Source: Clostridia bacterium (lineage in GTDB: Bacteria > Bacillota > Clostridia > Oscillospirales > Acutalibacteraceae). Taken from it: a stretch of 64,000 nucleotides of DNA. The notes beneath the pieces are model-generated. The model worked only from the letters and a program-made list of their open reading frames with translations. It made no database searches and was not told the origin of the DNA. The position numbers and the translations under genes were made by a program. The DNA lies in NCBI GenBank assembly GCA_017465505.1, contig JAFTWB010000004.1, forward strand, positions 20,121 to 84,120. Reading direction: 5' to 3'. Of this stretch, positions 1-64,000 are shown piece after piece; the stretch's first letter is position 1; every line of letters starts with the position of its first letter.

Positions 1-676
1 CATGAAATACTTTACTTGTATATTGGTAACCTCTATCGCTGTGAAATAGCGGATGTGCAGTCGGATTGCTTTCAACTGCTTCATCAAAGGTATCAAATAC
101 AAGCTGATTGTTGTTGCTTGACCCAATTTTGTATGCGACTATTCTTCTGTCGCATATATCAAGAATTGCACTCAAATACAATTTTTTGACATCATCACCA
201 ACATAGTATTTGAATTCTGTAACATCTGTTAACCACTTTTCGTTTGGTGCATCTGCATAGAACTCTCTGTTAAGGATGTTTTCTGCCGTTACTTCCGGGG
301 TTGATTTTACATAGCTGTTTTTCTTCCTTCTGCAAACGGATTTTAAATGAAGTATCTGCATAAGTCTGCGGATTCGCTTCTTGTTATACTTGACTTTATG
401 TACTCTGTTAACTGTAATTGTCATCTGTCGATAGCCTAATATTCCATTTTGTTCTTCGTACAGTTCCTTTATCCACTCTATTAACTGTTCATTAATCTGC
501 TGACTTTTGCTTGGTTCTCTCTTTAACCATTTGTAGTAGGCACTACGGCAGATATGCAATTTCTCACACAGTTTTTCTATGGGATATCCTTCTGTTTTGT
601 TCAGGTACTGTATTGCTATGTATGAATCCTCATTCCTTACTCCGCTTACCAACCGCCTCCTCTCAGCTCCCTCAAT
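1..676 (-). CDS. IS3-family transposase OrfB (integrase core), partial
   Basis: This frame, set -1 relative to orfA, translates without a stop from about 676 to the window edge. It encodes an HTH_21-like region (residues KTEGYPIEKLCEKL) and a first catalytic Asp in WLTDVTEF. The second Asp is in HSDRGYQYT, close to the edge. The final Glu of the DDE triad lies outside the window. No good independent ATG with a ribosome-binding site is seen, so expression is probably by -1 frameshifting from orfA at an A7 run, as is usual in this family. The product would be a fused OrfAB transposase acting on the element ends. Confidence 0.85.
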   Translation of the reverse strand, partial: MEGAERRRLVSGVRNEDSYIAIQYLNKTEGYPIEKLCEKLHICRSAYYKWLKREPSKSQQINEQLIEWIKELYEEQNGILGYRQMTITVNRVHKVKYNKKRIRRLMQILHLKSVCRRKKNSYVKSTPEVTAENILNREFYADAPNEKWLTDVTEFKYYVGDDVKKLYLSAILDICDRRIVAYKIGSSNNNQLVFDTFDEAVESNPTAHPLFHSDRGYQYTSKVFH

Positions 677-1311
677 TTTTTTAGCAAAGCTATCTCCATT
701 TCCTGATCTTTAATCTTTGATTGTAATATCCTGTTTTCCTGTCGAAGTATTTCAGCTTCGCTTAATTCGCTTTCGGGTTTTGCTTTACCTCGGCGGTCTG
801 TTAAACCTTCTACTCCTTTTTCTTCGTATTTCTTTACCCAAGAGTAGATTTGTTGGTAACTCACCTCGTAGGTCTCTGCAGTTAATCTGTAATCTTTTCC
901 ATGTTCTATACAATAAGCTACAATTTTTACTCTCTCTTCCTGTGTGGTCTTTCTTCCTTTGGTCATATATATTTCTCCTTTGGCTGAACTTAACTTATGA
1001 CGCTCAGTATGACCATTATACCACATTACCCACTCTCTGAGCTGAGTTCTGCTTCTGATTTTATACTTTTTACATATATCTTCTTGACTTCCTTTTCCAG
1101 ACAGATATTCTTTTACCGCTTCTGCTTTCATTTCTTCGCTATACGTTTTTCTTCCGCTTTTTCTTAACCCTTGTGATTCATACTGCCCTACCATATCTCT
1201 TAATGTCGTTGTACCTATTCCGTATTTCTTCGCTATTTTGGCATAGCTTCCTTTTCCTGCTTGGTATTCTTTTATTGCTGCTATTTTCTCTTCATATCTT
1301 ATTTTTGGCAT
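646..1311 (-). CDS. IS3-family transposase OrfA (HTH DNA-binding protein)
   Basis: The 221-residue protein has three successive helix-turn-helix segments of the HTH_28/IS150 type, at roughly residues 5-48, 55-100 and 118-165. Each has the pattern of a conserved basic helix then WV/LR(D/E)W. A leucine-rich, charged C-terminus (residues 180-215) probably forms the coiled coil that pairs OrfA subunits. It ends in RGGGW just after the slippery A7 tract. In IS3 elements OrfA binds the terminal repeats and also limits transposition. It is slightly longer than many OrfA proteins because of the third HTH repeat. Confidence 0.88.
   Translation of the reverse strand: MPKIRYEEKIAAIKEYQAGKGSYAKIAKKYGIGTTTLRDMVGQYESQGLRKSGRKTYSEEMKAEAVKEYLSGKGSQEDICKKYKIRSRTQLREWVMWYNGHTERHKLSSAKGEIYMTKGRKTTQEERVKIVAYCIEHGKDYRLTAETYEVSYQQIYSWVKKYEEKGVEGLTDRRGKAKPESELSEAEILRQENRILQSKIKDQEMEIALLKKLRELRGGGW
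676..682 (-). other. A7 slippery tract, probable programmed -1 frameshift site
   Basis: On the minus strand the orfA frame reads CTA AAA AAA TTG. Slipping one base back on the A7 run moves the ribosome into the open orfB frame, giving KKIEGAERRR onward. This is the standard way IS3 elements make the OrfAB transposase. The site is seen directly; its use is inferred from the family. Confidence 0.65.
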
Positions 1312-1407
1312 AACAAAATCCCCTTAAAACTTCCTTGAAATCTTTTTGTTTTTTCAAGTGTCTACTTTAAGGGGATTATATCATTTCCGTCGGCTTTTTT
1401 ATTGGTA

Positions 1408-1436
1408 TTGAATTAGGCTTCGGCTTGTGGTAGAAT
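1408..1436 (+). promoter_or_regulatory. Sigma-A-type promoter for azlCD
   Basis: TTGAAT and TAGAAT are separated by 17 bp and lie 32 bp upstream of the azlC start, just outside the likely IS end. This is a plausible vegetative promoter in the gap between the IS and azlC. Confidence 0.5.
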
Positions 1437-1467
1437 ATGGAGAGATTTCAGGAAATAAGGTTTTAAA

Positions 1468-2166
1468 ATGAAAGATTTTTTAAAAGGACTTAAGGGCGGT
1501 ATACCCATAGGGCTTGGGTATCTTTCCGTATCCTTTGCCTTTGGAATTATGGCAATAAGCCTTGGCTTTGAGTGGTGGCAGGCGGTGCTTATTTCTATGA
1601 CAAACCTGACCTCGGCAGGTCAGCTTGCAGGCATAGGCATTATGATTCACCCTGCTCAATATCTGGATATGCTCCTAAGCCAGCTTACCATTAACATAAG
1701 ATATTCTTTTATGTCGGTATCTCTTTCTCAGAAGGTTACGCCTCAGTTTTCAGGCATAAAAAGATGGATTCTGGGCTTTTTTATGACAGACGAAATTTTC
1801 GCCGTTGCTTCAAACGAAAAGGAAGTCAGCGTGAAATTTTTCTCGGGGCTGACGATTTTCCCCTATATAGGCTGGACCTTGGGCACACTTCTGGGAAGTG
1901 TTCTGGGGAACGTGCTTCCTGCTGTAATTATGAATGCACTCTGTATTGCTATTTACGGAATGTTTGTGGCAATTGTGGTGCCCTCTGCAAAGGAGTCAAA
2001 AAGTCTGCTTCTGGTGGTGGGTGTTGCTATCTTACTTAGCTGTCTTTTCTACTATCTGCCTGTTTTAAATACCATTTCAAGCGGAATTGCAGTTTGTATC
2101 TGTGCCATTGTTTCAGCGGTTTTGGGAGCAATCTTCTTCCCTGTAAAGGAGGAAGAAAATGGATAA
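1468..2166 (+). CDS. azlC: AzlC family branched-chain amino acid exporter, large subunit
   Basis: The 232-residue membrane protein starts with the AzlC signature (GGIPIGLGYLSVSFAFGIMA) and has NLTSAGQLAGIGIM at about residues 46-60. Five or more hydrophobic segments follow. AzlC and AzlD together form a branched-chain amino acid efflux complex in the cytoplasmic membrane; the large subunit is the permease body. The stop overlaps the azlD start by 8 nt, so the pair should be translationally coupled. The ribosome site before the ATG is weak (ATAAGG). The specific substrate is inferred from the family only. Confidence 0.9.
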   Translation: MKDFLKGLKGGIPIGLGYLSVSFAFGIMAISLGFEWWQAVLISMTNLTSAGQLAGIGIMIHPAQYLDMLLSQLTINIRYSFMSVSLSQKVTPQFSGIKRWILGFFMTDEIFAVASNEKEVSVKFFSGLTIFPYIGWTLGTLLGSVLGNVLPAVIMNALCIAIYGMFVAIVVPSAKESKSLLLVVGVAILLSCLFYYLPVLNTISSGIAVCICAIVSAVLGAIFFPVKEEENG

Positions 2167-2479
2167 CAAAAGCTTTTTTATTTACCTGCTTATAATGGCA
2201 GGCTCAACCTATCTTATAAGGGCTATCCCCTTTGGGGCAATGAGAAAAAAGATTGAAAACAAATTCATCCGCTCGTTTCTTTACTACATCCCCTACACCG
2301 TTTTGTCGGCTATGACTTTTCCTGCCGCACTTTACGCCACAGGCAACATAATTGCGGCATCTTTTGGGCTTGTGGTAGCAATTCTCTTTGCCATAAAGGG
2401 CAAAGGACTCACCGTTGTGGCGGTGGCCGCCTGTGTTACGGTTTTACTTGTTGAAATTGTTATGACTTATATTTTTTAA
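2159..2479 (+). CDS. azlD: AzlD family branched-chain amino acid exporter, small subunit
   Basis: The 106-residue protein has four hydrophobic segments and the AzlD hallmark TYLIRAIPFGAMRKKI at residues 18-33, followed by SFLYYIPYTVLSAMTFPA. It is the small partner of AzlC in the export complex. Its ATG lies inside the last codons of azlC, with GGAGG just upstream in the azlC coding sequence, which supports coupled translation. Length matches the family. Confidence 0.9.
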   Translation: MDNKSFFIYLLIMAGSTYLIRAIPFGAMRKKIENKFIRSFLYYIPYTVLSAMTFPAALYATGNIIAASFGLVVAILFAIKGKGLTVVAVAACVTVLLVEIVMTYIF

Positions 2480-2499
2480 AATAAGAAAGGATTTTGACT

Positions 2500-3525
2500 A
2501 TGTTTTCTTTTGAAAGTGACTACACCGAGGGTGCACACCCTGCTATACTTGACGCTTTGGTGCGTACTAATTTTGAGCAGTTAAGCGGTTACGGCTTTGA
2601 CAAATACTGCGACTCTGCAAAGGAGAAAATCAAAAAAGCCTGTGGCACTGATGAGGCAGAGGTCTTTTTTATCTCAGGCGGCACACAGACAAATCAGCTT
2701 GTTATTGACACTGTGCTTTCTCCTTACGAGGGTGTTGTGAGCACTGTTTCAGGTCATATTGAAGGGCACGAAGCAGGAGCTGTGGAGTTTACAGGTCACA
2801 AGGTGCTCACTGTACCCCATCACCTCGGCAAAATGAACGCTTCGGACCTTAAAAATTTACTTGAGGTTTTCTACGCTGATGATAATCACGACCATATGGT
2901 CTTCCCCGGTATGGTTTACATTTCTCATCCCAGTGAGTACGGCACACTCTACACTCTTGCAGAGTTAACTGCAATTTCCGACATTTGCAGAAAATATGAA
3001 ATTCCTCTTTTCCTGGACGGTGCAAGACTGGGCTATGGTCTTATGAGCAACGGCACTGACGTAACCCTTCAGGATATTGCAAGGCTTTGCGATGTTTTCT
3101 ACATTGGCGGTACAAAGGTTGGTGCTTTGTGCGGTGAGGCGGTTGTGTTTACCCACAACAATGCTCCCAAGCACTTCTTTACAAGCATTAAGCAACACGG
3201 TGCTTTGCTTGCAAAGGGCAGACTTTTGGGCGTTCAGTTTGACACACTTTTCACCGATGATTTGTACTTTAAGATTGCCAAAAACGCCATTGACAAGGCT
3301 GACAGAATGAGAGCCGCTTTCATAGAAAAGGGCTACAAAATCTTTATCGAAACCATTACAAACCAGATTTTCATCGTTCTTGAAAACACAAAAATGCAGG
3401 AGCTTAAGAAGTCTGTTTCCTTTGGTTTCTGGGAAAAATTTGATCACAACCACACTGTTGTTCGTTTTGCCTCAAGCTGGGCAACTACTGATGAAGCAGT
3501 GGACAAGCTTATTGAATTACTGTAA
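2500..3525 (+). CDS. ltaE: Threonine aldolase-type PLP-dependent beta-eliminating lyase
   Basis: The protein of about 341 residues has the fold-type I pattern of low-specificity L-threonine aldolases: FFISGGTQTNQLVID near the N-terminus, the PLP-binding Asp in FLDGARLGYG and the Schiff-base Lys in FYIGGTKVGALCGEA. It would cleave L-threonine or allo-threonine to glycine and acetaldehyde, though related members act on other beta-hydroxy amino acids. I chose the ATG at 2500 over an upstream TTG because AAGAAAGG lies about 9 nt before it. It follows azlD by 20 nt and may be cotranscribed with the exporter genes. Confidence 0.85.
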   Translation: MFSFESDYTEGAHPAILDALVRTNFEQLSGYGFDKYCDSAKEKIKKACGTDEAEVFFISGGTQTNQLVIDTVLSPYEGVVSTVSGHIEGHEAGAVEFTGHKVLTVPHHLGKMNASDLKNLLEVFYADDNHDHMVFPGMVYISHPSEYGTLYTLAELTAISDICRKYEIPLFLDGARLGYGLMSNGTDVTLQDIARLCDVFYIGGTKVGALCGEAVVFTHNNAPKHFFTSIKQHGALLAKGRLLGVQFDTLFTDDLYFKIAKNAIDKADRMRAAFIEKGYKIFIETITNQIFIVLENTKMQELKKSVSFGFWEKFDHNHTVVRFASSWATTDEAVDKLIELL

Positions 3526-3536
3526 TTACTGCAAAA

Positions 3537-3566
3537 AAACTCTCGGATTTTTACGTCCGAGAGTTT
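3537..3566. terminator. Bidirectional intrinsic terminator between converging genes
   Basis: AAACTCTCGGA and TCCGAGAGTTT form an 11-bp stem around an 8-nt loop. T-rich sequence follows on the plus strand, and an A7 run precedes it, giving T7 on the minus strand. It serves both the lyase gene and the converging gltS-like gene. Confidence 0.85.
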
Positions 3567-3571
3567 TCTTT

Positions 3572-4954
3572 TTATTTCTTCTTTTTCTTTTTTCCTGCAA
3601 GAAGCATAAAGAGGGTAAGTGCCACCAGATAAAGGCTTGCTAAAGCAAGAGTAATCCACACGGCAGTGTCACCGTTGGCGGCGTATTTTACAAGAATAAG
3701 CACAGGAAAGCCGAAAGCTATACCGAAGGAGCTGCCCACAACAAGCTGGTTTGAGGCAGGGGTTTCAAACTCGGGGTCAACCTCTCTTAAAAGAAGTATA
3801 CCTGAGCTGATTGTGCCTGTAAGCATACCAAACATACCGAGGAAAGCCTCGTATTTATAATCGGGATAGATTTTGTCACACAAAAACTTAAGGTACAGGA
3901 AGGTAACCACGCCACCCACAACAGAAAGCAGGATAAAGGGCACCCAATAGCCCTGAAGGTCTGAAATATCTATGCTTGCAATACCTGTAATAATCATAAG
4001 GTCAAAGGCAAGACCTGAGATTCTGCTTAAGAGGTAGTTGTTCTGATACTGACGGGTCATAAGCTTTGTTTTTCTCAGCCCTGTAATACAGCTGCGGACA
4101 ATAATGGCCACAAGAGAGCCTAAAATGAAGTTAAAGCCCCACACAAAGGAAGATACTGTATTTTTAAGGCCATCTGAGATAAGCCCTGCCAAAGACTCTA
4201 TGCCCAGAGTAAGAAGGAATGTGAGCAGATAAACCATTCCCACAAGAGCAACCTGAATACTGAACTTATCGATGGATTCTGCAATGGGGATTTCGTTTTC
4301 GTGCTGATAGGTGTCAACAGTAACCGAGCCTGAGATAACACGCTTTTCGGTTACTCTCTTAAGCTTATTCTTTTTGCTTAGGACGTTGAGATAAATCACA
4401 CCCACAATGCAGGCACACAAGAAGCCTGCCGCCGCAAGAGAAAGGCCGAAGGTTTTGCCGCCAATCATTCCCGACTGCTCGTAAAGGGTGCCGATGTTAT
4501 TTGCCTGACCGGGGCCCTGACCGTAAGCCATAGGAAGAAGTACGCCGCTGGCTTTGAAAAGCTCTGGCATAAAGGTATAGGCAAGGGTAAGGGTAATTAC
4601 AAGGCCTGCTACCGCCTGCACAAGATATGTGCCAACTATGAGAGCGCCGCTTTTTGCTCCCACAAGAGGGGTGTCTGAGGTATCTTTCTCGGGGACTTTC
4701 AAAGAAAGGGCAATAAAGCCGAAGCCCAGAGAATGATATGTAACTTTCTCAAGGAATACAGGGTCAATATGAACTAAGCCTGTGGTTTTGATTATAAGAA
4801 GAATAAAGCCTGCAATAACCGCAGTGGGCATAAGGCTTTGTCTGATAAACTTAACCTTTCGCCTTAAGACATTTGCCAGAATAATCAGGGCCGCCATAAT
4901 TCCCATCTGGATAATGGGATTCCACAGCGACGTATTGGCTGCTGAATAATCCAT
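3572..4954 (-). CDS. Sodium/glutamate symporter family protein (GltS-like)
   Basis: The 460-residue protein is highly hydrophobic, with about 11-12 predicted membrane segments in two halves joined by a charged loop at about residues 195-225. The MAYGQGPGQANNIG stretch near residue 143 resembles the conserved G/Q/N-rich re-entrant region of the ESS family of Na+:glutamate symporters, and a second such region (FGMLTGTISSGILLLREVDPE) follows in the C-terminal half. The start lies one nucleotide after the plsC-like stop, so the two form an operon. The C-terminus ends in a run of lysines. Glutamate as substrate is inferred from the family. Confidence 0.78.
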   Translation of the reverse strand: MDYSAANTSLWNPIIQMGIMAALIILANVLRRKVKFIRQSLMPTAVIAGFILLIIKTTGLVHIDPVFLEKVTYHSLGFGFIALSLKVPEKDTSDTPLVGAKSGALIVGTYLVQAVAGLVITLTLAYTFMPELFKASGVLLPMAYGQGPGQANNIGTLYEQSGMIGGKTFGLSLAAAGFLCACIVGVIYLNVLSKKNKLKRVTEKRVISGSVTVDTYQHENEIPIAESIDKFSIQVALVGMVYLLTFLLTLGIESLAGLISDGLKNTVSSFVWGFNFILGSLVAIIVRSCITGLRKTKLMTRQYQNNYLLSRISGLAFDLMIITGIASIDISDLQGYWVPFILLSVVGGVVTFLYLKFLCDKIYPDYKYEAFLGMFGMLTGTISSGILLLREVDPEFETPASNQLVVGSSFGIAFGFPVLILVKYAANGDTAVWITLALASLYLVALTLFMLLAGKKKKKK

Positions 4955-4955
4955 A

Positions 4956-6101
4956 TTACTTTACCGCCTCCGCTAATGAATTTTTCTCTATCGCCTTATA
5001 GTAAAGCATAAATTTAAGAGCGTTGGTTTCTTCGGGGATGATGGTTTCGTAGTAATCCTTGCCTACTGAGAAAACCAAGGCTTTTTGTCCGTGCATAGCC
5101 AAATCGGAAATATCCTTTACGGGGATACTCAAAGAGCCACAGGTAAGGCTATGAGGAGTAAGTGTAATAGTAGCCTTGGAGAGCTCTGTTTGCTGATGAT
5201 TTTTAACTGTAAAAAGGCTGACATTTTCAGCAGTATAGGCTTTTTCTTTGAGCACATCCTCTTCAATACAGGATTTCTGCCAATCTGAAAGCTCTTTTAC
5301 GGTTTTATGGCTGATACCCTCAAGAAAACCATACTGAGTGTATCTGAAGGTCAAATTGCACTTTGAACAGGTGACAGTGTCCTTATGGGTGCTGATGGTT
5401 TCATAAGCTTTGCACTTGGGGCAGATAAAGAGAAGCTCCTCCATACCTGCGGCAAGGTTTTTGCCCTTGTACTTCTGAGGATTTTCAAGCTGACGGGCGT
5501 AAGCGTCTTCGTAAAGGTCGTCACAAATAAGCTTATAAATCTCATCTGTGCTCATTTTTGAAAGCTCATCGGCGGTGTAGATATTTTTCACTCCGCCTTT
5601 AAGATAACCTTTTCTCAGGCTTTTGCTCCACATAGGGCTGACAAAATATCCGCCCTCGATTTTATAGGTGACAAGTCCGCATTTTGAGCTTTGGATAAGC
5701 TTTGCGGTAGCAGGAGCAATGGGATTTGTAATGCCGTCCCAGCTTCTGACGCCTTCGGCAAACATACACACGTTTTTGCCCTTTCGGCAATGCCTTATAA
5801 TATCCATAACCGTACCTGAAGCAAGAGCACCCTTGGGTCTGAGAATAGGCTCAAAGCCCCATTTGAGAAGCTTATAGGCAAACTTCCAACGGGAGATGTG
5901 CTCACTTCCCACAAGGTACATATTCTTTTTGAAGCTTACGCCTACAAGCACAGGGTCCCAGTCAGTAACGTGATTTGAAAGGACTATGTAATTATGGGGC
6001 AAATTCTTTGCCACTTCGTACTTATAACCGAATTTCAGTCTGAGGAAAAGTCCCACAGGAGGACGTAAAATTGACCAGACTATTTTATGACGTTTCTTCA
6101 C
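4956..6101 (-). CDS. PlsC-like acyltransferase with C-terminal zinc ribbon
   Basis: The N-terminal half (about residues 1-190) is a glycerol-3-phosphate/lysophosphatidate acyltransferase domain with the catalytic NHVTDWD (HX4D) block and FAEGVRSWDG. The C-terminal half is not part of classic PlsC. It holds a Cys4 ribbon (CPKCKAYE...CSKCNLTF) and a beta-rich tail. I chose the GTG at 6101, which follows AAAGGAG at the correct distance; an ATG ten codons upstream has no ribosome site. It probably acylates lysophosphatidate or a related lipid at the membrane. The two-domain form is not the housekeeping PlsC, so the substrate is uncertain. Confidence 0.8.
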   Translation of the reverse strand: MKKRHKIVWSILRPPVGLFLRLKFGYKYEVAKNLPHNYIVLSNHVTDWDPVLVGVSFKKNMYLVGSEHISRWKFAYKLLKWGFEPILRPKGALASGTVMDIIRHCRKGKNVCMFAEGVRSWDGITNPIAPATAKLIQSSKCGLVTYKIEGGYFVSPMWSKSLRKGYLKGGVKNIYTADELSKMSTDEIYKLICDDLYEDAYARQLENPQKYKGKNLAAGMEELLFICPKCKAYETISTHKDTVTCSKCNLTFRYTQYGFLEGISHKTVKELSDWQKSCIEEDVLKEKAYTAENVSLFTVKNHQQTELSKATITLTPHSLTCGSLSIPVKDISDLAMHGQKALVFSVGKDYYETIIPEETNALKFMLYYKAIEKNSLAEAVK

Positions 6102-6224
6102 TAAACCACTCCTTTCAGCGAAGCACAACATATATAGTACATTTTATCACAAAGTAAAAATAAAATCCATATCTTTTTGTAAAACTTTTTCAAAATTTGC
6201 CAAGGCAATTTCTATATAATAAAA

Positions 6225-6253
6225 TTGACAGGCTTTTGGCTCTGTGATAATAT
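6225..6253 (+). promoter_or_regulatory. Sigma-A-type promoter for cysK
   Basis: A consensus TTGACA and a TAATAT are separated by 17 bp, 25 bp upstream of the cysK start. No T-box or S-box leader fits in the short gap. Confidence 0.65.
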
Positions 6254-6278
6254 ACTTATATAAAAGGAGATGTCAGTT

Positions 6279-7208
6279 ATGAATATATATACCTCTGCCG
6301 ATATGCTTATTGGCAAAACCCCTCTGCTAAAGCTTACAAACATTGAGAAAAGCCTTGACCTTAAGGCAAATCTTCTGGCAAAGCTTGAGTTTTTCAATCC
6401 CGGCGGCTCTGTAAAAGACAGGGTGGCAAAGACTATGCTGGATGAGTATGAGGCTCAGGGACTTCTTAAGGAAGGCTCTGTGATTATTGAGCCTACCTCG
6501 GGCAATACGGGTATCGGGCTTTCTCTGGTGGCCGCCGCAAGAGGCTACAAGGCGATTATTGTTATGCCTGATTCTATGAGCGTTGAGCGTAGGATTTTAA
6601 TGAAGGCTTATGGTGCCGAGCTTGTGCTCACTGACGGAAAGCTTGGTATGGCAGGAGCTATCCAAAAAGCTCAGGAGCTTAAGGAGAGTATCCCCCAGAG
6701 CATTATTGCGGGTCAGTTTACAAATCCCTCAAACCCTCAGGCACACTACAACACCACTGGTCCCGAAATTTACGAGGATACTGACGGTCTGGTGGATATT
6801 TTTGTGGCAGGAGTAGGCACAGGTGGCACAATAACAGGCACAGGAAGATACCTTAAAGAGAAAAACAAGGATATAAAAATTGTGGGTATTGAGCCTGATA
6901 ACTCGGCAGTACTTTCAGGCAAAGAGGCAGGAAGCCACAAGCTGCAAGGTATCGGTGCAGGTTTTATACCCGAGGTACTGGACGTAAACGTCCTTGACGA
7001 AATAGTCACTGTTTCAGCTGACGAAGCTTTTAATGCAAGCAGACTTATAGGCAAAAGCGAGGGTATTCTGGTGGGTATTTCCTCAGGTGCGGCACTTTCT
7101 GCGGCAATAGAGCTTGCCAAAAAGCAGGAAAATGAGGGCAAAAACATTGTGGTGCTTTTACCCGACACAGGCGACAGATACCTCTCCACCGAGCTTTTTG
7201 AAGAATAA
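6279..7208 (+). CDS. cysK: Cysteine synthase A (O-acetylserine sulfhydrylase)
   Basis: The 309-residue protein has the full CysK pattern. The PLP-binding Lys is in NPGGSVKDR, the substrate loop is EPTSGNTG, and the phosphate-binding loop is GVGTGGTITG. ILVGISSGAA lies near the C-terminus. It makes L-cysteine from O-acetylserine and sulfide. The start at 6279 is preferred because AAAGGAGA overlaps the earlier ATG and is well spaced from this one. The next gene begins one nucleotide after the stop, so the two are probably cotranscribed. Confidence 0.95.
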   Translation: MNIYTSADMLIGKTPLLKLTNIEKSLDLKANLLAKLEFFNPGGSVKDRVAKTMLDEYEAQGLLKEGSVIIEPTSGNTGIGLSLVAAARGYKAIIVMPDSMSVERRILMKAYGAELVLTDGKLGMAGAIQKAQELKESIPQSIIAGQFTNPSNPQAHYNTTGPEIYEDTDGLVDIFVAGVGTGGTITGTGRYLKEKNKDIKIVGIEPDNSAVLSGKEAGSHKLQGIGAGFIPEVLDVNVLDEIVTVSADEAFNASRLIGKSEGILVGISSGAALSAAIELAKKQENEGKNIVVLLPDTGDRYLSTELFEE

Positions 7209-7209
7209 A

Positions 7210-8361
7210 ATGAACAGAAACGATTTTTTAAAGCACTCAAGGTACTTATCGCACCTTATGTCTGCCGCCATAAAGCAGACTGAACCAAGCACTCCCTTTG
7301 AAGGGATAAACTGGGAGTTTCTCATAGCTCTTGCGAAGAAGCACGACTCTCTGCTTATGATTGAGCCTGCTCTTAATAAGCTCAGCTTACCTGATGAAGT
7401 AAGAAAAGCCTTCAATGAACTTAAGAATTTTTATCTTGCAAGGATTATCAGGCAAAATATTGAGGCTGAGAATGTACTATCACGGCTTGAAAAGCAAAAC
7501 ATAAGATACCTGAAAATGAAAGGCTCTCATATAAAGGATTTTTACCCCGACCCTCTTATGAGAAGCTTTAACGATATTGATTTGCTTATAGACAAAGAAA
7601 ATCTCCTTAAGGCAAAGCCCTTGATGGAAAGCTTAGGCTACACCCTGAAAAATTCTGTGGATTACCACGATGAGTACGAGAAGGACAGCTTTTATATCTA
7701 TGAGCTTCACTCAAGCCTTGTTTCGAAAAAAGAAAAATACAGAAAGGTTTTTGAAAATCCCTTTGAAAAGGCTATTCAGGAGAAGAACTCTCTCGGCTTT
7801 AAGCTAAGAAACGAGTACCTTTACCTTCACCTTTTCTTCCATCTTTACAACCACTTCACCAGCACAGGTTGCGGCGTAAGGCTTTTTGCAGACTTTCTTG
7901 TATTCAGAGAATACATCAAGGATATTGACCAAAAATTCATAGATTCGGTTATTGAAAAATATAAGATGACGGAGTTTAAAGCCACTGTAGACGAGCTGAC
8001 GGACTACTTTTTCTTTGGTAAAGAAGTCAGCGAAAAAACCGAGAAAATTGCCGAGTACATCTTCACCAACGAAACAACCGGTGTTTATAAATTTCACGTT
8101 GCAAGCTTCGGCTTTTTCGGTAAAATCGGCTTTTTCCTGAGAAACTGGTTTCCAAAAGCAAAAGACCTTGCTTTTCGTTATCCTGTCCTTGAAAAACACC
8201 CCGTACTTCTCCCTGTATGTTGGATACGCAGGATTTTTTACACCCTGTTTTTCAACCGAAAGGCAATAAAAGAACAGGCAGAAAGCATTAAAACTGTCAA
8301 CAGCGAGGAATATAAACAAATCAAAGAAATAAGAGAATCAGCAAAAAACGGTACACCTTAA
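7210..8361 (+). CDS. Uncharacterised nucleotidyltransferase-fold protein (NTP_transf_5)
   Basis: The 383-residue protein contains the block YLKMKGSHIKDFYPDPLMRS followed by FNDIDLLID (about residues 97-125). This is typical of the NTP_transf_5 family, in which DIDLL supplies the metal-binding acidic pair. The rest is helical and rich in aromatic residues. Related proteins often sit near surface polysaccharide or peptide-modification genes, and their substrates are mostly unknown. Here it directly follows cysK, with one nucleotide between stop and ATG. Its stop codon lies inside a perfect palindrome shared with the converging gene. No specific function can be assigned. Confidence 0.75.
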   Translation: MNRNDFLKHSRYLSHLMSAAIKQTEPSTPFEGINWEFLIALAKKHDSLLMIEPALNKLSLPDEVRKAFNELKNFYLARIIRQNIEAENVLSRLEKQNIRYLKMKGSHIKDFYPDPLMRSFNDIDLLIDKENLLKAKPLMESLGYTLKNSVDYHDEYEKDSFYIYELHSSLVSKKEKYRKVFENPFEKAIQEKNSLGFKLRNEYLYLHLFFHLYNHFTSTGCGVRLFADFLVFREYIKDIDQKFIDSVIEKYKMTEFKATVDELTDYFFFGKEVSEKTEKIAEYIFTNETTGVYKFHVASFGFFGKIGFFLRNWFPKAKDLAFRYPVLEKHPVLLPVCWIRRIFYTLFFNRKAIKEQAESIKTVNSEEYKQIKEIRESAKNGTP

Positions 8362-8374
8362 AGGTGTACCGTTT
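8346..8374. terminator. Palindromic bidirectional terminator containing both stop codons
   Basis: AAACGGTACACCTT and AAGGTGTACCGTTT form a perfect 14-bp inverted repeat around a single central A. The plus-strand TAA (8359-8361) and the minus-strand TAA (8358-8360) both lie at the apex, so the two converging genes overlap by 4 nt. T-rich sequence follows on each strand. Confidence 0.8.
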
Positions 8375-9959
8375 GCTTTTGGAGTATTTTTTCCTGAAGC
8401 AAGCACTGAGCCTCTTTGTAAGAGGTTTTGCCAAGAGGGGTTTTGGGAATTTCATTTGCAAAATAAATGTATTCAGGCAATGCTTGCTTTGAAACATAAG
8501 CTCTTAAAAAGTCAAGAAGCTCCTGCTTTTTCTCGTTTTCGTCAAAGGAATCAAGGTTCATTTCTATAAGCAAACCCACTGAGGAGAGCTTTTTCTCATC
8601 TCTCAGTCCAACGGCACAACAATCCTTTACGTCCTCTCTGGTGAGAAGAGGCTTTTCAATTTCAGAGGGGTAAACGTTAAGCCCGTTGGTAACAATCAGG
8701 CGCTTGAGTCTGCCTTTAAAATAGAGAAAGCCGTCACCGTCTTTATAGCCTAAATCTCCCGTATGAAGCCAGACTTTGCCGTCACTGTGCACCTTAAGAG
8801 CTTCTTTGGTTTCGTCAGGATTATTGAGATATCCTTTCATAACCATATCTGAGCTTATACAAATCTCCCCCACCTCACTTTCTTTTGCAGCAAGGCAAGT
8901 GTTGACCCTGACGATTTTGCAAAAAGTATCGGGGTAAGGCTTGCCCATACTGTAAGGTCTGGACTGAGTTGCAGGCATAAGGCAAGCGGCGGCCACGCAC
9001 TCTGTAAGGCCGTAGCCCTGTCTTACCTTTACAGTTGAGTTGTGAGAAACGAGAAAGTCGTTAAAGCTTTTTTCAAGATTAAAGCTAAGATAATCTCCCC
9101 CTGAAAAAACTCCCGAGAGAAAGCTCAAATCTGCATTTTTCAAGGCTTTACTGCTCATAAATGGTGAAAGCATAGAAGGAACACAGGCTATATACTTAGG
9201 CTTTTTGTGCTTAATAAGTCGGGCGGTTTTTTCCACATCAAAGCGAGGCACCAAAAGAACATTTCCGCCGAAAAAAAGAGTAGTGTGAACACAGATTCCC
9301 AGACCAAAGCCGTGAAAAACAGGCAAAACCCCCAGCATTTTCACTCCGCTCACTTCACCCTCACACACCGCTTCTGTACCAAGAGCAAGGGCGTTTAAGT
9401 TGCGGTTGCTAAGCTCTACCGCCTTGGGCTCGCCTGTTGTTCCACCGGAAAAAAGAATTACAGCGGTGCCCTCAGGCTTCTGAGGGGTTAAGAAAATATT
9501 CTGCTTCTCTGCTTTAATCAGCAGAGAAAGATAAGAGTTTTTACTTTTTAAAAATGGGAAAAGCTCATCAAAAGGAGAGCAGGTTATGGCTCTCACCTCT
9601 TTAGTTTTAAGCTTGTCCGCCAAAAAATCAAAGGCAAAAACAAATCGGCAGTTGCATATTTTTATATACTTTTCCAGCTCTTTTTCACTGCAAAGAGGAG
9701 ATACAAAGGCAGGCACTGCTCCGATTCTGTTAAGGGCATAGAGCAAATAAACGGCTTGTGGAATATTTGAAAGAGCTACCAGAACACACTCTCCCTCTTT
9801 TATTCCCAGTGAAAAAAGACTTAGGGAAAGCTTTTGTATTTTAGAGGAAAACTCTTTGTAGCTTATGCTTTTTCCCATATAGGTCAAAGCGGTTTTATTA
9901 CGGTTTTCCCCTGCTACGCTTAACACTGCCTCGCTGATACTCAAATCGTTCTTGTTCAT
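8358..9959 (-). CDS. AMP-binding acyl-CoA synthetase/ligase family protein
   Basis: The 533-residue protein shows adenylate-forming core motifs in order: the P-loop-like FSGGTTGEPK (about residue 182), QGYGLTE, the hinge region GDLGYKDGDGFLYFKGRLK, and the catalytic Lys in TPLGKTSYKEA near the C-terminus. It would activate a carboxylic acid with ATP and pass it to CoA or a carrier. I chose the ATG at 9959 because AAGGAAGA sits just upstream; a start 13 codons earlier lacks one. No carrier protein or fatty acid genes are adjacent, so the substrate is unknown. Confidence 0.85.
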   Translation of the reverse strand: MNKNDLSISEAVLSVAGENRNKTALTYMGKSISYKEFSSKIQKLSLSLFSLGIKEGECVLVALSNIPQAVYLLYALNRIGAVPAFVSPLCSEKELEKYIKICNCRFVFAFDFLADKLKTKEVRAITCSPFDELFPFLKSKNSYLSLLIKAEKQNIFLTPQKPEGTAVILFSGGTTGEPKAVELSNRNLNALALGTEAVCEGEVSGVKMLGVLPVFHGFGLGICVHTTLFFGGNVLLVPRFDVEKTARLIKHKKPKYIACVPSMLSPFMSSKALKNADLSFLSGVFSGGDYLSFNLEKSFNDFLVSHNSTVKVRQGYGLTECVAAACLMPATQSRPYSMGKPYPDTFCKIVRVNTCLAAKESEVGEICISSDMVMKGYLNNPDETKEALKVHSDGKVWLHTGDLGYKDGDGFLYFKGRLKRLIVTNGLNVYPSEIEKPLLTREDVKDCCAVGLRDEKKLSSVGLLIEMNLDSFDENEKKQELLDFLRAYVSKQALPEYIYFANEIPKTPLGKTSYKEAQCLLQEKILQKQTVHL

Positions 9960-10099
9960 ATAATCTTCCTTTTCAAGATATAAATAAATTATACCCAAGC
10001 ACTCCCCTTTTTTATGACGGATTTTGGTGCGAAAAGTTTTTCTTTATTTTTCGCTCTTTTGGTGGTAAAATAAAGAGTAATGTAAAGGAAGTTGATAGA

Positions 10100-11002
10100 A
10101 TGAAAAAAATATTATGCCTTTTTATGGCTTTGTTTATGATTGTTTCTCTTGCAGGCTGTAGCGAAAGTGCAACAGAAAATAATAAGCTGAGCATTGTTAC
10201 CGCAAGCTTTCCCGAATACGACTTTGCACGTGCTGTAGCAGGAAATCTGGCAGAGATAAAAATGCTGATTCCGCCTGCAGGTGAGGTTCACGGCTACGAG
10301 CCGACTGTTTCAGACGTTAAGGCAGTGGGAAGCTGTGATTTGTTCATTTACACAGGGGGTGAGAGCACCGCTTGGGCAGAAGATATTCTCAGCTCTGCCA
10401 ACAAGCCTGAGCTTAGTACCATTGCAACAATTGAGTGTGTAGATAATCTCATTTCCGAAGATGGGCATAAAGCAAAGGCAGACGAGCATATCTGGACTTC
10501 TCCCCAAAATGCGATTTTAATTGTAAAGGCTATTGAAGCAAAGCTTTCAGAAATCAGCCCCGAAAACAAAACTGTCTTTGAAACCAACTCAAAGGCATAT
10601 TGCGAAAAGCTTTATGAGCTGGACAAAAACATCCGCACCGTTACCCAAAACACCGACAAGGACACCTTGGTTTTTGGTGACCGCTTTCCCCTTGCTTACT
10701 TTGCCGAAAGCTTCTCTCTTAAGCACAAATCCGCCTTTTCGGGTTGCAGTGAGGACACCGAGGCAAGTGCTTCCGCCATTGCAGACCTCATTGATTTTGT
10801 GAAGGAGAATAACATCCCCGTTGTCTTTGTAAATGAGCTTTCAAACACCTCAATTGCTGAGCAGATTGCCAATGAAACAGGTGCACAGGTGATGACATTT
10901 TACTCCTGCCACAAAATTTCAAAGGATGATTTTGAAAATAATCAGACCTACGTTGACATTATGAGCAGAAACATCGAAAGCCTTAAACTTGCACTTAAAT
11001 GA
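10100..11002 (+). CDS. Metal (zinc) ABC transporter substrate-binding lipoprotein, ZnuA/AdcA-like
   Basis: The 300-residue protein begins with a lipoprotein signal peptide (SLAGC lipobox, Cys at about residue 20). It belongs to the cluster A-I metal-binding family: the metal His positions are visible in GEVHGYEP, DEHIWTSP and SLKHKSAF, with a late acidic or Cys/His region (FYSCHKIS). It lacks the His-rich loop seen in many zinc-specific members. Anchored outside the membrane, it would hand Zn2+ or Mn2+ to a permease. No ATPase or permease gene is nearby, so it is an orphan component here. Confidence 0.85.
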   Translation: MKKILCLFMALFMIVSLAGCSESATENNKLSIVTASFPEYDFARAVAGNLAEIKMLIPPAGEVHGYEPTVSDVKAVGSCDLFIYTGGESTAWAEDILSSANKPELSTIATIECVDNLISEDGHKAKADEHIWTSPQNAILIVKAIEAKLSEISPENKTVFETNSKAYCEKLYELDKNIRTVTQNTDKDTLVFGDRFPLAYFAESFSLKHKSAFSGCSEDTEASASAIADLIDFVKENNIPVVFVNELSNTSIAEQIANETGAQVMTFYSCHKISKDDFENNQTYVDIMSRNIESLKLALK

Positions 11003-11006
11003 AAAG

Positions 11007-11029
11007 AGCCTTCCCAAAAAGGGAAGGCT
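11007..11029. terminator. Intrinsic terminator between converging genes
   Basis: AGCCTTCCC and GGGAAGGCT form a 9-bp stem with an A5 loop, directly after the lipoprotein stop. TTTT follows on the plus strand, and an AAAA run upstream gives T4 on the minus strand. Confidence 0.8.
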
Positions 11030-11033
11030 TTTG

Positions 11034-11435
11034 CTATTTCAGGCTGTCGATATAACTTTGCAAAATCACTACTGCGGCAACAGAATCCACCACGGCTTTG
11101 CGTTTTTTGCCTCGGGTGTTGGTTTCGTTTAAGAAGCCGTGAGCCATTACGGTAGTGCTTCGCTCGTCTACCATCACGGTTTTTATTCCGGTTTTCTCAG
11201 TTAAAGAGTCGGCAAAGGCACGGGCATTCTGGGCACTTTCTCCTTCACTGCCGTCCATATTCCTGGGAAGTCCCACAACAATAAGGTCAGCTTTTTTTAC
11301 CTCTTCTGCGACTTTTTCCAGAAGTACTTCCTTGCGTTTTTCTGAAACAACCGTTACGGGATAAGCCAGAAAGCCGTTGTCGCAGGCGGCTATGCCTGTT
11401 CTTGCTTTGCCTAAGTCAACTGCCATAATAAGCAT
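11034..11435 (-). CDS. ruvX: Holliday junction resolvase-like RuvX/YqgF
   Basis: The 133-residue RNase H-fold protein matches the family's usual length. It starts MLIMAVDLGKARTGIA, whose first Asp binds metal. VVGLPRNMDGSEG and the second acidic motif VDERSTTVMA follow. The third acidic residue is in KAVVDSVAAVVILQ. In bacteria this protein acts in processing of the 16S rRNA 5' end, and a resolvase activity has also been proposed. It follows the transglutaminase-like gene by 3 nt, so the two are probably cotranscribed. Confidence 0.92.
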   Translation of the reverse strand: MLIMAVDLGKARTGIAACDNGFLAYPVTVVSEKRKEVLLEKVAEEVKKADLIVVGLPRNMDGSEGESAQNARAFADSLTEKTGIKTVMVDERSTTVMAHGFLNETNTRGKKRKAVVDSVAAVVILQSYIDSLK

Positions 11436-11438
11436 AAG

Positions 11439-12803
11439 TTACACCTCGTCAGTATACTGCAAAATTACCGTTACCACCCTGAGGTGAGGCTTTTTGCTGA
11501 TAGAAACATTGTTGCGGTCAATAAAGTTTTCCTCAAGCTCTTCGTTAACTGCGTCAAGACATTCAAAGAAAACATAATCTCCGCTGTAAAAGAGCTCGTC
11601 AAGGGTGTCGTCAAAGTCCAGAGATGAGGAAATACTGATGGTGATAATGTCCTTAAGACTGCCCTGGGCAATTCTGAGTCCTGTTTTGATATTTTCTTTT
11701 GAGGTATTGTCCAGATCATTTACAATAATGGAATTTTTTACAAAATAATTCTGAGCGGTGGCAGAGCAAACGGGAACAATAAGGTTGAAGCTATCTGCCA
11801 CGCCGTCGTCAACTCCGCAGACCTGCTCCTCTGTAAGCTGAGAGTAAACAGGCATAATTGTATGGTCGTAAAGAATCTGCTCCGTGGTTATGTTGAAATA
11901 ATCGTAACCGCTGCCTTTGCCTGTGTCGTTCCAGGTGGAGTCAACGTAATACCACTCGTTGTCGATTTTCACACAGTTCCACATATGCAGACCGTCGTTG
12001 CCGTTGCCGATTACAGGAAAGCTTTCAACTCCGGCAGAGGCAAGCATAAGCTGCATTGCACGAGTGTAACCTTCGCAAACGCCACGCTGATTAACAAGGG
12101 CACCGTAGCTTGTAAAGCTGAGGAAATCGTCGCTGATTTTTACAACGTCCTCGGCATAGTTGCAGTTTTCCCTGAGCCAATCGTGGATGTAAAGCTCACG
12201 GGAATACTCGCTCATATCTGAAAGGAGTCCAAGGTGAAGCTCCTTGATTTTCGAATGTAAAGCCTGAGAGTATTCTTCTATCTCCTCGGCACTTAAGAAA
12301 GAATAAAGCTGTAAAATTGTTTTGCCTGTGGTGTTGGAATAACCGAACCTGTTGTCAAGCCAGAAAATGTGGGGCTTGTCCAGACTGAAAGCAACAATAA
12401 CCTGTCTGAGCTCTGCTTCTGTAAGCTCAACATCCCACAAGGTCAAGTCAAGAACATCGTAAAGTCCGTCCTCGTGTTCCTGAGCGATGTAATAAACATT
12501 TTCTTCCATCTCTTTATAGAGAGTACGCTGAGCGTCCAGAGTAAGGCTTTTATAGCCCTGAGAAAGCTCTGCACCACCATAACGCACAGACACAGGGTAT
12601 GACTCAACATCTGCCAAATCATAAAGTACACCGTAGGCGTCCTTAACTGCAACAGTTTCCAGAACATAGTCGGAAACAGGCTGAACAGAGTTTGTATGGT
12701 CTACCTCGTTAACGGTATTCTCAGGCGGTTTATCGCCTGCACAGGCGGTAAGTATAACTAATAATGAAAGGAAAATGCATATAAGAGAAAGTCTTGATTT
12801 CAC
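11439..12803 (-). CDS. Transglutaminase-like domain lipoprotein
   Basis: The 454-residue protein has a lipoprotein signal (VILTACAGD, lipobox Cys at about residue 21) and a transglutaminase/cysteine-protease-like core. The catalytic Cys is in QRGVCEGYTRAMQLML, the His in GLHMWNCVKI and the Asp in YYVDSTWND (about residues 235-300). Flanking regions at the N- and C-terminus match nothing I recognise. It would act outside the membrane, possibly as a protease or cross-linker, but the substrate is unknown. The start is GTG, well placed after AAGGAGAT. Confidence 0.82.
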   Translation of the reverse strand: MKSRLSLICIFLSLLVILTACAGDKPPENTVNEVDHTNSVQPVSDYVLETVAVKDAYGVLYDLADVESYPVSVRYGGAELSQGYKSLTLDAQRTLYKEMEENVYYIAQEHEDGLYDVLDLTLWDVELTEAELRQVIVAFSLDKPHIFWLDNRFGYSNTTGKTILQLYSFLSAEEIEEYSQALHSKIKELHLGLLSDMSEYSRELYIHDWLRENCNYAEDVVKISDDFLSFTSYGALVNQRGVCEGYTRAMQLMLASAGVESFPVIGNGNDGLHMWNCVKIDNEWYYVDSTWNDTGKGSGYDYFNITTEQILYDHTIMPVYSQLTEEQVCGVDDGVADSFNLIVPVCSATAQNYFVKNSIIVNDLDNTSKENIKTGLRIAQGSLKDIITISISSSLDFDDTLDELFYSGDYVFFECLDAVNEELEENFIDRNNVSISKKPHLRVVTVILQYTDEV

Positions 12804-12865
12804 CTTTTATCTCCTTATATAGGTCAGCCCAATGGGCAATATATACTCTTCCGAAAATTCAAATC

Positions 12866-12891
12866 AAGGGACAGTGAAAGCACTGTCCCTT
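12866..12891 (-). terminator. Intrinsic terminator after pckG
   Basis: AAGGGACAGTG and CACTGTCCCTT form an 11-bp perfect stem with a 4-nt loop downstream of the pckG stop on the minus strand. T-rich sequence follows in that direction. Confidence 0.75.
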
Positions 12892-12918
12892 AATTCATAT
12901 AGTTATTACAAAGTCAGA

Positions 12919-14685
12919 TTACTTTGAAAGTCTTTCTTTAAGACCTGCAAGCTGGTTTTTGAGCTCCTCGGGAAGTCTGTCGCCGAACTTCTGATAGAAC
13001 TCCTCGATACCCTCTGTTTCCTTGAGCCACTTTGCGTTGTCAACGTAAAGGATATCCTCAAGAACCTTGATGTCCATATCAAGGCCTTCAAGGTTGATGT
13101 CCTTTGCAGAAGGAACGTAACCGATAGCTGTTTCGTTAGCCTCAGCCTCGTTGTTGCAACGAGCAACAATCCACTCAAGAACACGGAAGTTGTCGCCGAA
13201 ACCGGGCCAGAGGAAGTTGCCTTCGTCGTCAAGACGGAACCAGTTAACGTTGAAAATCTTGGGAGCTTTCTCGCCTAAAATCTCGCCCATCTCAATCCAG
13301 TGTGCGAAGTAGTCACCCATATGGTAACCGCAGAAGGGAAGCATAGCCATGGGGTCACGACGAACAACACCAACTGCACCTGTTGCAGCAGCTGTTGTTT
13401 CGGAAGCCATAATAGAACCTACGAATACACCGTTGTTCCAATCTCTGGACTGGTATACAAGGGGAGTTGTCTGAGCACGTCTGCCGCCGAAGATAATAGC
13501 GGAGATGGGAACGCCCTTTGTGGAGTCAAACTCGGGAGAAATGCAGGGGCAGTTCTTAGCAGGAGCTGTGAAACGGCTGTTGGGGTGAGCACCCTTCTCA
13601 GCGGACTCCTGACCGTTCCAGGGGTTGCCCTTCCAGTCAACTGCATTTGCAGGAGGATTCTTATCTAAGCCTTCCCACCAAACTGTATTGTCGTCGTTGT
13701 TTAATACTACGTTTGTGAAGATTGTGCCCTTCTGAGTAGAAGCAAGAGCGTTGGGGTTGGACTTAACGTTAGTACCGGGAGCAACGCCGAAGAAGCCGTT
13801 CTCGGGGTTGATAGCATAAAGTCTGCCGTCCTCGCCCTTACGCATCCAAGCGATATCGTCACCAACTGTGAATACCTTGTAACCCTTAGCTCTGTATCCC
13901 TCGGGAGGAATAAGCATAGCAAGGTTTGTCTTACCACAAGCAGAGGGGAATGCAGCAGCAACATAAGTTGTGTTACCCTGAGGATCCTCAATGCCGAGGA
14001 TGAGCATATGCTCAGCCATCCACTGGTCGTTCTTACCGAGGTAAGAAGCAATACGGAGAGCAAAGCACTTTTTGCCGAGAAGTACGTTTCCGCCGTAACC
14101 GGAGTTTACGGAGATGATGTAGTTATCCTCGGGGAAGTGGCAGATGTATCTCTTCTCCTCGTCGATTTCACAACGGGAGTGAAGACCCTTGATCCAATCC
14201 TCGGAGTCGCCGAGGCAATCGAGAACTGCCTTGCCAACACGAGTCATAATAGCCATATTGAGAACAACGTAGATAGAATCAGTTACCTCAAGACCAATCT
14301 GGGAAAGAGGAGAGCCGATGGGACCCATGGAGTAAGGAATGATGTACATTGTTCTGCCCTTGTAGCTGCCGCGAGCGATATCAAAGAGCATTTTGTAAGC
14401 CTTCTCGGGATCCATCCAGTTGTTTGTAGGACCTGCGTCCTCTTCGTTCTTTGAGCAGATAAATGTACGACCCTCAACACGGGCTACGTCGTTTACTGCT
14501 GTTCTGTGGAGGTAGCAGCCGGGGAGCTTCTCCTCATTGAGCTTAATCATTTCGCCTGTTTTGCAAGCCTGAGCTCTTAAAGCCTCTAACTGCTCCTCAG
14601 AACCGTCAATCCATACTACCTCGTCGGGAGTAAGGAGGGACTTCATTTCGTCAAGCCAAGCAAGAACTGATTTGTTATTTGTCAT
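12919..14685 (-). CDS. pckG: Phosphoenolpyruvate carboxykinase (GTP)
   Basis: The 588-residue protein has the GTP-type PEPCK signatures: the P-loop AFPSACGKTNLAML, the active-site stretch FGGRRAQTTPLV and YIIPYSMGPIGSPLSQIG. It interconverts oxaloacetate plus GTP with phosphoenolpyruvate, CO2 and GDP. In fermenters it often runs towards oxaloacetate formation. I chose the ATG at 14685, just after GAAGGAGATTTCAT; the in-frame upstream starts lack a ribosome site. It stands alone with its own terminator. The GTP type is notable because many Firmicutes carry the unrelated ATP type. Confidence 0.95.
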   Translation of the reverse strand: MTNNKSVLAWLDEMKSLLTPDEVVWIDGSEEQLEALRAQACKTGEMIKLNEEKLPGCYLHRTAVNDVARVEGRTFICSKNEEDAGPTNNWMDPEKAYKMLFDIARGSYKGRTMYIIPYSMGPIGSPLSQIGLEVTDSIYVVLNMAIMTRVGKAVLDCLGDSEDWIKGLHSRCEIDEEKRYICHFPEDNYIISVNSGYGGNVLLGKKCFALRIASYLGKNDQWMAEHMLILGIEDPQGNTTYVAAAFPSACGKTNLAMLIPPEGYRAKGYKVFTVGDDIAWMRKGEDGRLYAINPENGFFGVAPGTNVKSNPNALASTQKGTIFTNVVLNNDDNTVWWEGLDKNPPANAVDWKGNPWNGQESAEKGAHPNSRFTAPAKNCPCISPEFDSTKGVPISAIIFGGRRAQTTPLVYQSRDWNNGVFVGSIMASETTAAATGAVGVVRRDPMAMLPFCGYHMGDYFAHWIEMGEILGEKAPKIFNVNWFRLDDEGNFLWPGFGDNFRVLEWIVARCNNEAEANETAIGYVPSAKDINLEGLDMDIKVLEDILYVDNAKWLKETEGIEEFYQKFGDRLPEELKNQLAGLKERLSK

Positions 14686-14802
14686 ATGAAATCTCCTTCG
14701 CATTAAAATCAAATTTACGGATACAAAAAGTATTCCTTATAAAACTATACCATATCGCAGGCATAATATCAATGAACAAATTGAAAGTTTTTTTAATTTT
14801 TA

Positions 14803-15825
14803 TTAAGATTTTTTTGTGGAATAGTCAATGGGTAAGGTTGCGGTGGCGTTAAGGTCAAAGTCAGCTACATTTCCGCTTAAAAATTCATAATAAGCCTGGG
14901 AGCCCACCATAGCCGCGTTATCACCGCAAAGCTTAAGGTCGGGGATGTAAAGAGAATAGCCCTTTTCTTTACAGATTCGTGTAAGCTCTTTTCTTAGCAG
15001 TGAGTTTGCAGACACACCACCTGCGGCTACAATTGTTTTTGCACCCAAATCCTCTGCGGCTTTGAAGAGGTTATCTGTAAGGCAACCTACCACTGCCTTT
15101 CTGAAAGAAGCGCTGACATCTTCCTTTGAAAGCTCGATGCCTTTCTGCTGAGAATTGTGGATTAAGTTTATTACTGCGGTTTTAAGGCCCGAAAAGCTGA
15201 AGTCATAAGCAGAGCCTGCAACTGTGGGACGAGGCAGGGTGAAAGCGTCAGGGTTACCCAGCTCTGCCACCTTGTCCATTTCAATTCCGCCGGGGTATGG
15301 CATACCCAATGTTCTGGCGGCTTTATCAAAAGCCTCGCCTGCGGCGTCATCTCTTGTCTGACCTACAACCACCATTTCCGTATAATCCTTTACTGCCACA
15401 ATGTGGCTGTGACCGCCTGAAGCAACAAGGCACAAAAAAGGAGGCTTGAGCTCCTCACTTGTGATATAGTTTGCGGCGATGTGGCTTCTTAGGTGGTGCA
15501 CAGGAATAAGAGGCTTTCCTGTGGCAATTGAAAGGCCCTTTGCAAAGTTAACGCCTACCAGAAGTGCACCGATAAGACCGGGTGCAAAGGTTACGGCAAA
15601 GGCGTCGATATCCTCTAAAGTGCAGGACGCCTGCTTTAAGGCTTCATCCACCACTCCCACAATTGCCTCTGCGTGACGACGTGAGGCAATCTCAGGCACA
15701 ACTCCGCCGTAGATTCTGTGCTCCTCTACCTGAGAAGCAATAACCGAGGACAAAACACGTCTGCCGTCTTCTACCACTGCGGCAGCGGTTTCGTCACAAG
15801 ATGATTCTATTGCAAGTATCTTCAT
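14803..15825 (-). CDS. tsaD: tRNA N6-adenosine threonylcarbamoyltransferase TsaD
   Basis: The 340-residue ASKHA-fold protein starts MKILAIESSCDETAAAVVE. It has the metal-binding HHLRSHIAANY pair (HX3H), DDAAGEAFDKAAR and ASGGHSHIV. With TsaB and TsaE it transfers threonylcarbamoyl to A37 of ANN-reading tRNAs. I chose the ATG at 15825 because AGGTGA lies just upstream and overlaps the alternative GTG. It is the last gene of alr-polA-phosphatase-rimI-tsaD. rimI and tsaD are often neighbours, but tsaB and tsaE are not in this window. Confidence 0.95.
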   Translation of the reverse strand: MKILAIESSCDETAAAVVEDGRRVLSSVIASQVEEHRIYGGVVPEIASRRHAEAIVGVVDEALKQASCTLEDIDAFAVTFAPGLIGALLVGVNFAKGLSIATGKPLIPVHHLRSHIAANYITSEELKPPFLCLVASGGHSHIVAVKDYTEMVVVGQTRDDAAGEAFDKAARTLGMPYPGGIEMDKVAELGNPDAFTLPRPTVAGSAYDFSFSGLKTAVINLIHNSQQKGIELSKEDVSASFRKAVVGCLTDNLFKAAEDLGAKTIVAAGGVSANSLLRKELTRICKEKGYSLYIPDLKLCGDNAAMVGSQAYYEFLSGNVADFDLNATATLPIDYSTKKS

Positions 15826-15846
15826 ATATCTCACCTGAATTTCTGT

Positions 15847-16281
15847 TTAGTTGAATTTTGTCAGAAGCAAAGCGTCTTCAACGGGGTCTTTGTAGTAATT
15901 TTTTCGCCTGCCTGCCTCTTTGAAACCTAAGCTTTCGTAAAGCTTCACGGCAGGGATGTTGGACGATCTGACCTCTAAGGTGATAAAGGCGAGCTTTTGC
16001 TCTTTGCTCCTGTTTATAAGTTCTGTCATCAATGCCCTGCCAACGCCTTGGCGGCGGTACTTTTCAAGCACTGCAAGGTTTCCCATATAGCCCTCGTCAA
16101 CAATGACGCTGACGCCTACATAGCCCACAGGCTCTTCACCCTCAAATGCCATAAGGAAAATGGAGTTTTCACCCTGCATTTCGCTCTCAAGGCTTTGCTC
16201 GGACCAAGGATGGACAAAGCATTGTTTCTCTATTTCTGCCGCCGCTTTTATATGTTCGGCGGTCATTTCTTTAATTATCAT
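15847..16281 (-). CDS. rimI: Ribosomal protein S18-alanine N-acetyltransferase RimI-like
   Basis: The 144-residue GNAT protein has the RimI pattern. AEIEKQCFVHPWSEQSLESE is near the N-terminus, the acetyl-CoA-binding loop is EKYRRQGVGRALM, and NIPAVKLYESLGFKEAGRRKNYY is near the end. It acetylates the N-terminal alanine of ribosomal protein S18. The ATG at 16281 overlaps the upstream phosphatase stop by ATGA, which decides the start and suggests coupled translation. The gene lies 21 nt upstream of tsaD, a common pairing. Confidence 0.9.
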   Translation of the reverse strand: MIIKEMTAEHIKAAAEIEKQCFVHPWSEQSLESEMQGENSIFLMAFEGEEPVGYVGVSVIVDEGYMGNLAVLEKYRRQGVGRALMTELINRSKEQKLAFITLEVRSSNIPAVKLYESLGFKEAGRRKNYYKDPVEDALLLTKFN

Positions 16282-16706
16282 AACTCGGCTAATATTTCTT
16301 CCAAAGCTTTTGTAATTTCGTCTCTGCAAAATTTATAATACTCAAGGCTACTGCCGTAGGGGTCACGGATTCCCCCGTTTTTTTCACCCAGCATACGGAT
16401 TTTGCTCTCGTCAATCCCTGCACTTTTAAGCTCGGCAATGTGCTCTGCCGTCATACCTATGAAAAGGTCATAGTCCTTAAAATCAAGGTCGTAAATATCC
16501 GTAGAGCTGAAAAAGTCGGACTCAATGCCGATTTCTCTGAGAGCCGCCTCGGCGTTGTCGTTAATGAGCAACCCTTCAATAGTACACAGGCCTGCACTTC
16601 GTGCATTGGCGTCAATACCACGCTCTCTGGCGATTTTATTGAAAATAAGCTCTGCCATAGGGCTTCGGCAGGTGTTGCCTGTGCAAACAAATAAAACTCT
16701 TTTCAT
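16278..16706 (-). CDS. Low molecular weight protein-tyrosine phosphatase
   Basis: The 142-residue protein starts with the LMW-PTP active-site loop VLFVCTGNTCRSPMAE (CX5RS) and ends with the general acid region IRDPYGSSLEYY (DPYG). It dephosphorylates phosphotyrosine, or arginine phosphate in the YwlE-type branch, in the cytosol. CTGNTCRS resembles the YwlE-type loop, so an arginine phosphatase role is possible but not decided by sequence alone. It lies 4 nt after polA and overlaps rimI. Confidence 0.88.
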   Translation of the reverse strand: MKRVLFVCTGNTCRSPMAELIFNKIARERGIDANARSAGLCTIEGLLINDNAEAALREIGIESDFFSSTDIYDLDFKDYDLFIGMTAEHIAELKSAGIDESKIRMLGEKNGGIRDPYGSSLEYYKFCRDEITKALEEILAEL

Positions 16707-16710
16707 TCTC

Positions 16711-19257
16711 TTACCCCTTTGCGTCATACCAGGTTTTGCCTACTGCCGCTTCTGCAACCAATGGCACAGAAAGCTTAACGGCACTTTCCATTTCTTCCTG
16801 CAGAATCATAGCAACCTGCATAGCCTCAAACTGAGGACATTCTACAATAAGTTCGTCGTGAACCTGCAAAATAAGACGGGCTGAAAGCCCCTCGTCCTTA
16901 AGACGCTTGTCCACCTTAATCATAGCGATTTTGATAATGTCTGCCGCAGTGCCCTGAATAGGCATATTTCTTGCCACTCTCTCACCAAAAGCACGGGTAA
17001 TGTGGTTACTTGCACTAAGCTCAGGCAAGTATCTGCGTCTGCCGAAAACAGTCTGGACATAGCCTTCGTTTTTTGCTCTTTCAATAACGTTTTTCATATA
17101 GGCGTCAATGCCTGAATAGTGCCTGAGATAATTCTCTATATAAGCCTTGGCTTCCTTGTTGGTAACGCCTATATCTTTGGCAAGGCTGAAGGCACCGATT
17201 CCGTAAACAATACCGAAGTTTACTGCCTTTGCACGACTTCTGTGAATGGGAGTAACCATCTCGGCAGGCAAAGCAAAAACCTGAGAAGCGGTGACTGTGT
17301 GAATGTCCACATTATCTGTAAAGGCTTTTATCATTTCCTTGTCCTTTGCTATATCAGCAAGGACTCTTAATTCTATCTGAGAATAATCAGCGTCAACCAG
17401 AATACAACCCTCAGCCGCTCTGAAGAACTTTCTCAGTTCTCTGCCCAACTCTGTACGCACAGGAATGTTCTGAAGATTGGGCTCTGTGGAGCTTATTCTG
17501 CCTGTTCGGGTTTCTTTCTGGTTAAAGCTGGAGTGGATTCTGCCGTCCTCGCCAATCACCTTGAGAAGTCCCTCGCAGTAAGTAGATTTAAGCTTTGCGT
17601 AGGTTCTATATTCAAGAACATAGGAAACCACAGGGTATCTGTCTTTAAGGCCTTCCAGCACATCGGCACTGGTGGAATAACCGCTTTTGGTTTTCTTTGA
17701 TGTGGGGATTTCCATTTTTACAAAGAGAGCTTCACCAAGCTGCTTGGGAGAGTTGATGTTAAACTCATAGCCCACTTCTTCGTAAACCTTTTTCTCCATC
17801 TCAGCGATTTTTTCGCTGATAAGTGCACCGTAGTTTTCAATACCCTTTGCGTCTACCTCAAAGCCCAGATTTTCCATTCTGGCAAGAACTCTTGCAAGGG
17901 GAATTTCGATATCGCAAAGAAGCTTTAACTGCTCTTTTTCTTCAATCTGCTTTTTAAGGGCAAGGTAAACTTCCCACAAAGAGGCTTCAAAAGGAGAAAC
18001 ACCCTCACCCTGTATTTCGGGTAAAGTTACCTGGTACTCACTGCAAAGCCGCTGAGCACTGTAATCTGTTGCCGAGGGGTTAAGAAGATAGGCACAAAGA
18101 GATAAATCAAAAGCGATATTTTCCGCTTCAAAGCCCATTTTATCGGCATAAGCAAACAGGGGCTTTGCGTCATAAATCACCTTGGCGATTTTCTTATCCT
18201 CAAGGATTTTTTTAAGAAGGTCTTCACTTTCACTAAGGTAAACCTTATCCTCAGTAACGGCAATAAAGCGGCTGAGCTTACCTTCCTCAAAGCTCACGTC
18301 AAGAACGCAGTCCTTAAGAGGCTTTTCTAGATTTTCCACGGTCTTTACTTTTGCCTTTTCCTGCTCTGAAACAGCTGTTGTGTCGGCGTCAGCAAGACCT
18401 ACCTTTTCAATAAGCTTATAAAGCTCAAGAGAAGCCATAAACCTTGCGGCGGCGTCTTTGTCCTCAAGCTCTACTTTGTAGTTTGAAATATCCGTATCAA
18501 TGGGAACATCGCAGTAAATCTCACCCAGCATACGGCTTAGAAAGGCGTTTTCTTTATCGGCTTTAAGCTTGTTTCTTACGCCTTCTTTGATGTCGATTGT
18601 GTCGATATTGTCGTAAATATTCTGAAGATTCTCAAAACGGCTGATAAGCTCAGTCGCACCCTTGGGGCCGATTCCTGCAACACCGGGGATATTGTCGGAA
18701 GTATCCCCCTGAATTGCCTTGATATCAATAAGCTGATGGGGTGTAACGCCGTACTCATCCATAATCCTCTGCTTATCGTAAATTTCAGCCGAGGGTGAGC
18801 CCTGCTTTGTAGCGGCAAATCGCACACTTACAGAATCACTTATAAGCTGGAAAGAGTCCCTGTCCCCTGTTGCAATTACACATTCATAATTTTTTACAGA
18901 GCTGTTCTTTGCAAAGGTGCCCAAGATATCATCAGCCTCATAGCCTTCAACCGAAACCAGCTTATAGCCAAGAAGCCTTAAAAGCTCTTTTAAAGGCTCA
19001 ACCTGACACCTTAATTCCTCGGGCATACCTTTTCTGGTTGCTTTATAGCCCGAATACGCCTTATGGCGGAATGTTGGTGCGTGTAAATCAAAGGCAATCG
19101 CCACAGCGTTGGGGTTAGTGTCTGCCTTGATTTTCAAAAGCATTGTAAGAAAGCCGTAAATTGCGTGGGTATACTGACCGTCCTTTGTTGTAAGAGGTCT
19201 TATGCCGTAATAGGCACGGTTCATAATTGAATTTCCGTCTACTGCCAGAAGTTTCAT
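16711..19257 (-). CDS. polA: DNA polymerase I
   Basis: The 848-residue family A polymerase has three regions. A 5'-3' exonuclease domain comes first (about residues 1-290: LLAVDGNSIMNRAYYG, VEGYEADDILGT, TGDRDSFQLI). A 3'-5' exonuclease-like domain follows, in which the usual acidic triad looks degraded. The polymerase domain has motif A (DYSQIELRVLAD), motif B (RAKAVNFGIVYG) and motif C (LQVHDELIVE). It removes RNA primers and fills gaps. Its ATG overlaps the alr stop by 4 nt. Loss of proofreading, as in Bacillus-type Pol I, is inferred from the missing motif. Confidence 0.96.
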   Translation of the reverse strand: MKLLAVDGNSIMNRAYYGIRPLTTKDGQYTHAIYGFLTMLLKIKADTNPNAVAIAFDLHAPTFRHKAYSGYKATRKGMPEELRCQVEPLKELLRLLGYKLVSVEGYEADDILGTFAKNSSVKNYECVIATGDRDSFQLISDSVSVRFAATKQGSPSAEIYDKQRIMDEYGVTPHQLIDIKAIQGDTSDNIPGVAGIGPKGATELISRFENLQNIYDNIDTIDIKEGVRNKLKADKENAFLSRMLGEIYCDVPIDTDISNYKVELEDKDAAARFMASLELYKLIEKVGLADADTTAVSEQEKAKVKTVENLEKPLKDCVLDVSFEEGKLSRFIAVTEDKVYLSESEDLLKKILEDKKIAKVIYDAKPLFAYADKMGFEAENIAFDLSLCAYLLNPSATDYSAQRLCSEYQVTLPEIQGEGVSPFEASLWEVYLALKKQIEEKEQLKLLCDIEIPLARVLARMENLGFEVDAKGIENYGALISEKIAEMEKKVYEEVGYEFNINSPKQLGEALFVKMEIPTSKKTKSGYSTSADVLEGLKDRYPVVSYVLEYRTYAKLKSTYCEGLLKVIGEDGRIHSSFNQKETRTGRISSTEPNLQNIPVRTELGRELRKFFRAAEGCILVDADYSQIELRVLADIAKDKEMIKAFTDNVDIHTVTASQVFALPAEMVTPIHRSRAKAVNFGIVYGIGAFSLAKDIGVTNKEAKAYIENYLRHYSGIDAYMKNVIERAKNEGYVQTVFGRRRYLPELSASNHITRAFGERVARNMPIQGTAADIIKIAMIKVDKRLKDEGLSARLILQVHDELIVECPQFEAMQVAMILQEEMESAVKLSVPLVAEAAVGKTWYDAKG

Positions 19258-20423
19258 AGCTTATACATCACATCCACTGTTTTTCCGTTTTTGTTGTAGT
19301 ATCTGGGCACACGTTTTGAAACGGCACAGATAACTTCGTAGTTTATAGTATCTGCAAATTCTGCAAGTTCATTAACACTTGGACTGCCCGAAGCTGAGAA
19401 AACCACAACCTCGTCGCCGATTTTTACATCCTCAACGTCGCTTATGTCAATAATGGTCTGGTCCATACAGACTCTGCCTAAAATTCTGCACTTTTTGCCC
19501 TTGAGGAGCATATAACCCTTATTGGAAAAATCCCTGAAATACCCGTCGGCATAGCCGATTGTAACTGTGGCAACGGTCATATCCTTATCGGCTTCAAAGG
19601 TTCTGCCGTAGCTTACCGTTGTGCCTTTATAAATCTTTTTAACCGAAGCTACTGAAGTTTTAAGAGTCATAAGAGGCTTTAAAGGCAAAGCACCCTCAAG
19701 CTTAGAGGAAGGAGCAAGTCCGTAAAGGATAATTCCTGCTCTGACCATAGTTTTATGGGCGTTTTCATATACCTCTGTGCCTGCACTGTTGGCGTGATGA
19801 ATTATGTCAAATTCAACGCCTCTTTCCCTGAGAGCCTTTACTGTGTAATCGAAGTTTTCAAGCTGATTTTCCGTGTAAGCCTTGCCCTCTTCGCCTTCAT
19901 CGGCAACGGAAAAATGAGCCATAATGCCTGTTGGGTTCAGCCCTTTTAAGGAGCAAGCCTGAACAATTTCTTCAATGGAAGAATTGTCCCTTGGAAAGCT
20001 CTGACAAAGAAAACCTATGCGGCTCATACCTGTGTCGATTTTAATGTGAACATCCAAAGCTGTGCCCAGCTCCTGACATTTTTCTGCCAGTGCCTTGGCA
20101 AAATCAAGGCAGTAAACTGCCTGAGTAAGCTTGAGTCTTATAAGGCGTTTGGCGTCATTCACAGGGGTATAGCCCAGAATGAGAATCGGCAGGCTTATGC
20201 CATAGTCTCTGAGCTCCTCTGCCTCGTCAATATTGGACACTGCAAGATAATCCGCTCCAAGGCTTTCGTAAAGCTTTGAAAGCACCTTTGCACCGTGACC
20301 GTAGCCGTCTGCCTTTACAACACAGCAGATTTTACTGCCCTTGGCTTTTTCTCTGATTATATTGAAATTTTCCTCGGCAGCGGCCAAATCCACCTCTGCC
20401 CAGGTGCGTCTTAAAATATGCAT
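19254..20423 (-). CDS. alr: Alanine racemase
   Basis: The 389-residue PLP enzyme has the Schiff-base Lys in CCVVKADGYGHGA (about residue 38) and a C-terminal beta domain with the catalytic Tyr region VSYGRTFEA. It converts L-alanine to D-alanine for peptidoglycan. It is the first gene of the alr-polA-phosphatase-rimI-tsaD operon. GGAGGA sits 7 nt before the ATG, and a good promoter lies upstream. A racemase heading a replication and translation gene string is an unusual mix but the spacing is tight. Confidence 0.95.
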   Translation of the reverse strand: MHILRRTWAEVDLAAAEENFNIIREKAKGSKICCVVKADGYGHGAKVLSKLYESLGADYLAVSNIDEAEELRDYGISLPILILGYTPVNDAKRLIRLKLTQAVYCLDFAKALAEKCQELGTALDVHIKIDTGMSRIGFLCQSFPRDNSSIEEIVQACSLKGLNPTGIMAHFSVADEGEEGKAYTENQLENFDYTVKALRERGVEFDIIHHANSAGTEVYENAHKTMVRAGIILYGLAPSSKLEGALPLKPLMTLKTSVASVKKIYKGTTVSYGRTFEADKDMTVATVTIGYADGYFRDFSNKGYMLLKGKKCRILGRVCMDQTIIDISDVEDVKIGDEVVVFSASGSPSVNELAEFADTINYEVICAVSKRVPRYYNKNGKTVDVMYKL

Positions 20424-20485
20424 AAATCTGTCCTCCGTAGAGTGAGCAAAGGCTAACCGCCAATACTCAAAATTTACCTAGTTTA

Positions 20486-20514
20486 ATTATATTACCAAGA
20501 CAAAAATAAATCAA
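20486..20514 (-). promoter_or_regulatory. Sigma-A-type promoter for the alr operon
   Basis: On the minus strand TTGATT and a perfect TATAAT are separated by 17 bp, about 60 bp upstream of alr. It is divergent from the hydrogenase promoter about 160 bp away. The rest of the 349-bp gap is AT-rich with no other feature seen. Confidence 0.65.
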
Positions 20515-20671
20515 TATTTTTAGGATAAATAAATATACTTACATAATGTATTTTAACCTTTACTTTTGTGAAGAAGCTCCAAAAATCCTGCAAAAAGCCG
20601 TTTTTTTATGTTAATGGTAAAATTTATGGTAAATTTTCCAAATTTTATTTGAAAAAACATAGCGTAAAATG

Positions 20672-20700
20672 TAGACAATTCTAAAACTTTGTGATAAAAT
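20672..20700 (+). promoter_or_regulatory. Sigma-A-type promoter for the hydrogenase operon
   Basis: TAGACA and TAAAAT are separated by 17 bp, about 72 bp upstream of hndA. The -10 box is overlapped by a Rex-like inverted repeat, which suggests repression by promoter occlusion. Confidence 0.6.
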
Positions 20701-20706
20701 TAACAC
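20689..20706 (+). promoter_or_regulatory. Candidate Rex operator overlapping the hydrogenase promoter
   Basis: TTGTGATAAAATTAACAC agrees with the clostridial Rex consensus TTGTTAA-N4-TTAACAA at 11 of 14 fixed positions, and it covers the -10 box. Rex releases DNA when NADH/NAD+ rises. That would switch on an NADH-linked hydrogenase when reductant accumulates. The match is visible; binding is inferred. Confidence 0.5.
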
Positions 20707-20772
20707 GTATGTATACGGCCTTGAGTCGCAGATATAAACACATACCACATTCTTAATCAGGGAGGATAAAAA

Positions 20773-21270
20773 ATGCGAAAGAAAATCGGCACATTACCCT
20801 TCTCCGGCACAGCGGAGCAGGAAGCAAAGCTCAAGGAAGTAATCGAAGCTCACAAGGGCGACCCCGGTGCAGTAATGCCTGTTTTACAGGAAGCTCAGGG
20901 TATTTACGGTTACCTTCCCATTGAGGTTCAGACAATGATTGCTCAGGGACTTGACGTTCCCGTTGAGGAAGTTTACGGAGTATCTACTTTCTACTCTCAG
21001 TTCTCACTTTCTCCCAAGGGCAAGTACAACATTTCAATCTGTCTTGGTACAGCTTGCTACGTTAAGGGCGCAGGCGACCTTATGAACAAGTTCAGCGAGC
21101 TCTTAGGCATTGGTGCAGAGGAGTGCACAGCCGACGGTAAGTTCTCACTTACAGCCTGCCGTTGTATCGGTGCTTGCGGTCTTGCACCTGTTCTTACAGT
21201 AAACGATGATGTTTACGGACGTCTTGTTGTTGATGACGTTCAGGGCATCCTTGACAAGTACGCAGACTAA
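20773..21270 (+). CDS. hndA: [FeFe] hydrogenase subunit HndA (24 kDa, thioredoxin-like [2Fe-2S])
   Basis: The 165-residue NuoE-like protein has the four cluster Cys in the patterns CLGTACYVKG and CRCIGACGLAP, with an N-terminal helical part. It carries a [2Fe-2S] cluster in the electron-input module of NAD(P)-linked or electron-bifurcating [FeFe] hydrogenases. A strong ribosome site (GGGAGGAT) precedes it. It is separated from hndB, hndC and hndD by six regulatory-type genes, all in one direction, so the operon is interrupted but apparently still transcribed together. Confidence 0.92.
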   Translation: MRKKIGTLPFSGTAEQEAKLKEVIEAHKGDPGAVMPVLQEAQGIYGYLPIEVQTMIAQGLDVPVEEVYGVSTFYSQFSLSPKGKYNISICLGTACYVKGAGDLMNKFSELLGIGAEECTADGKFSLTACRCIGACGLAPVLTVNDDVYGRLVVDDVQGILDKYAD

Positions 21271-21293
21271 AACTTAACCAAAAGGTAATAAGT

Positions 21294-21647
21294 ATGAAAA
21301 TCAGTATGATTAAAGAGCTGCTTGAGGCAGATGTTATGTGTGGCGAGGAACACCTCCAGCGTCACGTTTACTCAGCCTGCGGCAGTGATATGATGAGCGA
21401 TGTTCTGGCTTTCGTAAAAGACCAGGCAGTTTTGCTTACAGGACTTGTTAATTCTCAGGTTATAAGAACCGCCGAAATGATGGATATGGTTTGCATTGTT
21501 CTGGTGCGTTCCAAGCTGCCAACCCCTGAGATGATTGAACTTGCAGAGGAAAGCGGCATTGTGCTTTTAAGCTCCAAAAAGCGTATGTACGACGCCTGCG
21601 GTATCCTTTACACCAATGGACTTGTAGGTAACAAGCTGAAATCATGA
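21294..21647 (+). CDS. DRTGG domain protein, first copy in the hydrogenase operon
   Basis: The 117-residue protein is a single DRTGG-type domain. It has a hydrophobic strand AVLLTGLVNSQVIRTAEMMD, then IVLVRSKLPTPEMIELAEE and a C-terminal IVLLSSKKRMYDACG. Such domains accompany CBS and phosphotransacetylase-like proteins and are thought to sense a ligand, but their role in hydrogenase operons is not established. It overlaps the next HATPase gene by ATGA. A second, divergent copy follows about 1.7 kb downstream in the same operon. Confidence 0.75.
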   Translation: MKISMIKELLEADVMCGEEHLQRHVYSACGSDMMSDVLAFVKDQAVLLTGLVNSQVIRTAEMMDMVCIVLVRSKLPTPEMIELAEESGIVLLSSKKRMYDACGILYTNGLVGNKLKS

Positions 21648-22066
21648 GCGACTTACTGACATTCCACTTTGATGTTGACGGGGACGATTTTACCTCGGCG
21701 GGACAGGCTTCCGTCCAGATAAAAAAGAGCTTAAGGCAGCTTGGCATTGCCCCTGAAACAATAAGGCGAGTTTCCATTGCTATGTACGAGGGTGAAATCA
21801 ATATGGTTATCCACGCAGGCGGCGGCGAGGCTGACGTCAGCGTAAACGAAAATGAAGTTATTATCACCCTTACAGACCACGGCCCCGGTATCCCCAATAT
21901 TGAGCAGGCTATGCAGGAGGGCTTCTCAACAGCTCCCGACGCTATCCGCTCTCTGGGCTTTGGTGCAGGTATGGGACTTCCCAATATGAAACGCTACTCA
22001 GACTATATGGACATCCAGTCTGAGGTCGGCAAAGGCACAACCATTACTATGAAAGTAAATATCTGA
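21644..22066 (+). CDS. HATPase-domain protein, anti-sigma factor/RsbW-like
   Basis: The 140-residue protein is one GHKL ATPase domain. An N-box-like MYEGEINMVIHA is followed by the G1 box TDHGPGIPN and a G2-like SLGFGAGMGLPNMKRYSD. This arrangement is like RsbW/SpoIIAB serine kinases that control partner proteins by phosphorylation. It overlaps the DRTGG gene by 4 nt and precedes the hydrogenase-like Fe-S protein, so the three are probably made in a fixed ratio. Whether it is an active kinase cannot be told from sequence. Confidence 0.75.
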   Translation: MSDLLTFHFDVDGDDFTSAGQASVQIKKSLRQLGIAPETIRRVSIAMYEGEINMVIHAGGGEADVSVNENEVIITLTDHGPGIPNIEQAMQEGFSTAPDAIRSLGFGAGMGLPNMKRYSDYMDIQSEVGKGTTITMKVNI

Positions 22067-22088
22067 TTGAAGTACAAGAGGTGCATTT

Positions 22089-23384
22089 ATGAACACTTAT
22101 GAGCATTCAGTTTTTTTGGATGTAAGTAAATGTATCGGTTGTACCACCTGTCTGAGACATTGTCCTACTGAAGCAATCCGCATTAAAGACGGTCACGCCG
22201 TTATCAACGAAAAGCGTTGTATCGACTGCGGCGAGTGTATAAGGGTATGTCCCAAAAAGGCCAAAAAGGCAAAGCTCAGTAAACTGAGTGAGATGGAGAG
22301 CTTCAAATATAAAATTGCTCTTCCTGCCCCTACCCTTTACGGTCAGTTTGAAAATCTGGACGATGTCGACTATATCTTAAACGGTTTGCTTAATATAGGC
22401 TTTGATGATGTTTTTGAGGTTTCCACTGCTGCTGAAATTGTTTCGGCTTACACAAGGATTTTCCTTAAGGACAAAACCCTTCAGAAACCTGTAATCAGCT
22501 CAGCTTGCCCTGTGGTTGTAAGGCTTATCTGCCTTCGTTACCCTTCTCTTGCAGACAATATTATGCCTATGCTTCCGCCTATGGAGGTTGCGGCAGGACT
22601 GGCAAGAGAAAAAGCCAAAAGGGAACACCCCGAGCTTAAAGATGAAGACATCGGCGTTTGCTTTATTTCACCTTGTCCTGCAAAGGCAAGCTATGTGAAA
22701 AACGGCTTTGGTGATTATAAAAGTCGGGTAGACGCGGTGGTATCAATCAGCGATATTTACTTCCAGCTCATTAACGCAATGAGCAGAAACGACGATATTA
22801 AAACAATTCTGCATTCCGGTATGATAGGTATCGGTTGGGCTTCCTCTGGCGGCGAGGCTACGGCACTTTTCAACGAAGCTTACTTAGCCGCTGACGGAAT
22901 CGAAAATGTAAACCGTGTACTTGACCAGATAGAAAACGGCAACATCCCCGAGCTTGAGTTTGTTGAGCTTAACGCCTGCACAGGCGGTTGCGTGGGTGGT
23001 GTGCTGACAATGCAGAATCCTTTTATTGCAAAAGCAAAGCTCCAGACCTTAAGGCGATACCTTCCCGTATCCCAGAATTTTCTCAGCAAAGAAGAGGAGA
23101 AGGCAGTTCCCGAAGAAATTCTTTTCAAGGAACTTCCCAGCTACTATCCCATTTCAAGGCTTCATGAGAGCAGAAGCGAGTCTATGCGTATGCTCTCTGA
23201 AATCCAGAAACTGAGAGAATCCTTACCGGGTATTGACTGCGGCTCCTGCGGTGCTCCAAACTGCAGAGCCTTTGCAGAAGATGTTGTGAGAGGCACAGCT
23301 TCCATTGACGGCTGTATAATTGCTCACAGACAGGAGCTTTTAGATTTCCTTAAATCAAAGGATGAGAGTAATGACTGTAAATGA
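22089..23384 (+). CDS. [FeFe] hydrogenase-like Fe-S protein with putative sensory role
   Basis: The 431-residue protein has an N-terminal 2[4Fe-4S] ferredoxin domain (CIGCTTCLRHCP, CIDCGECIRVCP), an Fe-hydrogenase large-subunit-like core and a C-terminal Fe-S motif (DCGSCGAPNCRAF). The hydrogenase motifs are altered: P1 reads SSACPVV, P2 SPCPAKA and P3 NACTGGCVGG. Cluster Cys are kept, but Ala replaces the Cys used for proton transfer in catalytic enzymes. This fits a H2- or redox-sensing paralogue rather than a catalytic subunit. The neighbouring ATPase and DRTGG genes support signalling. Confidence 0.72.
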   Translation: MNTYEHSVFLDVSKCIGCTTCLRHCPTEAIRIKDGHAVINEKRCIDCGECIRVCPKKAKKAKLSKLSEMESFKYKIALPAPTLYGQFENLDDVDYILNGLLNIGFDDVFEVSTAAEIVSAYTRIFLKDKTLQKPVISSACPVVVRLICLRYPSLADNIMPMLPPMEVAAGLAREKAKREHPELKDEDIGVCFISPCPAKASYVKNGFGDYKSRVDAVVSISDIYFQLINAMSRNDDIKTILHSGMIGIGWASSGGEATALFNEAYLAADGIENVNRVLDQIENGNIPELEFVELNACTGGCVGGVLTMQNPFIAKAKLQTLRRYLPVSQNFLSKEEEKAVPEEILFKELPSYYPISRLHESRSESMRMLSEIQKLRESLPGIDCGSCGAPNCRAFAEDVVRGTASIDGCIIAHRQELLDFLKSKDESNDCK

Positions 23385-23700
23385 CCTTTTAGAAAAGGTT
23401 AACGACTTCTCAGGCGTGGTTTTAAGTGAGCCCGAAAGAGAAATTCAAGGAGTTTACATAGGTGACCTTTTAAGCTGGGTTATGGGCAAGGCACAAAGCG
23501 GCGACGCCTGGATTACAATTATGTCCAACGTCAACACCCTTGCTGTTGCCACTCTTGCAGACACAGCCTGTATTGTGCTGGCTGAAGGAGTAAGCCTTGA
23601 CGACGGCGTCAAGGAAACTGCTGAGGAAAAGGGCATAAATGTTATCTCCACTTCTCTTTCAGCTTATGAAGCCGCAGTAAAGCTTCACCAAGTGCTTTGA
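23371..23700 (+). CDS. DRTGG domain protein, second copy in the hydrogenase operon
   Basis: The protein of about 109 residues has DRTGG-like strands VYIGDLLSWVMGKAQSGDAWIT, then ACIVLAEGVSLDDGVKETAEEKGINVIST. It resembles the first copy in fold pattern but not closely in sequence. I chose the ATG at 23371 because AAAGG lies 9 nt upstream; the ATG at 23362 is too close to it. It overlaps the end of the hydrogenase-like gene, and the PHP gene starts two bases after its stop. A ligand-sensing role is inferred. Confidence 0.7.
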   Translation: MTVNDLLEKVNDFSGVVLSEPEREIQGVYIGDLLSWVMGKAQSGDAWITIMSNVNTLAVATLADTACIVLAEGVSLDDGVKETAEEKGINVISTSLSAYEAAVKLHQVL

Positions 23701-23701
23701 T

Positions 23702-24427
23702 ATGAACAAGTATTATTACGATTTACACGTTCACTCCTGTCTGTCCCCTTGCGGAGATGACGACTCCACACCGGCAAACATTGCAGGTATGGCTACCCTT
23801 TGCGGACTTAACGTTGTGGCTCTGACGGACCACAACACAACCCGCAACTGCCCCGGTTTTTTTGAGGCAGCAAAACGCCACGGTATTATTCCCATTGCAG
23901 GAATGGAGCTGACAACGGCTGAGGATATCCACGTTATCTTCCTTTTTGAGAATCTTGACACTGCCCTTGAGTTTGACAAAGACTTGCAGAAAAGAAGGAT
24001 TCTCATTGAAAACAGGGTTGATGTTTACGGCGAGCAGATGGTTATGAACGGAAACGACGAGGTGCTGGAAACCGAAAAGTATCTGCTTTCCAATGCTACC
24101 ACGGTTTCGGTTGACGAATGTCCTGCTCTTGCCGAAAAATACGGTGCTATATGCTACCCTGCTCACATTGACAGACAGGCAAACGGCATTATCGCCACAC
24201 TTGGTACTTTTCCCGATATAAAGGGCTTTAAATGCTTTGAGCTCAACGACGGCGAAAAGGAAGAAGAACTCCGCAAAACCTATTCTCTCGGGGACAGAAA
24301 GTGTGTTGTCTGTTCGGACGCCCACTATCTGTGGAATATGAGGGATGAAAACAGGTTTTTCCTTATTGACGACGAGCCCTACAGCTCAGAACTGGTAAGG
24401 CGGAAAATATTTGAGCTTCTGAGGTAA
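23702..24427 (+). CDS. PHP domain metal-dependent phosphoesterase-like protein
   Basis: The 241-residue protein has PHP motifs: YDLHVHSCLSPCGDDD at residues 6-21, VALTDHNTTRN, then the His in YPAHIDRQ and CSDAHYLW near the end. These supply the His/Asp metal-binding residues of the polymerase-and-histidinol-phosphatase fold. Family members hydrolyse phosphoesters, but the substrate here is unknown. Genes of this type recur in clostridial hydrogenase operons, next to DRTGG and HATPase genes. It starts two bases after the preceding stop. Confidence 0.78.
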   Translation: MNKYYYDLHVHSCLSPCGDDDSTPANIAGMATLCGLNVVALTDHNTTRNCPGFFEAAKRHGIIPIAGMELTTAEDIHVIFLFENLDTALEFDKDLQKRRILIENRVDVYGEQMVMNGNDEVLETEKYLLSNATTVSVDECPALAEKYGAICYPAHIDRQANGIIATLGTFPDIKGFKCFELNDGEKEEELRKTYSLGDRKCVVCSDAHYLWNMRDENRFFLIDDEPYSSELVRRKIFELLR

Positions 24428-24429
24428 GT

Positions 24430-24981
24430 ATGAAAGAACTTTCGCTTAACATTCTGGATATCTCCAAAAACTCCGTAAAGGCAGGAGCTGAGCTTACCGA
24501 AATTTATATTACGGAAGACGCTTCTACCCTGACTCTTGAAATCAAAGATAACGGCTGCGGAATGAAAAAGGAAATGCTGGATTCCGTCACCGACCCTTTC
24601 ACAACCACACGAACAACAAGGCCTGTGGGAATGGGTATTCCCCTTTTAAAGCTTGCGGCTGAAATGACAGAAGGAAGCTTTAGAATAACTTCAAGAAGCG
24701 AGAGCGAGTATCCCGAGAATCACGGCACAGAGGTCACAGCAGTTTTCAATAAAAATCACATTGACTTTACTCCTTTGGGAGATGTCATCTCTTCCATCAC
24801 AACTCTTATTCAGGGTAGTCCCAATGCGGACTTTCTCTTTAATCACACCACCGAAAAAGGTGAAGTGACCCTTGACACAAGAGAGTTGAGAGCTGTTTTG
24901 GGTGATGTTTCCCTTGACACCTTCGAGGTTATCCTCTGGATTCAGGATTACCTCAAGGAGCAATACGAGGCGTTAAAATAA
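24430..24981 (+). CDS. Histidine kinase-like HATPase protein
   Basis: The 183-residue protein carries a GHKL ATPase domain in its first 120 residues: N-box LNILDISKNSVKAGA, G1 box IKDNGCGMKKEM and G2-like TTRPVGMGIPLLK. It has no dimerisation or phosphoacceptor domain, unlike full sensor kinases. The remaining 60 residues look like a small C-terminal domain of unknown type. The TRTTRPVGMG form differs from the RsbW-like copy upstream. It is the last regulatory gene before hndB. The phosphorylation target is unknown. Confidence 0.72.
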   Translation: MKELSLNILDISKNSVKAGAELTEIYITEDASTLTLEIKDNGCGMKKEMLDSVTDPFTTTRTTRPVGMGIPLLKLAAEMTEGSFRITSRSESEYPENHGTEVTAVFNKNHIDFTPLGDVISSITTLIQGSPNADFLFNHTTEKGEVTLDTRELRAVLGDVSLDTFEVILWIQDYLKEQYEALK

Positions 24982-25018
24982 TTTATATACAATCAAATAT
25001 CAGAAAGGAAAAAATGAT

Positions 25019-25387
25019 ATGAAATCATTAGCAGAACTCCAGGCAATTAAGGAGAAAATGCAGAACAAAGTCGCTCTCAGAGATGGCAGCGGCGAAATGA
25101 GAGTAGTTGTTGGTATGGCTACCTGCGGTATTGCAGCAGGTGCTCGTCCTGTACTCAGCACATTTGTTGAAGAAATCGCAAAAGAAAACCTTGCAAACAA
25201 GGTTACAATTTCTCAGACAGGTTGTATCGGTATCTGTCAGTTTGAGCCTGTTGTTGAGATTATGGAAGCAGGCAAAGAAAAGGTTACTTATGTTCAGATG
25301 ACTCCCGAAAAGGCAAAGAGAGTTGTTGAGGAGCATATTAAGGGTGGCAAGGTAGTAGCTGAGTTTACACTTGCTAACAAAGCATAA
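25019..25387 (+). CDS. hndB: [FeFe] hydrogenase subunit HndB (thioredoxin-like ferredoxin)
   Basis: The 122-residue protein starts with a charged helix and then has MATCGIAAGA and TGCIGICQFEP, typical of HndB. Three Cys are visible at the cluster positions where classic thioredoxin-like [2Fe-2S] ferredoxins have four. It belongs to the tetrameric NAD(P)-linked [FeFe] hydrogenase and sits just upstream of hndC and hndD. GAAAGGAAA precedes the ATG. Codon use in hndB-hndC-hndD looks like that of the ribosomal protein genes nearby, suggesting strong expression. Confidence 0.9.
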   Translation: MKSLAELQAIKEKMQNKVALRDGSGEMRVVVGMATCGIAAGARPVLSTFVEEIAKENLANKVTISQTGCIGICQFEPVVEIMEAGKEKVTYVQMTPEKAKRVVEEHIKGGKVVAEFTLANKA

Positions 25388-25404
25388 TTCGGAGGTAAGA
25401 TATT

Positions 25405-27228
25405 ATGATTCGTGCACATGTTCTTATTTGTGGCGGTACAGGTTGTACTTCTTCCGGTAGCCTGAAAATCAACGAGCAGTTTACAGCTTCTCTTGAAAAG
25501 TACGGTCTCACTGAAGAAGTAAAGCTCGTACAGACCGGTTGCTTCGGTCTTTGTGCCCTTGGTCCTGTTGTTATCGTTCATCCCGACGGTACATTTTACA
25601 GCAGAGTAACACCCGAAGATGTTGATGAAATCGTTTCTGAACATCTCTTAAAGGGTCGTGTTGTTGAGCGTCTTGTATACAGTGACACAGGCGAAGAGGC
25701 AACTGAGGTTGACGTTGCAAATCTCTCTCTTAACGACACAGCTTTCTATAAAACTCAGAACCGTGTAGTTCTTCGTAACTGCGGTGTTATCGACCCCGAG
25801 GACATCAACGAGTACATTGCTATGGACGGTTATGCTGCTCTTGGTAAGGTTCTTACAGAGATGACTCCTCAGCAGGTTATTGACGTTATCTCCGACTCTG
25901 GCCTCAGAGGCCGTGGCGGCGGCGGCTTCCCCACAGGCAGAAAGTGGGCTCTTACTGCTCCCAACCAGGCTGACCAGAAGTACGTTGTATGTAACGCCGA
26001 CGAAGGTGACCCCGGTGCATTTATGGACCGTTCCATCCTCGAGGGTGACCCCCACGCTCTTATTGAAGCTATGGCTATTGCAGGTTACGCTATCGGTGCT
26101 ACTCAGGGTTACGTTTATGTTCGTGCCGAGTACCCCATCGCAGTTAACCGTTTAAGAATTGCTATCAATCAGGCAAGAGAGATGGGTCTTTTAGGTAAAG
26201 ACATCTTCGGCTCAGGCTTTGACTTTGACCTTGACATCCGTCTTGGTGCAGGTGCTTTCGTATGTGGTGAGGAAACAGCTCTTATGACATCTATCGAAGG
26301 TAACCGTGGTGAGCCTCGTCCTCGTCCTCCTTATCCTGCAGTTAAGGGTCTTTACGGCAAGCCCACAGTTGAAAACAACGTTGAAACATTTGCTAACGTT
26401 CCCCAGATTATCCTCAAGGGCGCTGACTGGTTCAAGTCTATGGGTACAGAGAGATCCAAGGGTACTAAGGTATTCGCATTAGGTGGTAAGATTCACAACA
26501 CAGGTCTTGTTGAAATTCCTATGGGTACAACCCTTCGCGAGATCATCTACGATATCGGTGGCGGTATCCCCAACGGCAAGAAATTCAAGGCTGCACAGTC
26601 CGGCGGTCCTTCCGGCGGTTGTATTCCTGCAAGCCTTATTGATACAGAAGTTGACTACGACAACCTTACAGCTATCGGCTGTATGATGGGCTCCGGCGGT
26701 CTTATCGTTATGGACGAAGACACCTGTATGGTTGATATGGCTAAGTTCTTCCTTGAGTTCACAGTTGACGAGTCCTGCGGTAAGTGCACACCCTGTAGAA
26801 TCGGCACAAAGAGACTTCTTGAAATGCTGGATCAGATTACAAAGGGCAACGGCACACTTGAGCTGGTTGACGAGATGGAGAAGCTCTGCTACTACATCAA
26901 GGAGAACTCTCTCTGCGGTCTTGGCCAGACAGCTCCCAACCCCGTTATCTCCACACTTAAGTTCTTCCGTGAGGAGTACGTTGCTCACTGCGTAGACAAG
27001 AAATGTCCTGCAGGCGTATGTAAGGACCTTCTCTCCTACGTTATCAACAAGGATACTTGTATCGGTTGCGGCAGATGTGCTAAGAACTGTCCTGCTGACG
27101 CAATCACCAAGACTGATTATATTGCTCCCGGTCATAAGCTGGCTTCCTACGAAATCGACACTAACAAGTGCGTTAAGTGCGGTGCTTGTATTGGTTTCTG
27201 TAAGCCCGGCGCTATTTACAAAGACTAA
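25405..27228 (+). CDS. hndC: [FeFe] hydrogenase flavoprotein subunit HndC (NuoF-like)
   Basis: The 607-residue protein has domains in the expected order: a thioredoxin-like [2Fe-2S] part (about 1-110, TGCFGLCALGP), the NADH/FMN domain (RGRGGGGFPTGRKW, EGNRGEPRPRPPYP), an SLBB part, the [4Fe-4S] motif ESCGKCTPCRIG, and a C-terminal 2[4Fe-4S] ferredoxin (CIGCGRCAKNCP, CVKCGACIGFCKP). It exchanges electrons between NAD(P)H, FMN and the Fe-S chain leading to HndD. In related enzymes it is the site of flavin-based bifurcation, but that cannot be proved from sequence. Confidence 0.95.
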   Translation: MIRAHVLICGGTGCTSSGSLKINEQFTASLEKYGLTEEVKLVQTGCFGLCALGPVVIVHPDGTFYSRVTPEDVDEIVSEHLLKGRVVERLVYSDTGEEATEVDVANLSLNDTAFYKTQNRVVLRNCGVIDPEDINEYIAMDGYAALGKVLTEMTPQQVIDVISDSGLRGRGGGGFPTGRKWALTAPNQADQKYVVCNADEGDPGAFMDRSILEGDPHALIEAMAIAGYAIGATQGYVYVRAEYPIAVNRLRIAINQAREMGLLGKDIFGSGFDFDLDIRLGAGAFVCGEETALMTSIEGNRGEPRPRPPYPAVKGLYGKPTVENNVETFANVPQIILKGADWFKSMGTERSKGTKVFALGGKIHNTGLVEIPMGTTLREIIYDIGGGIPNGKKFKAAQSGGPSGGCIPASLIDTEVDYDNLTAIGCMMGSGGLIVMDEDTCMVDMAKFFLEFTVDESCGKCTPCRIGTKRLLEMLDQITKGNGTLELVDEMEKLCYYIKENSLCGLGQTAPNPVISTLKFFREEYVAHCVDKKCPAGVCKDLLSYVINKDTCIGCGRCAKNCPADAITKTDYIAPGHKLASYEIDTNKCVKCGACIGFCKPGAIYKD

Positions 27229-27249
27229 GAGAAAGGAGATAAATTTACA

Positions 27250-28992
27250 ATGGAAATGATTAACATTAAAATTAACGGTATGCCTTTCTCTGTTGAGAAG
27301 AATACAACAATTCTTGATGCATGCCATCAGTTCGGTATTAAAATTCCCACACTCTGCTACCTCCGTGATATGAACGAAATCGGTGCTTGCCGTATGTGCG
27401 TTTGTGAGGTTGTAGGTGCTCGTTCTTTAGTTGCAGCTTGCGTTTATCCTATTGACCGTGAGGGTACTGAGATTATCACAAACTCTCCCAAGGTTATGGA
27501 GGCAAGAAAGACTACGTTAGAGCTTATTCTTTCCAACCACGAGAAGAAGTGCCTCTCCTGCGAGAGAAGCAACAACTGTGAGCTCCAGACAATGTGCAAG
27601 GAGTTCGGCGTTGACTGTGAGGACAGATTTGCAGGCGAAAACCCTGTTCTTCCCATTGACACATCAACAGCTCACTTAGTTCGCAACAACAACAAGTGTA
27701 TCCTTTGCAGACGCTGTATTGCAGCTTGTAAGGAGCAGCACGTTGGCGTTATCGGTGCAAACAACCGTGGTTTTGACACAGTTGTTGGTTGTGCTTTTGA
27801 CCAGGATCTTGCAGATGTAGCTTGCGTATCCTGCGGTCAGTGTACAGCAGTATGTCCCACAGGTGCTCTTATCGTTAAGGACGAAACAGCAAAGGTTTTC
27901 GAGGCTCTTGCAGACCCCGAGAAGATTGTTATCGTTCAGACAGCTCCCGCAGTAAGAGCAGCTCTCGGCGAGGACTTCGGTATGCCTATCGGCACAAACG
28001 TAGAGGGCAAGATGGTTGCTGCTCTCAGACGTCTTGGCTTTGACAAGGTATTTGACACAAACTTCGGTGCAGACCTTACTATTATGGAGGAAGGCACAGA
28101 GTTTATCGACAGAGTTAAGAACGGCGGCGTTCTTCCTATGATTACTTCCTGCTCACCCGGCTGGGTTAAGTTCTGTGAGCACTACTACCCCGACCTTCTC
28201 CCCAACCTCTCTACCTGTAAATCTCCTCAGCAGATGACAGGTGCTATGATCAAGTCCTACTATGCTGAGAAGGAAGGCATTGACCCCAAGAAGATTGTAA
28301 GTGTTTCCGTAATGCCCTGTACTGCTAAGAAGTTCGAGCATAAGCGTGACAACGAGGGTCGTGACGGTATGCAGGATGTTGATATCGTTATTACAACAAG
28401 AGAGCTTGCTGATATGATTAAGAAGGCCGGCTTACAGTTCACAAACCTTCCCGACGAGCAGTACGACCCTGCAATGGGTGACTTCACAGGTGCTGCTGTT
28501 ATCTTCGGTGCAACAGGCGGCGTTATGGAAGCAGCTCTCAGAACAGTTGCTGACGTTCTCACAGGCGAGGACCTTAAGGAAATCGACTACACAGACGTTC
28601 GTGGTACTGAGGGTATCAAGTATGCAGCTTACGAGGTTGCAGGTATGCCCGTTAAGGTTGCTGTTGCAAGTGGTCTTGAGAACGCTTCCAAGATTCTCGA
28701 TGACATCCGTGCAGGCAAGGCTGATTATCAGTTCGTTGAGATTATGTGCTGTCCCGGCGGTTGTGTAAACGGCGGCGGTCAGCCCATCCAGCCTGCTTCT
28801 GTTAGAAACTTCGTTGACATCAAGGCAGAACGTGCAAAGGTTCTTTACAACGAGGACGCAGGCCTTCCCAAGAGAAAGTCTCACGAGTCTCCCCTTATCA
28901 AGAAGGTTTACGAGGAGTACCTCGGCGAGCCCGGCGGCCACAAGGCACACGAGCTCTTACACACAACATACGTTGAGCGTAAAAAGTACTGA
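27250..28992 (+). CDS. hndD: [FeFe] hydrogenase catalytic subunit HndD/HydA
   Basis: The 580-residue protein has an N-terminal [2Fe-2S] domain, a His/Cys [4Fe-4S] motif (HEKKCLSC), two ferredoxin clusters (CILCRRCIAAC, CVSCGQCTAVCP) and the H-cluster core with P1 TSCSPGW, P2 MPCTAKK and P3 CCPGGCVNGGGQ, then a C-terminal small domain. It reduces protons to H2 in the cytosol using electrons from HndC and ferredoxin. P1 has Ser after its Cys where reference monomeric enzymes have a second Cys. No HydE, HydF or HydG maturase is in the window. Confidence 0.95.
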   Translation: MEMINIKINGMPFSVEKNTTILDACHQFGIKIPTLCYLRDMNEIGACRMCVCEVVGARSLVAACVYPIDREGTEIITNSPKVMEARKTTLELILSNHEKKCLSCERSNNCELQTMCKEFGVDCEDRFAGENPVLPIDTSTAHLVRNNNKCILCRRCIAACKEQHVGVIGANNRGFDTVVGCAFDQDLADVACVSCGQCTAVCPTGALIVKDETAKVFEALADPEKIVIVQTAPAVRAALGEDFGMPIGTNVEGKMVAALRRLGFDKVFDTNFGADLTIMEEGTEFIDRVKNGGVLPMITSCSPGWVKFCEHYYPDLLPNLSTCKSPQQMTGAMIKSYYAEKEGIDPKKIVSVSVMPCTAKKFEHKRDNEGRDGMQDVDIVITTRELADMIKKAGLQFTNLPDEQYDPAMGDFTGAAVIFGATGGVMEAALRTVADVLTGEDLKEIDYTDVRGTEGIKYAAYEVAGMPVKVAVASGLENASKILDDIRAGKADYQFVEIMCCPGGCVNGGGQPIQPASVRNFVDIKAERAKVLYNEDAGLPKRKSHESPLIKKVYEEYLGEPGGHKAHELLHTTYVERKKY

Positions 28993-29018
28993 TAATTAAC
29001 TAAGTTTGACGTTGTCAA

Positions 29019-29168
29019 GTGAAGTTGCGAAACCGCAGTGAAGTTACTGCGTAGTGAAGTTGCTTCGCAATTAGTTTTTGGACAAACTTAACTTCACTTT
29101 TGCTTAACGCAAAAACTTCACTGAAATTTATTTCAACTTCACTTCAAACATAAAGTTTGAAACTTCAC
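29019..29168. repeat. Hairpin array A with constant linker AACTTCAC
   Basis: Seven copies of an 8-nt linker are present: three as GTGAAGTT (29019, 29038, 29054) and four inverted as AACTTCAC (29090, 29114, 29135, 29161). Between them are short perfect hairpins with unrelated stems: TGCG/CGCA, TAC/GTA, TTGC/GCAA, AGTTT/AAACT, TTTTGC/GCAAAA, TGAAA/TTTCA and TTCAAAC/GTTTGAA. The orientation flips in the middle, so the whole is a broken palindrome. It lies between hndD and its terminator. No coding function is seen. Confidence 0.8.
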
Positions 29169-29174
29169 AAAATT

Positions 29175-29214
29175 CCACCCGAATGAGTCTTTAAAATCTC
29201 ATTCGGGTGGTTTT
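29175..29214 (+). terminator. Intrinsic terminator of the hydrogenase operon
   Basis: CCACCCGAATGAG and CTCATTCGGGTGG form a 13-bp stem around a 10-nt loop and are followed by TTTT. It lies beyond the hairpin array, so the operon transcript would include the array. Confidence 0.85.
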
Positions 29215-29264
29215 GCTATATTGAAAATAAAATAATTAAGTGATACAATATTATCGGTGATACA

Positions 29265-29705
29265 ATGATCAGAAAAATAAAATCACAGGATAAACCACAA
29301 TACATAAAAATGGCTGAGGATTTTTACGCCTCTCCTGCCGTGCTCTCCCCTGTGCCCAAAAGCCATTTTGAGGCTACATTTGAAGAGCTTATGAAGGGCT
29401 CTGCTTATACCGAGGCTTTTATTTTTGAATGTGAAAATCAAATTGCAGGCTACGGACTTATTGCAAAGACATTTTCTCAGGAAGCAGGCGGCGTTGTTAT
29501 CTGGATTGAGGAAATTTATGTGAAGAGTGAGTTCAGAAACCAAGGCATTGGCTCTGAATTTATTGAATACATCAAAGAAAACATCCCTGCAAAGCGTTAC
29601 AGACTGGAAACCGAGCCTGAAAACATAAAAGCCCAAGAGCTTTACAAACGCCACGGCTTTAAACATCTTGAGTATATAAATTATTCATTGGAGGTAAATT
29701 TATGA
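29265..29705 (+). CDS. GNAT family N-acetyltransferase
   Basis: The 146-residue protein is one GNAT domain. The acetyl-CoA pyrophosphate loop is SEFRNQGIGSEFIEYI (about residues 85-100), preceded by the core strand VVIWIEEIYV, and the C-terminal part ENIKAQELYKRHGF is typical of the fold. It would acetylate an amine, but the substrate is not evident. The stop overlaps the next gene's ATG by 4 nt. A weak promoter may lie in the AT-rich gap after the hydrogenase terminator. Confidence 0.82.
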   Translation: MIRKIKSQDKPQYIKMAEDFYASPAVLSPVPKSHFEATFEELMKGSAYTEAFIFECENQIAGYGLIAKTFSQEAGGVVIWIEEIYVKSEFRNQGIGSEFIEYIKENIPAKRYRLETEPENIKAQELYKRHGFKHLEYINYSLEVNL

Positions 29706-30109
29706 GAAAATACAAATTCACACCCTTTGTAGTAACTTCTATGATAATTATGGGTATATCTCTGTTTCTTCCATTTCTCCCCTGGCTCAGCAATAAAAAC
29801 GGAAGCTATTCCATTATGTTCATAGGCACATATAACCACAAATTTGATATTGGCCTTGGGCTTAGCGTACTTTTTGTATTATTACTCTGGCTTTCGCAGG
29901 CGTCAGGTATCCCTTCTTTAATACTATATTTCATAAGAAAACAATATGCTCCCATTATTCTCCCTTTAATTTCGTCAGCTCTTATGTTGATATCGTCATT
30001 GGGTATAATAGTAACACAAACACCACACATCACCATAATCCCATTTGTTTCGGCTTTACTGGCAATAGCTAACTTGATATTAGCGGTTGCTATTAAAAAG
30101 AAGAGATAA
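29702..30109 (+). CDS. Hypothetical four-segment membrane protein
   Basis: I do not recognise this 135-residue protein. It has four hydrophobic stretches (about residues 10-27, 45-70, 80-100 and 105-130), short charged loops and a KKKR C-terminus, so both ends are probably cytoplasmic. Its ATG overlaps the GNAT gene stop, with GGAGG upstream, which means coupled translation. The GNAT-membrane protein pair may act together, but nothing in sequence shows how. Confidence 0.6.
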   Translation: MRKYKFTPFVVTSMIIMGISLFLPFLPWLSNKNGSYSIMFIGTYNHKFDIGLGLSVLFVLLLWLSQASGIPSLILYFIRKQYAPIILPLISSALMLISSLGIIVTQTPHITIIPFVSALLAIANLILAVAIKKKR

Positions 30110-30113
30110 AATT

Positions 30114-30149
30114 AGGGGCTGTCTCACTAAATTAAGTGAGACAGCCCCT
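30114..30149. terminator. Bidirectional terminator with 15-bp stem
   Basis: AGGGGCTGTCTCACT and AGTGAGACAGCCCCT pair perfectly around a 6-nt loop between two converging small membrane protein genes. Only modest T-rich sequence flanks either side. The stem alone is long enough to also be a repeat-type element. Confidence 0.75.
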
Positions 30150-30156
30150 TCTAAAA

Positions 30157-30480
30157 TTATCTTAGTAATGTATCGGCATAAGAAATAATTAGTAAATTGA
30201 TTCCGAAAACTATAATAGGTATAAACTGCACTATAAAAGCTACTATTCTATGCCTTTTTATTCTGAGCACAACAGACAATGCTATGCTTATTATGCATAA
30301 AAGAGGAATGAAAAAACACACAGTTGAAAAAATATTAACAAGATTTATGTAAAGTTCATTGGTAGCGTCCATTGTACTTTCAGTGGTCATTATCAAAAGA
30401 AAAGAGAAAAAAGAGAATGGAACATATAATAAAGCCATAACTCCATTAAGTATAAAACATACTATATCAGATTTCTTCAT
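30157..30480 (-). CDS. Hypothetical membrane protein
   Basis: The 107-residue protein has three hydrophobic stretches at about residues 7-32, 45-72 and 80-103. It has a short periplasm-side loop (TESTMDATNELY) and a basic loop (RIKRHR) that should face the cytoplasm. I do not recognise the family. It reads towards the converging GNAT operon, with a shared terminator between them. AGGTGATTC precedes the ATG as a ribosome site. Confidence 0.55.
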   Translation of the reverse strand: MKKSDIVCFILNGVMALLYVPFSFFSFLLIMTTESTMDATNELYINLVNIFSTVCFFIPLLCIISIALSVVLRIKRHRIVAFIVQFIPIIVFGINLLIISYADTLLR

Positions 30481-30558
30481 AGAATCACCTCAATAGCATT
30501 ATATTACAATTCAATTTATTTATCAAGCTTTCGGGAGGGGTAAACCCCTCCCATTTGA

Positions 30559-30762
30559 TTAGAAAACATCAAATCTGTTTGCGTTTTTGGCAAGCTTTGC
30601 GTAGGCACTTGTGCTGTTTTGGACCTGTGCAGGACTATCTGCCTTACCGGGACAACACTCGTGCTTTACTACGTTTACTATACTCTGGTCAGCCGGTTTG
30701 TTACGCTTTGTAGCTGATTTCTTTACACTTTTATCAGATAAGTTCTGAGCTTTATTTGCCAT
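30559..30762 (-). CDS. Small basic protein of 67 residues, unknown function
   Basis: The start MANKAQNLSDKSVKKSATKR is preceded by GAGGTGAA at good spacing, and the frame is closed by a stop after RFDVF. The protein is rich in Lys, Asn, Ser and Ala and has one Cys-Cys pair (KHECCPGK, about residue 36). It has no membrane segment or signal peptide. It lies downstream of rplL but beyond a strong terminator, so it needs its own promoter or read-through. I recognise no family. Nucleic-acid binding is only a guess from the charge. Confidence 0.55.
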   Translation of the reverse strand: MANKAQNLSDKSVKKSATKRNKPADQSIVNVVKHECCPGKADSPAQVQNSTSAYAKLAKNANRFDVF

Positions 30763-30822
30763 CTTATTCACCTCAGAAGTAGTTTGCCCCACTACACTCA
30801 AAGTAAACCTGCCAAATATACG

Positions 30823-30852
30823 AAAAAAGGACAATCCTTGCGGATTGTCCTT
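30823..30852 (-). terminator. Intrinsic terminator after rplL
   Basis: On the minus strand AAGGACAATCC and GGATTGTCCTT form an 11-bp stem with a 4-nt loop followed by T6. It ends the rplJ-rplL transcript, which in most bacteria would continue into rpoBC. Confidence 0.85.
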
Positions 30853-30880
30853 AGTTTCATAAGAAGTAATTAAGATTAAA

Positions 30881-31252
30881 TTACTTAATCTCAACCTCAG
30901 CGCCAGCCTCTGTGAGCTTAGCCTTGAGAGCCTCAGCGTCGTCCTTGGAAATAGCCTCTTTGAGAGTCTTGGGAGCGTTGTCAACAACTTCCTTAGCCTC
31001 TTTAAGACCAAGACCTGTTGCCTCACGAACTGCCTTGATAACAGCAATCTTGTTTGCACCAGCAGACTTGAGAACTACGTCGAACTCTGTCTTCTCTTCC
31101 TCAGCTGCAGCAGCAACTGCAGGACCTGCAACTGCAACAGCAGCAGCAGCGGATACGCCGAACTCTTCCTCAACAGCGTGAACGAGCTCAGAAAGCTCGA
31201 GAACTGTGAGGCCCTTAAGTGTTTCAATGATAGAAGTAATCTTCTCTGACAT
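30881..31252 (-). CDS. rplL: Ribosomal protein bL12 (L7/L12)
   Basis: The 123-residue acidic protein has the L7/L12 layout: an N-terminal dimerisation part ([20 protein letters not shown]), an Ala-rich hinge at about residues 35-55 and the conserved C-terminal domain with [20 protein letters not shown] and [15 protein letters not shown]. It forms the ribosomal stalk with L10 and recruits translation GTPases. It is last in the rplJ-rplL unit and is followed by a strong terminator rather than rpoB. Confidence 0.98.
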
Positions 31253-31308
31253 TTTAGTAAACCTCCAATATAAATATAAGTTATTTTTAAAATTTAGTTT
31301 GCTGCAGA

Positions 31309-31875
31309 TTATTCTGCTGCAGCCTCAGTAGCAGCTGCTTCCTCTGCAGGAGCCTCTGCCTCAGCCTTAGCGCAGTTCTCTACGCCGCCTTTGTCAACGA
31401 TAGCCTGAATAGCACGTGCAAAGCTTGCAACGGGTGCCTGGAATGCACCGAGAACGTTTGCCAGAAGGATATCTCTTGAGGGTAACTTTGCGAGAGCGTC
31501 GATTTTATCCATACCGATAACTTCGCCGTCAAGGTAACCGCCCTTAACCTCAAAAGTCTTGCTCTTATCAGCAAAACCGCAAAGAATTCTTGCAGCTGCT
31601 GCGTAATCCTCGTCACTTGTAGCAAGAGCAGTAGTACCTGCTAAGTGAACGTTGAGCTCATTAAGACCTGCATTCTCAAAAGCACGCTCTAAGAGAGTGT
31701 TCTTGATAACAGTGTACTTAACGCCAGCCTCACGAAGATCTTTTCTGAGCTTTGTGTCGTCTGCTACGTTGATACCCTCATAGGAAACGAGAAGACCTGT
31801 AACAGAATTTTTAACTCTTTCAGTAACATCAGCAACGAGCTGCTGCTTCTGTTCTAATACTTTCTGACTTGGCAA
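31309..31875 (-). CDS. rplJ: Ribosomal protein uL10
   Basis: The 188-residue protein has the L10 N-terminal domain ([32 protein letters not shown]) and a C-terminal Ala/Glu-rich tail that binds L7/L12 dimers. The start codon is TTG, set by GGAGGTGA about 6 nt upstream; no in-frame ATG fits. L10 with L12 represses its own operon by binding the L10 leader, which is present just upstream. Confidence 0.97.
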
Positions 31876-31904
31876 CTAATTTCACCTCCGTTAAAATGAT
31901 AACG

Positions 31905-32060
31905 CAGTTCATAAGAGAAAAGCCTCTTTCCTGAGAAAGAGGCTTGAAATTACATTATTCACCCTAAGGTGTGTAATAGCTTCTTCCTCGGCAGGCGGAT
32001 ATTAAATCCATTATATCTTGAAAAGACACCTGCTGTCTTTAGAACAGCGATTTATATTCA
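31905..32060 (-). promoter_or_regulatory. L10 leader RNA with attenuator hairpin
   Basis: Between rplA and rplJ, the minus-strand RNA contains AAAGACAGCAGGTGTC and CCGCCTGCCGAGGAAG, the conserved arms of the L10 leader. These are followed by AAGCCTCTTTC-TCAG-GAAAGAGGCTT with a T-rich tail (hairpin 31920-31945). Binding of L10(L12)4 to the leader is known to repress rplJL in Firmicutes. The ends given are approximate. Confidence 0.8.
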
Positions 32061-32085
32061 GGGCAAAAACCCTAAACAGCTTAAA

Positions 32086-32793
32086 TTATGCCTGTGTACC
32101 GGCTGTGAACTTGTTGGGGTTGAGCTTAACGCTGGGGCCCATTGTAGAAGTTACAACGCAGGACTTGATGTACTGACCCTTTGCAGCAGCAGGCTTAGCC
32201 TTAACGATAGCGTCCATAAGAGTCTCGAGGTTAGTCTGGAGCTTCTCTGCGCCGAAGGAAACCTTGCCGATGGGGCAGTGGATGATGTTTGTTTTGTCAA
32301 GACGGTACTCAATCTTACCGGCCTTAGCTTCTTTGATAGCCTTAGCGATATCAGTTGTAACTGTACCTGCCTTGGGGTTAGGCATAAGACCACGGGGACC
32401 GAGGATTTTACCAAGACGACCAACAAGACCCATGCAGTCGGGAGTTGTGATGAGAACGTCGAAGTCCATCCAGCCCTCGTTCTGAATCTTTGCTGTCATA
32501 TCCTCAGCACCAACAAAGTCAGCGCCTGCTTCCTGAGCAGCCTTCTCGTTGTCGCCCTTGCAGATAGCAAGAACCTTAACGTCTTTACCTGTGCCGTTAG
32601 GAAGAACAATAGCACCTCTAACCTGCTGGTCAGCGTGACGGGAGTCAACACCGAGCTTTACGTGAAGCTCAACTGTCTCGTCAAACTTAGCAGAAGCTGC
32701 CTTTACGCAGAGGTCAAGTGCTTCGTTTGTATCATAAAGTTTTGTTCTGTCGATAAGCTTTGCGCTATCAACATATTTCTTACCGTGTTTCAT
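32086..32793 (-). CDS. rplA: Ribosomal protein uL1
   Basis: The 235-residue protein has the L1 signature motifs [32 protein letters not shown] and [15 protein letters not shown] in the second domain. It binds 23S rRNA to form the L1 stalk and can repress its own operon. It lies directly downstream of rplK in the usual order. GGAGG is well placed before the ATG. The sequence after its stop holds the L10 leader. Confidence 0.98.
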
Positions 32794-32858
32794 AAAGATT
32801 TTTCCTCCATTGTTAGGTGGTTAAGCGGATAATCCTCCCACCCGGATAATACGAGCTA

Positions 32859-33284
32859 TTAGTCCTCAACAGTAACGCCCATACTTCTTGCTGTACCAGC
32901 AATCATACTCATAGCAGCCTCTAAAGAAGCAGCGTTTAAGTCGGGCATTTTTGTTTCAGCGATTTTCTTAATCTGCTCGTTTGAAATCTTTGCAACCTTA
33001 TTCTTGTTGGGAACACCAGAAGCCTTGTCAAGACCGCAAGCCTTCTTGATGAGCACTGCAGCAGGGGGAGTCTTTGTGATAAAGGAGAAAGATCTGTCTG
33101 CATATACAGTGATTACAACAGGAATGAGCATTCCGATGTCGTTCTTTGTGCGCTCGTTAAATTCCTTTGTGAACGCAACAATGTTAACGCCGTGCTGACC
33201 AAGAGCAGGACCAACAGGCGGTGCCGGGGTAGCTTTGCCGGCAGGAATCTGAAGCTTAATAAAGCCTACTACCTTCTGAGCCAT
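32859..33284 (-). CDS. rplK: Ribosomal protein uL11
   Basis: The 141-residue protein has the uL11 pattern: [35 protein letters not shown] and a C-terminal RNA-binding domain with [24 protein letters not shown]. It binds the GTPase-associated centre of 23S rRNA. I chose the ATG at 33284, which follows a GGAGGT ribosome site; upstream in-frame codons are non-conserved. It is followed by rplA in the standard order. Confidence 0.98.
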
Positions 33285-33398
33285 TGTGTTTGCACCTCCA
33301 AAATTCGTGGTTAATGGCGGAAACCTTAAAAGATTTTGATTTCCTCCCACAAGGAAGCTCTTGCTTCCTCTTCTGAAAAAAGCTGTTAGCTAAATTCC

Positions 33399-33923
33399 TT
33401 AGTCTAAAATCGGTTCTGCCTGATTCAGCTCAAGCTCAACCGGAGTTTCACGTCCGAACATAGAAACAATAACACGGACGTAGTTTTTGTCGGTATTGAG
33501 TTCTTCTACAGTACCGATAAAGTCCTCCAGAGGACCGTCGATAATGCGGACAGAATCGCCGACTTCGTAAGAAACCTCGACAACTCGGGTTTCAACACCC
33601 ATCCTGTAAACCTCAGCCTCTGTAAGAGGAATGGGCTTTGAGGAGGGACCAACAAAGCCTGTACAGCCACGCACGTTGCGTACAATATACCAGGTTTCGT
33701 CGGTGTAGATCATCTTGACGAAAACATAACCGGGATAAAGCTTACGCTCAACCTCTTTGGTTTTGTCGTCCTTAATCTCGGTAACTGTTTCGGTGGGAAC
33801 CTTGACTTCAAGAATCATATCCTGCATACCGCGGTTCTCAGCAGTTGTCATCAAGTTGGACGCAACTTTGTTTTCGTAACCTGAGTAGGTATGGATAACA
33901 TACCATTTTGCCTCACCGGACAC
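33399..33923 (-). CDS. nusG: Transcription termination/antitermination factor NusG
   Basis: The 174-residue protein has an NGN domain (KWYVIHTYSGYENKVASNL, LYPGYVFVKM, YIVRNVRGCTGFVG) and a C-terminal KOW domain (GDSVRIIDGPLEDFIGTVEEL). It binds RNA polymerase and couples it to Rho or the ribosome. The start is GTG, with AAAGGA upstream. It follows secE by 31 nt in the usual secE-nusG-rplKA order. Confidence 0.98.
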   Translation of the reverse strand: MSGEAKWYVIHTYSGYENKVASNLMTTAENRGMQDMILEVKVPTETVTEIKDDKTKEVERKLYPGYVFVKMIYTDETWYIVRNVRGCTGFVGPSSKPIPLTEAEVYRMGVETRVVEVSYEVGDSVRIIDGPLEDFIGTVEELNTDKNYVRVIVSMFGRETPVELELNQAEPILD

Positions 33924-33954
33924 AGTACACCCGTCCTTTCAAATCTTGCGTGTC

Positions 33955-34176
33955 TTACTTAGGCATTACACCCATAATCTTGTTGAGGACAAAGTAAAGT
34001 CCCTGATCAAGACCATAGATGAGAGCACCCATAACAAGAACAACTGCAAGAACAATGAGAAAGTTTTTGGTAGTCTGAGAAAGTGTGGGCCAGGTGATCT
34101 TTTTGAGCTCGCCTACGCACTCACGAAAATACTTGGCGATTTTCTGGAAGAAATTCTTCTTTTTCTTTTCTGCCAT
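33955..34176 (-). CDS. secE: Preprotein translocase subunit SecE
   Basis: The 73-residue protein has a Lys-rich cytoplasmic N-terminus, the conserved amphipathic helix YFRECVGELKKITWPTLSQT and a single membrane helix (NFLIVLAVVLVMGALIYGLD). This is the short Gram-positive form. With SecY and SecG it forms the protein export channel. GGAGGAT lies before the ATG. It sits between rpmG and nusG as usual. Confidence 0.96.
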   Translation of the reverse strand: MAEKKKKNFFQKIAKYFRECVGELKKITWPTLSQTTKNFLIVLAVVLVMGALIYGLDQGLYFVLNKIMGVMPK

Positions 34177-34193
34177 TTCAGTATCCTCCGTGA

Positions 34194-34343
34194 TTACTTA
34201 GTTTCCTTATGAACAGTGTGCTTTCTGCAGAAGCGGCAGTACTTGTTCATTTCGAGTCTGTCAGGATCATTCTTTTTGTTCTTCATTGTGTTGTAGTTAC
34301 GCTGTTTGCACTCTGTGCAAGCAAGAACAATTTTTACTCTCAT
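34194..34343 (-). CDS. rpmG: Ribosomal protein bL33
   Basis: This 49-residue protein starts [17 protein letters not shown] and continues [20 protein letters not shown] with C-terminal HTVHKETK. Both CxxC pairs (CTEC, CRFC) are present, so this is the zinc-binding, C+ form of bL33. It heads the rpmG-secE-nusG-rplK-rplA string. GGAGGTGCC precedes the ATG. Confidence 0.96.
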
Positions 34344-34554
34344 TTAACGGCACCTCCCGTAGTTTTTCGGAATAATCCGGCCTCCCTCAAAAAAAGGCAC
34401 AAAAAAATAAGCCCCCTTATGAGGTAAAGACATTGTACCACATAAAAGTCAAGCAGTCAACACCTTTTTTTACAAAAATGTCATTTTTTCACTTTATGTG
34501 ACAAAATGCCTCTTTTACCTTGAAGGAAGCTTACATTTTGCATAAATAATATCA

Positions 34555-34582
34555 GTAGGGGCGATTCGTGAATCGCCCCTAC
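34555..34582. repeat. Perfect 13-bp palindromic repeat
   Basis: GTAGGGGCGATTC and GAATCGCCCCTAC pair perfectly around GT in the 287-bp gap between rpmG and glyS. It has no T tract, so it is unlike a terminator. Similar GTAGGGGCGATTC palindromes are familiar to me as dispersed intergenic repeats in other Firmicutes, but I could not check. The rest of the gap is AT-rich; rpmG promoter elements are expected there, but I see no clear pair. Confidence 0.6.
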
Positions 34583-34589
34583 AATGCAC

Positions 34590-34619
34590 ATACCCTCCCT
34601 TAAGCATAAGAGAGGGTAT
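34590..34619 (-). terminator. Probable terminator after glyS
   Basis: ATACCCTC and GAGGGTAT pair across a 14-nt loop, 12 nt after the glyS stop on the minus strand. The T tract is weak, so the termination role is uncertain. Confidence 0.5.
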
Positions 34620-34630
34620 ATAAATGTTAA

Positions 34631-36007
34631 TTAAAACTGAAGCTTATCATTGATATAAGCTACAAGCTCAGAGATAGGCATTCTAACCTGCTCCATTGTG
34701 TCACGGTCACGAACGGTCACGCAATTGTCCTCTAAAGAATCGAAGTCAAAGCAGATTGAGAAAGGAGTACCGATTTCGTCCTGACGGCGGTAACGCTTAC
34801 CGATAGAGCCTGCGTCGTCAAAATCAACCATAAAGTGCTTGGAAAGCTCATCGGCAACCTTCTCTGCCTCAGGAGAAAGCTTCTTGGAAAGAGGAAGAAC
34901 TGCTGCCTTGAAGGGAGCAAGTGCGGGATGGAAACGCATAACAACTCTTGTATCCTTTTCATCCACAACTTCCTCGTCATAGCCCTCTGTTACAACTGTA
35001 AGGAAGAGTCTTTCAACACCGAGAGAAGGCTCGATAACATAAGGAATGTAACGGGAGTTATCTGTGGGGTCGAAATACTCAAGGGACTTACCGCTTGTGT
35101 TCTGGTGCTGAGTAAGGTCGTAGTCTGTTCTGTCAGCAACACCCCAGAGCTCACCCCAACCGAAGGGGAAGAGATACTCAAAGTCTGTTGTTGCCTTGGA
35201 GTAGAAGCAAAGCTCCTCGGGAGAGTGATCTCTCAATCTTAAGTTTTCCTCTTTGATACCCAAGCAGTAGAGGAAGTCACGGCAGAAGCCTCTCCAATAC
35301 TCGAACCACTCAAGGTCTGTACCGGGCTTGCAGAAGAACTCAAGCTCCATCTGCTCAAACTCACGAACACGGAAAATAAAGTTACCGGGTGTAATCTCGT
35401 TACGGAAGGACTTACCAATCTGAGCTACACCGAAGGGAACCTTCTTGCGGCTTGTACGCTGAATGTTAGCGAAGTTTACGAAAATACCCTGAGCAGTTTC
35501 GGGACGGAGGTAAATCTCGCTCTTGCTGTCCTCTGTAACGCCCTGGAAAGTTTTGAACATAAGGTTAAACTGGCGGATATCGGTGAAGTTGGACTTACCG
35601 CAGTTAGGACAGGGCACATTGTGCTCCTTGATGTAATCTGCCATCTGGTTGTTGTCCCAACCTGTAACGTTTGTACCGTCGAAATCTTCAATAAGGTTAT
35701 CTGCTCTGTGACGTGTCTTACACTCCTTACAGTCCATAAGGGGGTCAGAGAAGCCGCCAAGGTGACCTGAAGCAACCCAGGTCTGGGGATTCATAAGAAT
35801 TGCGGAGTCAAGGCCAACGTTATATTTGTTCTCCTGAACAAACTTCTTAAGCCAGGCCTTTTTGATGTTGTTCTTAAGCTCTGCACCCAGAGGGCCGTAG
35901 TCCCAGGTGTTTGCAAGACCGCCGTAAATTTCAGAACCGGGGTAAACAAAGCCTCTGCCCTTACAAAGAGCAACGATTTTTTCCATAGATTTTTCTGTGT
36001 TTTTCAT
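34631..36007 (-). CDS. glyS: Glycyl-tRNA synthetase (alpha2 class II type)
   Basis: The 458-residue protein is the eukaryote/archaea-type GlyRS. Its class II motifs are visible: motif 2 includes [21 protein letters not shown], and motif 3 is [12 protein letters not shown]. An internal zinc-type region has CKECKTRH and CPNCGK. A C-terminal anticodon-binding domain starts at about residue 365. It charges tRNA-Gly. This type replaces the alpha2beta2 enzyme in many Firmicutes. It stands alone, with AGGAGAAC before the ATG. No T-box leader was seen upstream. Confidence 0.97.
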
Positions 36008-36101
36008 AGATGTTCTCCTTATACCTATAATTATACACTATACTCTGTTATTGTAATTCAAATGGAGATTATTGTCAATATTAAGGTTGAATGTCTTTTC
36101 G

Positions 36102-36130
36102 TTGACTATGGGGTTAATTTGTGGTAAAAT
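36102..36130 (+). promoter_or_regulatory. Sigma-A-type promoter for pyrR
   Basis: TTGACT and TAAAAT are separated by 17 bp, about 41 bp upstream of the pyrR ATG. Confidence 0.6.
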
Positions 36131-36171
36131 ATATACAATATATAGAAGTAATTTTGCTTTACGGTGATATT

Positions 36172-36705
36172 ATGAAATTCAAGGCTAAAATTTTAGATAC
36201 AGCGGACATCAGCCGAATACTCACAAGAATGGCTCATCAGATTGTGGAGAAAAACGGCGGAATCGAAAACGTTGTCCTTATGGGTATACGTACCCGAGGT
36301 GTGCCTCTTGCCCAGAGGCTAAGCGAGATTATCCAGCGTATTGAGGGCAAACGTCCTCTTGTGGGTGCTCTGGACATTACTTTACACAGGGACGACAGGC
36401 AGGGCTCGGATTTTCCCGTTGTAAGCGACACAAAGGTTGACTTTGATGTTGAAGGCAAGACCGTTGTGCTGGTGGACGATGTTATTTTCACCGCTCGTAC
36501 TGCCCGAGCCGCTCTTGACGCAGTTATGAGTCTTGGAAGAGCTTCGAGGATTCAGCTTGCGGCTTTTATTGACAGAGGTCACTCTGAGCTTCCCATCCGT
36601 GCAAATTTTGTGGGTAAAAACATACCCACTTCTCTGGAAGAGGTTATCGCCGTACATCTTGAAGAAATTGACGGAGAGGATTCGGTTTCTATCTACTCTA
36701 AATAA
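36172..36705 (+). CDS. pyrR: PyrR pyrimidine regulator / uracil phosphoribosyltransferase
   Basis: The 177-residue protein has the PyrR pattern: ILTRMAHQIVEKNGG, LMGIRTRGVPLAQRL, RDDRQ and the PRPP loop VVLVDDVIFTARTARAAL. It binds pyr mRNA leaders when UMP is abundant to promote termination, and has weak uracil phosphoribosyltransferase activity. The ATG at 36172 is preferred because upstream codons are non-conserved. No pyr biosynthetic gene or PyrR-type leader is adjacent, so it would act in trans. The TPP riboswitch promoter follows 3 nt after its stop. Confidence 0.93.
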   Translation: MKFKAKILDTADISRILTRMAHQIVEKNGGIENVVLMGIRTRGVPLAQRLSEIIQRIEGKRPLVGALDITLHRDDRQGSDFPVVSDTKVDFDVEGKTVVLVDDVIFTARTARAALDAVMSLGRASRIQLAAFIDRGHSELPIRANFVGKNIPTSLEEVIAVHLEEIDGEDSVSIYSK

Positions 36706-36708
36706 ACC

Positions 36709-36737
36709 TTGACAAACCGAAATTTTGGCTTTACAAT
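36709..36737 (+). promoter_or_regulatory. Consensus promoter for the TPP riboswitch-thiT unit
   Basis: A perfect TTGACA and TACAAT are separated by 17 bp. The promoter starts right after the pyrR stop and about 10 bp before the riboswitch. Confidence 0.75.
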
Positions 36738-36747
36738 TAAATAAAAC

Positions 36748-36856
36748 AAAACAGGGGTGCTGACGGCAAGTCGGCTGAGATAGAGAATGTATATGCTTCT
36801 CTGACCCTATAACCTGATACGGATAATGCCGGCGTAGGAAGTAGATTCACTGTTTT
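36748..36856 (+). promoter_or_regulatory. TPP riboswitch (THI box)
   Basis: The conserved thi-box blocks are present: GGGGTGC, GGCTGAGA, then ACCCTATAACCTGAT and CGGATAATGCCGGCGTAGGAA. The outer stem P1 pairs AAAACAG with CTGTTTT. Binding of thiamine pyrophosphate should favour the terminator that follows and so shut off thiT. Confidence 0.96.
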
Positions 36857-36860
36857 TACC

Positions 36861-36892
36861 AGCACTGCGTAACGGTACGCAGTGCTTTTTTT
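36861..36892 (+). terminator. Riboswitch-controlled intrinsic terminator
   Basis: AGCACTGCGTA and TACGCAGTGCT form an 11-bp stem with an ACGG loop followed by T7, immediately after the TPP aptamer and before thiT. This is the expression platform. Confidence 0.9.
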
Positions 36893-36935
36893 ATCTTCTG
36901 TTTTGTTTTAAATATTTTATGAAAAGGTGATTTAT

Positions 36936-37526
36936 TTGAATCAAACAAAGAAAAAACGCATTTTGATGATTACGGAAAGTGCCATTATGCTTGCTCTTGC
37001 AACAGCACTGAGTATGGTTACTTTTTTCCGTCTGCCTGCTGGAGGAAGTGTTACCCCTTTTTCAATGCTTCCTGTGCTGATTATTGCCTACCGATACGGT
37101 ACGAAGTGGGGCTTTCTTGTAGGAGGAGTTTACGGACTGATTCAGATGGTTTTAGGGCTTTCCGCTCTCTCCTACGCTACCAACGCACTTGCTGTAATCT
37201 GCATTATTCTTTTTGATTATATAGTAGCTTTCGGTGTATTGGGCTTTGGCGGACTTTTCAGAAAAGTAAAGCTTCAGCCTTTAGGCTTTACCCTTGGCGT
37301 TATTGTTGCGTGTGTACTCAGATTTTTATGTCACTTCATTACAGGCATTACAGTTTGGGCAGATTATGCCGAGGGTATCTGGCCTGTTATTATTTATTCT
37401 CTCAGCTATAACGGTTCTTATATGCTCCCTGAGCTTGTAATCACCGCCGTTGTTGGTTCTGTACTTATGAGCTTTCTTGACTTTAAAGACGAAAAACTTC
37501 GACCCCTAAGAAAAACAAAAGGATAA
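36936..37526 (+). CDS. thiT: ECF transporter thiamine-specific S component ThiT
   Basis: The protein of about 196 residues has six hydrophobic segments and the ThiT hallmarks of an N-terminal ALATALSMVTFFRLPAGGSV, a Trp/Tyr-rich C-terminal half (ITVWADYAEGIWPVIIYSLS) and YNGSYMLPELVIT. It binds thiamine and docks on a shared EcfAAT module, which is not in this window. The TTG at 36936 is preferred because AAAAGGTGA lies just before it. The TPP riboswitch upstream confirms the thiamine role. Confidence 0.92.
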   Translation: MNQTKKKRILMITESAIMLALATALSMVTFFRLPAGGSVTPFSMLPVLIIAYRYGTKWGFLVGGVYGLIQMVLGLSALSYATNALAVICIILFDYIVAFGVLGFGGLFRKVKLQPLGFTLGVIVACVLRFLCHFITGITVWADYAEGIWPVIIYSLSYNGSYMLPELVITAVVGSVLMSFLDFKDEKLRPLRKTKG

Positions 37527-37531
37527 AAAAT

Positions 37532-37563
37532 GCTCCCTCTGCTAAAAAGCAAAGGGAGCTTTT
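37532..37563. terminator. Intrinsic terminator between thiT and the converging DUF1015 gene
   Basis: GCTCCCTCTGC pairs with GCAAAGGGAGC (one mismatch) around a TAAAAA loop, followed by TTTTC. An A6 run upstream gives a T tract on the minus strand, so it can serve both genes. Confidence 0.8.
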
Positions 37564-37575
37564 CTATTATAAGTA

Positions 37576-38859
37576 TCAGTCCTCAAGCTTGTTCATAACA
37601 AGTCCTGTAATCATCTTGGGATAGAAATAGGTGGATTTCTGAGGCATTTTTTCACCCTGAGAGGCCACATCCCTGATTTCCTTAACCTTGGTGGGATTAA
37701 GCACAAAGGAGCACTGAGCCTTACCCTCATCCACAACCGAGAGAGCTTCCTCAAAGAACTTTGTATAGGTCAGGTTAATCTGAGCCGCCATATTAGCCTT
37801 GTCGATACCGAAGATTTTCTCAAGAATAAGTGTGTGAAGCACTGTTACGTCCAAGCCTCTGGACACTGCACTGAGCTCGGGCAAAAGCTCATCCATAACA
37901 GAAATATCCTTAAGAGTCAGCTTATACCACTCACCTTCGCCAACATAAAAACCGAAAGCCTTTTTGCCCTCTTTATCCTCAGTCTCAAGCTCTGCTTCCA
38001 TATTTTCAGCACTTGTAAAGGCTTCAATATCAAAATATTTTGAGCATTTGCAAAGCACCTCATCGCTGTCAAACTCCTCGAGGTCACGGACAATTCGGTG
38101 GGTTGGGAAAACCACCAGACCGGGGTGCTCCATATCCACAAGATAAATCATCTGGAAGTCCTGAGCGTCGCCTTCTTTTGAAATGCCCTGCTCACGGCAA
38201 TAGTTGCGGTAATTGAGAGCAGTTTCGTAGCGGTGGTGACCGTCGGCGATGTAAATTTTACGCTCTTTAAAATCTGCCACCAGCTTATCTATAACCTCTT
38301 CGTCCTTAACAATCCAGAGGCGGTGAGTTACCCCACCCTTGTCGGTAAACTCAATATCGGGCTTTCCTTGTGACACTTTATCAATAGTATTTAAAGAGGT
38401 GTGCTCTTCGTCCATATAAAGACCGTAAATCTGGCTGAAGTTGCAGTTTGTTGCTTTCATAAGATTCAGGCGGTCTTCCTTTGCTTTGGAAAGAGTGAAC
38501 TCGTGAGGCAGGACAACACACTTTTCGAACTCTTCCACCTTAAGTCTTACAATAATACCCTTAACCGCACCGGATTTGCCGTAAGCGGTGAACTCTTCCT
38601 CATAAACATATATAGCAGGTGCGTCCTCGCGGATTAAAACGCCCTTATCTTCCCAGTCTTTAAGAATGGAAGCAGCATCTTCGTAAGGATTCTCGCCCTT
38701 GGGAAGCTCCAGACGGATGATGTTGTTTTCGTTTTCAGCAATAAAGCCAAGACGCTCTTCTTCGCTGATGATATCGTAAGGAGGACAGCAAAGCTTTTCT
38801 ATCTCTCCTGCCTTCTTGGTGTCAAAACGCATACCCTTAAACGCCATAATATCTGCCAT
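37576..38859 (-). CDS. DUF1015 family protein
   Basis: The 427-residue protein begins MADIMAFKGMRFDTKKAGEI and has the family blocks CPPYDIIS and NIIRLELPKGE. KDWEDKGVLIREDAPAIYVY, IADGHHRYETALNYRN and FPTHRIVRDL follow. The conserved GHHRYE may be catalytic, but the family is uncharacterised as far as I know. It is found widely in Clostridia, sometimes near D-3-phosphoglycerate dehydrogenase, which is not seen here. I chose the ATG at 38859 because TTGGAGGT precedes it. It has no operon partner. Confidence 0.85.
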   Translation of the reverse strand: MADIMAFKGMRFDTKKAGEIEKLCCPPYDIISEEERLGFIAENENNIIRLELPKGENPYEDAASILKDWEDKGVLIREDAPAIYVYEEEFTAYGKSGAVKGIIVRLKVEEFEKCVVLPHEFTLSKAKEDRLNLMKATNCNFSQIYGLYMDEEHTSLNTIDKVSQGKPDIEFTDKGGVTHRLWIVKDEEVIDKLVADFKERKIYIADGHHRYETALNYRNYCREQGISKEGDAQDFQMIYLVDMEHPGLVVFPTHRIVRDLEEFDSDEVLCKCSKYFDIEAFTSAENMEAELETEDKEGKKAFGFYVGEGEWYKLTLKDISVMDELLPELSAVSRGLDVTVLHTLILEKIFGIDKANMAAQINLTYTKFFEEALSVVDEGKAQCSFVLNPTKVKEIRDVASQGEKMPQKSTYFYPKMITGLVMNKLED

Positions 38860-38994
38860 AAGCAAACCTCCAAAATAAATATATATTAAGTGTAACATAA
38901 AATACCTATGCAGACAAGAGAATTATTTGTTAAATACAGATTAAAATTCCTCTCACCCTCTCAGGGTTCGAGGCCCTGTATTTATCTTAAAATT

Positions 38995-39024
38995 AAAAAG
39001 CACCCTCTGACGAGGATGCTTTTT
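38995..39024 (-). terminator. Terminator downstream of tRNA-Met
   Basis: On the minus strand AAAAAGCA pairs with TGCTTTTT and GAGG with CCTC around GTCA, directly after the tRNA 3' end, giving a T5 tail. It fits termination of the tRNA transcript. Confidence 0.7.
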
Positions 39025-39030
39025 ATTTTC

Positions 39031-39107
39031 TGGTGGGCCAACAGGGACTCGAACCCCGGACCAACCGGTTATGAGCCGGTTGCTCTAACCAACTGAGCTA
39101 TTGGCCC
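39031..39107 (-). tRNA. tRNA-Met (CAT anticodon)
   Basis: The minus strand folds as a full 77-nt cloverleaf. The acceptor GGGCCAA pairs with TTGGCCC, the D arm is AGCTCAGTTGGTTAGAGC, the anticodon stem ACCGG/CCGGT encloses CTCATAA, and the T arm contains GGTTCGAGTCC. The CCA end is encoded. CAT could be elongator Met or, if modified with lysidine, Ile2; the sequence does not settle this. It does not have the unpaired position 1 of initiator tRNA. Confidence 0.93.
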
Positions 39108-39247
39108 TTATTAAAGACAAAAGTAATTATATCAATGTAAGCGGCGTTTGTCAACAAATTTTCATAATCAATCTGAAATTTACTTTCAAAATTAAATTAA
39201 ATAAAAATAACTTTCTTCCTTTTCTTTATCCTTATCCCCAAAAATGC

Positions 39248-39276
39248 TTGACAGGTCAACAAGATTGTATTATGGT
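39248..39276 (+). promoter_or_regulatory. Promoter for the ABC transporter operon, with shared TTAGTAC motif
   Basis: A perfect TTGACA and TATGGT are separated by 17 bp. The sequence from the spacer end through GTGTTAGTACAGTTAAC is very like the region around the promoter at 43286, suggesting the same regulator. Confidence 0.55.
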
Positions 39277-39306
39277 GTTAGTACAGTTAACGGAAGAAGG
39301 TATATT

Positions 39307-40011
39307 ATGAAACTGAAAATTGAGAATTTATCAAAGAGCTTCAACAAAAAAGAAGTTCTCAAAAACGTAAGCTTTACCTTTGAAAGCGGAAAGATTTACG
39401 GACTACTGGGTCGAAACGGTGCCGGTAAAACCACACTTTTCAACTGTCTTAACAAGGATATGCGTTTTGACACAGGCTCTGTTTACATAGAGGAAAGCTC
39501 ATCCTCACGTCCTGTGGCGGCTGACGATATCGGCTATGTGCTTTCAACTCCTACCGTGCCCGAGTTTCTTACAGGCAGGGAGTTTCTTAAGTTTTTCCTT
39601 GATATTCATCAGAAAAAGCTTAAGGACGTAAAGTCTACCGACGAGTATTTTGATTTTATGAGCATTATGCCCGAGGACAGAGATAAGCTCCTCAAGGATT
39701 ACTCTCACGGTATGAAAAACAAAATGCAAATGCTTATAAACATCATCGCCGAGCCTGACATTCTCCTTCTGGACGAGCCTCTTACCTCTCTGGACGTTGT
39801 TGTTGCCGAGGAAATGAAAGAGCTTCTCAGAAATATCAAGGACGGAAGAATCATCATCTTCTCCACTCATATTATGGATTTGGCTCTTGATTTGTGCGAT
39901 GAAATCGTGCTTCTTCACAATGGTGAGCTTGAGCTTGTGGACAAAGAAAACCTTGGCAGTGTGGAATTTAAGGAAAAAATCATTGCCGCTCTGAGGGAGG
40001 ATTATCAATGA
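39307..40011 (+). CDS. ABC transporter ATP-binding protein
   Basis: The 234-residue ATPase has Walker A GLLGRNGAGKTT (about residue 36), the signature DYSHGMKNKMQML (an SHGMK variant of LSGGQ), Walker B ILLLDEPLTSLD and the H-loop STHIMD. This is the pattern of small drug- or peptide-type exporters of the CcmA/YtrB type. I chose the ATG at 39307, the first with conserved sequence after it. It overlaps the permease gene by 4 nt. The substrate is unknown. Confidence 0.9.
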   Translation: MKLKIENLSKSFNKKEVLKNVSFTFESGKIYGLLGRNGAGKTTLFNCLNKDMRFDTGSVYIEESSSSRPVAADDIGYVLSTPTVPEFLTGREFLKFFLDIHQKKLKDVKSTDEYFDFMSIMPEDRDKLLKDYSHGMKNKMQMLINIIAEPDILLLDEPLTSLDVVVAEEMKELLRNIKDGRIIIFSTHIMDLALDLCDEIVLLHNGELELVDKENLGSVEFKEKIIAALREDYQ

Positions 40012-41591
40012 GAAACGCCTTCAGAATCTCATTTTCTCTGAAAAACACCTACAGAGTCAACTCAATCCTTTACGCCATAAAGCAGCTACCTATCCTCAAA
40101 AAAGTTCTGCCTGACAGAATTTACGGTATGATAGGCTTTAAAATTGTGGGCCAGATTCTTTCCTGGATGTGGGAAGTGTTCTCTTCCATTTTCTTAAAAG
40201 CACTTTACTTTGGTGCTCTGACAGCCACAACTTTTGCTCTGGTTACAGTGGTAGATAACATAAGCTTGTTTGGCGAAATATTTATGCACCTGTTTTTATT
40301 CGGTACTTTAATAGGCACTATGAGCAACACCTATATGCTCTCAACCCACCGAAGCAAGCACTACGCAGTTATGCTTCTGAATATGAACGCCAAAAAGTAC
40401 AACATTTCAAACTATATTTTTGAGCTTTCAAAGCTTACTCTCTGCTATGCAGTGGGATTTCTGATTCTGCATTTTACCGCAGGTGTGCCTTGGTGGCTTT
40501 GCATACTTTCTGTTATTTTCCCTGTGTTTATAAAAAGTGCAGTGGTGGGATATCTTTTCTCTGCCTTTGAAAAGGGCAAGGATGTAGATAACTCTAATCC
40601 TTTCGGAAAGCTCACCTTCCCTCTGGTTATTCTTTGCGTGATTTTAGGCGTATTATTGCCCGGACTCAGCTTACCTGTCCCCTATATTGGTGTTGGCGTT
40701 ATTATGGCAGCAGGCGTTGTGCTTGGTATCTGCGGTATTGTGAAAATCTGCAAATTTAACAAACACAGAGAAATCAGCCGCTATACTCTTTTAAAGGCAG
40801 AGGCTGTAAGAGCTGACTCCAAGCAGACAGTTGTGAAAAACACTGCAAAGGTTATCAGCGCAGATACAAGTATTCAGAGCAGCAAGAAGGGCTTTGAATA
40901 CCTCAACGAGCTTTTTATCAAGCGTCACAAAAAGATTTTGTGGAAGCCTGTGCTTATTATCACTGCAGTTGCTTTTGCTATATTTGTTATAGCAAACATC
41001 GCTTCTGCCTTCAACACGGAGACGGCTGAAATGTTCAACTCAGCACTTATGAACTCTCTGCCCTATTTTCTCTTTGTTATGTACGCCATCAACAGAGGTA
41101 TGAGCTACTCTCAGGCACTTTTCATCAACTGCGACCACAGTCTGCTCACCTATTCTTTCTACAAGAAGCCTAAGAATATCCTTAAGCTTTTCACACTCCG
41201 CTTAAAAGAAATTGTTATTATGAACCTTCTCCCTGCCTTTATTATCGGCGTGGGTATGGCGGCGCTTCTTTATGTATCGGGCGGCACAGATACACCTGTT
41301 AACTATCTGCTCCTGCTCCTTACACCTATGGCTATGAGCATATTCTTCTCGGTGCACAATCTTACAATTTACTACCTCTTACAGCCTTATAATTCCAACA
41401 CAGAGGTAAAAAGCGGCACTTATTCTCTGATTATGGGTCTTACCTATGCAGTCTGCTATATTTTTATGAATATAGAAATCCCTACTTTGTATTTCGGTAT
41501 AGCGGTACTGGGCTTCTCCATTATTTACTGCTTAATCGCTTGCTTACTTGTATACAAAAAGGCTCCCGACACTTTCAGAATAAGAGCCTAA
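40008..41591 (+). CDS. ABC transporter permease, unknown substrate
   Basis: The 527-residue membrane protein has about 12 hydrophobic segments in two halves joined by a charged stretch at about residues 245-300 (SKQTVVKNTAKVISADTS). It overlaps the ATPase by ATGA, so the two form one transporter. I recognise only a general ABC-2-like permease, which would pump something outwards. No regulator gene is adjacent. The region right after its stop begins with a structured repeat. Confidence 0.75.
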   Translation: MRNAFRISFSLKNTYRVNSILYAIKQLPILKKVLPDRIYGMIGFKIVGQILSWMWEVFSSIFLKALYFGALTATTFALVTVVDNISLFGEIFMHLFLFGTLIGTMSNTYMLSTHRSKHYAVMLLNMNAKKYNISNYIFELSKLTLCYAVGFLILHFTAGVPWWLCILSVIFPVFIKSAVVGYLFSAFEKGKDVDNSNPFGKLTFPLVILCVILGVLLPGLSLPVPYIGVGVIMAAGVVLGICGIVKICKFNKHREISRYTLLKAEAVRADSKQTVVKNTAKVISADTSIQSSKKGFEYLNELFIKRHKKILWKPVLIITAVAFAIFVIANIASAFNTETAEMFNSALMNSLPYFLFVMYAINRGMSYSQALFINCDHSLLTYSFYKKPKNILKLFTLRLKEIVIMNLLPAFIIGVGMAALLYVSGGTDTPVNYLLLLLTPMAMSIFFSVHNLTIYYLLQPYNSNTEVKSGTYSLIMGLTYAVCYIFMNIEIPTLYFGIAVLGFSIIYCLIACLLVYKKAPDTFRIRA

Positions 41592-41600
41592 CCGTTAGCC

Positions 41601-41673
41601 AGTCGTTAGCCACGACTGGGCAACTCCACCTTTGGAAAGGTTTGATGTAACTTTAACCAGTCATCAACGGTGG
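41601..41673 (+). repeat. Structured repeat, copy 1
   Basis: A hairpin AGTCGT-TAGCC-ACGACT is followed by a 56-nt core starting GGGCAACTCC and ending AACGGTGG. CCACC near the start can pair with GGTGG at the end, and TTGATG with CATCAA inside. The same layout occurs in copies 2 and 3; against copy 3, 41 of 56 core positions match. Confidence 0.75.
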
Positions 41674-41689
41674 GGTTAAACGCAAAAAC

Positions 41690-41766
41690 TGTCCGTAAGG
41701 ACAATACCACTGCGTAGCAATACCACTGGCAAAAGCCAATACCACTCGCCGCAGGCGAATATCACT
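41690..41766 (+). repeat. Hairpin array B1 with linker AATACCAC
   Basis: After TGTCC-GTAA-GGACA, the linker AATACCACT occurs at 41703, 41719 and 41738, and AATATCACT at 41758. Between them are perfect hairpins TGC/GCA, TGGC/GCCA and TCGCC/GGCGA with loops of 3-4 nt. Each linker's final T and first A are the outermost pair of the neighbouring hairpins. The layout is the same as array A. Confidence 0.8.
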
Positions 41767-41817
41767 ATCCCTAGCCACGGCAGGTCGCTTCGCTCCGATT
41801 ATTAAAAAAATAGGATT

Positions 41818-41927
41818 GCAGGCAAAGCCTGCCACGCTAACGTTTGCAAAGCAAACATTTCGCACTGCTTGCAGTATATCGCATTTGCGTGAGCAAATAT
41901 ATCGAATTGACGAAGTCAATATATCGC
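41818..41927 (+). repeat. Hairpin array B2 with linker ATATCGC
   Basis: Perfect hairpins GCAGGC/GCCTGC, GTTTGC/GCAAAC, ACTGC/GCAGT, ATTTGC/GCAAAT and ATTGAC/GTCAAT run in series. ATTTCGC, ATATCGC, ATATCGA and ATATCGC (41857, 41876, 41899, 41921) separate the last ones. The build is the same as A and B1 but with a different linker. No gene overlaps it. Confidence 0.78.
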
Positions 41928-41931
41928 CTTA

Positions 41932-42001
41932 CCGTTAGCCACGGCGGGCCATTCCGCCTTTTGAAAGGCTAGCGGCAATGGTTGTGTGTGCTTAACGGCG
42001 G
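41932..42001 (+). repeat. Structured repeat, copy 2
   Basis: The layout is as in copy 1: hairpin CCGT-TAGCC-ACGG, then a 56-nt core from GGGCCATTCC to AACGGCGG. Here the closing pair is CCGCC with GGCGG, a compensated change from CCACC/GGTGG. 35 of 56 core positions match copy 1. Copies 1 and 2 are direct repeats that enclose arrays B1 and B2. Confidence 0.72.
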
Positions 42002-42044
42002 GATCAAAAGTTAAACTGTGTTTAAAAAACAAATATCAAGAATC

Positions 42045-42075
42045 AACCGTCACGGATTATCCGTGGCGGTTTTTT
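42045..42075 (+). terminator. Intrinsic terminator downstream of the repeat region
   Basis: AACCGTCACGG and CCGTGGCGGTT form an 11-bp stem (one G-T pair) with an ATTAT loop, followed by T-rich sequence. It is the first strong terminator after the ABC permease, so the transcript may include all the repeats. Confidence 0.8.
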
Positions 42076-42147
42076 GTTGCAGATAAACAAAAAGCATTGG
42101 TCTTTTATGTCAATTTGTACCTGATTATCAAATTTTCTAAAAAGATG

Positions 42148-42176
42148 TTGACAAGTTTCCTTGTCATTCGTATAAT
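42148..42176 (+). promoter_or_regulatory. Perfect consensus promoter for the XRE-DUF3169 operon
   Basis: TTGACA and TATAAT are both perfect and separated by 17 bp. The -35 box and spacer lie inside the first of two operators, so repressor binding should block RNA polymerase. Confidence 0.85.
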
Positions 42177-42200
42177 GCTTATTGACAAGAAAACTTGTCA
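42149..42200 (+). promoter_or_regulatory. Twin operators for the XRE repressor
   Basis: TGACAAG-TTTC-CTTGTCA (42149-42166) and TGACAAG-AAAA-CTTGTCA (42183-42200) are two perfect 7-4-7 inverted repeats. Their centres are 34 bp apart, about three helical turns. One covers the -35 box and the other the transcript start. Autoregulation by the adjacent XRE protein is inferred. Confidence 0.75.
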
Positions 42201-42223
42201 TTTTAATTGGAAGGAGAAAGAAT

Positions 42224-42442
42224 ATGCCCCTTAACAACAAACTGAAGGAGTATCGCTCGGCTCTTGGGGTTAATCAGGCTGAGATGGGTGCTTTGGTGGG
42301 AACATCCCGTCAGACCATAAGCCAGATAGAGCGTGGGGATTACTCCCCGTCTGTTACCCTTGCACTTAAAATTGCGAAGGTGTGCAAAGCTACGGTAGAA
42401 GACATTTTTATTTATACGGAGGATGAGGAAAATGAAAACTGA
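42224..42442 (+). CDS. XRE-family helix-turn-helix repressor
   Basis: The 72-residue protein is one HTH_3 domain: LKEYRSALGVNQAEMGALVG and TSRQTISQIERGDYSPSVTL hold the two DNA-contact helices, followed by KIAKVCKATVEDIF. I chose the ATG at 42224 because GGAAGGAGA precedes it. Small XRE proteins next to DUF3169 membrane proteins are a recurring pair. The perfect promoter overlapped by twin inverted repeats suggests that it represses its own operon. Confidence 0.92.
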   Translation: MPLNNKLKEYRSALGVNQAEMGALVGTSRQTISQIERGDYSPSVTLALKIAKVCKATVEDIFIYTEDEENEN

Positions 42443-43238
42443 CAAAAATATCAAAACCAATAACAAAAAGAAAACACTCACAACTGTCTTAGTGTTTGCT
42501 GCACTTTGTATTTTGGGCGGATGTTTGGGTGTGTTTATCGGCTATTTTTCAGGTCAGTATGAAAGCTTCGATTTAACTGCCATAAAAGAAATAATCAAGA
42601 ATATACTTATTTATGTTACCCCTGTGGCAATACTAGGTGTTTTTGCCTTTGTGCTTATATATTCAATCTTTGGCCACAACAAAGCCAAGAAGGCAATTTT
42701 AAATTGGGACGGCGAGGACGAAGAGTACATAGAAAAGATTGAGGCTAAACTTGGTGTAATCATTTCAATGCTCACCATTGGTCTTATCCTTATATACGCT
42801 CTTTTTGCGATATATTTCTATGCTTTATTTAATCTTATGAACCCCGAGCAGTTCTTTAATACACTCCCCTTGATGGCACTTGTGTTTATGGCATTTTTTG
42901 CAACTCTTTTCTACAACACCTTTATGCAGAGAGCCTGTGTAGAGCTTGTAAAGAAAATCAATCCCGAGAAAAAGGGCGACACCCTTTCTGTTAACTTCCA
43001 GAAAGAATGGGAGCAGAGTATGGACGAAGCCCAGAAGCTTATGCTTTATGAAACAGGATACCGCACATACAAGGTAATGAACTATGCTTTAATGATTGCC
43101 TGGCTTATCTGCACACTTGGCATTATGTTCGGAATGGGTCTTATGCCTACACTGGTGGTTTCTGCTTTGTGGCTTACTTCAACCATTACTTACTCGGTTT
43201 ACGGCTATAAAATAGAGCATAAAAACAAAAAAAGGTAA
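42432..43238 (+). CDS. DUF3169 family membrane protein
   Basis: The protein of about 268 residues has two N-terminal hydrophobic segments (LTTVLVFAALCILGGCLGVF; IYVTPVAILGVFAFVLIYSI), a charged stretch (WDGEDEEYIEKIEAKLG), two more segments, then the DUF3169-type block MLYETGYRTYKVMNYALMIA and two final segments. I chose the ATG at 42432 because GGAGGATGAGG lies upstream. It overlaps the XRE gene by 11 nt. The function is unknown; pairing with a repressor suggests a regulated membrane response. Confidence 0.75.
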   Translation: MKTDKNIKTNNKKKTLTTVLVFAALCILGGCLGVFIGYFSGQYESFDLTAIKEIIKNILIYVTPVAILGVFAFVLIYSIFGHNKAKKAILNWDGEDEEYIEKIEAKLGVIISMLTIGLILIYALFAIYFYALFNLMNPEQFFNTLPLMALVFMAFFATLFYNTFMQRACVELVKKINPEKKGDTLSVNFQKEWEQSMDEAQKLMLYETGYRTYKVMNYALMIAWLICTLGIMFGMGLMPTLVVSALWLTSTITYSVYGYKIEHKNKKR

Positions 43239-43285
43239 CAAATTGTCGGAAATTACACTTGATTTAAAATATTTTCAAAAATGTA

Positions 43286-43331
43286 TTGACATTTAATGAT
43301 AATTGTATTATTGTATTAGTACGGTAATACA
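43286..43331 (+). promoter_or_regulatory. Promoter with TGTATTA-N6-TAATACA operator
   Basis: TTGACA and TATTGT are separated by 17 bp. Overlapping and following the -10 box is TGTATTA-GTACGG-TAATACA (43312-43331), a perfect 7-6-7 inverted repeat of the type bound by GntR-family dimers. The TTAGTAC core also occurs after the promoter at 39248. Confidence 0.6.
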
Positions 43332-43436
43332 GTCCACGGAAGGTATACGGAAAATAGGAAACGGACGATTACCGCAAGGCGACAGGGAGCTGATTTATCC
43401 ATCCACTCCTGAATCACTCCCTGACGCGCCTCAGGG
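43322..43436 (+). promoter_or_regulatory. Structured 5' leader with mutually exclusive stems
   Basis: The leader of the zinc-ribbon gene has CGGTAAT/ATTACCG enclosing GTCC/GGAC. CAGGGAG (43383) can then pair with CTCCCTG (43417), or CCCTGA (43419) with TCAGGG (43431), but not both. This suggests a switching RNA, but I recognise no known riboswitch class. No T tract follows the last stem. Confidence 0.45.
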
Positions 43437-43480
43437 TTTAAGGTATATGAAAAATAGAAAATACTTTTTTGGAGGTACAT

Positions 43481-44047
43481 ATGAAAAACTGTTTAAAATG
43501 TAACGAGCCCTTAGTGGAAGGCTCAAAATTCTGTAACGCCTGCGGCGCTCCTGCAGATATGGCTAAAACCGAAGCCGAGCTGATTGCTGAGGAACAGGCA
43601 GTTCTCAACAGATTCAGTCTTGGACTCAAGCACGAAAGAATGGCTTGGAAATTCGCAAGCATTGCGTGGATAATTTTTTCGGCATTTTTAATTATTTTCG
43701 GCTTAGTCTTCGGTTTACTTGCAGGTGCCGCAGCAATTGCACAGGGCGGCGAACTGATTGCTCTTCTTCCACTGGCTATGATGTATTTCTTTATGGGTCT
43801 TATGTTCCTGCCCATTGCAATCATCAACCTTTCAATGAAAAACAAGCTTGCAAATTATCGTGAAAAGCTCTTCACTGATTGCAGTGACGGCATAGGTCAC
43901 TTTTCAGTAGGCTCAATTGTTTTCTGTGCTTTCTTCAACGAAGTTGCACTTGTGTTTAACATTGTTTACTTTATCTTTTCAAAAAGAAATGCCGCTGTTA
44001 TTAAGCGAATCAAAGCAAGACAGGCACAGCTTAACACACAGCAGTAA
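43481..44047 (+). CDS. Zinc-ribbon membrane protein, first of three paralogues
   Basis: The 188-residue protein starts with a Cys4 zinc ribbon (CLKCNEPLVEGSKFCNACG). A conserved block, VLNRFSLGLKHERMAWKFAS, precedes three hydrophobic segments and a basic C-terminus (KRIKARQAQ). The block is shared with the next two genes (GL-HE--A). GGAGGT lies before the ATG at 43481. The protein probably sits in the membrane with the ribbon in the cytosol. The function is unknown. Confidence 0.7.
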   Translation: MKNCLKCNEPLVEGSKFCNACGAPADMAKTEAELIAEEQAVLNRFSLGLKHERMAWKFASIAWIIFSAFLIIFGLVFGLLAGAAAIAQGGELIALLPLAMMYFFMGLMFLPIAIINLSMKNKLANYREKLFTDCSDGIGHFSVGSIVFCAFFNEVALVFNIVYFIFSKRNAAVIKRIKARQAQLNTQQ

Positions 44048-44085
44048 TTTTTAAAATATTTTTATTAAATTTGGAGGTTATAAAA

Positions 44086-44655
44086 ATGAACACAAAAGAA
44101 AATGTAGTTACAAGACTCTCACGAGGCCTCAGACACGAAAGCCTTGCATACAGAATTTACGGTATCGTAGCATTGGTACTGTCAATCATCATTATTGTAT
44201 GCGGTCTGGTTATGACAATCGGCGGCGCTTTCCTTACTGACGCAGAATATCACAACGAAGCAAACATCATCAACAATGAGTTTATTGACGGTGACACAGA
44301 TGTAATTCTTGGAAACAGCAGCATTGACATCACAGACGACGATGTACACATTCACATCGACGGCGATGATATCAACATCACCGAGGATGACGTTGCAATC
44401 TTTGCAGGTGCCAGCGTAGTATTTATGGGTGTTTTCTACTCTATATACGGCTTTGTTTACCTTGCAGTTGCAATTGTAAACCTTGTTCTTGCTTCTAAGA
44501 TTAAGAAGTACAGCCTTAACGCAGACTTAACAGTTAAGCACGCCGGCTCTGTGGGCTCAATTGTTGTAGCAGCACTCTTTAACCAGATTGCTCTTATTTT
44601 TGTAATCATTAACTTTGTTATTGCAAAGAAAAACCGTGCAGTTCTTGAGGGCTGA
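44086..44655 (+). CDS. Membrane protein, second paralogue
   Basis: The 189-residue protein starts MNTKENVVTRLSRGLRHESL and has three or four hydrophobic segments. Between the first two is an acidic extracellular-type stretch (DITDDDVHIHIDGDDINIT), and it ends in VIAKKNRAV. It lacks the zinc ribbon of the first gene but shares the LSRGLRHESLAYRIYGI block with the third. GGAGGT sits before the ATG. The function is unknown. Confidence 0.68.
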   Translation: MNTKENVVTRLSRGLRHESLAYRIYGIVALVLSIIIIVCGLVMTIGGAFLTDAEYHNEANIINNEFIDGDTDVILGNSSIDITDDDVHIHIDGDDINITEDDVAIFAGASVVFMGVFYSIYGFVYLAVAIVNLVLASKIKKYSLNADLTVKHAGSVGSIVVAALFNQIALIFVIINFVIAKKNRAVLEG

Positions 44656-44680
44656 TTAAAAAACCATCGGAGGGTAAAAA

Positions 44681-45184
44681 ATGAACACTAAAGAAAATGC
44701 AGTTGCAAGACTTTCTACAGGCTTAAAGCACGAGGCTCTTGCATACAGAATCACCGGTATTGTATACCTTGTTTTATCTATTATTCTTATTATTGTGGGC
44801 ATTGTTTCAATGTTCACAGGTGCTTACCTTACAGCCACTGAAACCGATTCCTACAATACAGCTTCTGACAGCTTTGTTTTCAGCATAAACGACGAAGAAT
44901 ACATTGTAAACGATAGCGACGTTGCCGTTGCCGCAGGTGCAGGTGTTATTGCACTCAGCGGTTTTTACCTTGGCTTTGGAATAAGCCTTCTCGTTATCGC
45001 AATCATTAACCTGGTTATGGCTTCAAAGGCAAGCAAACGCAGACTCAGCGAGGTGCTCACAATCAAACACGCAAGCTCTGTCAGCACAATCGTTGTTGCC
45101 GCTCTCTTTAACGAAATCGCTCTTATCTTTGTAATCATCAACTTCGTTTTTGCTAAGAGAAACAGAGCTTTATTATCTGAATAA
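44681..45184 (+). CDS. Membrane protein, third paralogue
   Basis: The 167-residue protein starts MNTKENAVARLSTGLKHEAL and is clearly a duplicate of the preceding gene: the same N-terminal block, the same segment order and ending (EIALIFVIINFVFAKRNRA). The acidic loop is shorter and different. Together with the first two genes it forms a tandem family with one promoter region. Purpose unknown. Confidence 0.68.
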   Translation: MNTKENAVARLSTGLKHEALAYRITGIVYLVLSIILIIVGIVSMFTGAYLTATETDSYNTASDSFVFSINDEEYIVNDSDVAVAAGAGVIALSGFYLGFGISLLVIAIINLVMASKASKRRLSEVLTIKHASSVSTIVVAALFNEIALIFVIINFVFAKRNRALLSE

Positions 45185-45191
45185 ACACTTT

Positions 45192-45212
45192 GGGGAGTCT
45201 TTAAGGCTCCCC
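45192..45212 (+). terminator. Weak terminator or attenuator hairpin
   Basis: GGGGAG and CTCCCC pair across a 9-nt loop between the third paralogue and the DUF4177-like gene, followed by TGCTTTAT. The poor T tract suggests partial read-through. Confidence 0.4.
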
Positions 45213-45235
45213 TGCTTTATAATCAGGAGGAAATT

Positions 45236-45391
45236 GTGAACCAGTATAAAGTTGAAACCTGCAAAGTAAAATACGCAGAACAGAAAATGAACGAAATGGC
45301 AAAAGAGGGTTGGCAGGTTGTTGCCGTATCCCCCGACATTGCCGCAGGTTATGGCGTTATCATAACCTTTGAACGCAAGTTAAACTCTTAA
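45236..45391 (+). CDS. Small DUF4177-like protein
   Basis: This 51-residue frame starts with GTG after AGGAGG and reads VNQYKVETCKVKYAEQKMNE, then MAKEGWQVVAVSPD and GVIITFERKL. The spacing of YKV, the helix, EGWQVV and the last strand is that of DUF4177, a small alpha/beta domain. The function is unknown. It is the last gene after the three paralogues, separated from them by a weak hairpin. Confidence 0.7.
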   Translation: MNQYKVETCKVKYAEQKMNEMAKEGWQVVAVSPDIAAGYGVIITFERKLNS

Positions 45392-45426
45392 ATAACTAAA
45401 GTTAAATATATGAAGAATATAGATTT

Positions 45427-45500
45427 CCACCGTTAATGATAGCTTTAACATATATCAAGCTTAACAAAAGGCGGAATTGCCCTGCGGGTGGCTGACCCGC
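45427..45500 (-). repeat. Structured repeat, copy 3 (inverted)
   Basis: On the minus strand, hairpin GCGGGT-CAGCC-ACCCGC is followed by a 56-nt core from GGGCAATTCC to AACGGTGG. The closing pair is CCGCC with GGTGG (one G-T pair), and TGATA can pair with TATCA inside. The loop CAGCC corresponds to TAGCC in copies 1 and 2. Confidence 0.72.
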
Positions 45501-45503
45501 AAA

Positions 45504-45540
45504 AAACGCTCACCTTGATGAAAAATCAAGGTGAGCGTTT
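45504..45540. terminator. Bidirectional terminator with 16-bp stem
   Basis: AAACGCTCACCTTGAT and ATCAAGGTGAGCGTTT pair around a 5-nt loop. CTTTTT follows on the plus strand and an A-rich run precedes it. It ends both the DUF4177-like side and the converging activase operon. Confidence 0.88.
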
Positions 45541-45544
45541 CTTT

Positions 45545-48500
45545 TTATTCTTTTATTTTGTTTTTTGCCTCTGTAAGCATAAGCTTTATACGGTTAAGCT
45601 GATTAACCTCACTGGCACCGGGGTCATAATCCACTGTTGCGATATTTGCCTGAGGCAGTGCACTTCTGACCGCCTTAAGTACGCCTTTGCCCACAATATG
45701 GTTTGGCAGACAGCCAAAGGGCTGGATACAAACAATATTGGGCACTCCGTTTTCAATAAAGTGAACCATCTCGGCAGTAAGGAACCAACCCTCGCCGTAC
45801 TGGTTGCCGATGGATATAAATCGGCTTGCGGTTTTTGCCAACTCCTTCATAGGAGTTGAAGGCTCAAACCTCTTGCTCTTTTTAAGAGCTTTTGTGGCAG
45901 GGAAACGTACAAAATTAAGCATTTTACCCAAGGCAGCACCGCCGATTTTTGAGCTTAATTTGCCGCCTAAGTTCTTGTGACGGAAGGCTCTGCCGAAGCC
46001 GCTGTAAATAAAGAAGTCGAGAAAATCAGGCACAACTGCCTCTGCTCCCTCTTCCTCAAGCCTTTCTACCAGATTACCGTTGGCAAGAGGCATATACTTA
46101 ACGAGGATTTCGCCAACAATGCCGACTCTGGGCTTTTTCACATCACGAAGTGGGAGATTGTCAAAATCATTGACAATTGCCTTACAGGTTTTCATATATG
46201 TAGAAACGGAGAAATGCTTTTTCTGAATCTGCTCTGCACAAGTGTCAAGCCACTTTCTCTTAAGTGCCTCTGCACTGCCCTTTTCCTTTTCATAGGGACG
46301 TGTGCGGTACAGGCATTTCATAATAAGGTCGCCGTACACAAGGCTTGCACCGCCTCTGACCATCATAGGCACAGTGAGCTTAAAGCCGGGGTTAGACTCA
46401 AGCTTGCTTAGGTTAAGAGAAATTACGGGGATATGACCCATTCCCTCTCTATCCAGAGCTCGGCGGATAAATCCGATGTAATTGGTAGCACGGCAGCAAC
46501 CGCCTGTCTGAGTCATAAGAATTGCAAGCTTATCGGTGTCGTACTTGCCGCTTTTAACTGCGGAAAGAAGCTGACCCACCATAATAAGTGAGGGGTAGCA
46601 GGCGTCGTTGTTAACGCATTTAAGGCCCATATCAACGGCACTTCTGTTGTCGTTATCAAGGATAACAAAGTTGTAGCCGTAGGCGTTAAAGGTTGCCTGC
46701 ACAAGCTCAAAATGCATTGGAGCCATCTGAGGAGCGATGATGGTGTATCTGTCGTCCCTCATTTGCTCGGTGAAAATTGTGCGGTGATAAGCGGTGGAAA
46801 CATCCTTGTGCTTTACATTATTCTTATCTCTTTCCTCAATTGCCGCCATAAGGGAGCGGATACGGATTCTCGCCGCACCAAGGTTATTTACCTCATCAAT
46901 TTTAAGAACAGTATAAAGCTTGCCGCTTGCCTCTAAGATTTCTGCAACCTGGTCTGTTGTAACGGCGTCCAGACCACAACCGAAGGAGTTAAGCTGTAAA
47001 AGCTCTGCGTCATCTCTGTGACGTACAAACTCAGCGGCACGGTAAAGTCTTGAGTGATAACTCCACTGATCAGTTACTCTTAAAGGTCTTTCTACCTTCA
47101 CTTCTTCGGGAACACTATCTTCTGTAAGAACATTGAAGCCATAGCCCGAAATCATAGCAGGGATTCCGTGGTTAATCTCGGGGTCGCAGTGGTAAGGTCT
47201 GGAAGCAAGGACAATCATTTTGCCCTTTTTCTTTTCGGTTTCCTTTATAATTTCTGCACCCTTTTTGCGGATGTCGGCTTTTGCGTTCATAAGCTCAGCC
47301 CAAGCTTTGTGGCAGGCTTTTTTAGTTTCGCTCTTTTTAATGGAGAAGCTCTCACGAAAGACCTCTGCCACTCTGTCGGTGAGGGTTTTCTCGTCGCTGA
47401 AAGCTAAGAAAGGATGGATAAACTGAGCCTTGCCTGAGGTGATATTCTCAACGTTGTTGTTGATATTTTCAGGTGTGCCGATAACTATGGGGCAGTTGTA
47501 TTTATTCTTTGCACCCTCTTCGGGACGTTCGAAGTATACACTGGGATAAAAAATCCTGTCAACACCGTTTTTAATCAGCCACTCAATATGACCGTGAGCA
47601 AGCTTTGCAGGATAGCAAAGGCTTTCGGAAGGGATAGACTCCATTCCCAGCTCGTAGATTTCACGGCTTGAATAAGGAGAAAGCTTCACGCAGAAGCCCA
47701 GCTCTTTAAAGAGCCTTGCCCAGAAGGGGTAGTTTTCGTACATATTCAGCACTCTGGGAATACCGATAACGCCTCGGCTTGCTTTGCTCTCTTCTAAAGG
47801 CTCAAGGGAGAAGATACGGTTCTTTTTGTATTCAACCATATCAAAGCCTTTTTCACGCTTAGCCTCACCACCCAGAGGACGCTCACATCTGTTACCTGAA
47901 ATGTGACGCTCCTTGCCTCGGAAGGTGTTTACTGTAAGCATACAGTTGTTGGAGCACTTGCCGCACCTTATGGCGGTGGTGTTATATTTAAGGTCCTGAA
48001 TTTCCTCAAAGCTGATAATAGAGCTCTCGCCCACACTTCTCTCTTTAGCAATGAGAGCGGCACCAAAGGCACCCATAAGTCCCGAAATATCGGGGCAGAT
48101 CGCCTCTTTGCCTGTAAGCTTTTCGAAGGCTCGCAGCACTGCCTCAGAGCAGAAAGTACCACCCTGAACCATAATGTGCTCGCCCAAGCCCTTTGAGGAG
48201 CTGAGCTTGATAACCTTGAAAAGTGCATTTTTAACAACACTGTAAGCAAGACCTGCGGAAATGTCAGAAAGGGTTGCACCCTCTTTCTGAGCCTGCTTTA
48301 CGTTGGAGTTCATAAAAACAGTGCAACGTGTGCCAAGGTCCAACGGGTGAGGAGCAAAGAGAGCTTCTTTTGAAAATTCCTGAGCGGTTTTGCCCATAGA
48401 AACGGCAAAATTTTCAAGGAAAGAGCCGCAGCCCGAAGAGCAGGCCTCGTTAAGAAGAACACTGTCAACTGAGCTGTTTTTAATCTTTATAAACTTCATA

Positions 48501-49774
48501 TCCTGACCGCCGATGTCAAGCATACATTCTGTATCCTTATCAAAGAATCTGGCGGCGGTATAGTGAGCGATGGTTTCAACCTCACCGAAATCCAGCCTGA
48601 AAGCAGACTTAAGAAGGCTTTCGCCATAGCCTGTGGAGCAAGCACCCTTAATAGTTGCACTCTTGGGAAAATTCCGTGAAAGCTCCTTTAAGGCAAGCTT
48701 TGCGGTATTTATGGGCGAGGTGTTGTTGCTTGAGTAAAAGTCCCACAAAAGCTCTCCGCTCTCGCCTATAAGAGCAAGCTTTGTGGTGGTTGAGCCTGCG
48801 TCAATACCAAGGTAGCAAGCTCCGCTGTATGTACTTAAATCAGCCCTCTTCACCTTATTCTTTGCGTGGCGAAGGGAGAAAGCCTTGTACTCTTCTTCGC
48901 TTTCAAACAAGGGCTCAAGACGTTTAAGCTCAAAGCTCATCTCCCCTGCGTTCTCTAAATCAAGAATAACCTGAGAAATCAGCTTTTCTTTACTTTCTTC
49001 TGCACAGAATGCAGTACCTATTGCCGGGAAAAGATGGGAACTTTCAGGGTCAACTGTGGTTTCATCAGTAAGGTTAAGTGTGCGGATAAATGCCTTTTTA
49101 AGCTCTGTTAAAAAGTGCAGAGGGCCGCCTAAGAAAGCAACTGTACCTCTGATGGGTTTGCCGCAGGCAAGTCCTGAAATTGTCTGATTTACAACCGCTT
49201 GAAAGATAGAAGCAGACAAATCCTCTTTAGTAGCACCGTCGTTAATAAGGGGCTGGATGTCGCTTTTTGCGAAAACACCGCACCTTGCCGCTATAGGATA
49301 AATCTGATTATAATTTTTGGCGTACTCGTTAAGGCCCGTTGCGTCTGTCTGCAAGAGAGCCGCCATCTGGTCGATAAAAGAGCCTGTGCCGCCGGCACAG
49401 ACACCGTTCATTCTCTCTTCCAGTCCGCCTGTGAAATATATGATTTTTGCGTCCTCGCCACCAAGCTCAATGGCAACATCTGTCTGAGGAGCAAGGCGTT
49501 TAACTGCCTCTGCCTCTGCCACAACCTCCTGCACAAAGCCGATATTCATAAGCTTTGAAAGGTTAAGGCTGCCGCTGCCTGTGACGTTGAGCTTGAGAGA
49601 AATATCTCCCAGCTCTTCTTTTGCCTCCATAAGAAGGTTTTTAAATGTATCTCTGATATTAGCAAAATGGCGCATATAGCGACCGAACACCATATTGCCG
49701 TTCTCGTCGAGAACCACAAGTTTAACGGTGGTGGAGCCGATATCTGCGCCTGCTAAGTAAGTTTTTGCACTCAC
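45545..49774 (-). CDS. Large acyl-CoA dehydratase activase-related protein
   Basis: The 1409-residue protein has two BadF/HgdC-type ASKHA domains. In the first (about 5-260) are GADIGSTTVKLVV, ELGGEDAKIIYF and CAGGTGSFIDQM; in the second (about 323-580), GIDAGSTTTKLALIG, DIGGQDMKFIKI and EACSSGCGSFLE. A Cys motif (CGKCSNNC) follows, then a DUF2229 region and a dehydratase-subunit-like C-terminus. Activases of this type use ATP to reduce a [4Fe-4S] dehydratase, but no dehydratase gene is adjacent. The start is GTG, overlapping plsY by 4 nt. The real substrate is unknown. Confidence 0.88.
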   Translation of the reverse strand: MSAKTYLAGADIGSTTVKLVVLDENGNMVFGRYMRHFANIRDTFKNLLMEAKEELGDISLKLNVTGSGSLNLSKLMNIGFVQEVVAEAEAVKRLAPQTDVAIELGGEDAKIIYFTGGLEERMNGVCAGGTGSFIDQMAALLQTDATGLNEYAKNYNQIYPIAARCGVFAKSDIQPLINDGATKEDLSASIFQAVVNQTISGLACGKPIRGTVAFLGGPLHFLTELKKAFIRTLNLTDETTVDPESSHLFPAIGTAFCAEESKEKLISQVILDLENAGEMSFELKRLEPLFESEEEYKAFSLRHAKNKVKRADLSTYSGACYLGIDAGSTTTKLALIGESGELLWDFYSSNNTSPINTAKLALKELSRNFPKSATIKGACSTGYGESLLKSAFRLDFGEVETIAHYTAARFFDKDTECMLDIGGQDMKFIKIKNSSVDSVLLNEACSSGCGSFLENFAVSMGKTAQEFSKEALFAPHPLDLGTRCTVFMNSNVKQAQKEGATLSDISAGLAYSVVKNALFKVIKLSSSKGLGEHIMVQGGTFCSEAVLRAFEKLTGKEAICPDISGLMGAFGAALIAKERSVGESSIISFEEIQDLKYNTTAIRCGKCSNNCMLTVNTFRGKERHISGNRCERPLGGEAKREKGFDMVEYKKNRIFSLEPLEESKASRGVIGIPRVLNMYENYPFWARLFKELGFCVKLSPYSSREIYELGMESIPSESLCYPAKLAHGHIEWLIKNGVDRIFYPSVYFERPEEGAKNKYNCPIVIGTPENINNNVENITSGKAQFIHPFLAFSDEKTLTDRVAEVFRESFSIKKSETKKACHKAWAELMNAKADIRKKGAEIIKETEKKKGKMIVLASRPYHCDPEINHGIPAMISGYGFNVLTEDSVPEEVKVERPLRVTDQWSYHSRLYRAAEFVRHRDDAELLQLNSFGCGLDAVTTDQVAEILEASGKLYTVLKIDEVNNLGAARIRIRSLMAAIEERDKNNVKHKDVSTAYHRTIFTEQMRDDRYTIIAPQMAPMHFELVQATFNAYGYNFVILDNDNRSAVDMGLKCVNNDACYPSLIMVGQLLSAVKSGKYDTDKLAILMTQTGGCCRATNYIGFIRRALDREGMGHIPVISLNLSKLESNPGFKLTVPMMVRGGASLVYGDLIMKCLYRTRPYEKEKGSAEALKRKWLDTCAEQIQKKHFSVSTYMKTCKAIVNDFDNLPLRDVKKPRVGIVGEILVKYMPLANGNLVERLEEEGAEAVVPDFLDFFIYSGFGRAFRHKNLGGKLSSKIGGAALGKMLNFVRFPATKALKKSKRFEPSTPMKELAKTASRFISIGNQYGEGWFLTAEMVHFIENGVPNIVCIQPFGCLPNHIVGKGVLKAVRSALPQANIATVDYDPGASEVNQLNRIKLMLTEAKNKIKE

Positions 49775-50421
49775 TTTTGTTCCTCTTTTTTCTTTTTATC
49801 CATACCGAAGAAGTATGTCTTGCTTTCGGTTTTTGTCAGTAATCTTTTGATGTTTGCTCTGTGGGAGATGAAAACCACCACTGCAAGAGCAATTGCAATA
49901 AGGTAAGCCGCTGTGTCCTCATTGTGGAAAATAACAAACATAATTGCGTAGCTTAAGGTAGCACACAGGGAACCAAGGGAAACATATTTGCTTGTAAGTG
50001 TAACAACCGTAAGCACCACAAATGCACCAAGCAAAATCAAGGGGTCTGCCATAAAAATGGTAGTCATACCGCAGATAAAGCCCTTGCCGCCCTTAAAGCC
50101 GTAATAAAGGGGGAAAATGTGGCCAATCTGAGCAAAAAGACCGCAAAGCAAAGCACCTGCAATATAAGAGCTCTCGGTAAAGTGGCTTATTACAAAGCCG
50201 CCTGCACCGCAAGCGATAACGGTTTTTACAATATCAACTGCACACACAATAGCGGCACTCTTTGCACCGTAAACACGCTTAACGTTGGTAAAGCCTGCGT
50301 TACCACTGCCGCTTTCACGGATATCTGCGTTATTTAAAAGCTGAGTCACCATAATTCCGCCGTTAAGGCTGCCTAAAAGGTAAGAGGCAACGGCACATAT
50401 AATAATAATCAACCAACTCAT
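49771..50421 (-). CDS. plsY: Acyl-phosphate:glycerol-3-phosphate acyltransferase PlsY
   Basis: The 216-residue membrane protein has five hydrophobic segments and the PlsY motifs YLLGSLNGGIMVTQ, GSGNAGFTNVKRVYG and PLYYGFKGGKGF. It transfers acyl groups from acyl-phosphate to glycerol-3-phosphate, the first step of phospholipid synthesis. Upstream lie fakA and fakB, which supply acyl-phosphate from free fatty acids, so these three genes make one pathway. It ends in a Lys/Glu-rich tail and overlaps the activase gene. Confidence 0.95.
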   Translation of the reverse strand: MSWLIIIICAVASYLLGSLNGGIMVTQLLNNADIRESGSGNAGFTNVKRVYGAKSAAIVCAVDIVKTVIACGAGGFVISHFTESSYIAGALLCGLFAQIGHIFPLYYGFKGGKGFICGMTTIFMADPLILLGAFVVLTVVTLTSKYVSLGSLCATLSYAIMFVIFHNEDTAAYLIAIALAVVVFISHRANIKRLLTKTESKTYFFGMDKKKKEEQK

Positions 50422-50430
50422 AGCTTCACC

Positions 50431-52092
50431 TTATTCAACTGCAAAAATAAAGCTGTAAATATCCTGACCGCCGTCAACCTCATAAAACTCCACAAGGGGG
50501 AATTTTGAAGAAGCATAGCTGTGAACGGCACTGAGCTCCTCAGCGGTTGCGTCCTTACCTGCAATGGCGATAATAACCTCTTTGCCTGTCATATCAATAG
50601 AGTCAAGAAGCTTGCAGGCACAGTCAATCTTGTCCTGCTCAACAGAAAGGATTGTCTTTTTGGAGAAGCCAAGCCAGTCATCCTTCTTGATTTCAAAGCC
50701 GTCCTGATTTGTATCTCTTACTGCGTAAGTTACAAGACCTGTTGTAACGCCGCCGATTGCCATTTTAAGGTCGTCGATGATAACATCGATATCCTCGCTT
50801 GATAAATCAAGCATTGTAAGGGCGGCATAGCCCTCAGCAATGGTTGTGCTTTCCACAACACGGATGTCGCTGTCTTTATAAAGCTCGCCTGCCTGCTTTG
50901 CAGCCATAACGATGTTTGAGTTATTGGGAAGAACGATGATTGTGTCGGCATTTACCTCATCAAAAGCCTTAATAAAGTCCTCAGAGGAAGGATTCATAGT
51001 CTGCTGACCGTCAACAATAGCGTCAGCACCTAAGGAAGTGAACATTTCCTTAAGGCCGTCGCCGCCTGCAACTGCCACAACACCGAACTTTTTACGTTCA
51101 TTGTTAACAACTTCTTTACGCTCAAAGCGGTTTTCAACTGTTGTTTCACTGTGTTGGATTGACATATTCTCAATCTTCACTGTAATAAACTCACCGAAAG
51201 TAAGGCAGTAAGCCAGCACCTTGTCGGGAGTGAAGGTGTGAACGTGGAGCTTTACCTTTGAGCCTGTCTTAAAAGCAACGATTGAGTCGCCGCCAATGCT
51301 TTCAAGGTACTTGATAAGGGGCTCAACGGTGAAAGCTTCAATGTCGGTTTTCTCAGTTCTGAGCTGAACAAGAGCCTCTGTGCAATAGCCGAACTCCATC
51401 TCACTGTTTTCGTCAAAATTACCCATTACTGCCTCGGCAGAAACAGTTGTCATAATTTTGTCAGATGTGATTTCTTCGCCCTTTAAAGCCTTGTACATAC
51501 CCTCAATAATAAAGGAGAAACCTGCACCGCCGCTGTCAATTACGCCTGCTTCCTTTAAAACAGGAAGCAGCTCGGGAGTGCGGTCAAGAGAAAGGTACAT
51601 TTCCTTAATATAAGCCTTGAAGAACTGCTCAAGGGTGCTGTCCTCAGTAATTTTGGAAGCGGCAACGTCTGTGGCCTCTCTCATAACTGTGAGAATTGTA
51701 CCCTCTGTGGGAGTAATAACCGAAGAGTAAGCCTGCTTAACGCCTGCACGGAACGCCTCGGCAACCGCCTTTACGTCAGCGGTTTCAACGTCTTTCATTC
51801 CAAGGTTGATACCCTCAAAGAACTGAGAGAGAATTACGCCTGAGTTGCCTCTTGCAGAAAGAAGCATACCCTCGGCAACCTTGGAGCAAACCTCGCTTAC
51901 AGGTGTGCTTTCGTTGGTTTCGGCAACAGAAGCACCACCCTCAATTGTGCGGCACATATTGTCGCCTGTGTCACCGTCGGGAATAGGGAAAACGTTAAGG
52001 TCATTTACTGTCTGAGCATTATTTCTAAGGTTTGCAGCACCGTTTTGCACCATCTGTGCGAACATTTCACCTGTAAGGTTCTGTGTACCCAT
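50431..52092 (-). CDS. fakA: Fatty acid kinase catalytic subunit FakA (DhaL/DAK2-type)
   Basis: The 553-residue protein has an N-terminal DhaL domain with the Mg-ATP binding block NVFPIPDGDTGDNM (about residue 29) and LLSARGNSGVILSQFF. A middle domain and a C-terminal DegV-like domain (VVAVAGGDGLKEMF, IVLPNNSNIVMA) follow. It phosphorylates fatty acids held by FakB to give acyl-phosphate. fakB lies just upstream and plsY just downstream. AGGAGGAAC precedes the ATG. This replaces the older label dihydroxyacetone kinase-like. Confidence 0.92.
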   Translation of the reverse strand: MGTQNLTGEMFAQMVQNGAANLRNNAQTVNDLNVFPIPDGDTGDNMCRTIEGGASVAETNESTPVSEVCSKVAEGMLLSARGNSGVILSQFFEGINLGMKDVETADVKAVAEAFRAGVKQAYSSVITPTEGTILTVMREATDVAASKITEDSTLEQFFKAYIKEMYLSLDRTPELLPVLKEAGVIDSGGAGFSFIIEGMYKALKGEEITSDKIMTTVSAEAVMGNFDENSEMEFGYCTEALVQLRTEKTDIEAFTVEPLIKYLESIGGDSIVAFKTGSKVKLHVHTFTPDKVLAYCLTFGEFITVKIENMSIQHSETTVENRFERKEVVNNERKKFGVVAVAGGDGLKEMFTSLGADAIVDGQQTMNPSSEDFIKAFDEVNADTIIVLPNNSNIVMAAKQAGELYKDSDIRVVESTTIAEGYAALTMLDLSSEDIDVIIDDLKMAIGGVTTGLVTYAVRDTNQDGFEIKKDDWLGFSKKTILSVEQDKIDCACKLLDSIDMTGKEVIIAIAGKDATAEELSAVHSYASSKFPLVEFYEVDGGQDIYSFIFAVE

Positions 52093-52142
52093 ACTGTTCC
52101 TCCTGAAAAATCTTGTAACTATTATGGCTTTTTTCGGCTCTC

Positions 52143-53030
52143 TTAGCCTTCAAGCTCTACCTTTTTACCCCAGCCGTATACAACCACTGCACCGGGGCCG
52201 ATGGAAGCACCGATGATAGGACCGATAAAGTCTACTGTAATGTCATCTGTCTTGATTACTTCCTTAACCTTGTTTACAAGGTAATCAACCTCTTCCTGAG
52301 CACAGTCAGCGTGGCCGATAAACACACGTCTGTCCTTTTCGCCTTCCATAGCTTCAGCAAGGAGATTTACGATTTCGTCCATAGAAGCAAGTCTGCCCTT
52401 AACCTTTTTAATAGCAGTGTTCTGGCCGTTGATATCGGAAATGATAATGGGCTTAACGCCGAAAAGGTTGCCAAAGAAAGCAGAAGAAGCCTTAACTCTG
52501 CCTGCACGCTTGAGGTAATCAAGGGTGTTAACTGTAGCGAACTGATTCATTCTGAGCTTATTCTCTTCAAGGTAAGCAATAACCTCATCAAGATTTTTAC
52601 CCTCAGCAACAAGCTCTGCTGCCTTGATAGCAATCATACCCTCACCCATACAAGGAGCCTTGGGGTCAAGGCAAACAACTCTTGCCTCGGGGTACTTTGT
52701 CATAATCTCTTTTGAAACCATAAGACCTGTGTTAACAGAGCCGGAAAGAACACCGGGGCAGGAGATGTAAAGAACATCAAAGCCGGCCTCAACAAGCTGT
52801 GTGAACTTCTCTGTAAACTCTGTTGCAGGAACCTGAGTTGTTGTTACTCTTTCACCATTTCGGATAAGGTCATAAAGCTCTTTTGCAGAGTAATACTCCC
52901 AGTCAAGAGAAGCAGGTGTTTCCTTCTCGTTGTGAACGGTATTCATCTTTACATAGTCAATGGAATATTTCTCTCTTAAAGCCTTGGGAAGATCAGCGCA
53001 GGAATCTGTAAGAATTTTAATGGGTCTCAT
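52143..53030 (-). CDS. fakB: DegV-family fatty acid-binding protein FakB
   Basis: The 295-residue protein has the DegV fold: IKILTDSCADLPKALREKY at the N-terminus, TTQVPATEFTEKF, a substrate loop (YISCPGVLSGSVNTGLM) and a C-terminal IGPIIGASIGPGAVVVYG. FakB holds a fatty acid and presents it to FakA. It heads the operon, 50 nt upstream of fakA. Chain preference cannot be told from sequence. Confidence 0.92.
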   Translation of the reverse strand: MRPIKILTDSCADLPKALREKYSIDYVKMNTVHNEKETPASLDWEYYSAKELYDLIRNGERVTTTQVPATEFTEKFTQLVEAGFDVLYISCPGVLSGSVNTGLMVSKEIMTKYPEARVVCLDPKAPCMGEGMIAIKAAELVAEGKNLDEVIAYLEENKLRMNQFATVNTLDYLKRAGRVKASSAFFGNLFGVKPIIISDINGQNTAIKKVKGRLASMDEIVNLLAEAMEGEKDRRVFIGHADCAQEEVDYLVNKVKEVIKTDDITVDFIGPIIGASIGPGAVVVYGWGKKVELEG

Positions 53031-53096
53031 TTTAATATCTCCTTTTTTTCTGTATTTGTAAATATATTTGTAAAATCACAAATTTCGCATAATACT

Positions 53097-53124
53097 ATTT
53101 TAACAAATTATGAACAACAGTCAA
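53097..53124 (-). promoter_or_regulatory. Promoter for the fakB operon
   Basis: On the minus strand TTGACT and TAAAAT are separated by 16 bp, about 67 bp before the fakB ATG. Confidence 0.5.
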
Positions 53125-53469
53125 TATTATTCATAAAGTTTTGGTTTAAAGCCCAAAAATGGTAGAAAAACCTACCTGTTTTTTCGCAAAAACAACATAC
53201 CAAAAACCGCCCTTTGTGCAGTTTCAACAAAGACGAGCAGGTTTACCTTATCAACATTTAACAACGAAAAGTCGTATTTTGAGGGTGTTTAGGGGGCTCA
53301 GATAAAATATTACTAAAATATTAACAACCCAATGTGAAAACTGAGTGACAAAAGGAGAGATAAATTATCGAAAGAGGAATTTTTTTGAGATTATTTAGGT
53401 TTTTTCACCAAAAACCGATGTTAAAACATTTGCTTCTACTTATTATATAGAGAAAAAGCTTCAAACTCC
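53125..53469. other. Gene-free intergenic stretch
   Basis: Between the fakB promoter and the next promoter I see no open frame with a ribosome site, no strong hairpin and no known motif. The stretch is AT-rich, with several A and T runs and a lone AAAGGAGAG at about 53352 that no start codon follows. Confidence 0.4.
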
Positions 53470-53498
53470 TTGCCCGAAAACTTTTTATCGTGTATAAT
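53470..53498 (+). promoter_or_regulatory. Promoter for the GT2 glycosyltransferase
   Basis: TTGCCC and a perfect TATAAT are separated by 17 bp, 55 bp upstream of the ATG. Confidence 0.6.
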
Positions 53499-53553
53499 TA
53501 GCAAGAATCAAAATGGTTAGTGTGTCCTTTATCAAAATCAAGGAGAAGATACT

Positions 53554-54819
53554 ATGCAAAATGTTGTAAGCTTTCTCAACTACCTCGTATGCTTACTGTT
53601 CGTACTTTGCTATTCATACCAGTTATTTTATATTGTGGTTTCTCTTTTCAAGAAGCCCGTCAAGTTCAAAAGAAACGAGAAAAACAACCGCTTCGCCGTT
53701 ATGATTTGCGGCAGAAACGAAGAGGCTGTTATCGGCAACCTTATAAAGAGCATTAAAAACCAGCACTACCCTGCTGAGCTTATTGATGTTTATGTATGTG
53801 CCGACAACTGCACCGACAACACCGCAATTGTGGCAAGGGACGCAGGAGCTATTGTTTTTGAGCGTTTCAACAAAAAGAAAATCGGCAAGGGCTATGCCCT
53901 TAACTTCCTTTTCAAAAGGGTTTTCGAAACCAGCGGAATGGATTTTTACGACGGCTACTTTGTTTTTGACGCCGACAACCTTCTGGACAAGCGTTACATC
54001 AAGGAGATGAACAAGCTCCTCAACGCAGGCTATGTTGCAGGCACAAGCTATCGTAACTCCAAAAACTACGAAGCAAACTGGATTTCCGCAGGCTATGCTC
54101 TCTGGTTTTTGAGAGAAGCAAGATACCTCTCCAACGCCCGTATGATTTTAGGCGGAAGCTGTGCGGTTTCAGGTACAGGCTTTCTTATCAGCAAAAAGAT
54201 TATTCAGGAAAACAACGGCTGGCACTACTACCTGCTTACGGAAGATATTGAGTTTTCCATTGACACAATTCTCAAGGGCTACAAAATCGGCTACTGCTCC
54301 ACTGCTGTTTTCTACGACGAACAGCCCGAGAAGTTCTCGGTTTCCTGGAATCAGAGAATCCGTTGGGTTAAGGGCTACATGCAAGTTTTCAAAAATTACG
54401 GCAAAAGAATTTTACAGGGTATTTTCGGCACAAACGGCTTCTCCTGCTACGATATGGCAATGAACCTTATGCCTGCCTTCTACCTTTCTATGGCTAGTAC
54501 CTTTATCAATGTTGCTTCCTTTATTATTTCCGTAATTGCCGCTCAGGGTCAGATTTTAGGCGTTTTACTCTCACTGTTACAGCTTGTTTCCACTACCTAC
54601 TCGCTGATGTTCCTTATTGGTGCAATCACCACCATTACCGAGTGGAAGAACATAAAGTGCAAGGGCTGGAAAAAGATTCTTTATATGTTTACTTTCCCTC
54701 TCTTTATCTTCACATTTATTCCCGTTACTATCTGGGCAATCACCTTCGGTAAGGCCGACTGGAAGCCCATAAAGCACGGTGTGCAGAAATCCATTGAAGA
54801 TATGGACAAGAAAAATTAA
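53554..54819 (+). CDS. Membrane family 2 glycosyltransferase
   Basis: The 421-residue protein has an N-terminal hydrophobic segment and a GT2 catalytic domain: FAVMICGRNEEAVIGNLI, ADNCTDNTA, the DxD-like FVFDADNLL, TEDIEF and the QRIRW motif at about residue 268. Several C-terminal hydrophobic segments follow. This is the layout of processive enzymes that make and push polysaccharide through the membrane. The sugar is unknown, and no other polysaccharide genes are adjacent. AAGGAGAAG is placed before the ATG. Confidence 0.88.
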   Translation: MQNVVSFLNYLVCLLFVLCYSYQLFYIVVSLFKKPVKFKRNEKNNRFAVMICGRNEEAVIGNLIKSIKNQHYPAELIDVYVCADNCTDNTAIVARDAGAIVFERFNKKKIGKGYALNFLFKRVFETSGMDFYDGYFVFDADNLLDKRYIKEMNKLLNAGYVAGTSYRNSKNYEANWISAGYALWFLREARYLSNARMILGGSCAVSGTGFLISKKIIQENNGWHYYLLTEDIEFSIDTILKGYKIGYCSTAVFYDEQPEKFSVSWNQRIRWVKGYMQVFKNYGKRILQGIFGTNGFSCYDMAMNLMPAFYLSMASTFINVASFIISVIAAQGQILGVLLSLLQLVSTTYSLMFLIGAITTITEWKNIKCKGWKKILYMFTFPLFIFTFIPVTIWAITFGKADWKPIKHGVQKSIEDMDKKN

Positions 54820-54830
54820 AAGACAAAAGT

Positions 54831-54864
54831 AAGAGCAGCTTCAGAAATGAACCTGCTCTTTTTT
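54831..54864 (+). terminator. Intrinsic terminator after the glycosyltransferase
   Basis: AAGAGCAG and CTGCTCTT pair around a 14-nt loop (itself with TCA/TGA pairing), followed by TTTT. Confidence 0.82.
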
Positions 54865-54919
54865 GGGCTTTTATACAAAAAAATATGTTTTATGCGAAAA
54901 CATCCTGTTATTATACAAA

Positions 54920-54948
54920 TTGACCTTGGTTTACTTCAGTAGTATAAT
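54920..54948 (+). promoter_or_regulatory. Promoter for the small lipoprotein gene
   Basis: TTGACC and a perfect TATAAT are separated by 17 bp, 34 bp before the ATG. Confidence 0.65.
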
Positions 54949-54982
54949 TAACAGGTAAAATTTTTACAGAGGAGAATTTATT

Positions 54983-55414
54983 ATGAAGAAGATTACATCC
55001 ATTTTAGCCATTGTTATGGCTTGTTTGATTTGCGTACTCAGCCTTGCAGGTTGCGGCGACAGAACTCTTGACGGCAAGTACAAGACTGTTGAAGCTTACC
55101 TTGCAGACCCCACTGTAAAGGCTTCCATCGCTGACTCAATGGACACAGGCAGTGATGACCTTAAGGTTGACGTTAAGGGCACTGAGAACACTCTCATCTA
55201 CGAGTATGTTTTCGATGAGGCTTACGATGAGGCTACAATCGAGATTATGAAAGAGGGTTTTGAAAGCGGCGTAGCTTCCTTAGAATCTACTTTCGTTGAC
55301 GTTGCAAACTCTCTTGTAGACGTTGTTGCTGCTGACGATTTAGGCGTTGTTATCAGATACATCGACGCAAACGGCACAGTAATTTTCGAGAAAACATTTA
55401 AGGCTACAAAATAA
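54983..55414 (+). CDS. Small lipoprotein, DUF4854-like
   Basis: The 143-residue protein has a lipoprotein signal peptide with lipobox LAGC (Cys at about residue 24). A single alpha/beta-looking domain follows, with YKTVEAYLADPTVKASIADS and ending VIRYIDANGTVIFEKTFK. The layout resembles DUF4854 proteins, a guess that rests on recall. It is acidic, sits alone between two terminators and has its own good promoter. The function is unknown. Confidence 0.65.
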   Translation: MKKITSILAIVMACLICVLSLAGCGDRTLDGKYKTVEAYLADPTVKASIADSMDTGSDDLKVDVKGTENTLIYEYVFDEAYDEATIEIMKEGFESGVASLESTFVDVANSLVDVVAADDLGVVIRYIDANGTVIFEKTFKATK

Positions 55415-55432
55415 TCAAACCTAAACAAAAAC

Positions 55433-55464
55433 AGGTGCAGGCTTTAAAAGTCTGCACCTTTTTT
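55433..55464. terminator. Intrinsic terminator between lipoprotein gene and glnN
   Basis: AGGTGCAG and CTGCACCT pair (extended by CTTT/AAAG) and are followed by T6. An A-rich run upstream may allow use by the converging glnN. Confidence 0.82.
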
Positions 55465-55473
55465 ATATCTTTT

Positions 55474-57567
55474 TTACATTGTAAACATAAGTCTGCCGTA
55501 AGAGGGATAGGGCCAGTAGTCGTAGGAAGTAAGCTGCTCCATTTCGTCACTGACTTCACGGAGTTTTTCCATAGCAACCAGCACCTTGTTGCAGTAATGA
55601 TAAGCTTCATTTAAAGCGTCAAGCTTCTTACCTTCGATTTCTTTTACGCAAGCCTCCAGCTCATCTGTAAAGTCTGCAAACTCATCCAGAAGCACAGAAA
55701 GTCTTTCGATAACCTTCATCTCTGCCTTTGCGGCAATGCCTGCGTTAATCTGACGCTTTCTCAGCACATTTCGGCTTATATCACCGATAAAGTGGCTTAC
55801 TGCAGGGAAGATATCCTTTTTAGCCATATCAATCATAGTGAGAGCCTCGATATGAACAATTTTTGAGTAGTTCTCAAGCTGGATATCACGTCTTGCCTGT
55901 ACTTCAAGCTCTGTGAAAATCTTGTTTCTTTCAAAGAGCTCAACATTTTTCTTGTCGGCATAGTGAGCCATAGCGTCGGGCATTGAACGAAGATTGAGAA
56001 GACCTCTTCGCTCAGCTTCATCTATCCACTCGTCGGCATAGTTGTTGCCGTTGAAGATAATGTCCTTATGCTCGCGGTAAACGCTGCTGATAATATCCAC
56101 AATTGCCTTTTCCTTATCCTCGGCTTTCTCAAGGATATCGGAAAACTCTGAAAGCTGGTCGGCAACAATGGTGTTAATCATAATATTGGGACAAGCGATG
56201 TTCAGAGAAGAGCCAAGGCTTCTGAACTCAAACTTGTTACCTGTGAAAGCAAAGGGAGAGGTACGGTTTCTGTCGGTGGTGTCCTTCTTGAAATCGGGAA
56301 GAACATCTACGCCCATACCCATTCTCACTCTGTGAGCGTTTACATACTCCTCGCCGCTTTCAATAGCGTGAAGTACGCCCTCTAAATCATCTCCCAGAAA
56401 GATTGACATAATTGTGGGAGGAGCCTCGTGGCCGCCAAGACGGTGGTCGTTGCTTGCGGTAGCAACGGAAATTCTCAGCAAATCCTGATAAAGATGCACA
56501 CCCTTAATAGCAGCACAAAGGAAAAGTAAGAACTGCTTGTTTTCATAGGGCTTTTTGCCGGGCTTAAGGAGGTTTTCTCCTGTGTTTGTGGTAAGTGACC
56601 AGTTGTTGTGCTTACCTGAGCCGCTTACGCCCTCAAAAGGCTTTTCGTGTAAAAGACAAACAAAGCCGTGTCGCTGGGCAACGTTCTTCATAACCTCCAT
56701 TGTAATCTGGTTGTGGTCGGTGGCTAAGTTTGTGGTTGTAAAAATAGGAGCAAGCTCGTGCTGACAGGGAGCAACCTCGTTGTGCTCGGTTTTTGCGTAA
56801 ATACCAAGACGCCAGAGCTCAAAGTCCAGCTCTCTCATAAAGGCGGCAACCCTGGGCTTGATAGCACCGAAATAGTGGTCCTCAAGCTCCTGACCCTTGG
56901 GAGGACGAGCACCAAAAAGGGTACGGCCTGTGTACATAAGGTCACGGCGTTTGAGGTACATTTCTCTGTCAATAAGGAAGTATTCCTGCTCAGCACCAAC
57001 TGTGGTGGAAACGTGGGTAACGTCATCTCTGCCCAGATTTTTAAGAAGTCTTAAGGCTTCGCTGCTGATTCGCTCCATAGACCTGAGAAGAGGGGTTTTC
57101 TTATCAAGAACCTCACCTGTGTAAGAGCAGAAAACAGTGGGAATATACAATGTATTGCCCATAATAAAGGCATAAGAGGTAGGGTCCCAGGCGGTATAGC
57201 CACGGGCTTCGAAGGTGGCACGGATTCCGCCGTTGGGGAATGAGGAAGCGTCGCTTTCGCCCTTAATAAGCTCAGAACCTGAAAACTCCATTATAACCTT
57301 GCCGTTTTCGCCGATATTCATAAAGGAGTCGTGCTTCTCGGCAGTGATTCCTGTCATTGGCTGAAACCAGTGAGTATAGTGGGTACAGCCTCTCTCAATG
57401 GCCCAGTCCTTCATACCTGCGGCAACGCCGTTGGCAACAGAGCGGTCCAGAGGGTCGCCGTTAAGAATAGTACGCTCCAGAGAATTGAAAATATCCTCGG
57501 GCAGATACTTTCGCATAGCGTCGTCGTTAAACACCATACTGCCGAATAATTCAGGAATGTTTTGCAT
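55474..57567 (-). CDS. glnN: Glutamine synthetase type III
   Basis: The 697-residue protein has GSIII length and motifs: [20 protein letters not shown], the catalytic core [41 protein letters not shown] and [17 protein letters not shown]. The C-terminus is long and helical. It makes glutamine from glutamate, ammonia and ATP. I chose the ATG at 57567 because AGGAGG lies 8 nt upstream. Type III is common in Clostridia and Bacteroidetes. No GlnR or PII gene is nearby. Confidence 0.96.
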
Positions 57568-57722
57568 AAACACTGCCTCCTAAAAAAGTAAAAATCCAAT
57601 CTTAAATATAACACTAAATCAGCGTTTGTCAATGATAAAATATGCACTTTGATAAACTTTTGTCATTCTGAATTATCTGAGAGCATTTTTCTGATTTATT
57701 ATGTATAAAGTAGCAGTAATAT

Positions 57723-58421
57723 TCACATAATCACAGCTACTTCTTCATCTATCTCAAGGCTATTGGGAGTAACCTTGCAGTCATAAGCAAGCACACCCAC
57801 TCCTTCGTTTTTCGCTTTTAAAAGTGCCTGTGCAAAATCCTCGTGCATTTTCTTATGAGGAGAAAAGGTGTGCACTTCTTTCATCTGAATAACAAAGAGG
57901 ATATAAGCCTCAAACCCTGCCTGCCTTGCCTTTATAAGCTCGTTTATATGCTTAACTCCACGAAGCGTCGGTGCGTCAGGAAAAAGAGAAAGCCCGTCCT
58001 GCTCCAAGGTTACACCCTTGACCTCAACAAAGGCTTTGCGCTCACCGTCTTCTACATACAAATCAAAGCGGGAGTCCCCAAAGGTGACCTCTCTGCGGAT
58101 TTTTGCGTTTTCCGAGAAAAGAGGATTTTCCCCCTTGAGCCATTCGTAAGCTACTGCATTGGGAATCTGGGAGTCCATATTTACAAGAAGGTTTTCTTTG
58201 CCCTCTCGCCTTTTCTCCACCACAACCAAGTCAAAAGCAGTTTTGCGGTTAGGGTTTGAGGATTTCTCAAGGTAAACCGTAACGCCTTTTTGCAAAAGCT
58301 CACGACATCTGCCTGTGTTTTTCACGTGGACAGTATAAGCCACAGAATCCACCTCAACCTCAGCAATAAAGCGGTTAGGACGTGAAAGAAAAACTCCCTT
58401 GACTATATTTGTGTACTTCAT
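57723..58421 (-). CDS. sfsA: SfsA family DNA/RNA nuclease-like protein
   Basis: The 232-residue protein has the SfsA pattern: an N-terminal OB-like part (GVFLSRPNRFIAEVEVDSV, HVKNTGRCRELL) and a PD-(D/E)xK-like core in which DSRFDLYVEDG and AFVEVKGVTLEQDG carry the acidic residues and Lys. SfsA was first linked to maltose gene expression. Its nuclease-like fold suggests DNA binding or cutting, but the physiological role is unsettled. It overlaps the peptidase gene by 4 nt. Confidence 0.9.
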   Translation of the reverse strand: MKYTNIVKGVFLSRPNRFIAEVEVDSVAYTVHVKNTGRCRELLQKGVTVYLEKSSNPNRKTAFDLVVVEKRREGKENLLVNMDSQIPNAVAYEWLKGENPLFSENAKIRREVTFGDSRFDLYVEDGERKAFVEVKGVTLEQDGLSLFPDAPTLRGVKHINELIKARQAGFEAYILFVIQMKEVHTFSPHKKMHEDFAQALLKAKNEGVGVLAYDCKVTPNSLEIDEEVAVIM

Positions 58422-59704
58422 AAAATCTCGATTTCGCCCTGAGACTTAACCTTAAGAGAGGTTTCGAAAAACTCTTTTAAAAGCTTTGACATATCCTCGG
58501 TGTCCTTACTGCCTGCGGTTTCAAAGGAAGAGTGCATTGCAAGCTGAGCAAGGCCGATATCGGCACTTAAAAGAGAAAGTTGAGTGCCCGAAATATTGCC
58601 CAGAGTTGAGCCGCCTCTGATATCCGCACGATTTGTGTAGGGCTGAGTCTTAACCTCTGCCTTCTCACAGATTCTCTTAAGCACTGCCGAAGAGAGAGCA
58701 TCGGTACAGTAGGACTGATTGGCATTGAACTTCACAACCACGCCGCCGTTAAGTCGGCACTGATGGTTTGAGTCTGTCATCTCGCTGTGATTGGGATGAA
58801 CTCCGTGGGCATTGTCGCAGGAAAGTAGCATACTGTTTGCAATCCTTTGGAAGAAATCAGACTCGCTGAGTCCTAAGGAAAAAGCAAGCTTTTTCAGGGT
58901 TATGCTCATAAGGTCAGAGTCTGCACCCTGTCTTGTACTGCTTCCCACCTCTTCGTTATCAAAAACCGCCAGCACAGGCATACTGGCCTTAGCCTCAGCC
59001 TCCTTAAAGGCTTTAAGAGAAGCAAAAACGCACTGCAAATCGTCCAGTCTGGGAGCAGAAACAAAGTCGCCCCAGCAAACTCCTTTTTCGCAGTTATAAA
59101 GAAACAAATCGGCGGCGAGGATGTCTTCCTTTTCTCCATCAATAAGCTGAGAAAGCTTTTCATTAAGGGAAAAATCCTCGTCACTAAGGCTTACAAAGGG
59201 AAGCAAATCAACTGAAGCGTTAAGAGAAACCCCTTCGTTTGCCTTGCGGTTGAGATGAATTGCAACGTTGGGGATAAGAGCACAAGGCTCTTTGAAATCC
59301 ACAAGGTGAGTTGCCACGCCCTTTTCGCTTTTCACAAGAACTCTGCCTGCAATGGAAAGAGGTCGGTCAAGCCAGGTGGAGTCTATCATTCCGCCGTATT
59401 TTTCCACCCCTAAGCGAACGTAAAATTTATCCTTTACCTCGGGGTTTTCCTTAAGCTTAAAGGCAGGACTGTCAGAGTGGGCGGCACTTATCATAAAACC
59501 ACTAAAGTCATCCTCGGGCACTTTAAAGGCAATTACGGAAGAGCCGCCTCGGATAACAAAATAGCCTTTGCCTTTCTCAATGCACCACTTCTCCCCTTCG
59601 CATAGCTCGTTAAAGCCCAGAGCTTTCAGCTCATTTTTCACGTTTTCAACTGCGTGAAAGGCTGAAGGAGAAGCTTCTATAAAACTAAGTAAATTTCTGT
59701 TCAT
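58418..59704 (-). CDS. apeB: M18 family aminopeptidase
   Basis: The 428-residue protein has M18 motifs: the first metal His and Asp in SAAHSDSPAFKLK, the acidic pair DNEEVGSST, and the final His in NAHGVHPNHSEM with RGGSTLG near the C-terminus. It is a cytosolic di-zinc aminopeptidase that removes acidic or other N-terminal residues. It is the first gene of the peptidase-sfsA pair. AAGGTGATGTT sits before the ATG. Confidence 0.93.
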   Translation of the reverse strand: MNRNLLSFIEASPSAFHAVENVKNELKALGFNELCEGEKWCIEKGKGYFVIRGGSSVIAFKVPEDDFSGFMISAAHSDSPAFKLKENPEVKDKFYVRLGVEKYGGMIDSTWLDRPLSIAGRVLVKSEKGVATHLVDFKEPCALIPNVAIHLNRKANEGVSLNASVDLLPFVSLSDEDFSLNEKLSQLIDGEKEDILAADLFLYNCEKGVCWGDFVSAPRLDDLQCVFASLKAFKEAEAKASMPVLAVFDNEEVGSSTRQGADSDLMSITLKKLAFSLGLSESDFFQRIANSMLLSCDNAHGVHPNHSEMTDSNHQCRLNGGVVVKFNANQSYCTDALSSAVLKRICEKAEVKTQPYTNRADIRGGSTLGNISGTQLSLLSADIGLAQLAMHSSFETAGSKDTEDMSKLLKEFFETSLKVKSQGEIEIL

Positions 59705-59805
59705 AACATCACCTTAAAATAAGTATATCCTAACTATATCATAACCCGAAAATTATTTCAACGAAATGCCACAAAACCCATATTAAAAATTGTAATTACT
59801 CACAA

Positions 59806-59834
59806 TTGAAGTCTTTTGTCTCTTCTGTTAGAAT
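59806..59834 (+). promoter_or_regulatory. Promoter for the three-gene hypothetical operon
   Basis: TTGAAG and TAGAAT are separated by 17 bp, 29 bp before the lipoprotein ATG. Confidence 0.55.
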
Positions 59835-59863
59835 TTAATTAGAAACCATTGGAGGTATGAAAA

Positions 59864-60814
59864 ATGAAAAAGTTATTTGCCGCTTTTGCCCTTATGATAT
59901 TAGTGCTTTCTGCCACTGCTTGCTCCTCTGAAAATATCGAGCCTTTGACAGAAACCACACCCCAAACAACAGTTGCCACTCAGCCGACAACTGAGCAAAA
60001 AATACTTGAGCATTTGGAGCTTAAAACAGAGGAGCTTCCTCTTGATAGCCGATGGTACGGCGATGATTTGGAAAAAGCGGGACTTGAACGCACGTCCACA
60101 CAAGTAAGAGCACAGGGTTTTATCACTGAAAAAAGCAAAACAGACAAAGATATAAGAAGTATCATTTTACTTTGTGATTTTGAAAGGTACGGAAATGCCA
60201 TTTTCCACGACCTTTTCTTGGCAGTTGAGGCTGACACAAAAGTTATTTTCAAAGACCTCACCTTTAACACCATTCCCGGAGCATATTCTGAGGAGTTATA
60301 CCTCAACGATATTGACGGCGACGGAGCTGATGAGATTATTCTTCATCAATGCGTAGGTATGAGCGGTGGAGCAGGTCAGTACTTGGCAAGAATTTTCAAA
60401 GTAGAAAGCGATGAAATCAAAGAAATCTTCTGCTCTGAAACCAAAGGTGATTCCACTAAAAGGTGGGACACAGGCTTTTCGGGACATCCCGAGGACAACT
60501 TCACCTTTGTGATTACCAACAGTTTCACAGGCTATAAATCAGAATACAATGTTGGAACAGACAGACCCGACAGACACGACGAAAACGGCAAAGCAATTTC
60601 TAAAAGAAACATTATGGTAGATAGCTTTAATGTATTCTTGCCTAAAGATATTGACTCTGATGGCATTTGTGAGATATATTGTAAGCAGTACACCTCTGAT
60701 TGGGGACACGCAGACTACACTGGGGATGCCATAAGCATTTTGAAATTCAATACCGAAAAACAGGACTTTGAGGTTATTGACGCCTGGTTCGAGCCTGCTG
60801 ACGATTTAAAATAA
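59864..60814 (+). CDS. Hypothetical lipoprotein with FG-GAP/VCBS-like repeats
   Basis: The 316-residue protein has a signal peptide with lipobox SATAC (Cys at about residue 21) and a Thr/Gln-rich linker. The body contains two Asp-rich calcium-type loops, NDIDGDGADEIIL (about residue 147) and DIDSDGICEIYC (about 267), like FG-GAP/VCBS repeats. I recognise no specific family. It is anchored outside the membrane, and the loops may bind calcium. Two membrane protein genes follow closely and may be cotranscribed. Confidence 0.65.
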   Translation: MKKLFAAFALMILVLSATACSSENIEPLTETTPQTTVATQPTTEQKILEHLELKTEELPLDSRWYGDDLEKAGLERTSTQVRAQGFITEKSKTDKDIRSIILLCDFERYGNAIFHDLFLAVEADTKVIFKDLTFNTIPGAYSEELYLNDIDGDGADEIILHQCVGMSGGAGQYLARIFKVESDEIKEIFCSETKGDSTKRWDTGFSGHPEDNFTFVITNSFTGYKSEYNVGTDRPDRHDENGKAISKRNIMVDSFNVFLPKDIDSDGICEIYCKQYTSDWGHADYTGDAISILKFNTEKQDFEVIDAWFEPADDLK

Positions 60815-60831
60815 ACACACGGAGTAAAACT

Positions 60832-61380
60832 ATGACCATTTTCCCTACCCACAAAACCGAGCTTAAGACAAAACTGCCACGTCAGGAAATACTTGAAAGA
60901 CTCAAAAGTAACAATATATACACTAAAGGCTTTTATTACGAGCTGAAAGAAAATAGGAAAGATTATATTCTTAAGCCTATCCGAAAAGAAAGCGGACGTA
61001 ATATCTTTACATCTGTTGTAAATATAAAAATTGCCGAAAAAACATCCCATACCATAGTTAACTTAAGCTTTCAGCCTTTAAAAGCTAACGCCATCGGCTT
61101 TCTAATTACTACACTTCTGCTTTTTTCTGTATCGGTTGGTCTTTCAGTCTTTGACATTTTAAAGACGGGCTTTTCCATCGGCAACTTGCTGACACTTATG
61201 ATAGGATTGTTGTTTTATATTTTCTGTATGCTAATGTTCTCTTTTGAGGTACTGAGTATCAGAAAACAAATTGAAGAGCATATAGAAGCCGAGAGTATAG
61301 ACACACCCGAAGATGAAATGTCAAGGCTTCAGCAGTGGTACGAAAAAGACAGAGAGCCTTTTAAATTCAGAAACAAATAA
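60832..61380 (+). CDS. Hypothetical membrane protein, PH-like N-terminal part possible
   Basis: I do not recognise this 182-residue protein. The first 80 residues are soluble-looking and beta-rich with many Lys. Two hydrophobic segments follow (about residues 85-110 and 115-140), then a charged helix (RKQIEEHIEAESIDTPEDEM). It follows the lipoprotein gene by 17 nt. Its topology suggests both termini in the cytosol. Confidence 0.55.
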   Translation: MTIFPTHKTELKTKLPRQEILERLKSNNIYTKGFYYELKENRKDYILKPIRKESGRNIFTSVVNIKIAEKTSHTIVNLSFQPLKANAIGFLITTLLLFSVSVGLSVFDILKTGFSIGNLLTLMIGLLFYIFCMLMFSFEVLSIRKQIEEHIEAESIDTPEDEMSRLQQWYEKDREPFKFRNK

Positions 61381-61393
61381 TCTTATGAGGTAA

Positions 61394-61924
61394 ATGATGA
61401 GAAAAAACGATAACAAGTTTTATCCCTTGCTGTTTGCAACATTAGGATTTATATATTCCGCTTTGGTAGGTGTAGTTGATTTTTATGTAAATCCCGAAGT
61501 AAAGTCGTGGGCAAATCTTTGCTTTGTTGTTCCGATGATTATTCTCTCGGTTTTCACTTTGTTTCTATGTGCTGAGAAAATAAAAGATGTAAAGCCAAAG
61601 GATATTTATATTCCGCCAATTATTTTTACGGTTTTATTTCTTGTAGCGACTTACGGCTTTACCCTTATATATCCCGATATGTTTTTAAGGCCTGCATATT
61701 GGTCGTTATTAGTTTCATATGCCTTTACTGCTATATGTATCGCAATTATTATGGTAATACCAAAAATTCCACGGAAAAGGTTTGTTTTTTTAAGCTACCT
61801 TGGCGTTGTAATACTTGAGGGTTGGGGGATTGCAAGTTCCATATATAATTGTTTTGTAAAAATTTCTGCAAATGGACCTTATCTTGATATTCTTCTTAAA
61901 ATCCGAGAAAACTTAATAGGTTAA
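61394..61924 (+). CDS. Hypothetical five-segment membrane protein
   Basis: The 176-residue protein has about five hydrophobic segments with short loops. It starts MMRKNDNKFYPLLFATLGF and ends in a soluble stretch (NGPYLDILLKIRENLIG). I recognise no family. TGAGGTAAA precedes the double ATG, and either ATG is possible. It closes the three-gene group and is followed by a strong terminator. Confidence 0.55.
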   Translation: MMRKNDNKFYPLLFATLGFIYSALVGVVDFYVNPEVKSWANLCFVVPMIILSVFTLFLCAEKIKDVKPKDIYIPPIIFTVLFLVATYGFTLIYPDMFLRPAYWSLLVSYAFTAICIAIIMVIPKIPRKRFVFLSYLGVVILEGWGIASSIYNCFVKISANGPYLDILLKIRENLIG

Positions 61925-61935
61925 TAAATATGCAG

Positions 61936-61962
61936 CGAGAGGTTTTATGCCTCTCGTTTTTT
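61936..61962 (+). terminator. Intrinsic terminator after the hypothetical operon
   Basis: CGAGAGG and CCTCTCG pair around a 7-nt loop, followed by T6. Confidence 0.88.
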
Positions 61963-62083
61963 GCAATGTTTTCCGACGCAGTTTAACTTATATTTAACAA
62001 AATCCTGCTTTTAGATTTTACAAAAATTCAATAAATTAGTAATGTGCGAAAATTAAATAAATATTAAAACAGGATGTGTAATT

Positions 62084-63853
62084 ATGGAAACTCCAACCTT
62101 TGATTTCTTTAATAATGTCCTACCCCTTATCGGCGGACTATGTCTGTTCCTTTTCGGTATGAACATTATGGGCGACGGTTTAGAGAGGTCTGCAGGCTCA
62201 AGCCTTAAGTCCTTACTTTCAAAGCTTACCAGCGGCAAGATTGCAGGCTTTCTTACAGGTCTTGGTGTAACTGCGGTTATCCAGTCCTCTTCTGCAACCA
62301 CTGTTATGGTAGTCGGCTTTGTAAACTCAGGCATTATGACCTTAAAGCAGGCGATTAACGTAATTATGGGTGCAAATGTAGGCACAACTGTTACCGCCTG
62401 GATTCTTTCACTCTCGGGCATTGAGGGTGACGCCTGGTTTATGCAGATTTTAAAGCCCACCTCTTTTACCCCTATTCTTGCTCTTATCGGTATTGCCCTT
62501 TATATGATGGCAAAGAAGAACAAGCACAAGGACATCGGCTCTATCCTTTTGGGCTTTGCTACCCTTATGTTCGGTATGGACACAATGTCCTCAGCAGTTT
62601 CTGTACTTAAGGAAATCCCTGAGTTCCAGAACTTTATGATTATGTTTCAGAACCCCATTATGGGTGTGCTTGCAGGTGCAATCCTCACAGGTATTATCCA
62701 GTCTTCTTCCGCTTCTGTTGGTATTTTACAGGCACTTTCTTCAACAGGTGCGGTTTCCATCGGTGCTTCAATCCCCATTATTATGGGTCAGAACATCGGT
62801 ACCTGCGTAACTGCTCTTATCTCCTCTGTGGGTACTAACAGAAACGCAAGACGTGCTTCTATCGTTCACCTTTCCTTCAACATCATCGGTACTTTAATTA
62901 TCCTGATTGTTTATACACTCGTTACTGCAATTGTTAAAATTGAAGTTCTCGCAAATCCTGCCGACGAGCTTTCAATTGCAGTCTGCCACACAGCATTCAA
63001 TGTTATCTGTACGGCAATTATGCTTCCTATGGCAGGTCTTCTTGAGAAAATTTCCTATGCAATTATCCGTGAGCCCAAGGGTTCTGACAACAAGGACAAG
63101 AAGGTTACTCTTGACGAGCGTTTAATGGAAACTCCTGCAATTGCTATCAACCAGTGCCACGTTGTTGCTGCTCAGATGGCTGAGGTTTCAATGAACGCAA
63201 TGAAAGCTTCTCTCACCCTCTTTGACAAATACGACGCAGAAGTCGCCGAGCAAATCAAAACCGACGAAACTGCCGTCGACCACTACGAGGATATTCTGGG
63301 CTCTTACCTTGTTAAGCTCAGCACCCATCCCTTAAGTGACGCCGACTCTCACGAAGCAAACAAGCTTCTCTTTGTTATCGGCGACCTTGAAAGAATCAGC
63401 GACCACGCTGTGAACATCCTTCGCTCTGCTGATGAAATCAGAGAGAAAGACATCAAGCTCACCACTGCCGCCAAGAATGAAATCAAGGCAATCACAGGTG
63501 CGGTAAGCGAGATTATGGACCTTACTCTTGACGCATTCACAAACACAAATCTCAGTGCCGCTTCCAGCATTGAGCCTCTTGAGGAAGTAATCGACACCCT
63601 TAAGGTTCAGCTCAGAGCCAACCACATTGTGAGAATGCAGAAGGGCGAATGTTCCATTGAAGCAGGCTTTGTATGGGCAGATATTATCACCAACCTTGAG
63701 AGAGTTAGTGATCACTGCTCCAACATCGCAGGTTGTATCATCGAAATGAGCCACGACAGAATGGACATCCACGAGTACTACAACCGCACAAAGCACTCTA
63801 ACCCTGCTTTCGAAGCAAAACACAAAGAATACGCAGCAAAATACGCTATCTGA
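62084..63853 (+). CDS. Na/Pi cotransporter family protein with C-terminal PhoU domain
   Basis: The 589-residue protein has the two inverted QSSS repeats of the NptA family, GVTAVIQSSSATTVMVVGF (about residue 66) and LTGIIQSSSASVGILQAL (about 207). Each lies in a membrane half with about four segments. The last 220 residues are a helical PhoU-like domain (DLERISDHAVNIL, LERVSDHCSNIAG). It would take up phosphate with Na+, with the PhoU part sensing or gating. The stop lies about 10 nt before the end of a group II intron. Confidence 0.92.
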   Translation: METPTFDFFNNVLPLIGGLCLFLFGMNIMGDGLERSAGSSLKSLLSKLTSGKIAGFLTGLGVTAVIQSSSATTVMVVGFVNSGIMTLKQAINVIMGANVGTTVTAWILSLSGIEGDAWFMQILKPTSFTPILALIGIALYMMAKKNKHKDIGSILLGFATLMFGMDTMSSAVSVLKEIPEFQNFMIMFQNPIMGVLAGAILTGIIQSSSASVGILQALSSTGAVSIGASIPIIMGQNIGTCVTALISSVGTNRNARRASIVHLSFNIIGTLIILIVYTLVTAIVKIEVLANPADELSIAVCHTAFNVICTAIMLPMAGLLEKISYAIIREPKGSDNKDKKVTLDERLMETPAIAINQCHVVAAQMAEVSMNAMKASLTLFDKYDAEVAEQIKTDETAVDHYEDILGSYLVKLSTHPLSDADSHEANKLLFVIGDLERISDHAVNILRSADEIREKDIKLTTAAKNEIKAITGAVSEIMDLTLDAFTNTNLSAASSIEPLEEVIDTLKVQLRANHIVRMQKGECSIEAGFVWADIITNLERVSDHCSNIAGCIIEMSHDRMDIHEYYNRTKHSNPAFEAKHKEYAAKYAI

Positions 63854-63861
63854 TATATCTA

Positions 63862-64000
63862 ATCGAGTAGGAGGCTACCCATTAGTTGAGTAGCCGACCT
63901 CTCACACCACCGTGCGTACCGTTCAGTACACGGCGGTTCAATCATATTGAGTGCATAGACTTGTACGCTTCGGATATATCATAGTATCCACGGCGTGCAA
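63862..64000 (-). mobile_element. Group II intron, 3' end (domains V and VI), cut by the window edge
   Basis: On the minus strand, ACCGCCGTG pairs with CACGGTGGT (63906-63937) around TAC-TGAACG-GTA with a 2-nt CG bulge, the shape of domain V. It is followed by GGCTAC...GTAGCC (63873-63895) with unpaired A residues, the shape of domain VI, and the 3' end CTACTCGATT near 63862. The body and reverse transcriptase would lie beyond the window. The exact end is approximate. Confidence 0.85.

Follow-up and report, generated by a model that had tools for sequence, protein, structure and literature searches.

The structured repeat that occurs twice behind a membrane-protein-like gene in the window (the whole stretch of 64,000 nucleotides that was analyzed) appears, on balance, to be a genus-specific REP-like interspersed element of about 75–80 nt, hereafter called the head, which probably works as a structure at the 3′ ends of mRNAs and is not tracked by RAYT transposases. 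The heads are dispersed and mostly intergenic, their structure is under constraint, in sister genomes they are mostly placed at stop codons, and their presence varies between relatives. They probably constitute a new REP-like family outside the GTAG and CGTC super-families, and probably one of 3′-UTR RNAs. The source genome of the window is a 1.9-Mb bin of 30 contigs, labeled G000 among the compared genomes.

Copies 1 and 2 are both located between the stop codon (TAA, 41589-41591) of a 527-aa membrane-protein-like gene and a terminator-like hairpin. An ABC ATPase-like gene, likewise named by reading, stands upstream of the membrane-protein-like gene. The parts of this site, together with the third head of the window, are the following:

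40008..41591, plus strand: upstream gene of 527 aa, membrane-protein-like, named by reading
41592..41678, plus strand: head copy 1 (covariance-model match 41599-41678, 92.5 bits)
41690..41766, plus strand: hairpin array A, four hairpins with differing stems, read from the sequence
41767..41782, plus strand: remnant of an additional head, reduced to the 5′ hairpin, by-eye comparison with locus L021
41783..41841, plus strand: linking module TCGCTTCGCTCCG...GCAGGCAAAGCCTGCC, read from the sequence
41842..41927, plus strand: hairpin array B, four hairpins, read, with part of it caught by the detector of arrays
41931..42006, plus strand: head copy 2, closing pair CCGCC/GGCGG (model match 41928-42006, 69.7 bits)
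42037..42079, plus strand: terminator-like inverted repeat and then a T-run, common to the sister genome G104
45422..45502, minus strand: third head of the window (covariance model, 61.9 bits)

In copy 1, hairpin 1 pairs 41599-41606 with 41612-41619 around a TAGCC loop and helix 2 pairs 41622-41630 with 41669-41677, while the outer CCGTTAGCC arm begins 0 nt past the stop codon of the 527-aa gene. The hairpin of the third head lies directly behind the terminator-like hairpin and T-run of a minus-strand gene (45545-49774). The linker of array A is AATACCACT / AATATCACT and that of array B is ATATCGC / ATATCGA / ATTTCGC. The head remnant is without the core that L021 has, and versions of the linking module stand, as read, ahead of arrays at other sites.

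The head consists of hairpin 1, with a variable stem and a loop that is mostly TAGCC, the spacer RGGGCAAYTCC, and helix 2, in which CCRCC and GGYGG (the latter within AACGGYGG) close around a variable core of about 40 nt. The initial annotation had proposed a selected fold with compensatory changes from the copies of the window. As it described, the stems CCAGTCGT/ACGACTGG and ACCGT/ACGG(C) differ yet pair, with the TAGCC loops kept, and the closing pair CCACC/GGTGG of copy 1 is replaced by CCGCC/GGCGG in copy 2. Covariation tests of 34 and of 92 copies now support such a fold, selected or otherwise maintained.

The covariance model was built on 34 aligned heads (alignment A2, with 33 heads from the own genome and one from G104). 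Its rows include copy 2 and close relatives of copy 1, and leave out copies 1 and 3. In the 56 heads listed for the own genome, the inner four pairs of hairpin 1 are formed in 56, 56, 56, and 55 cases, the third pair outward from the loop using CG and GC and the fourth CG, GC, TA, and AT. The covariation score of A2 is 0.193, as compared to 0.085 ± 0.010 for shuffled alignments (0 of 500 as high) and to at most 0.064 with slid partners. Two other measures of A2 are not above the shuffles, since the number of pairs with two-sided change is reached by 106 and the count of pair types by 192 of the 500. A larger alignment, A3 (95 rows, 92 distinct, mostly from other species), was fitted to the model and leans toward it; with this in mind, 97.5% of helix 1, 97.8% of helix 2, and 63.1% of helix 3 are paired over the 92 distinct copies. 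In the same model-fitted alignment, two-sided changes are found in 12 of 15 pairs, and 0 of 500 shuffles reach any of five measures. RNAalifold on A3 gave helix 2 only, with its five pairs.

We have also carried out a tree-aware test in the manner of R-scape, a check that the initial annotation had named. Gapless blocks were anchored on the loop and on CCRCC/GGYGG, and substitutions were re-dealt in 60 null alignments on a FastTree tree built from the same 38 columns. The test took the 108 of 151 rows that fit the gapless blocks, the other 43 being dropped or identical. The four best of the 703 column pairs are predicted pairs, h1_3 and h1_2 being at the top (E 0.03 each), followed by h1_4 and the middle pair of CCRCC/GGYGG (E 0.13 each). 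Three further structural elements were considered and set aside. Lengthening helix 2 outward, to as many as 9 pairs, finds no support in two-sided changes or in the tree-aware test; helix 3, with only 61–63% paired in A2 and A3, is not claimed; and a pseudoknot between GCC of the loop and GGGC was rejected by eye, copies with GAGCC loops having AGCC downstream.

Folded alone, copies 1 and 3 take the consensus fold (z −3.6 and −2.4, respectively). Copy 2 does not take it (z −1.33), and the head of the sister genome G152 at the remA site does not prefer the full consensus fold. With respect to the strand, helices 1 and 2 of A3 contain 21 G-T against 8 A-C combinations over the 92 copies, which leans to the head's own strand. 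The same test fails in the own-genome heads, with A-C 5 versus G-T 1 in helix 1 and 3 versus 3 in helix 2. In the heads at L137, L156, L157, and L057 (C25:105270), the 3′ arm continues into GGGGTTT, which can pair with AAACCCC/AAACCTC of the core to give a terminator-like hairpin; by pattern, this is found in 3 of 40 sister-genome heads and 3 of 56 own heads.

The covariation could in principle stem from mutation rather than selection, if template switching during replication rewrote one arm of a stem from the other and so restored the pairing. As reported in PMC8794818, stems can be rewritten in a single step by template switching, a process that also acts in this way in RNA genes. Such a process would fit the nested 5′ hairpins and the whole stems that differ between heads at the same site, as at the remA site, where GCAGGT/ACCTGC is found versus CCCGT/ACGGG. 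We nevertheless regard it as a quite unlikely origin of the pattern: helix 2 spans about 40 nt, also covaries, and has a few G-T forms, and the loop, the GGGCA spacer, and AACGG are largely fixed in the 34 aligned heads while the stems vary. Part of the covariation of hairpin 1 may come from template switching, a less natural source for helix 2.

Most heads are intergenic. A long open frame overlaps 5 of 40 sister-genome heads and 5 of 56 own heads, as compared to 595 of 800 random placements. In G104 and G152 together, 26 of the 40 heads start 0–3 nt past a same-strand stop codon or contain the stop, where the heads are the best-scoring copies rather than a random draw (two of them, L126 and L142, near-identical) and the upstream genes are open frames rather than gene calls. 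This number is made up of 19 heads counted by script and seven added by reading the 24 nt after each stop, namely L121, L126, L135 (stop inside the head), L136, L137, L142, and L144. Seen from the genes, 24 stops of ORFs of at least 140 codons have a head loop within 140 nt. The loop motif lies at an offset of 2–5 in 16 of them, which puts the stem at the stop codon, and at 20–112 in the remaining eight. The first hairpin is at most 1 nt from the stop in 12 of 17 cases with a head loop within 30 nt, versus 4 of 31 with no head motif within 140 nt (p 9e-5). In the own genome, 15 of 56 heads are within 9 nt of a same-strand stop, nested and tandem heads being counted separately. The stop codon can also be part of the head, as read in CGT-TAA-CC for G104 at site L143 and CGT-TAG-CC for G000 at site L127.

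For 14 of the 40 sister-genome heads there is no same-strand stop within 3 nt upstream. Four heads (L125, L150, L155, and L159) come after the T-run of a terminator, as found by reading, and three (L122, L147, and L148) abut, by eye, the −35 box or the Shine-Dalgarno sequence of a divergent gene. A coupling to ribosomes does not explain the heads at T-runs, −35 boxes, or Shine-Dalgarno sites. A more doubtful suggestion is that the head moves as a structured element directed to where genes end, its insertion or survival being set by a functional edge instead of a sequence target. The edge would then be a stop codon, a terminator T-run, or another, with the first base pair 0–1 nt away. If this were true, the insertion route could be coupled to the termination of translation or transcription. 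No mobilizing protein was found for the heads.

Two side observations concern the arrangement of heads. Facing inverted pairs, about 120–190 nt apart and BIME-like, are present at L135, L139, L140, L150, and L153. In G104, a degenerate head stands between the promoter and the start codon of an HTH gene (L089:1150-1225, minus strand), with the ends ATTTCAAG/CTTGAAAT, and there is no head at that place in the window.

The heads are largely confined to one genus. A covariance-model search of genomes, also foreseen in the initial annotation, finds them in 63 of 120 genus genomes, the own genome included, that is, in 62 of the 119 other sampled genomes of the genus at E ≤ 0.001. Copy numbers are lower bounds (the best 39 candidates were scored per genus genome and the best 31 per order genome), and the model E-values are rough. 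Within these bounds, G000, G104, and G152 have at least 39 heads each, and G018, G137, G151, G166, and G169 have 20–24 each, while 29 of the 63 matching genomes, own included, have just one or two copies. In the own genome, the 401-nt query spanning the site gives 80 BLAST matches, and a pattern search gives 56 heads, 54 of them distinct, in 47 fetched loci. In 39 relatives, BLASTN with the same query has hits in 8 genomes, and the hits outside the own genome are mostly pieces of arrays.

Beyond the genus, a scan of 147 genomes of the order finds heads in G000 and, weakly, in G227 alone. G227 belongs to a different family within the order; its six matches (L204, L206, L208, L210, L212, and L214; best 2.2e-5) are weak and reflect either a distant relative of the head or chance. 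The exact head pattern, which is much less sensitive, occurs in 8 stretches of three MAGs in a species-genome collection that may leave out the window's own genome, and in none of the viral contigs. None of the 4,227 Rfam models matches the head, at E ≤ 1 in positions 41000-42600 of the window or at E ≤ 0.1 in 7 loci. Among the matches listed, no description of the repeat was found in the open-access literature. G104 and G152 share a 98% identical stretch of 1.1 kb containing a head (L126 and L142), which reflects either a recent transfer or cross-contamination of the bins.

For 12 out of 20 prepared genes that carry a head, the 3′ ends were searched in eight genomes and the sites then read. 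Three of these sites have a head in each of G000, G104, and G152 (L124, adjoining a remA-like gene named by reading, L143, and L149). Five clearly lack it in one or more of the three genomes: L127, L128, L130 (where the G000 site was read in the wrong orientation), L136, and L144. The other four (L134, L137, L138, and L139) are comparable in fewer than all three species. At L136, the head of G104 directly follows the stop, while G152 and G000 have the stop, a short spacer, and a comparable terminator. The presence thus varies between relatives, in line with the empty sites that the initial annotation expected. No target duplication was recognized by eye at the compared sites. Orthologous heads are 0.68–0.84 identical in the best pairing (16 pairs of 17 listed), versus cross-genome means of 0.74–0.75. 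They are about as unlike as random ones, owing either to rapid drift under structural constraint or to replacement by conversion.

We consider it unlikely that the heads are a vertically inherited, non-mobile family of cis-regulatory RNAs, in which each head belongs to the 3′ UTR of its gene and variation reflects loss only. The many sites at which two or three species have a head in the same position, and the strong covariation, agree with such inheritance. It is opposed by the nested and tandem heads, by the own-genome copies that are up to 0.97–1.00 identical to a paralog, and by the five of 12 sites empty in at least one of the three close relatives, the last of which loss could explain.

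At the window's own site, the orthologs of the 527-aa gene (present in 3 of 60 genus genomes, the window's own included) allow a direct comparison with G104 (75% aa identity) and G106 (57%). G104 has the stop codon, one head without arrays, a similar spacer, and the same terminator, and G106 has no head there. The 3′ flank of the single head of G104 shares 92% identity with the flank of copy 2, as compared to 62% with the flank of copy 1. The head itself, whose helix 1 is broken, has the higher identity with copy 1, at 0.80 versus 0.68 for copy 2. For copy 1 there is also a paralog at another place of the own genome, with an identity of 0.97. Flank and head identity thus disagree on which copy is older. 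More weight was given to the flank, and from these identities copy 2 is probably the one in the ancestral position.

This comparison bears on the proposal in the initial annotation that both copies could mark the limits of a single composite element of about 400 bp, which we, taking it as a mobile element, now find highly improbable. It is true that the arrays stand between the copies and that a direct repeat, GCCTAACCGTTAGCCA / GCCTTACCGTTAGCCA, is present at both. At the orthologous site, the sister species has a single head, copy 1 and the arrays being extra, so the two copies do not delimit one composite. Moreover, apart from the site itself, the three longest matches of the 401-nt query extend over its positions 1-327 and do not include copy 2, and the order of heads and arrays differs at other sites, with head–array A–head–array B in L002, L003, and L008, tandem head–array units in L009 and L047, and a head alone in L057. 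We infer instead that head-plus-array units joined a place already holding a head.

Among known systems, the REP/BIME elements are the closest comparison. REPs adjoin the 3′ ends of ORFs and, in the GTAG group, lie near stops or provide the stop codon, according to PMC3733652. As described in PMC3733652 and PMC12306157, they resemble the heads in being dispersed, intergenic, hairpin-forming, and mostly 3′ of ORFs near stops, and in that they can supply a stop codon and form inverted pairs. The head is, like a REP, a small palindromic repeat of high copy number in intergenic positions. It differs in being longer, with two helices, in its varying stems with a kept loop, and in its mostly 0–3 nt distance from the stop codon in the sister genomes. 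It also has no GTAG or CGTC tag, and the Y1 transposases do not track it. No invariant tag of either kind was found at hairpin 1 or helix 2 in the 34 aligned heads or, on reading, in the 56 listed ones. A dispersed repeat near the heads at L122, L128, L140, and L150, GTAGGGG(palindrome), begins with GTAG and may itself be a true REP.

That the head is a classical REP, mobilized by RAYT (a Y1 HUH transposase), is very unlikely. The likeness in the stops contained within heads (L143 in G104, L127 in G000) speaks for it, as do the occurrence of Y1_Tnp in five head-rich genomes (G000, G152, G148, and weakly G151 and G169) and a degenerate head-like sequence near a Y1 gene of G152 (L165). Besides the lack of either tag at the hairpin ends, the distribution of Y1_Tnp, found in 8 of 16 genomes searched, does not follow the heads, which weakens the link. 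It was not found in the head-rich drafts G104, G018, G137, G166, and G142, it is present in the drafts G009 and G010, in which no head was found, and the two own-genome Y1 loci have no heads in the 400–560 nt or so of flank read, L161 stopping at the contig end.

Miniature elements such as MITEs and those of the RU/ERIC type are small, non-coding, intergenic, and multi-copy. The head shares these properties and may differ from MITEs, in that neither consistent terminal inverted repeats nor a target duplication was recognized by eye, CCGTT...AACGG ends being read only in heads with the 5′ stem CCGT. Integron attC sites have RYYYAAC at the 5′ end and GTTRRRY at the 3′ end; attC-like ends were rejected, the heads having GTT at 5′ and AAC at 3′.

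The arrays are a repeat kind distinct from the head and related to Rfam Gut-1 (RF01706), a noncoding RNA candidate that dates from 2010 and was given as "human gut only" (PMC2864571). Array A matches Gut-1 on the minus strand (E 0.0039, 28.8 bits) and, at six other places among the seven loci searched, with 28.9–37.5 bits, in all seven places below the gathering score of 50. An array beside the own-genome head at L020 (C17:63130-63203) scores 56.3 bits, above it. Array A thus resembles Gut-1 in its hairpins with different stems and a kept linker and differs in its sub-threshold scores. Gut-1 as the identity of the head itself was rejected, because Gut-1 matches the arrays and no Rfam match falls on the head. 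Above the gathering score, Gut-1 is found in 37 of 98 order genomes and 0 of 14 control genomes, with up to 37 matches per genome (best 42 candidates scored). In many genomes of the order, it forms hairpin arrays in high copy number (L283-L302). At L285, L292, L294, and L297, these arrays consist of two inverted half-arrays, the first with GTGAAAT linkers and the second with ATTTCAC; a long stem, for example AAATCCGTCC...GGACGGATTT, closes them. At L285, L292, and L294, they start right after TTTTTTCAAC, itself located after a terminator-like hairpin.

Gut-1 co-occurs with genes for IVP (PF05635). Among the 79 genomes searched for the two, 34 have both, 8 IVP only, 5 Gut-1 only, and 32 neither (Spearman 0.74; Fisher p 1e-9, a value that ignores the relatedness of the genomes and is hence too small). 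Nine of 128 Gut-1 places are within 1 kb of one of 69 IVP matches, with 0.52 expected, in counts that leave out the Gut-1 places of genomes without entered IVP places and some entries at list ends; most Gut-1 places are therefore not beside an IVP gene. Seven places are 141–174 nt upstream of the IVP match on the same strand. A detector of arrays, which misses array A of the window, responds at 10 of 30 IVP loci and at 18 of the 47 head loci of the own genome. It responds in 1 of 20 control stretches and at 1 of 40 other sites in the same genus; an earlier version, which was too strict, gave 6 of 30 IVP loci and 1 of 20 controls. In the own genome, a AATACCACT array stands just upstream of the IVP gene at L075. 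Elements of intervening sequences in 23S rRNA with an S23p/IVP gene are a known system, as described in PMC4990558. The likeness is that some IVP genes of the order have hairpin arrays alongside, and the difference is that the window's site, on reading its sequence, has no IVP gene. Among the matches listed, no link between Gut-1 and IVP was found in the open-access literature. The Rfam orphan Gut-1 "RNA" is in this light a dispersed hairpin array tracking IVP genes, which points to a possible protein partner.

Returning to the REP-like element that we favor, the head would be transcribed together with the upstream gene, and hairpin 1 and helix 2 would form a barrier in the 3′ UTR. By analogy with the E. 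coli REPs, this barrier may affect mRNA decay, ribosomes at the stop codon, or both; a statement in PMC12306157 reports that E. coli REPs close to the stop codon stall ribosomes. On this analogy the head, for which the initial annotation had left a choice between RNA and single-stranded DNA, probably acts as RNA at the 3′ ends of messages. New copies would arise as non-autonomous DNA. In the own genome, head-plus-array units would have undergone additional spread, for which recombination or conversion at the 5′ sequence common to existing heads, CCGTTAGCC, is a possible route. In the window, such an event would have placed a head–array A–(head remnant)–array B block beside the older head, between the stop codon and the terminator.

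If this reading holds, uncultured gut Clostridia would have a REP-like family with measurable compensatory change and with positional precision at stop codons. With dozens of copies in sister species, the role of such repeats as 3′-UTR RNAs would be directly testable.
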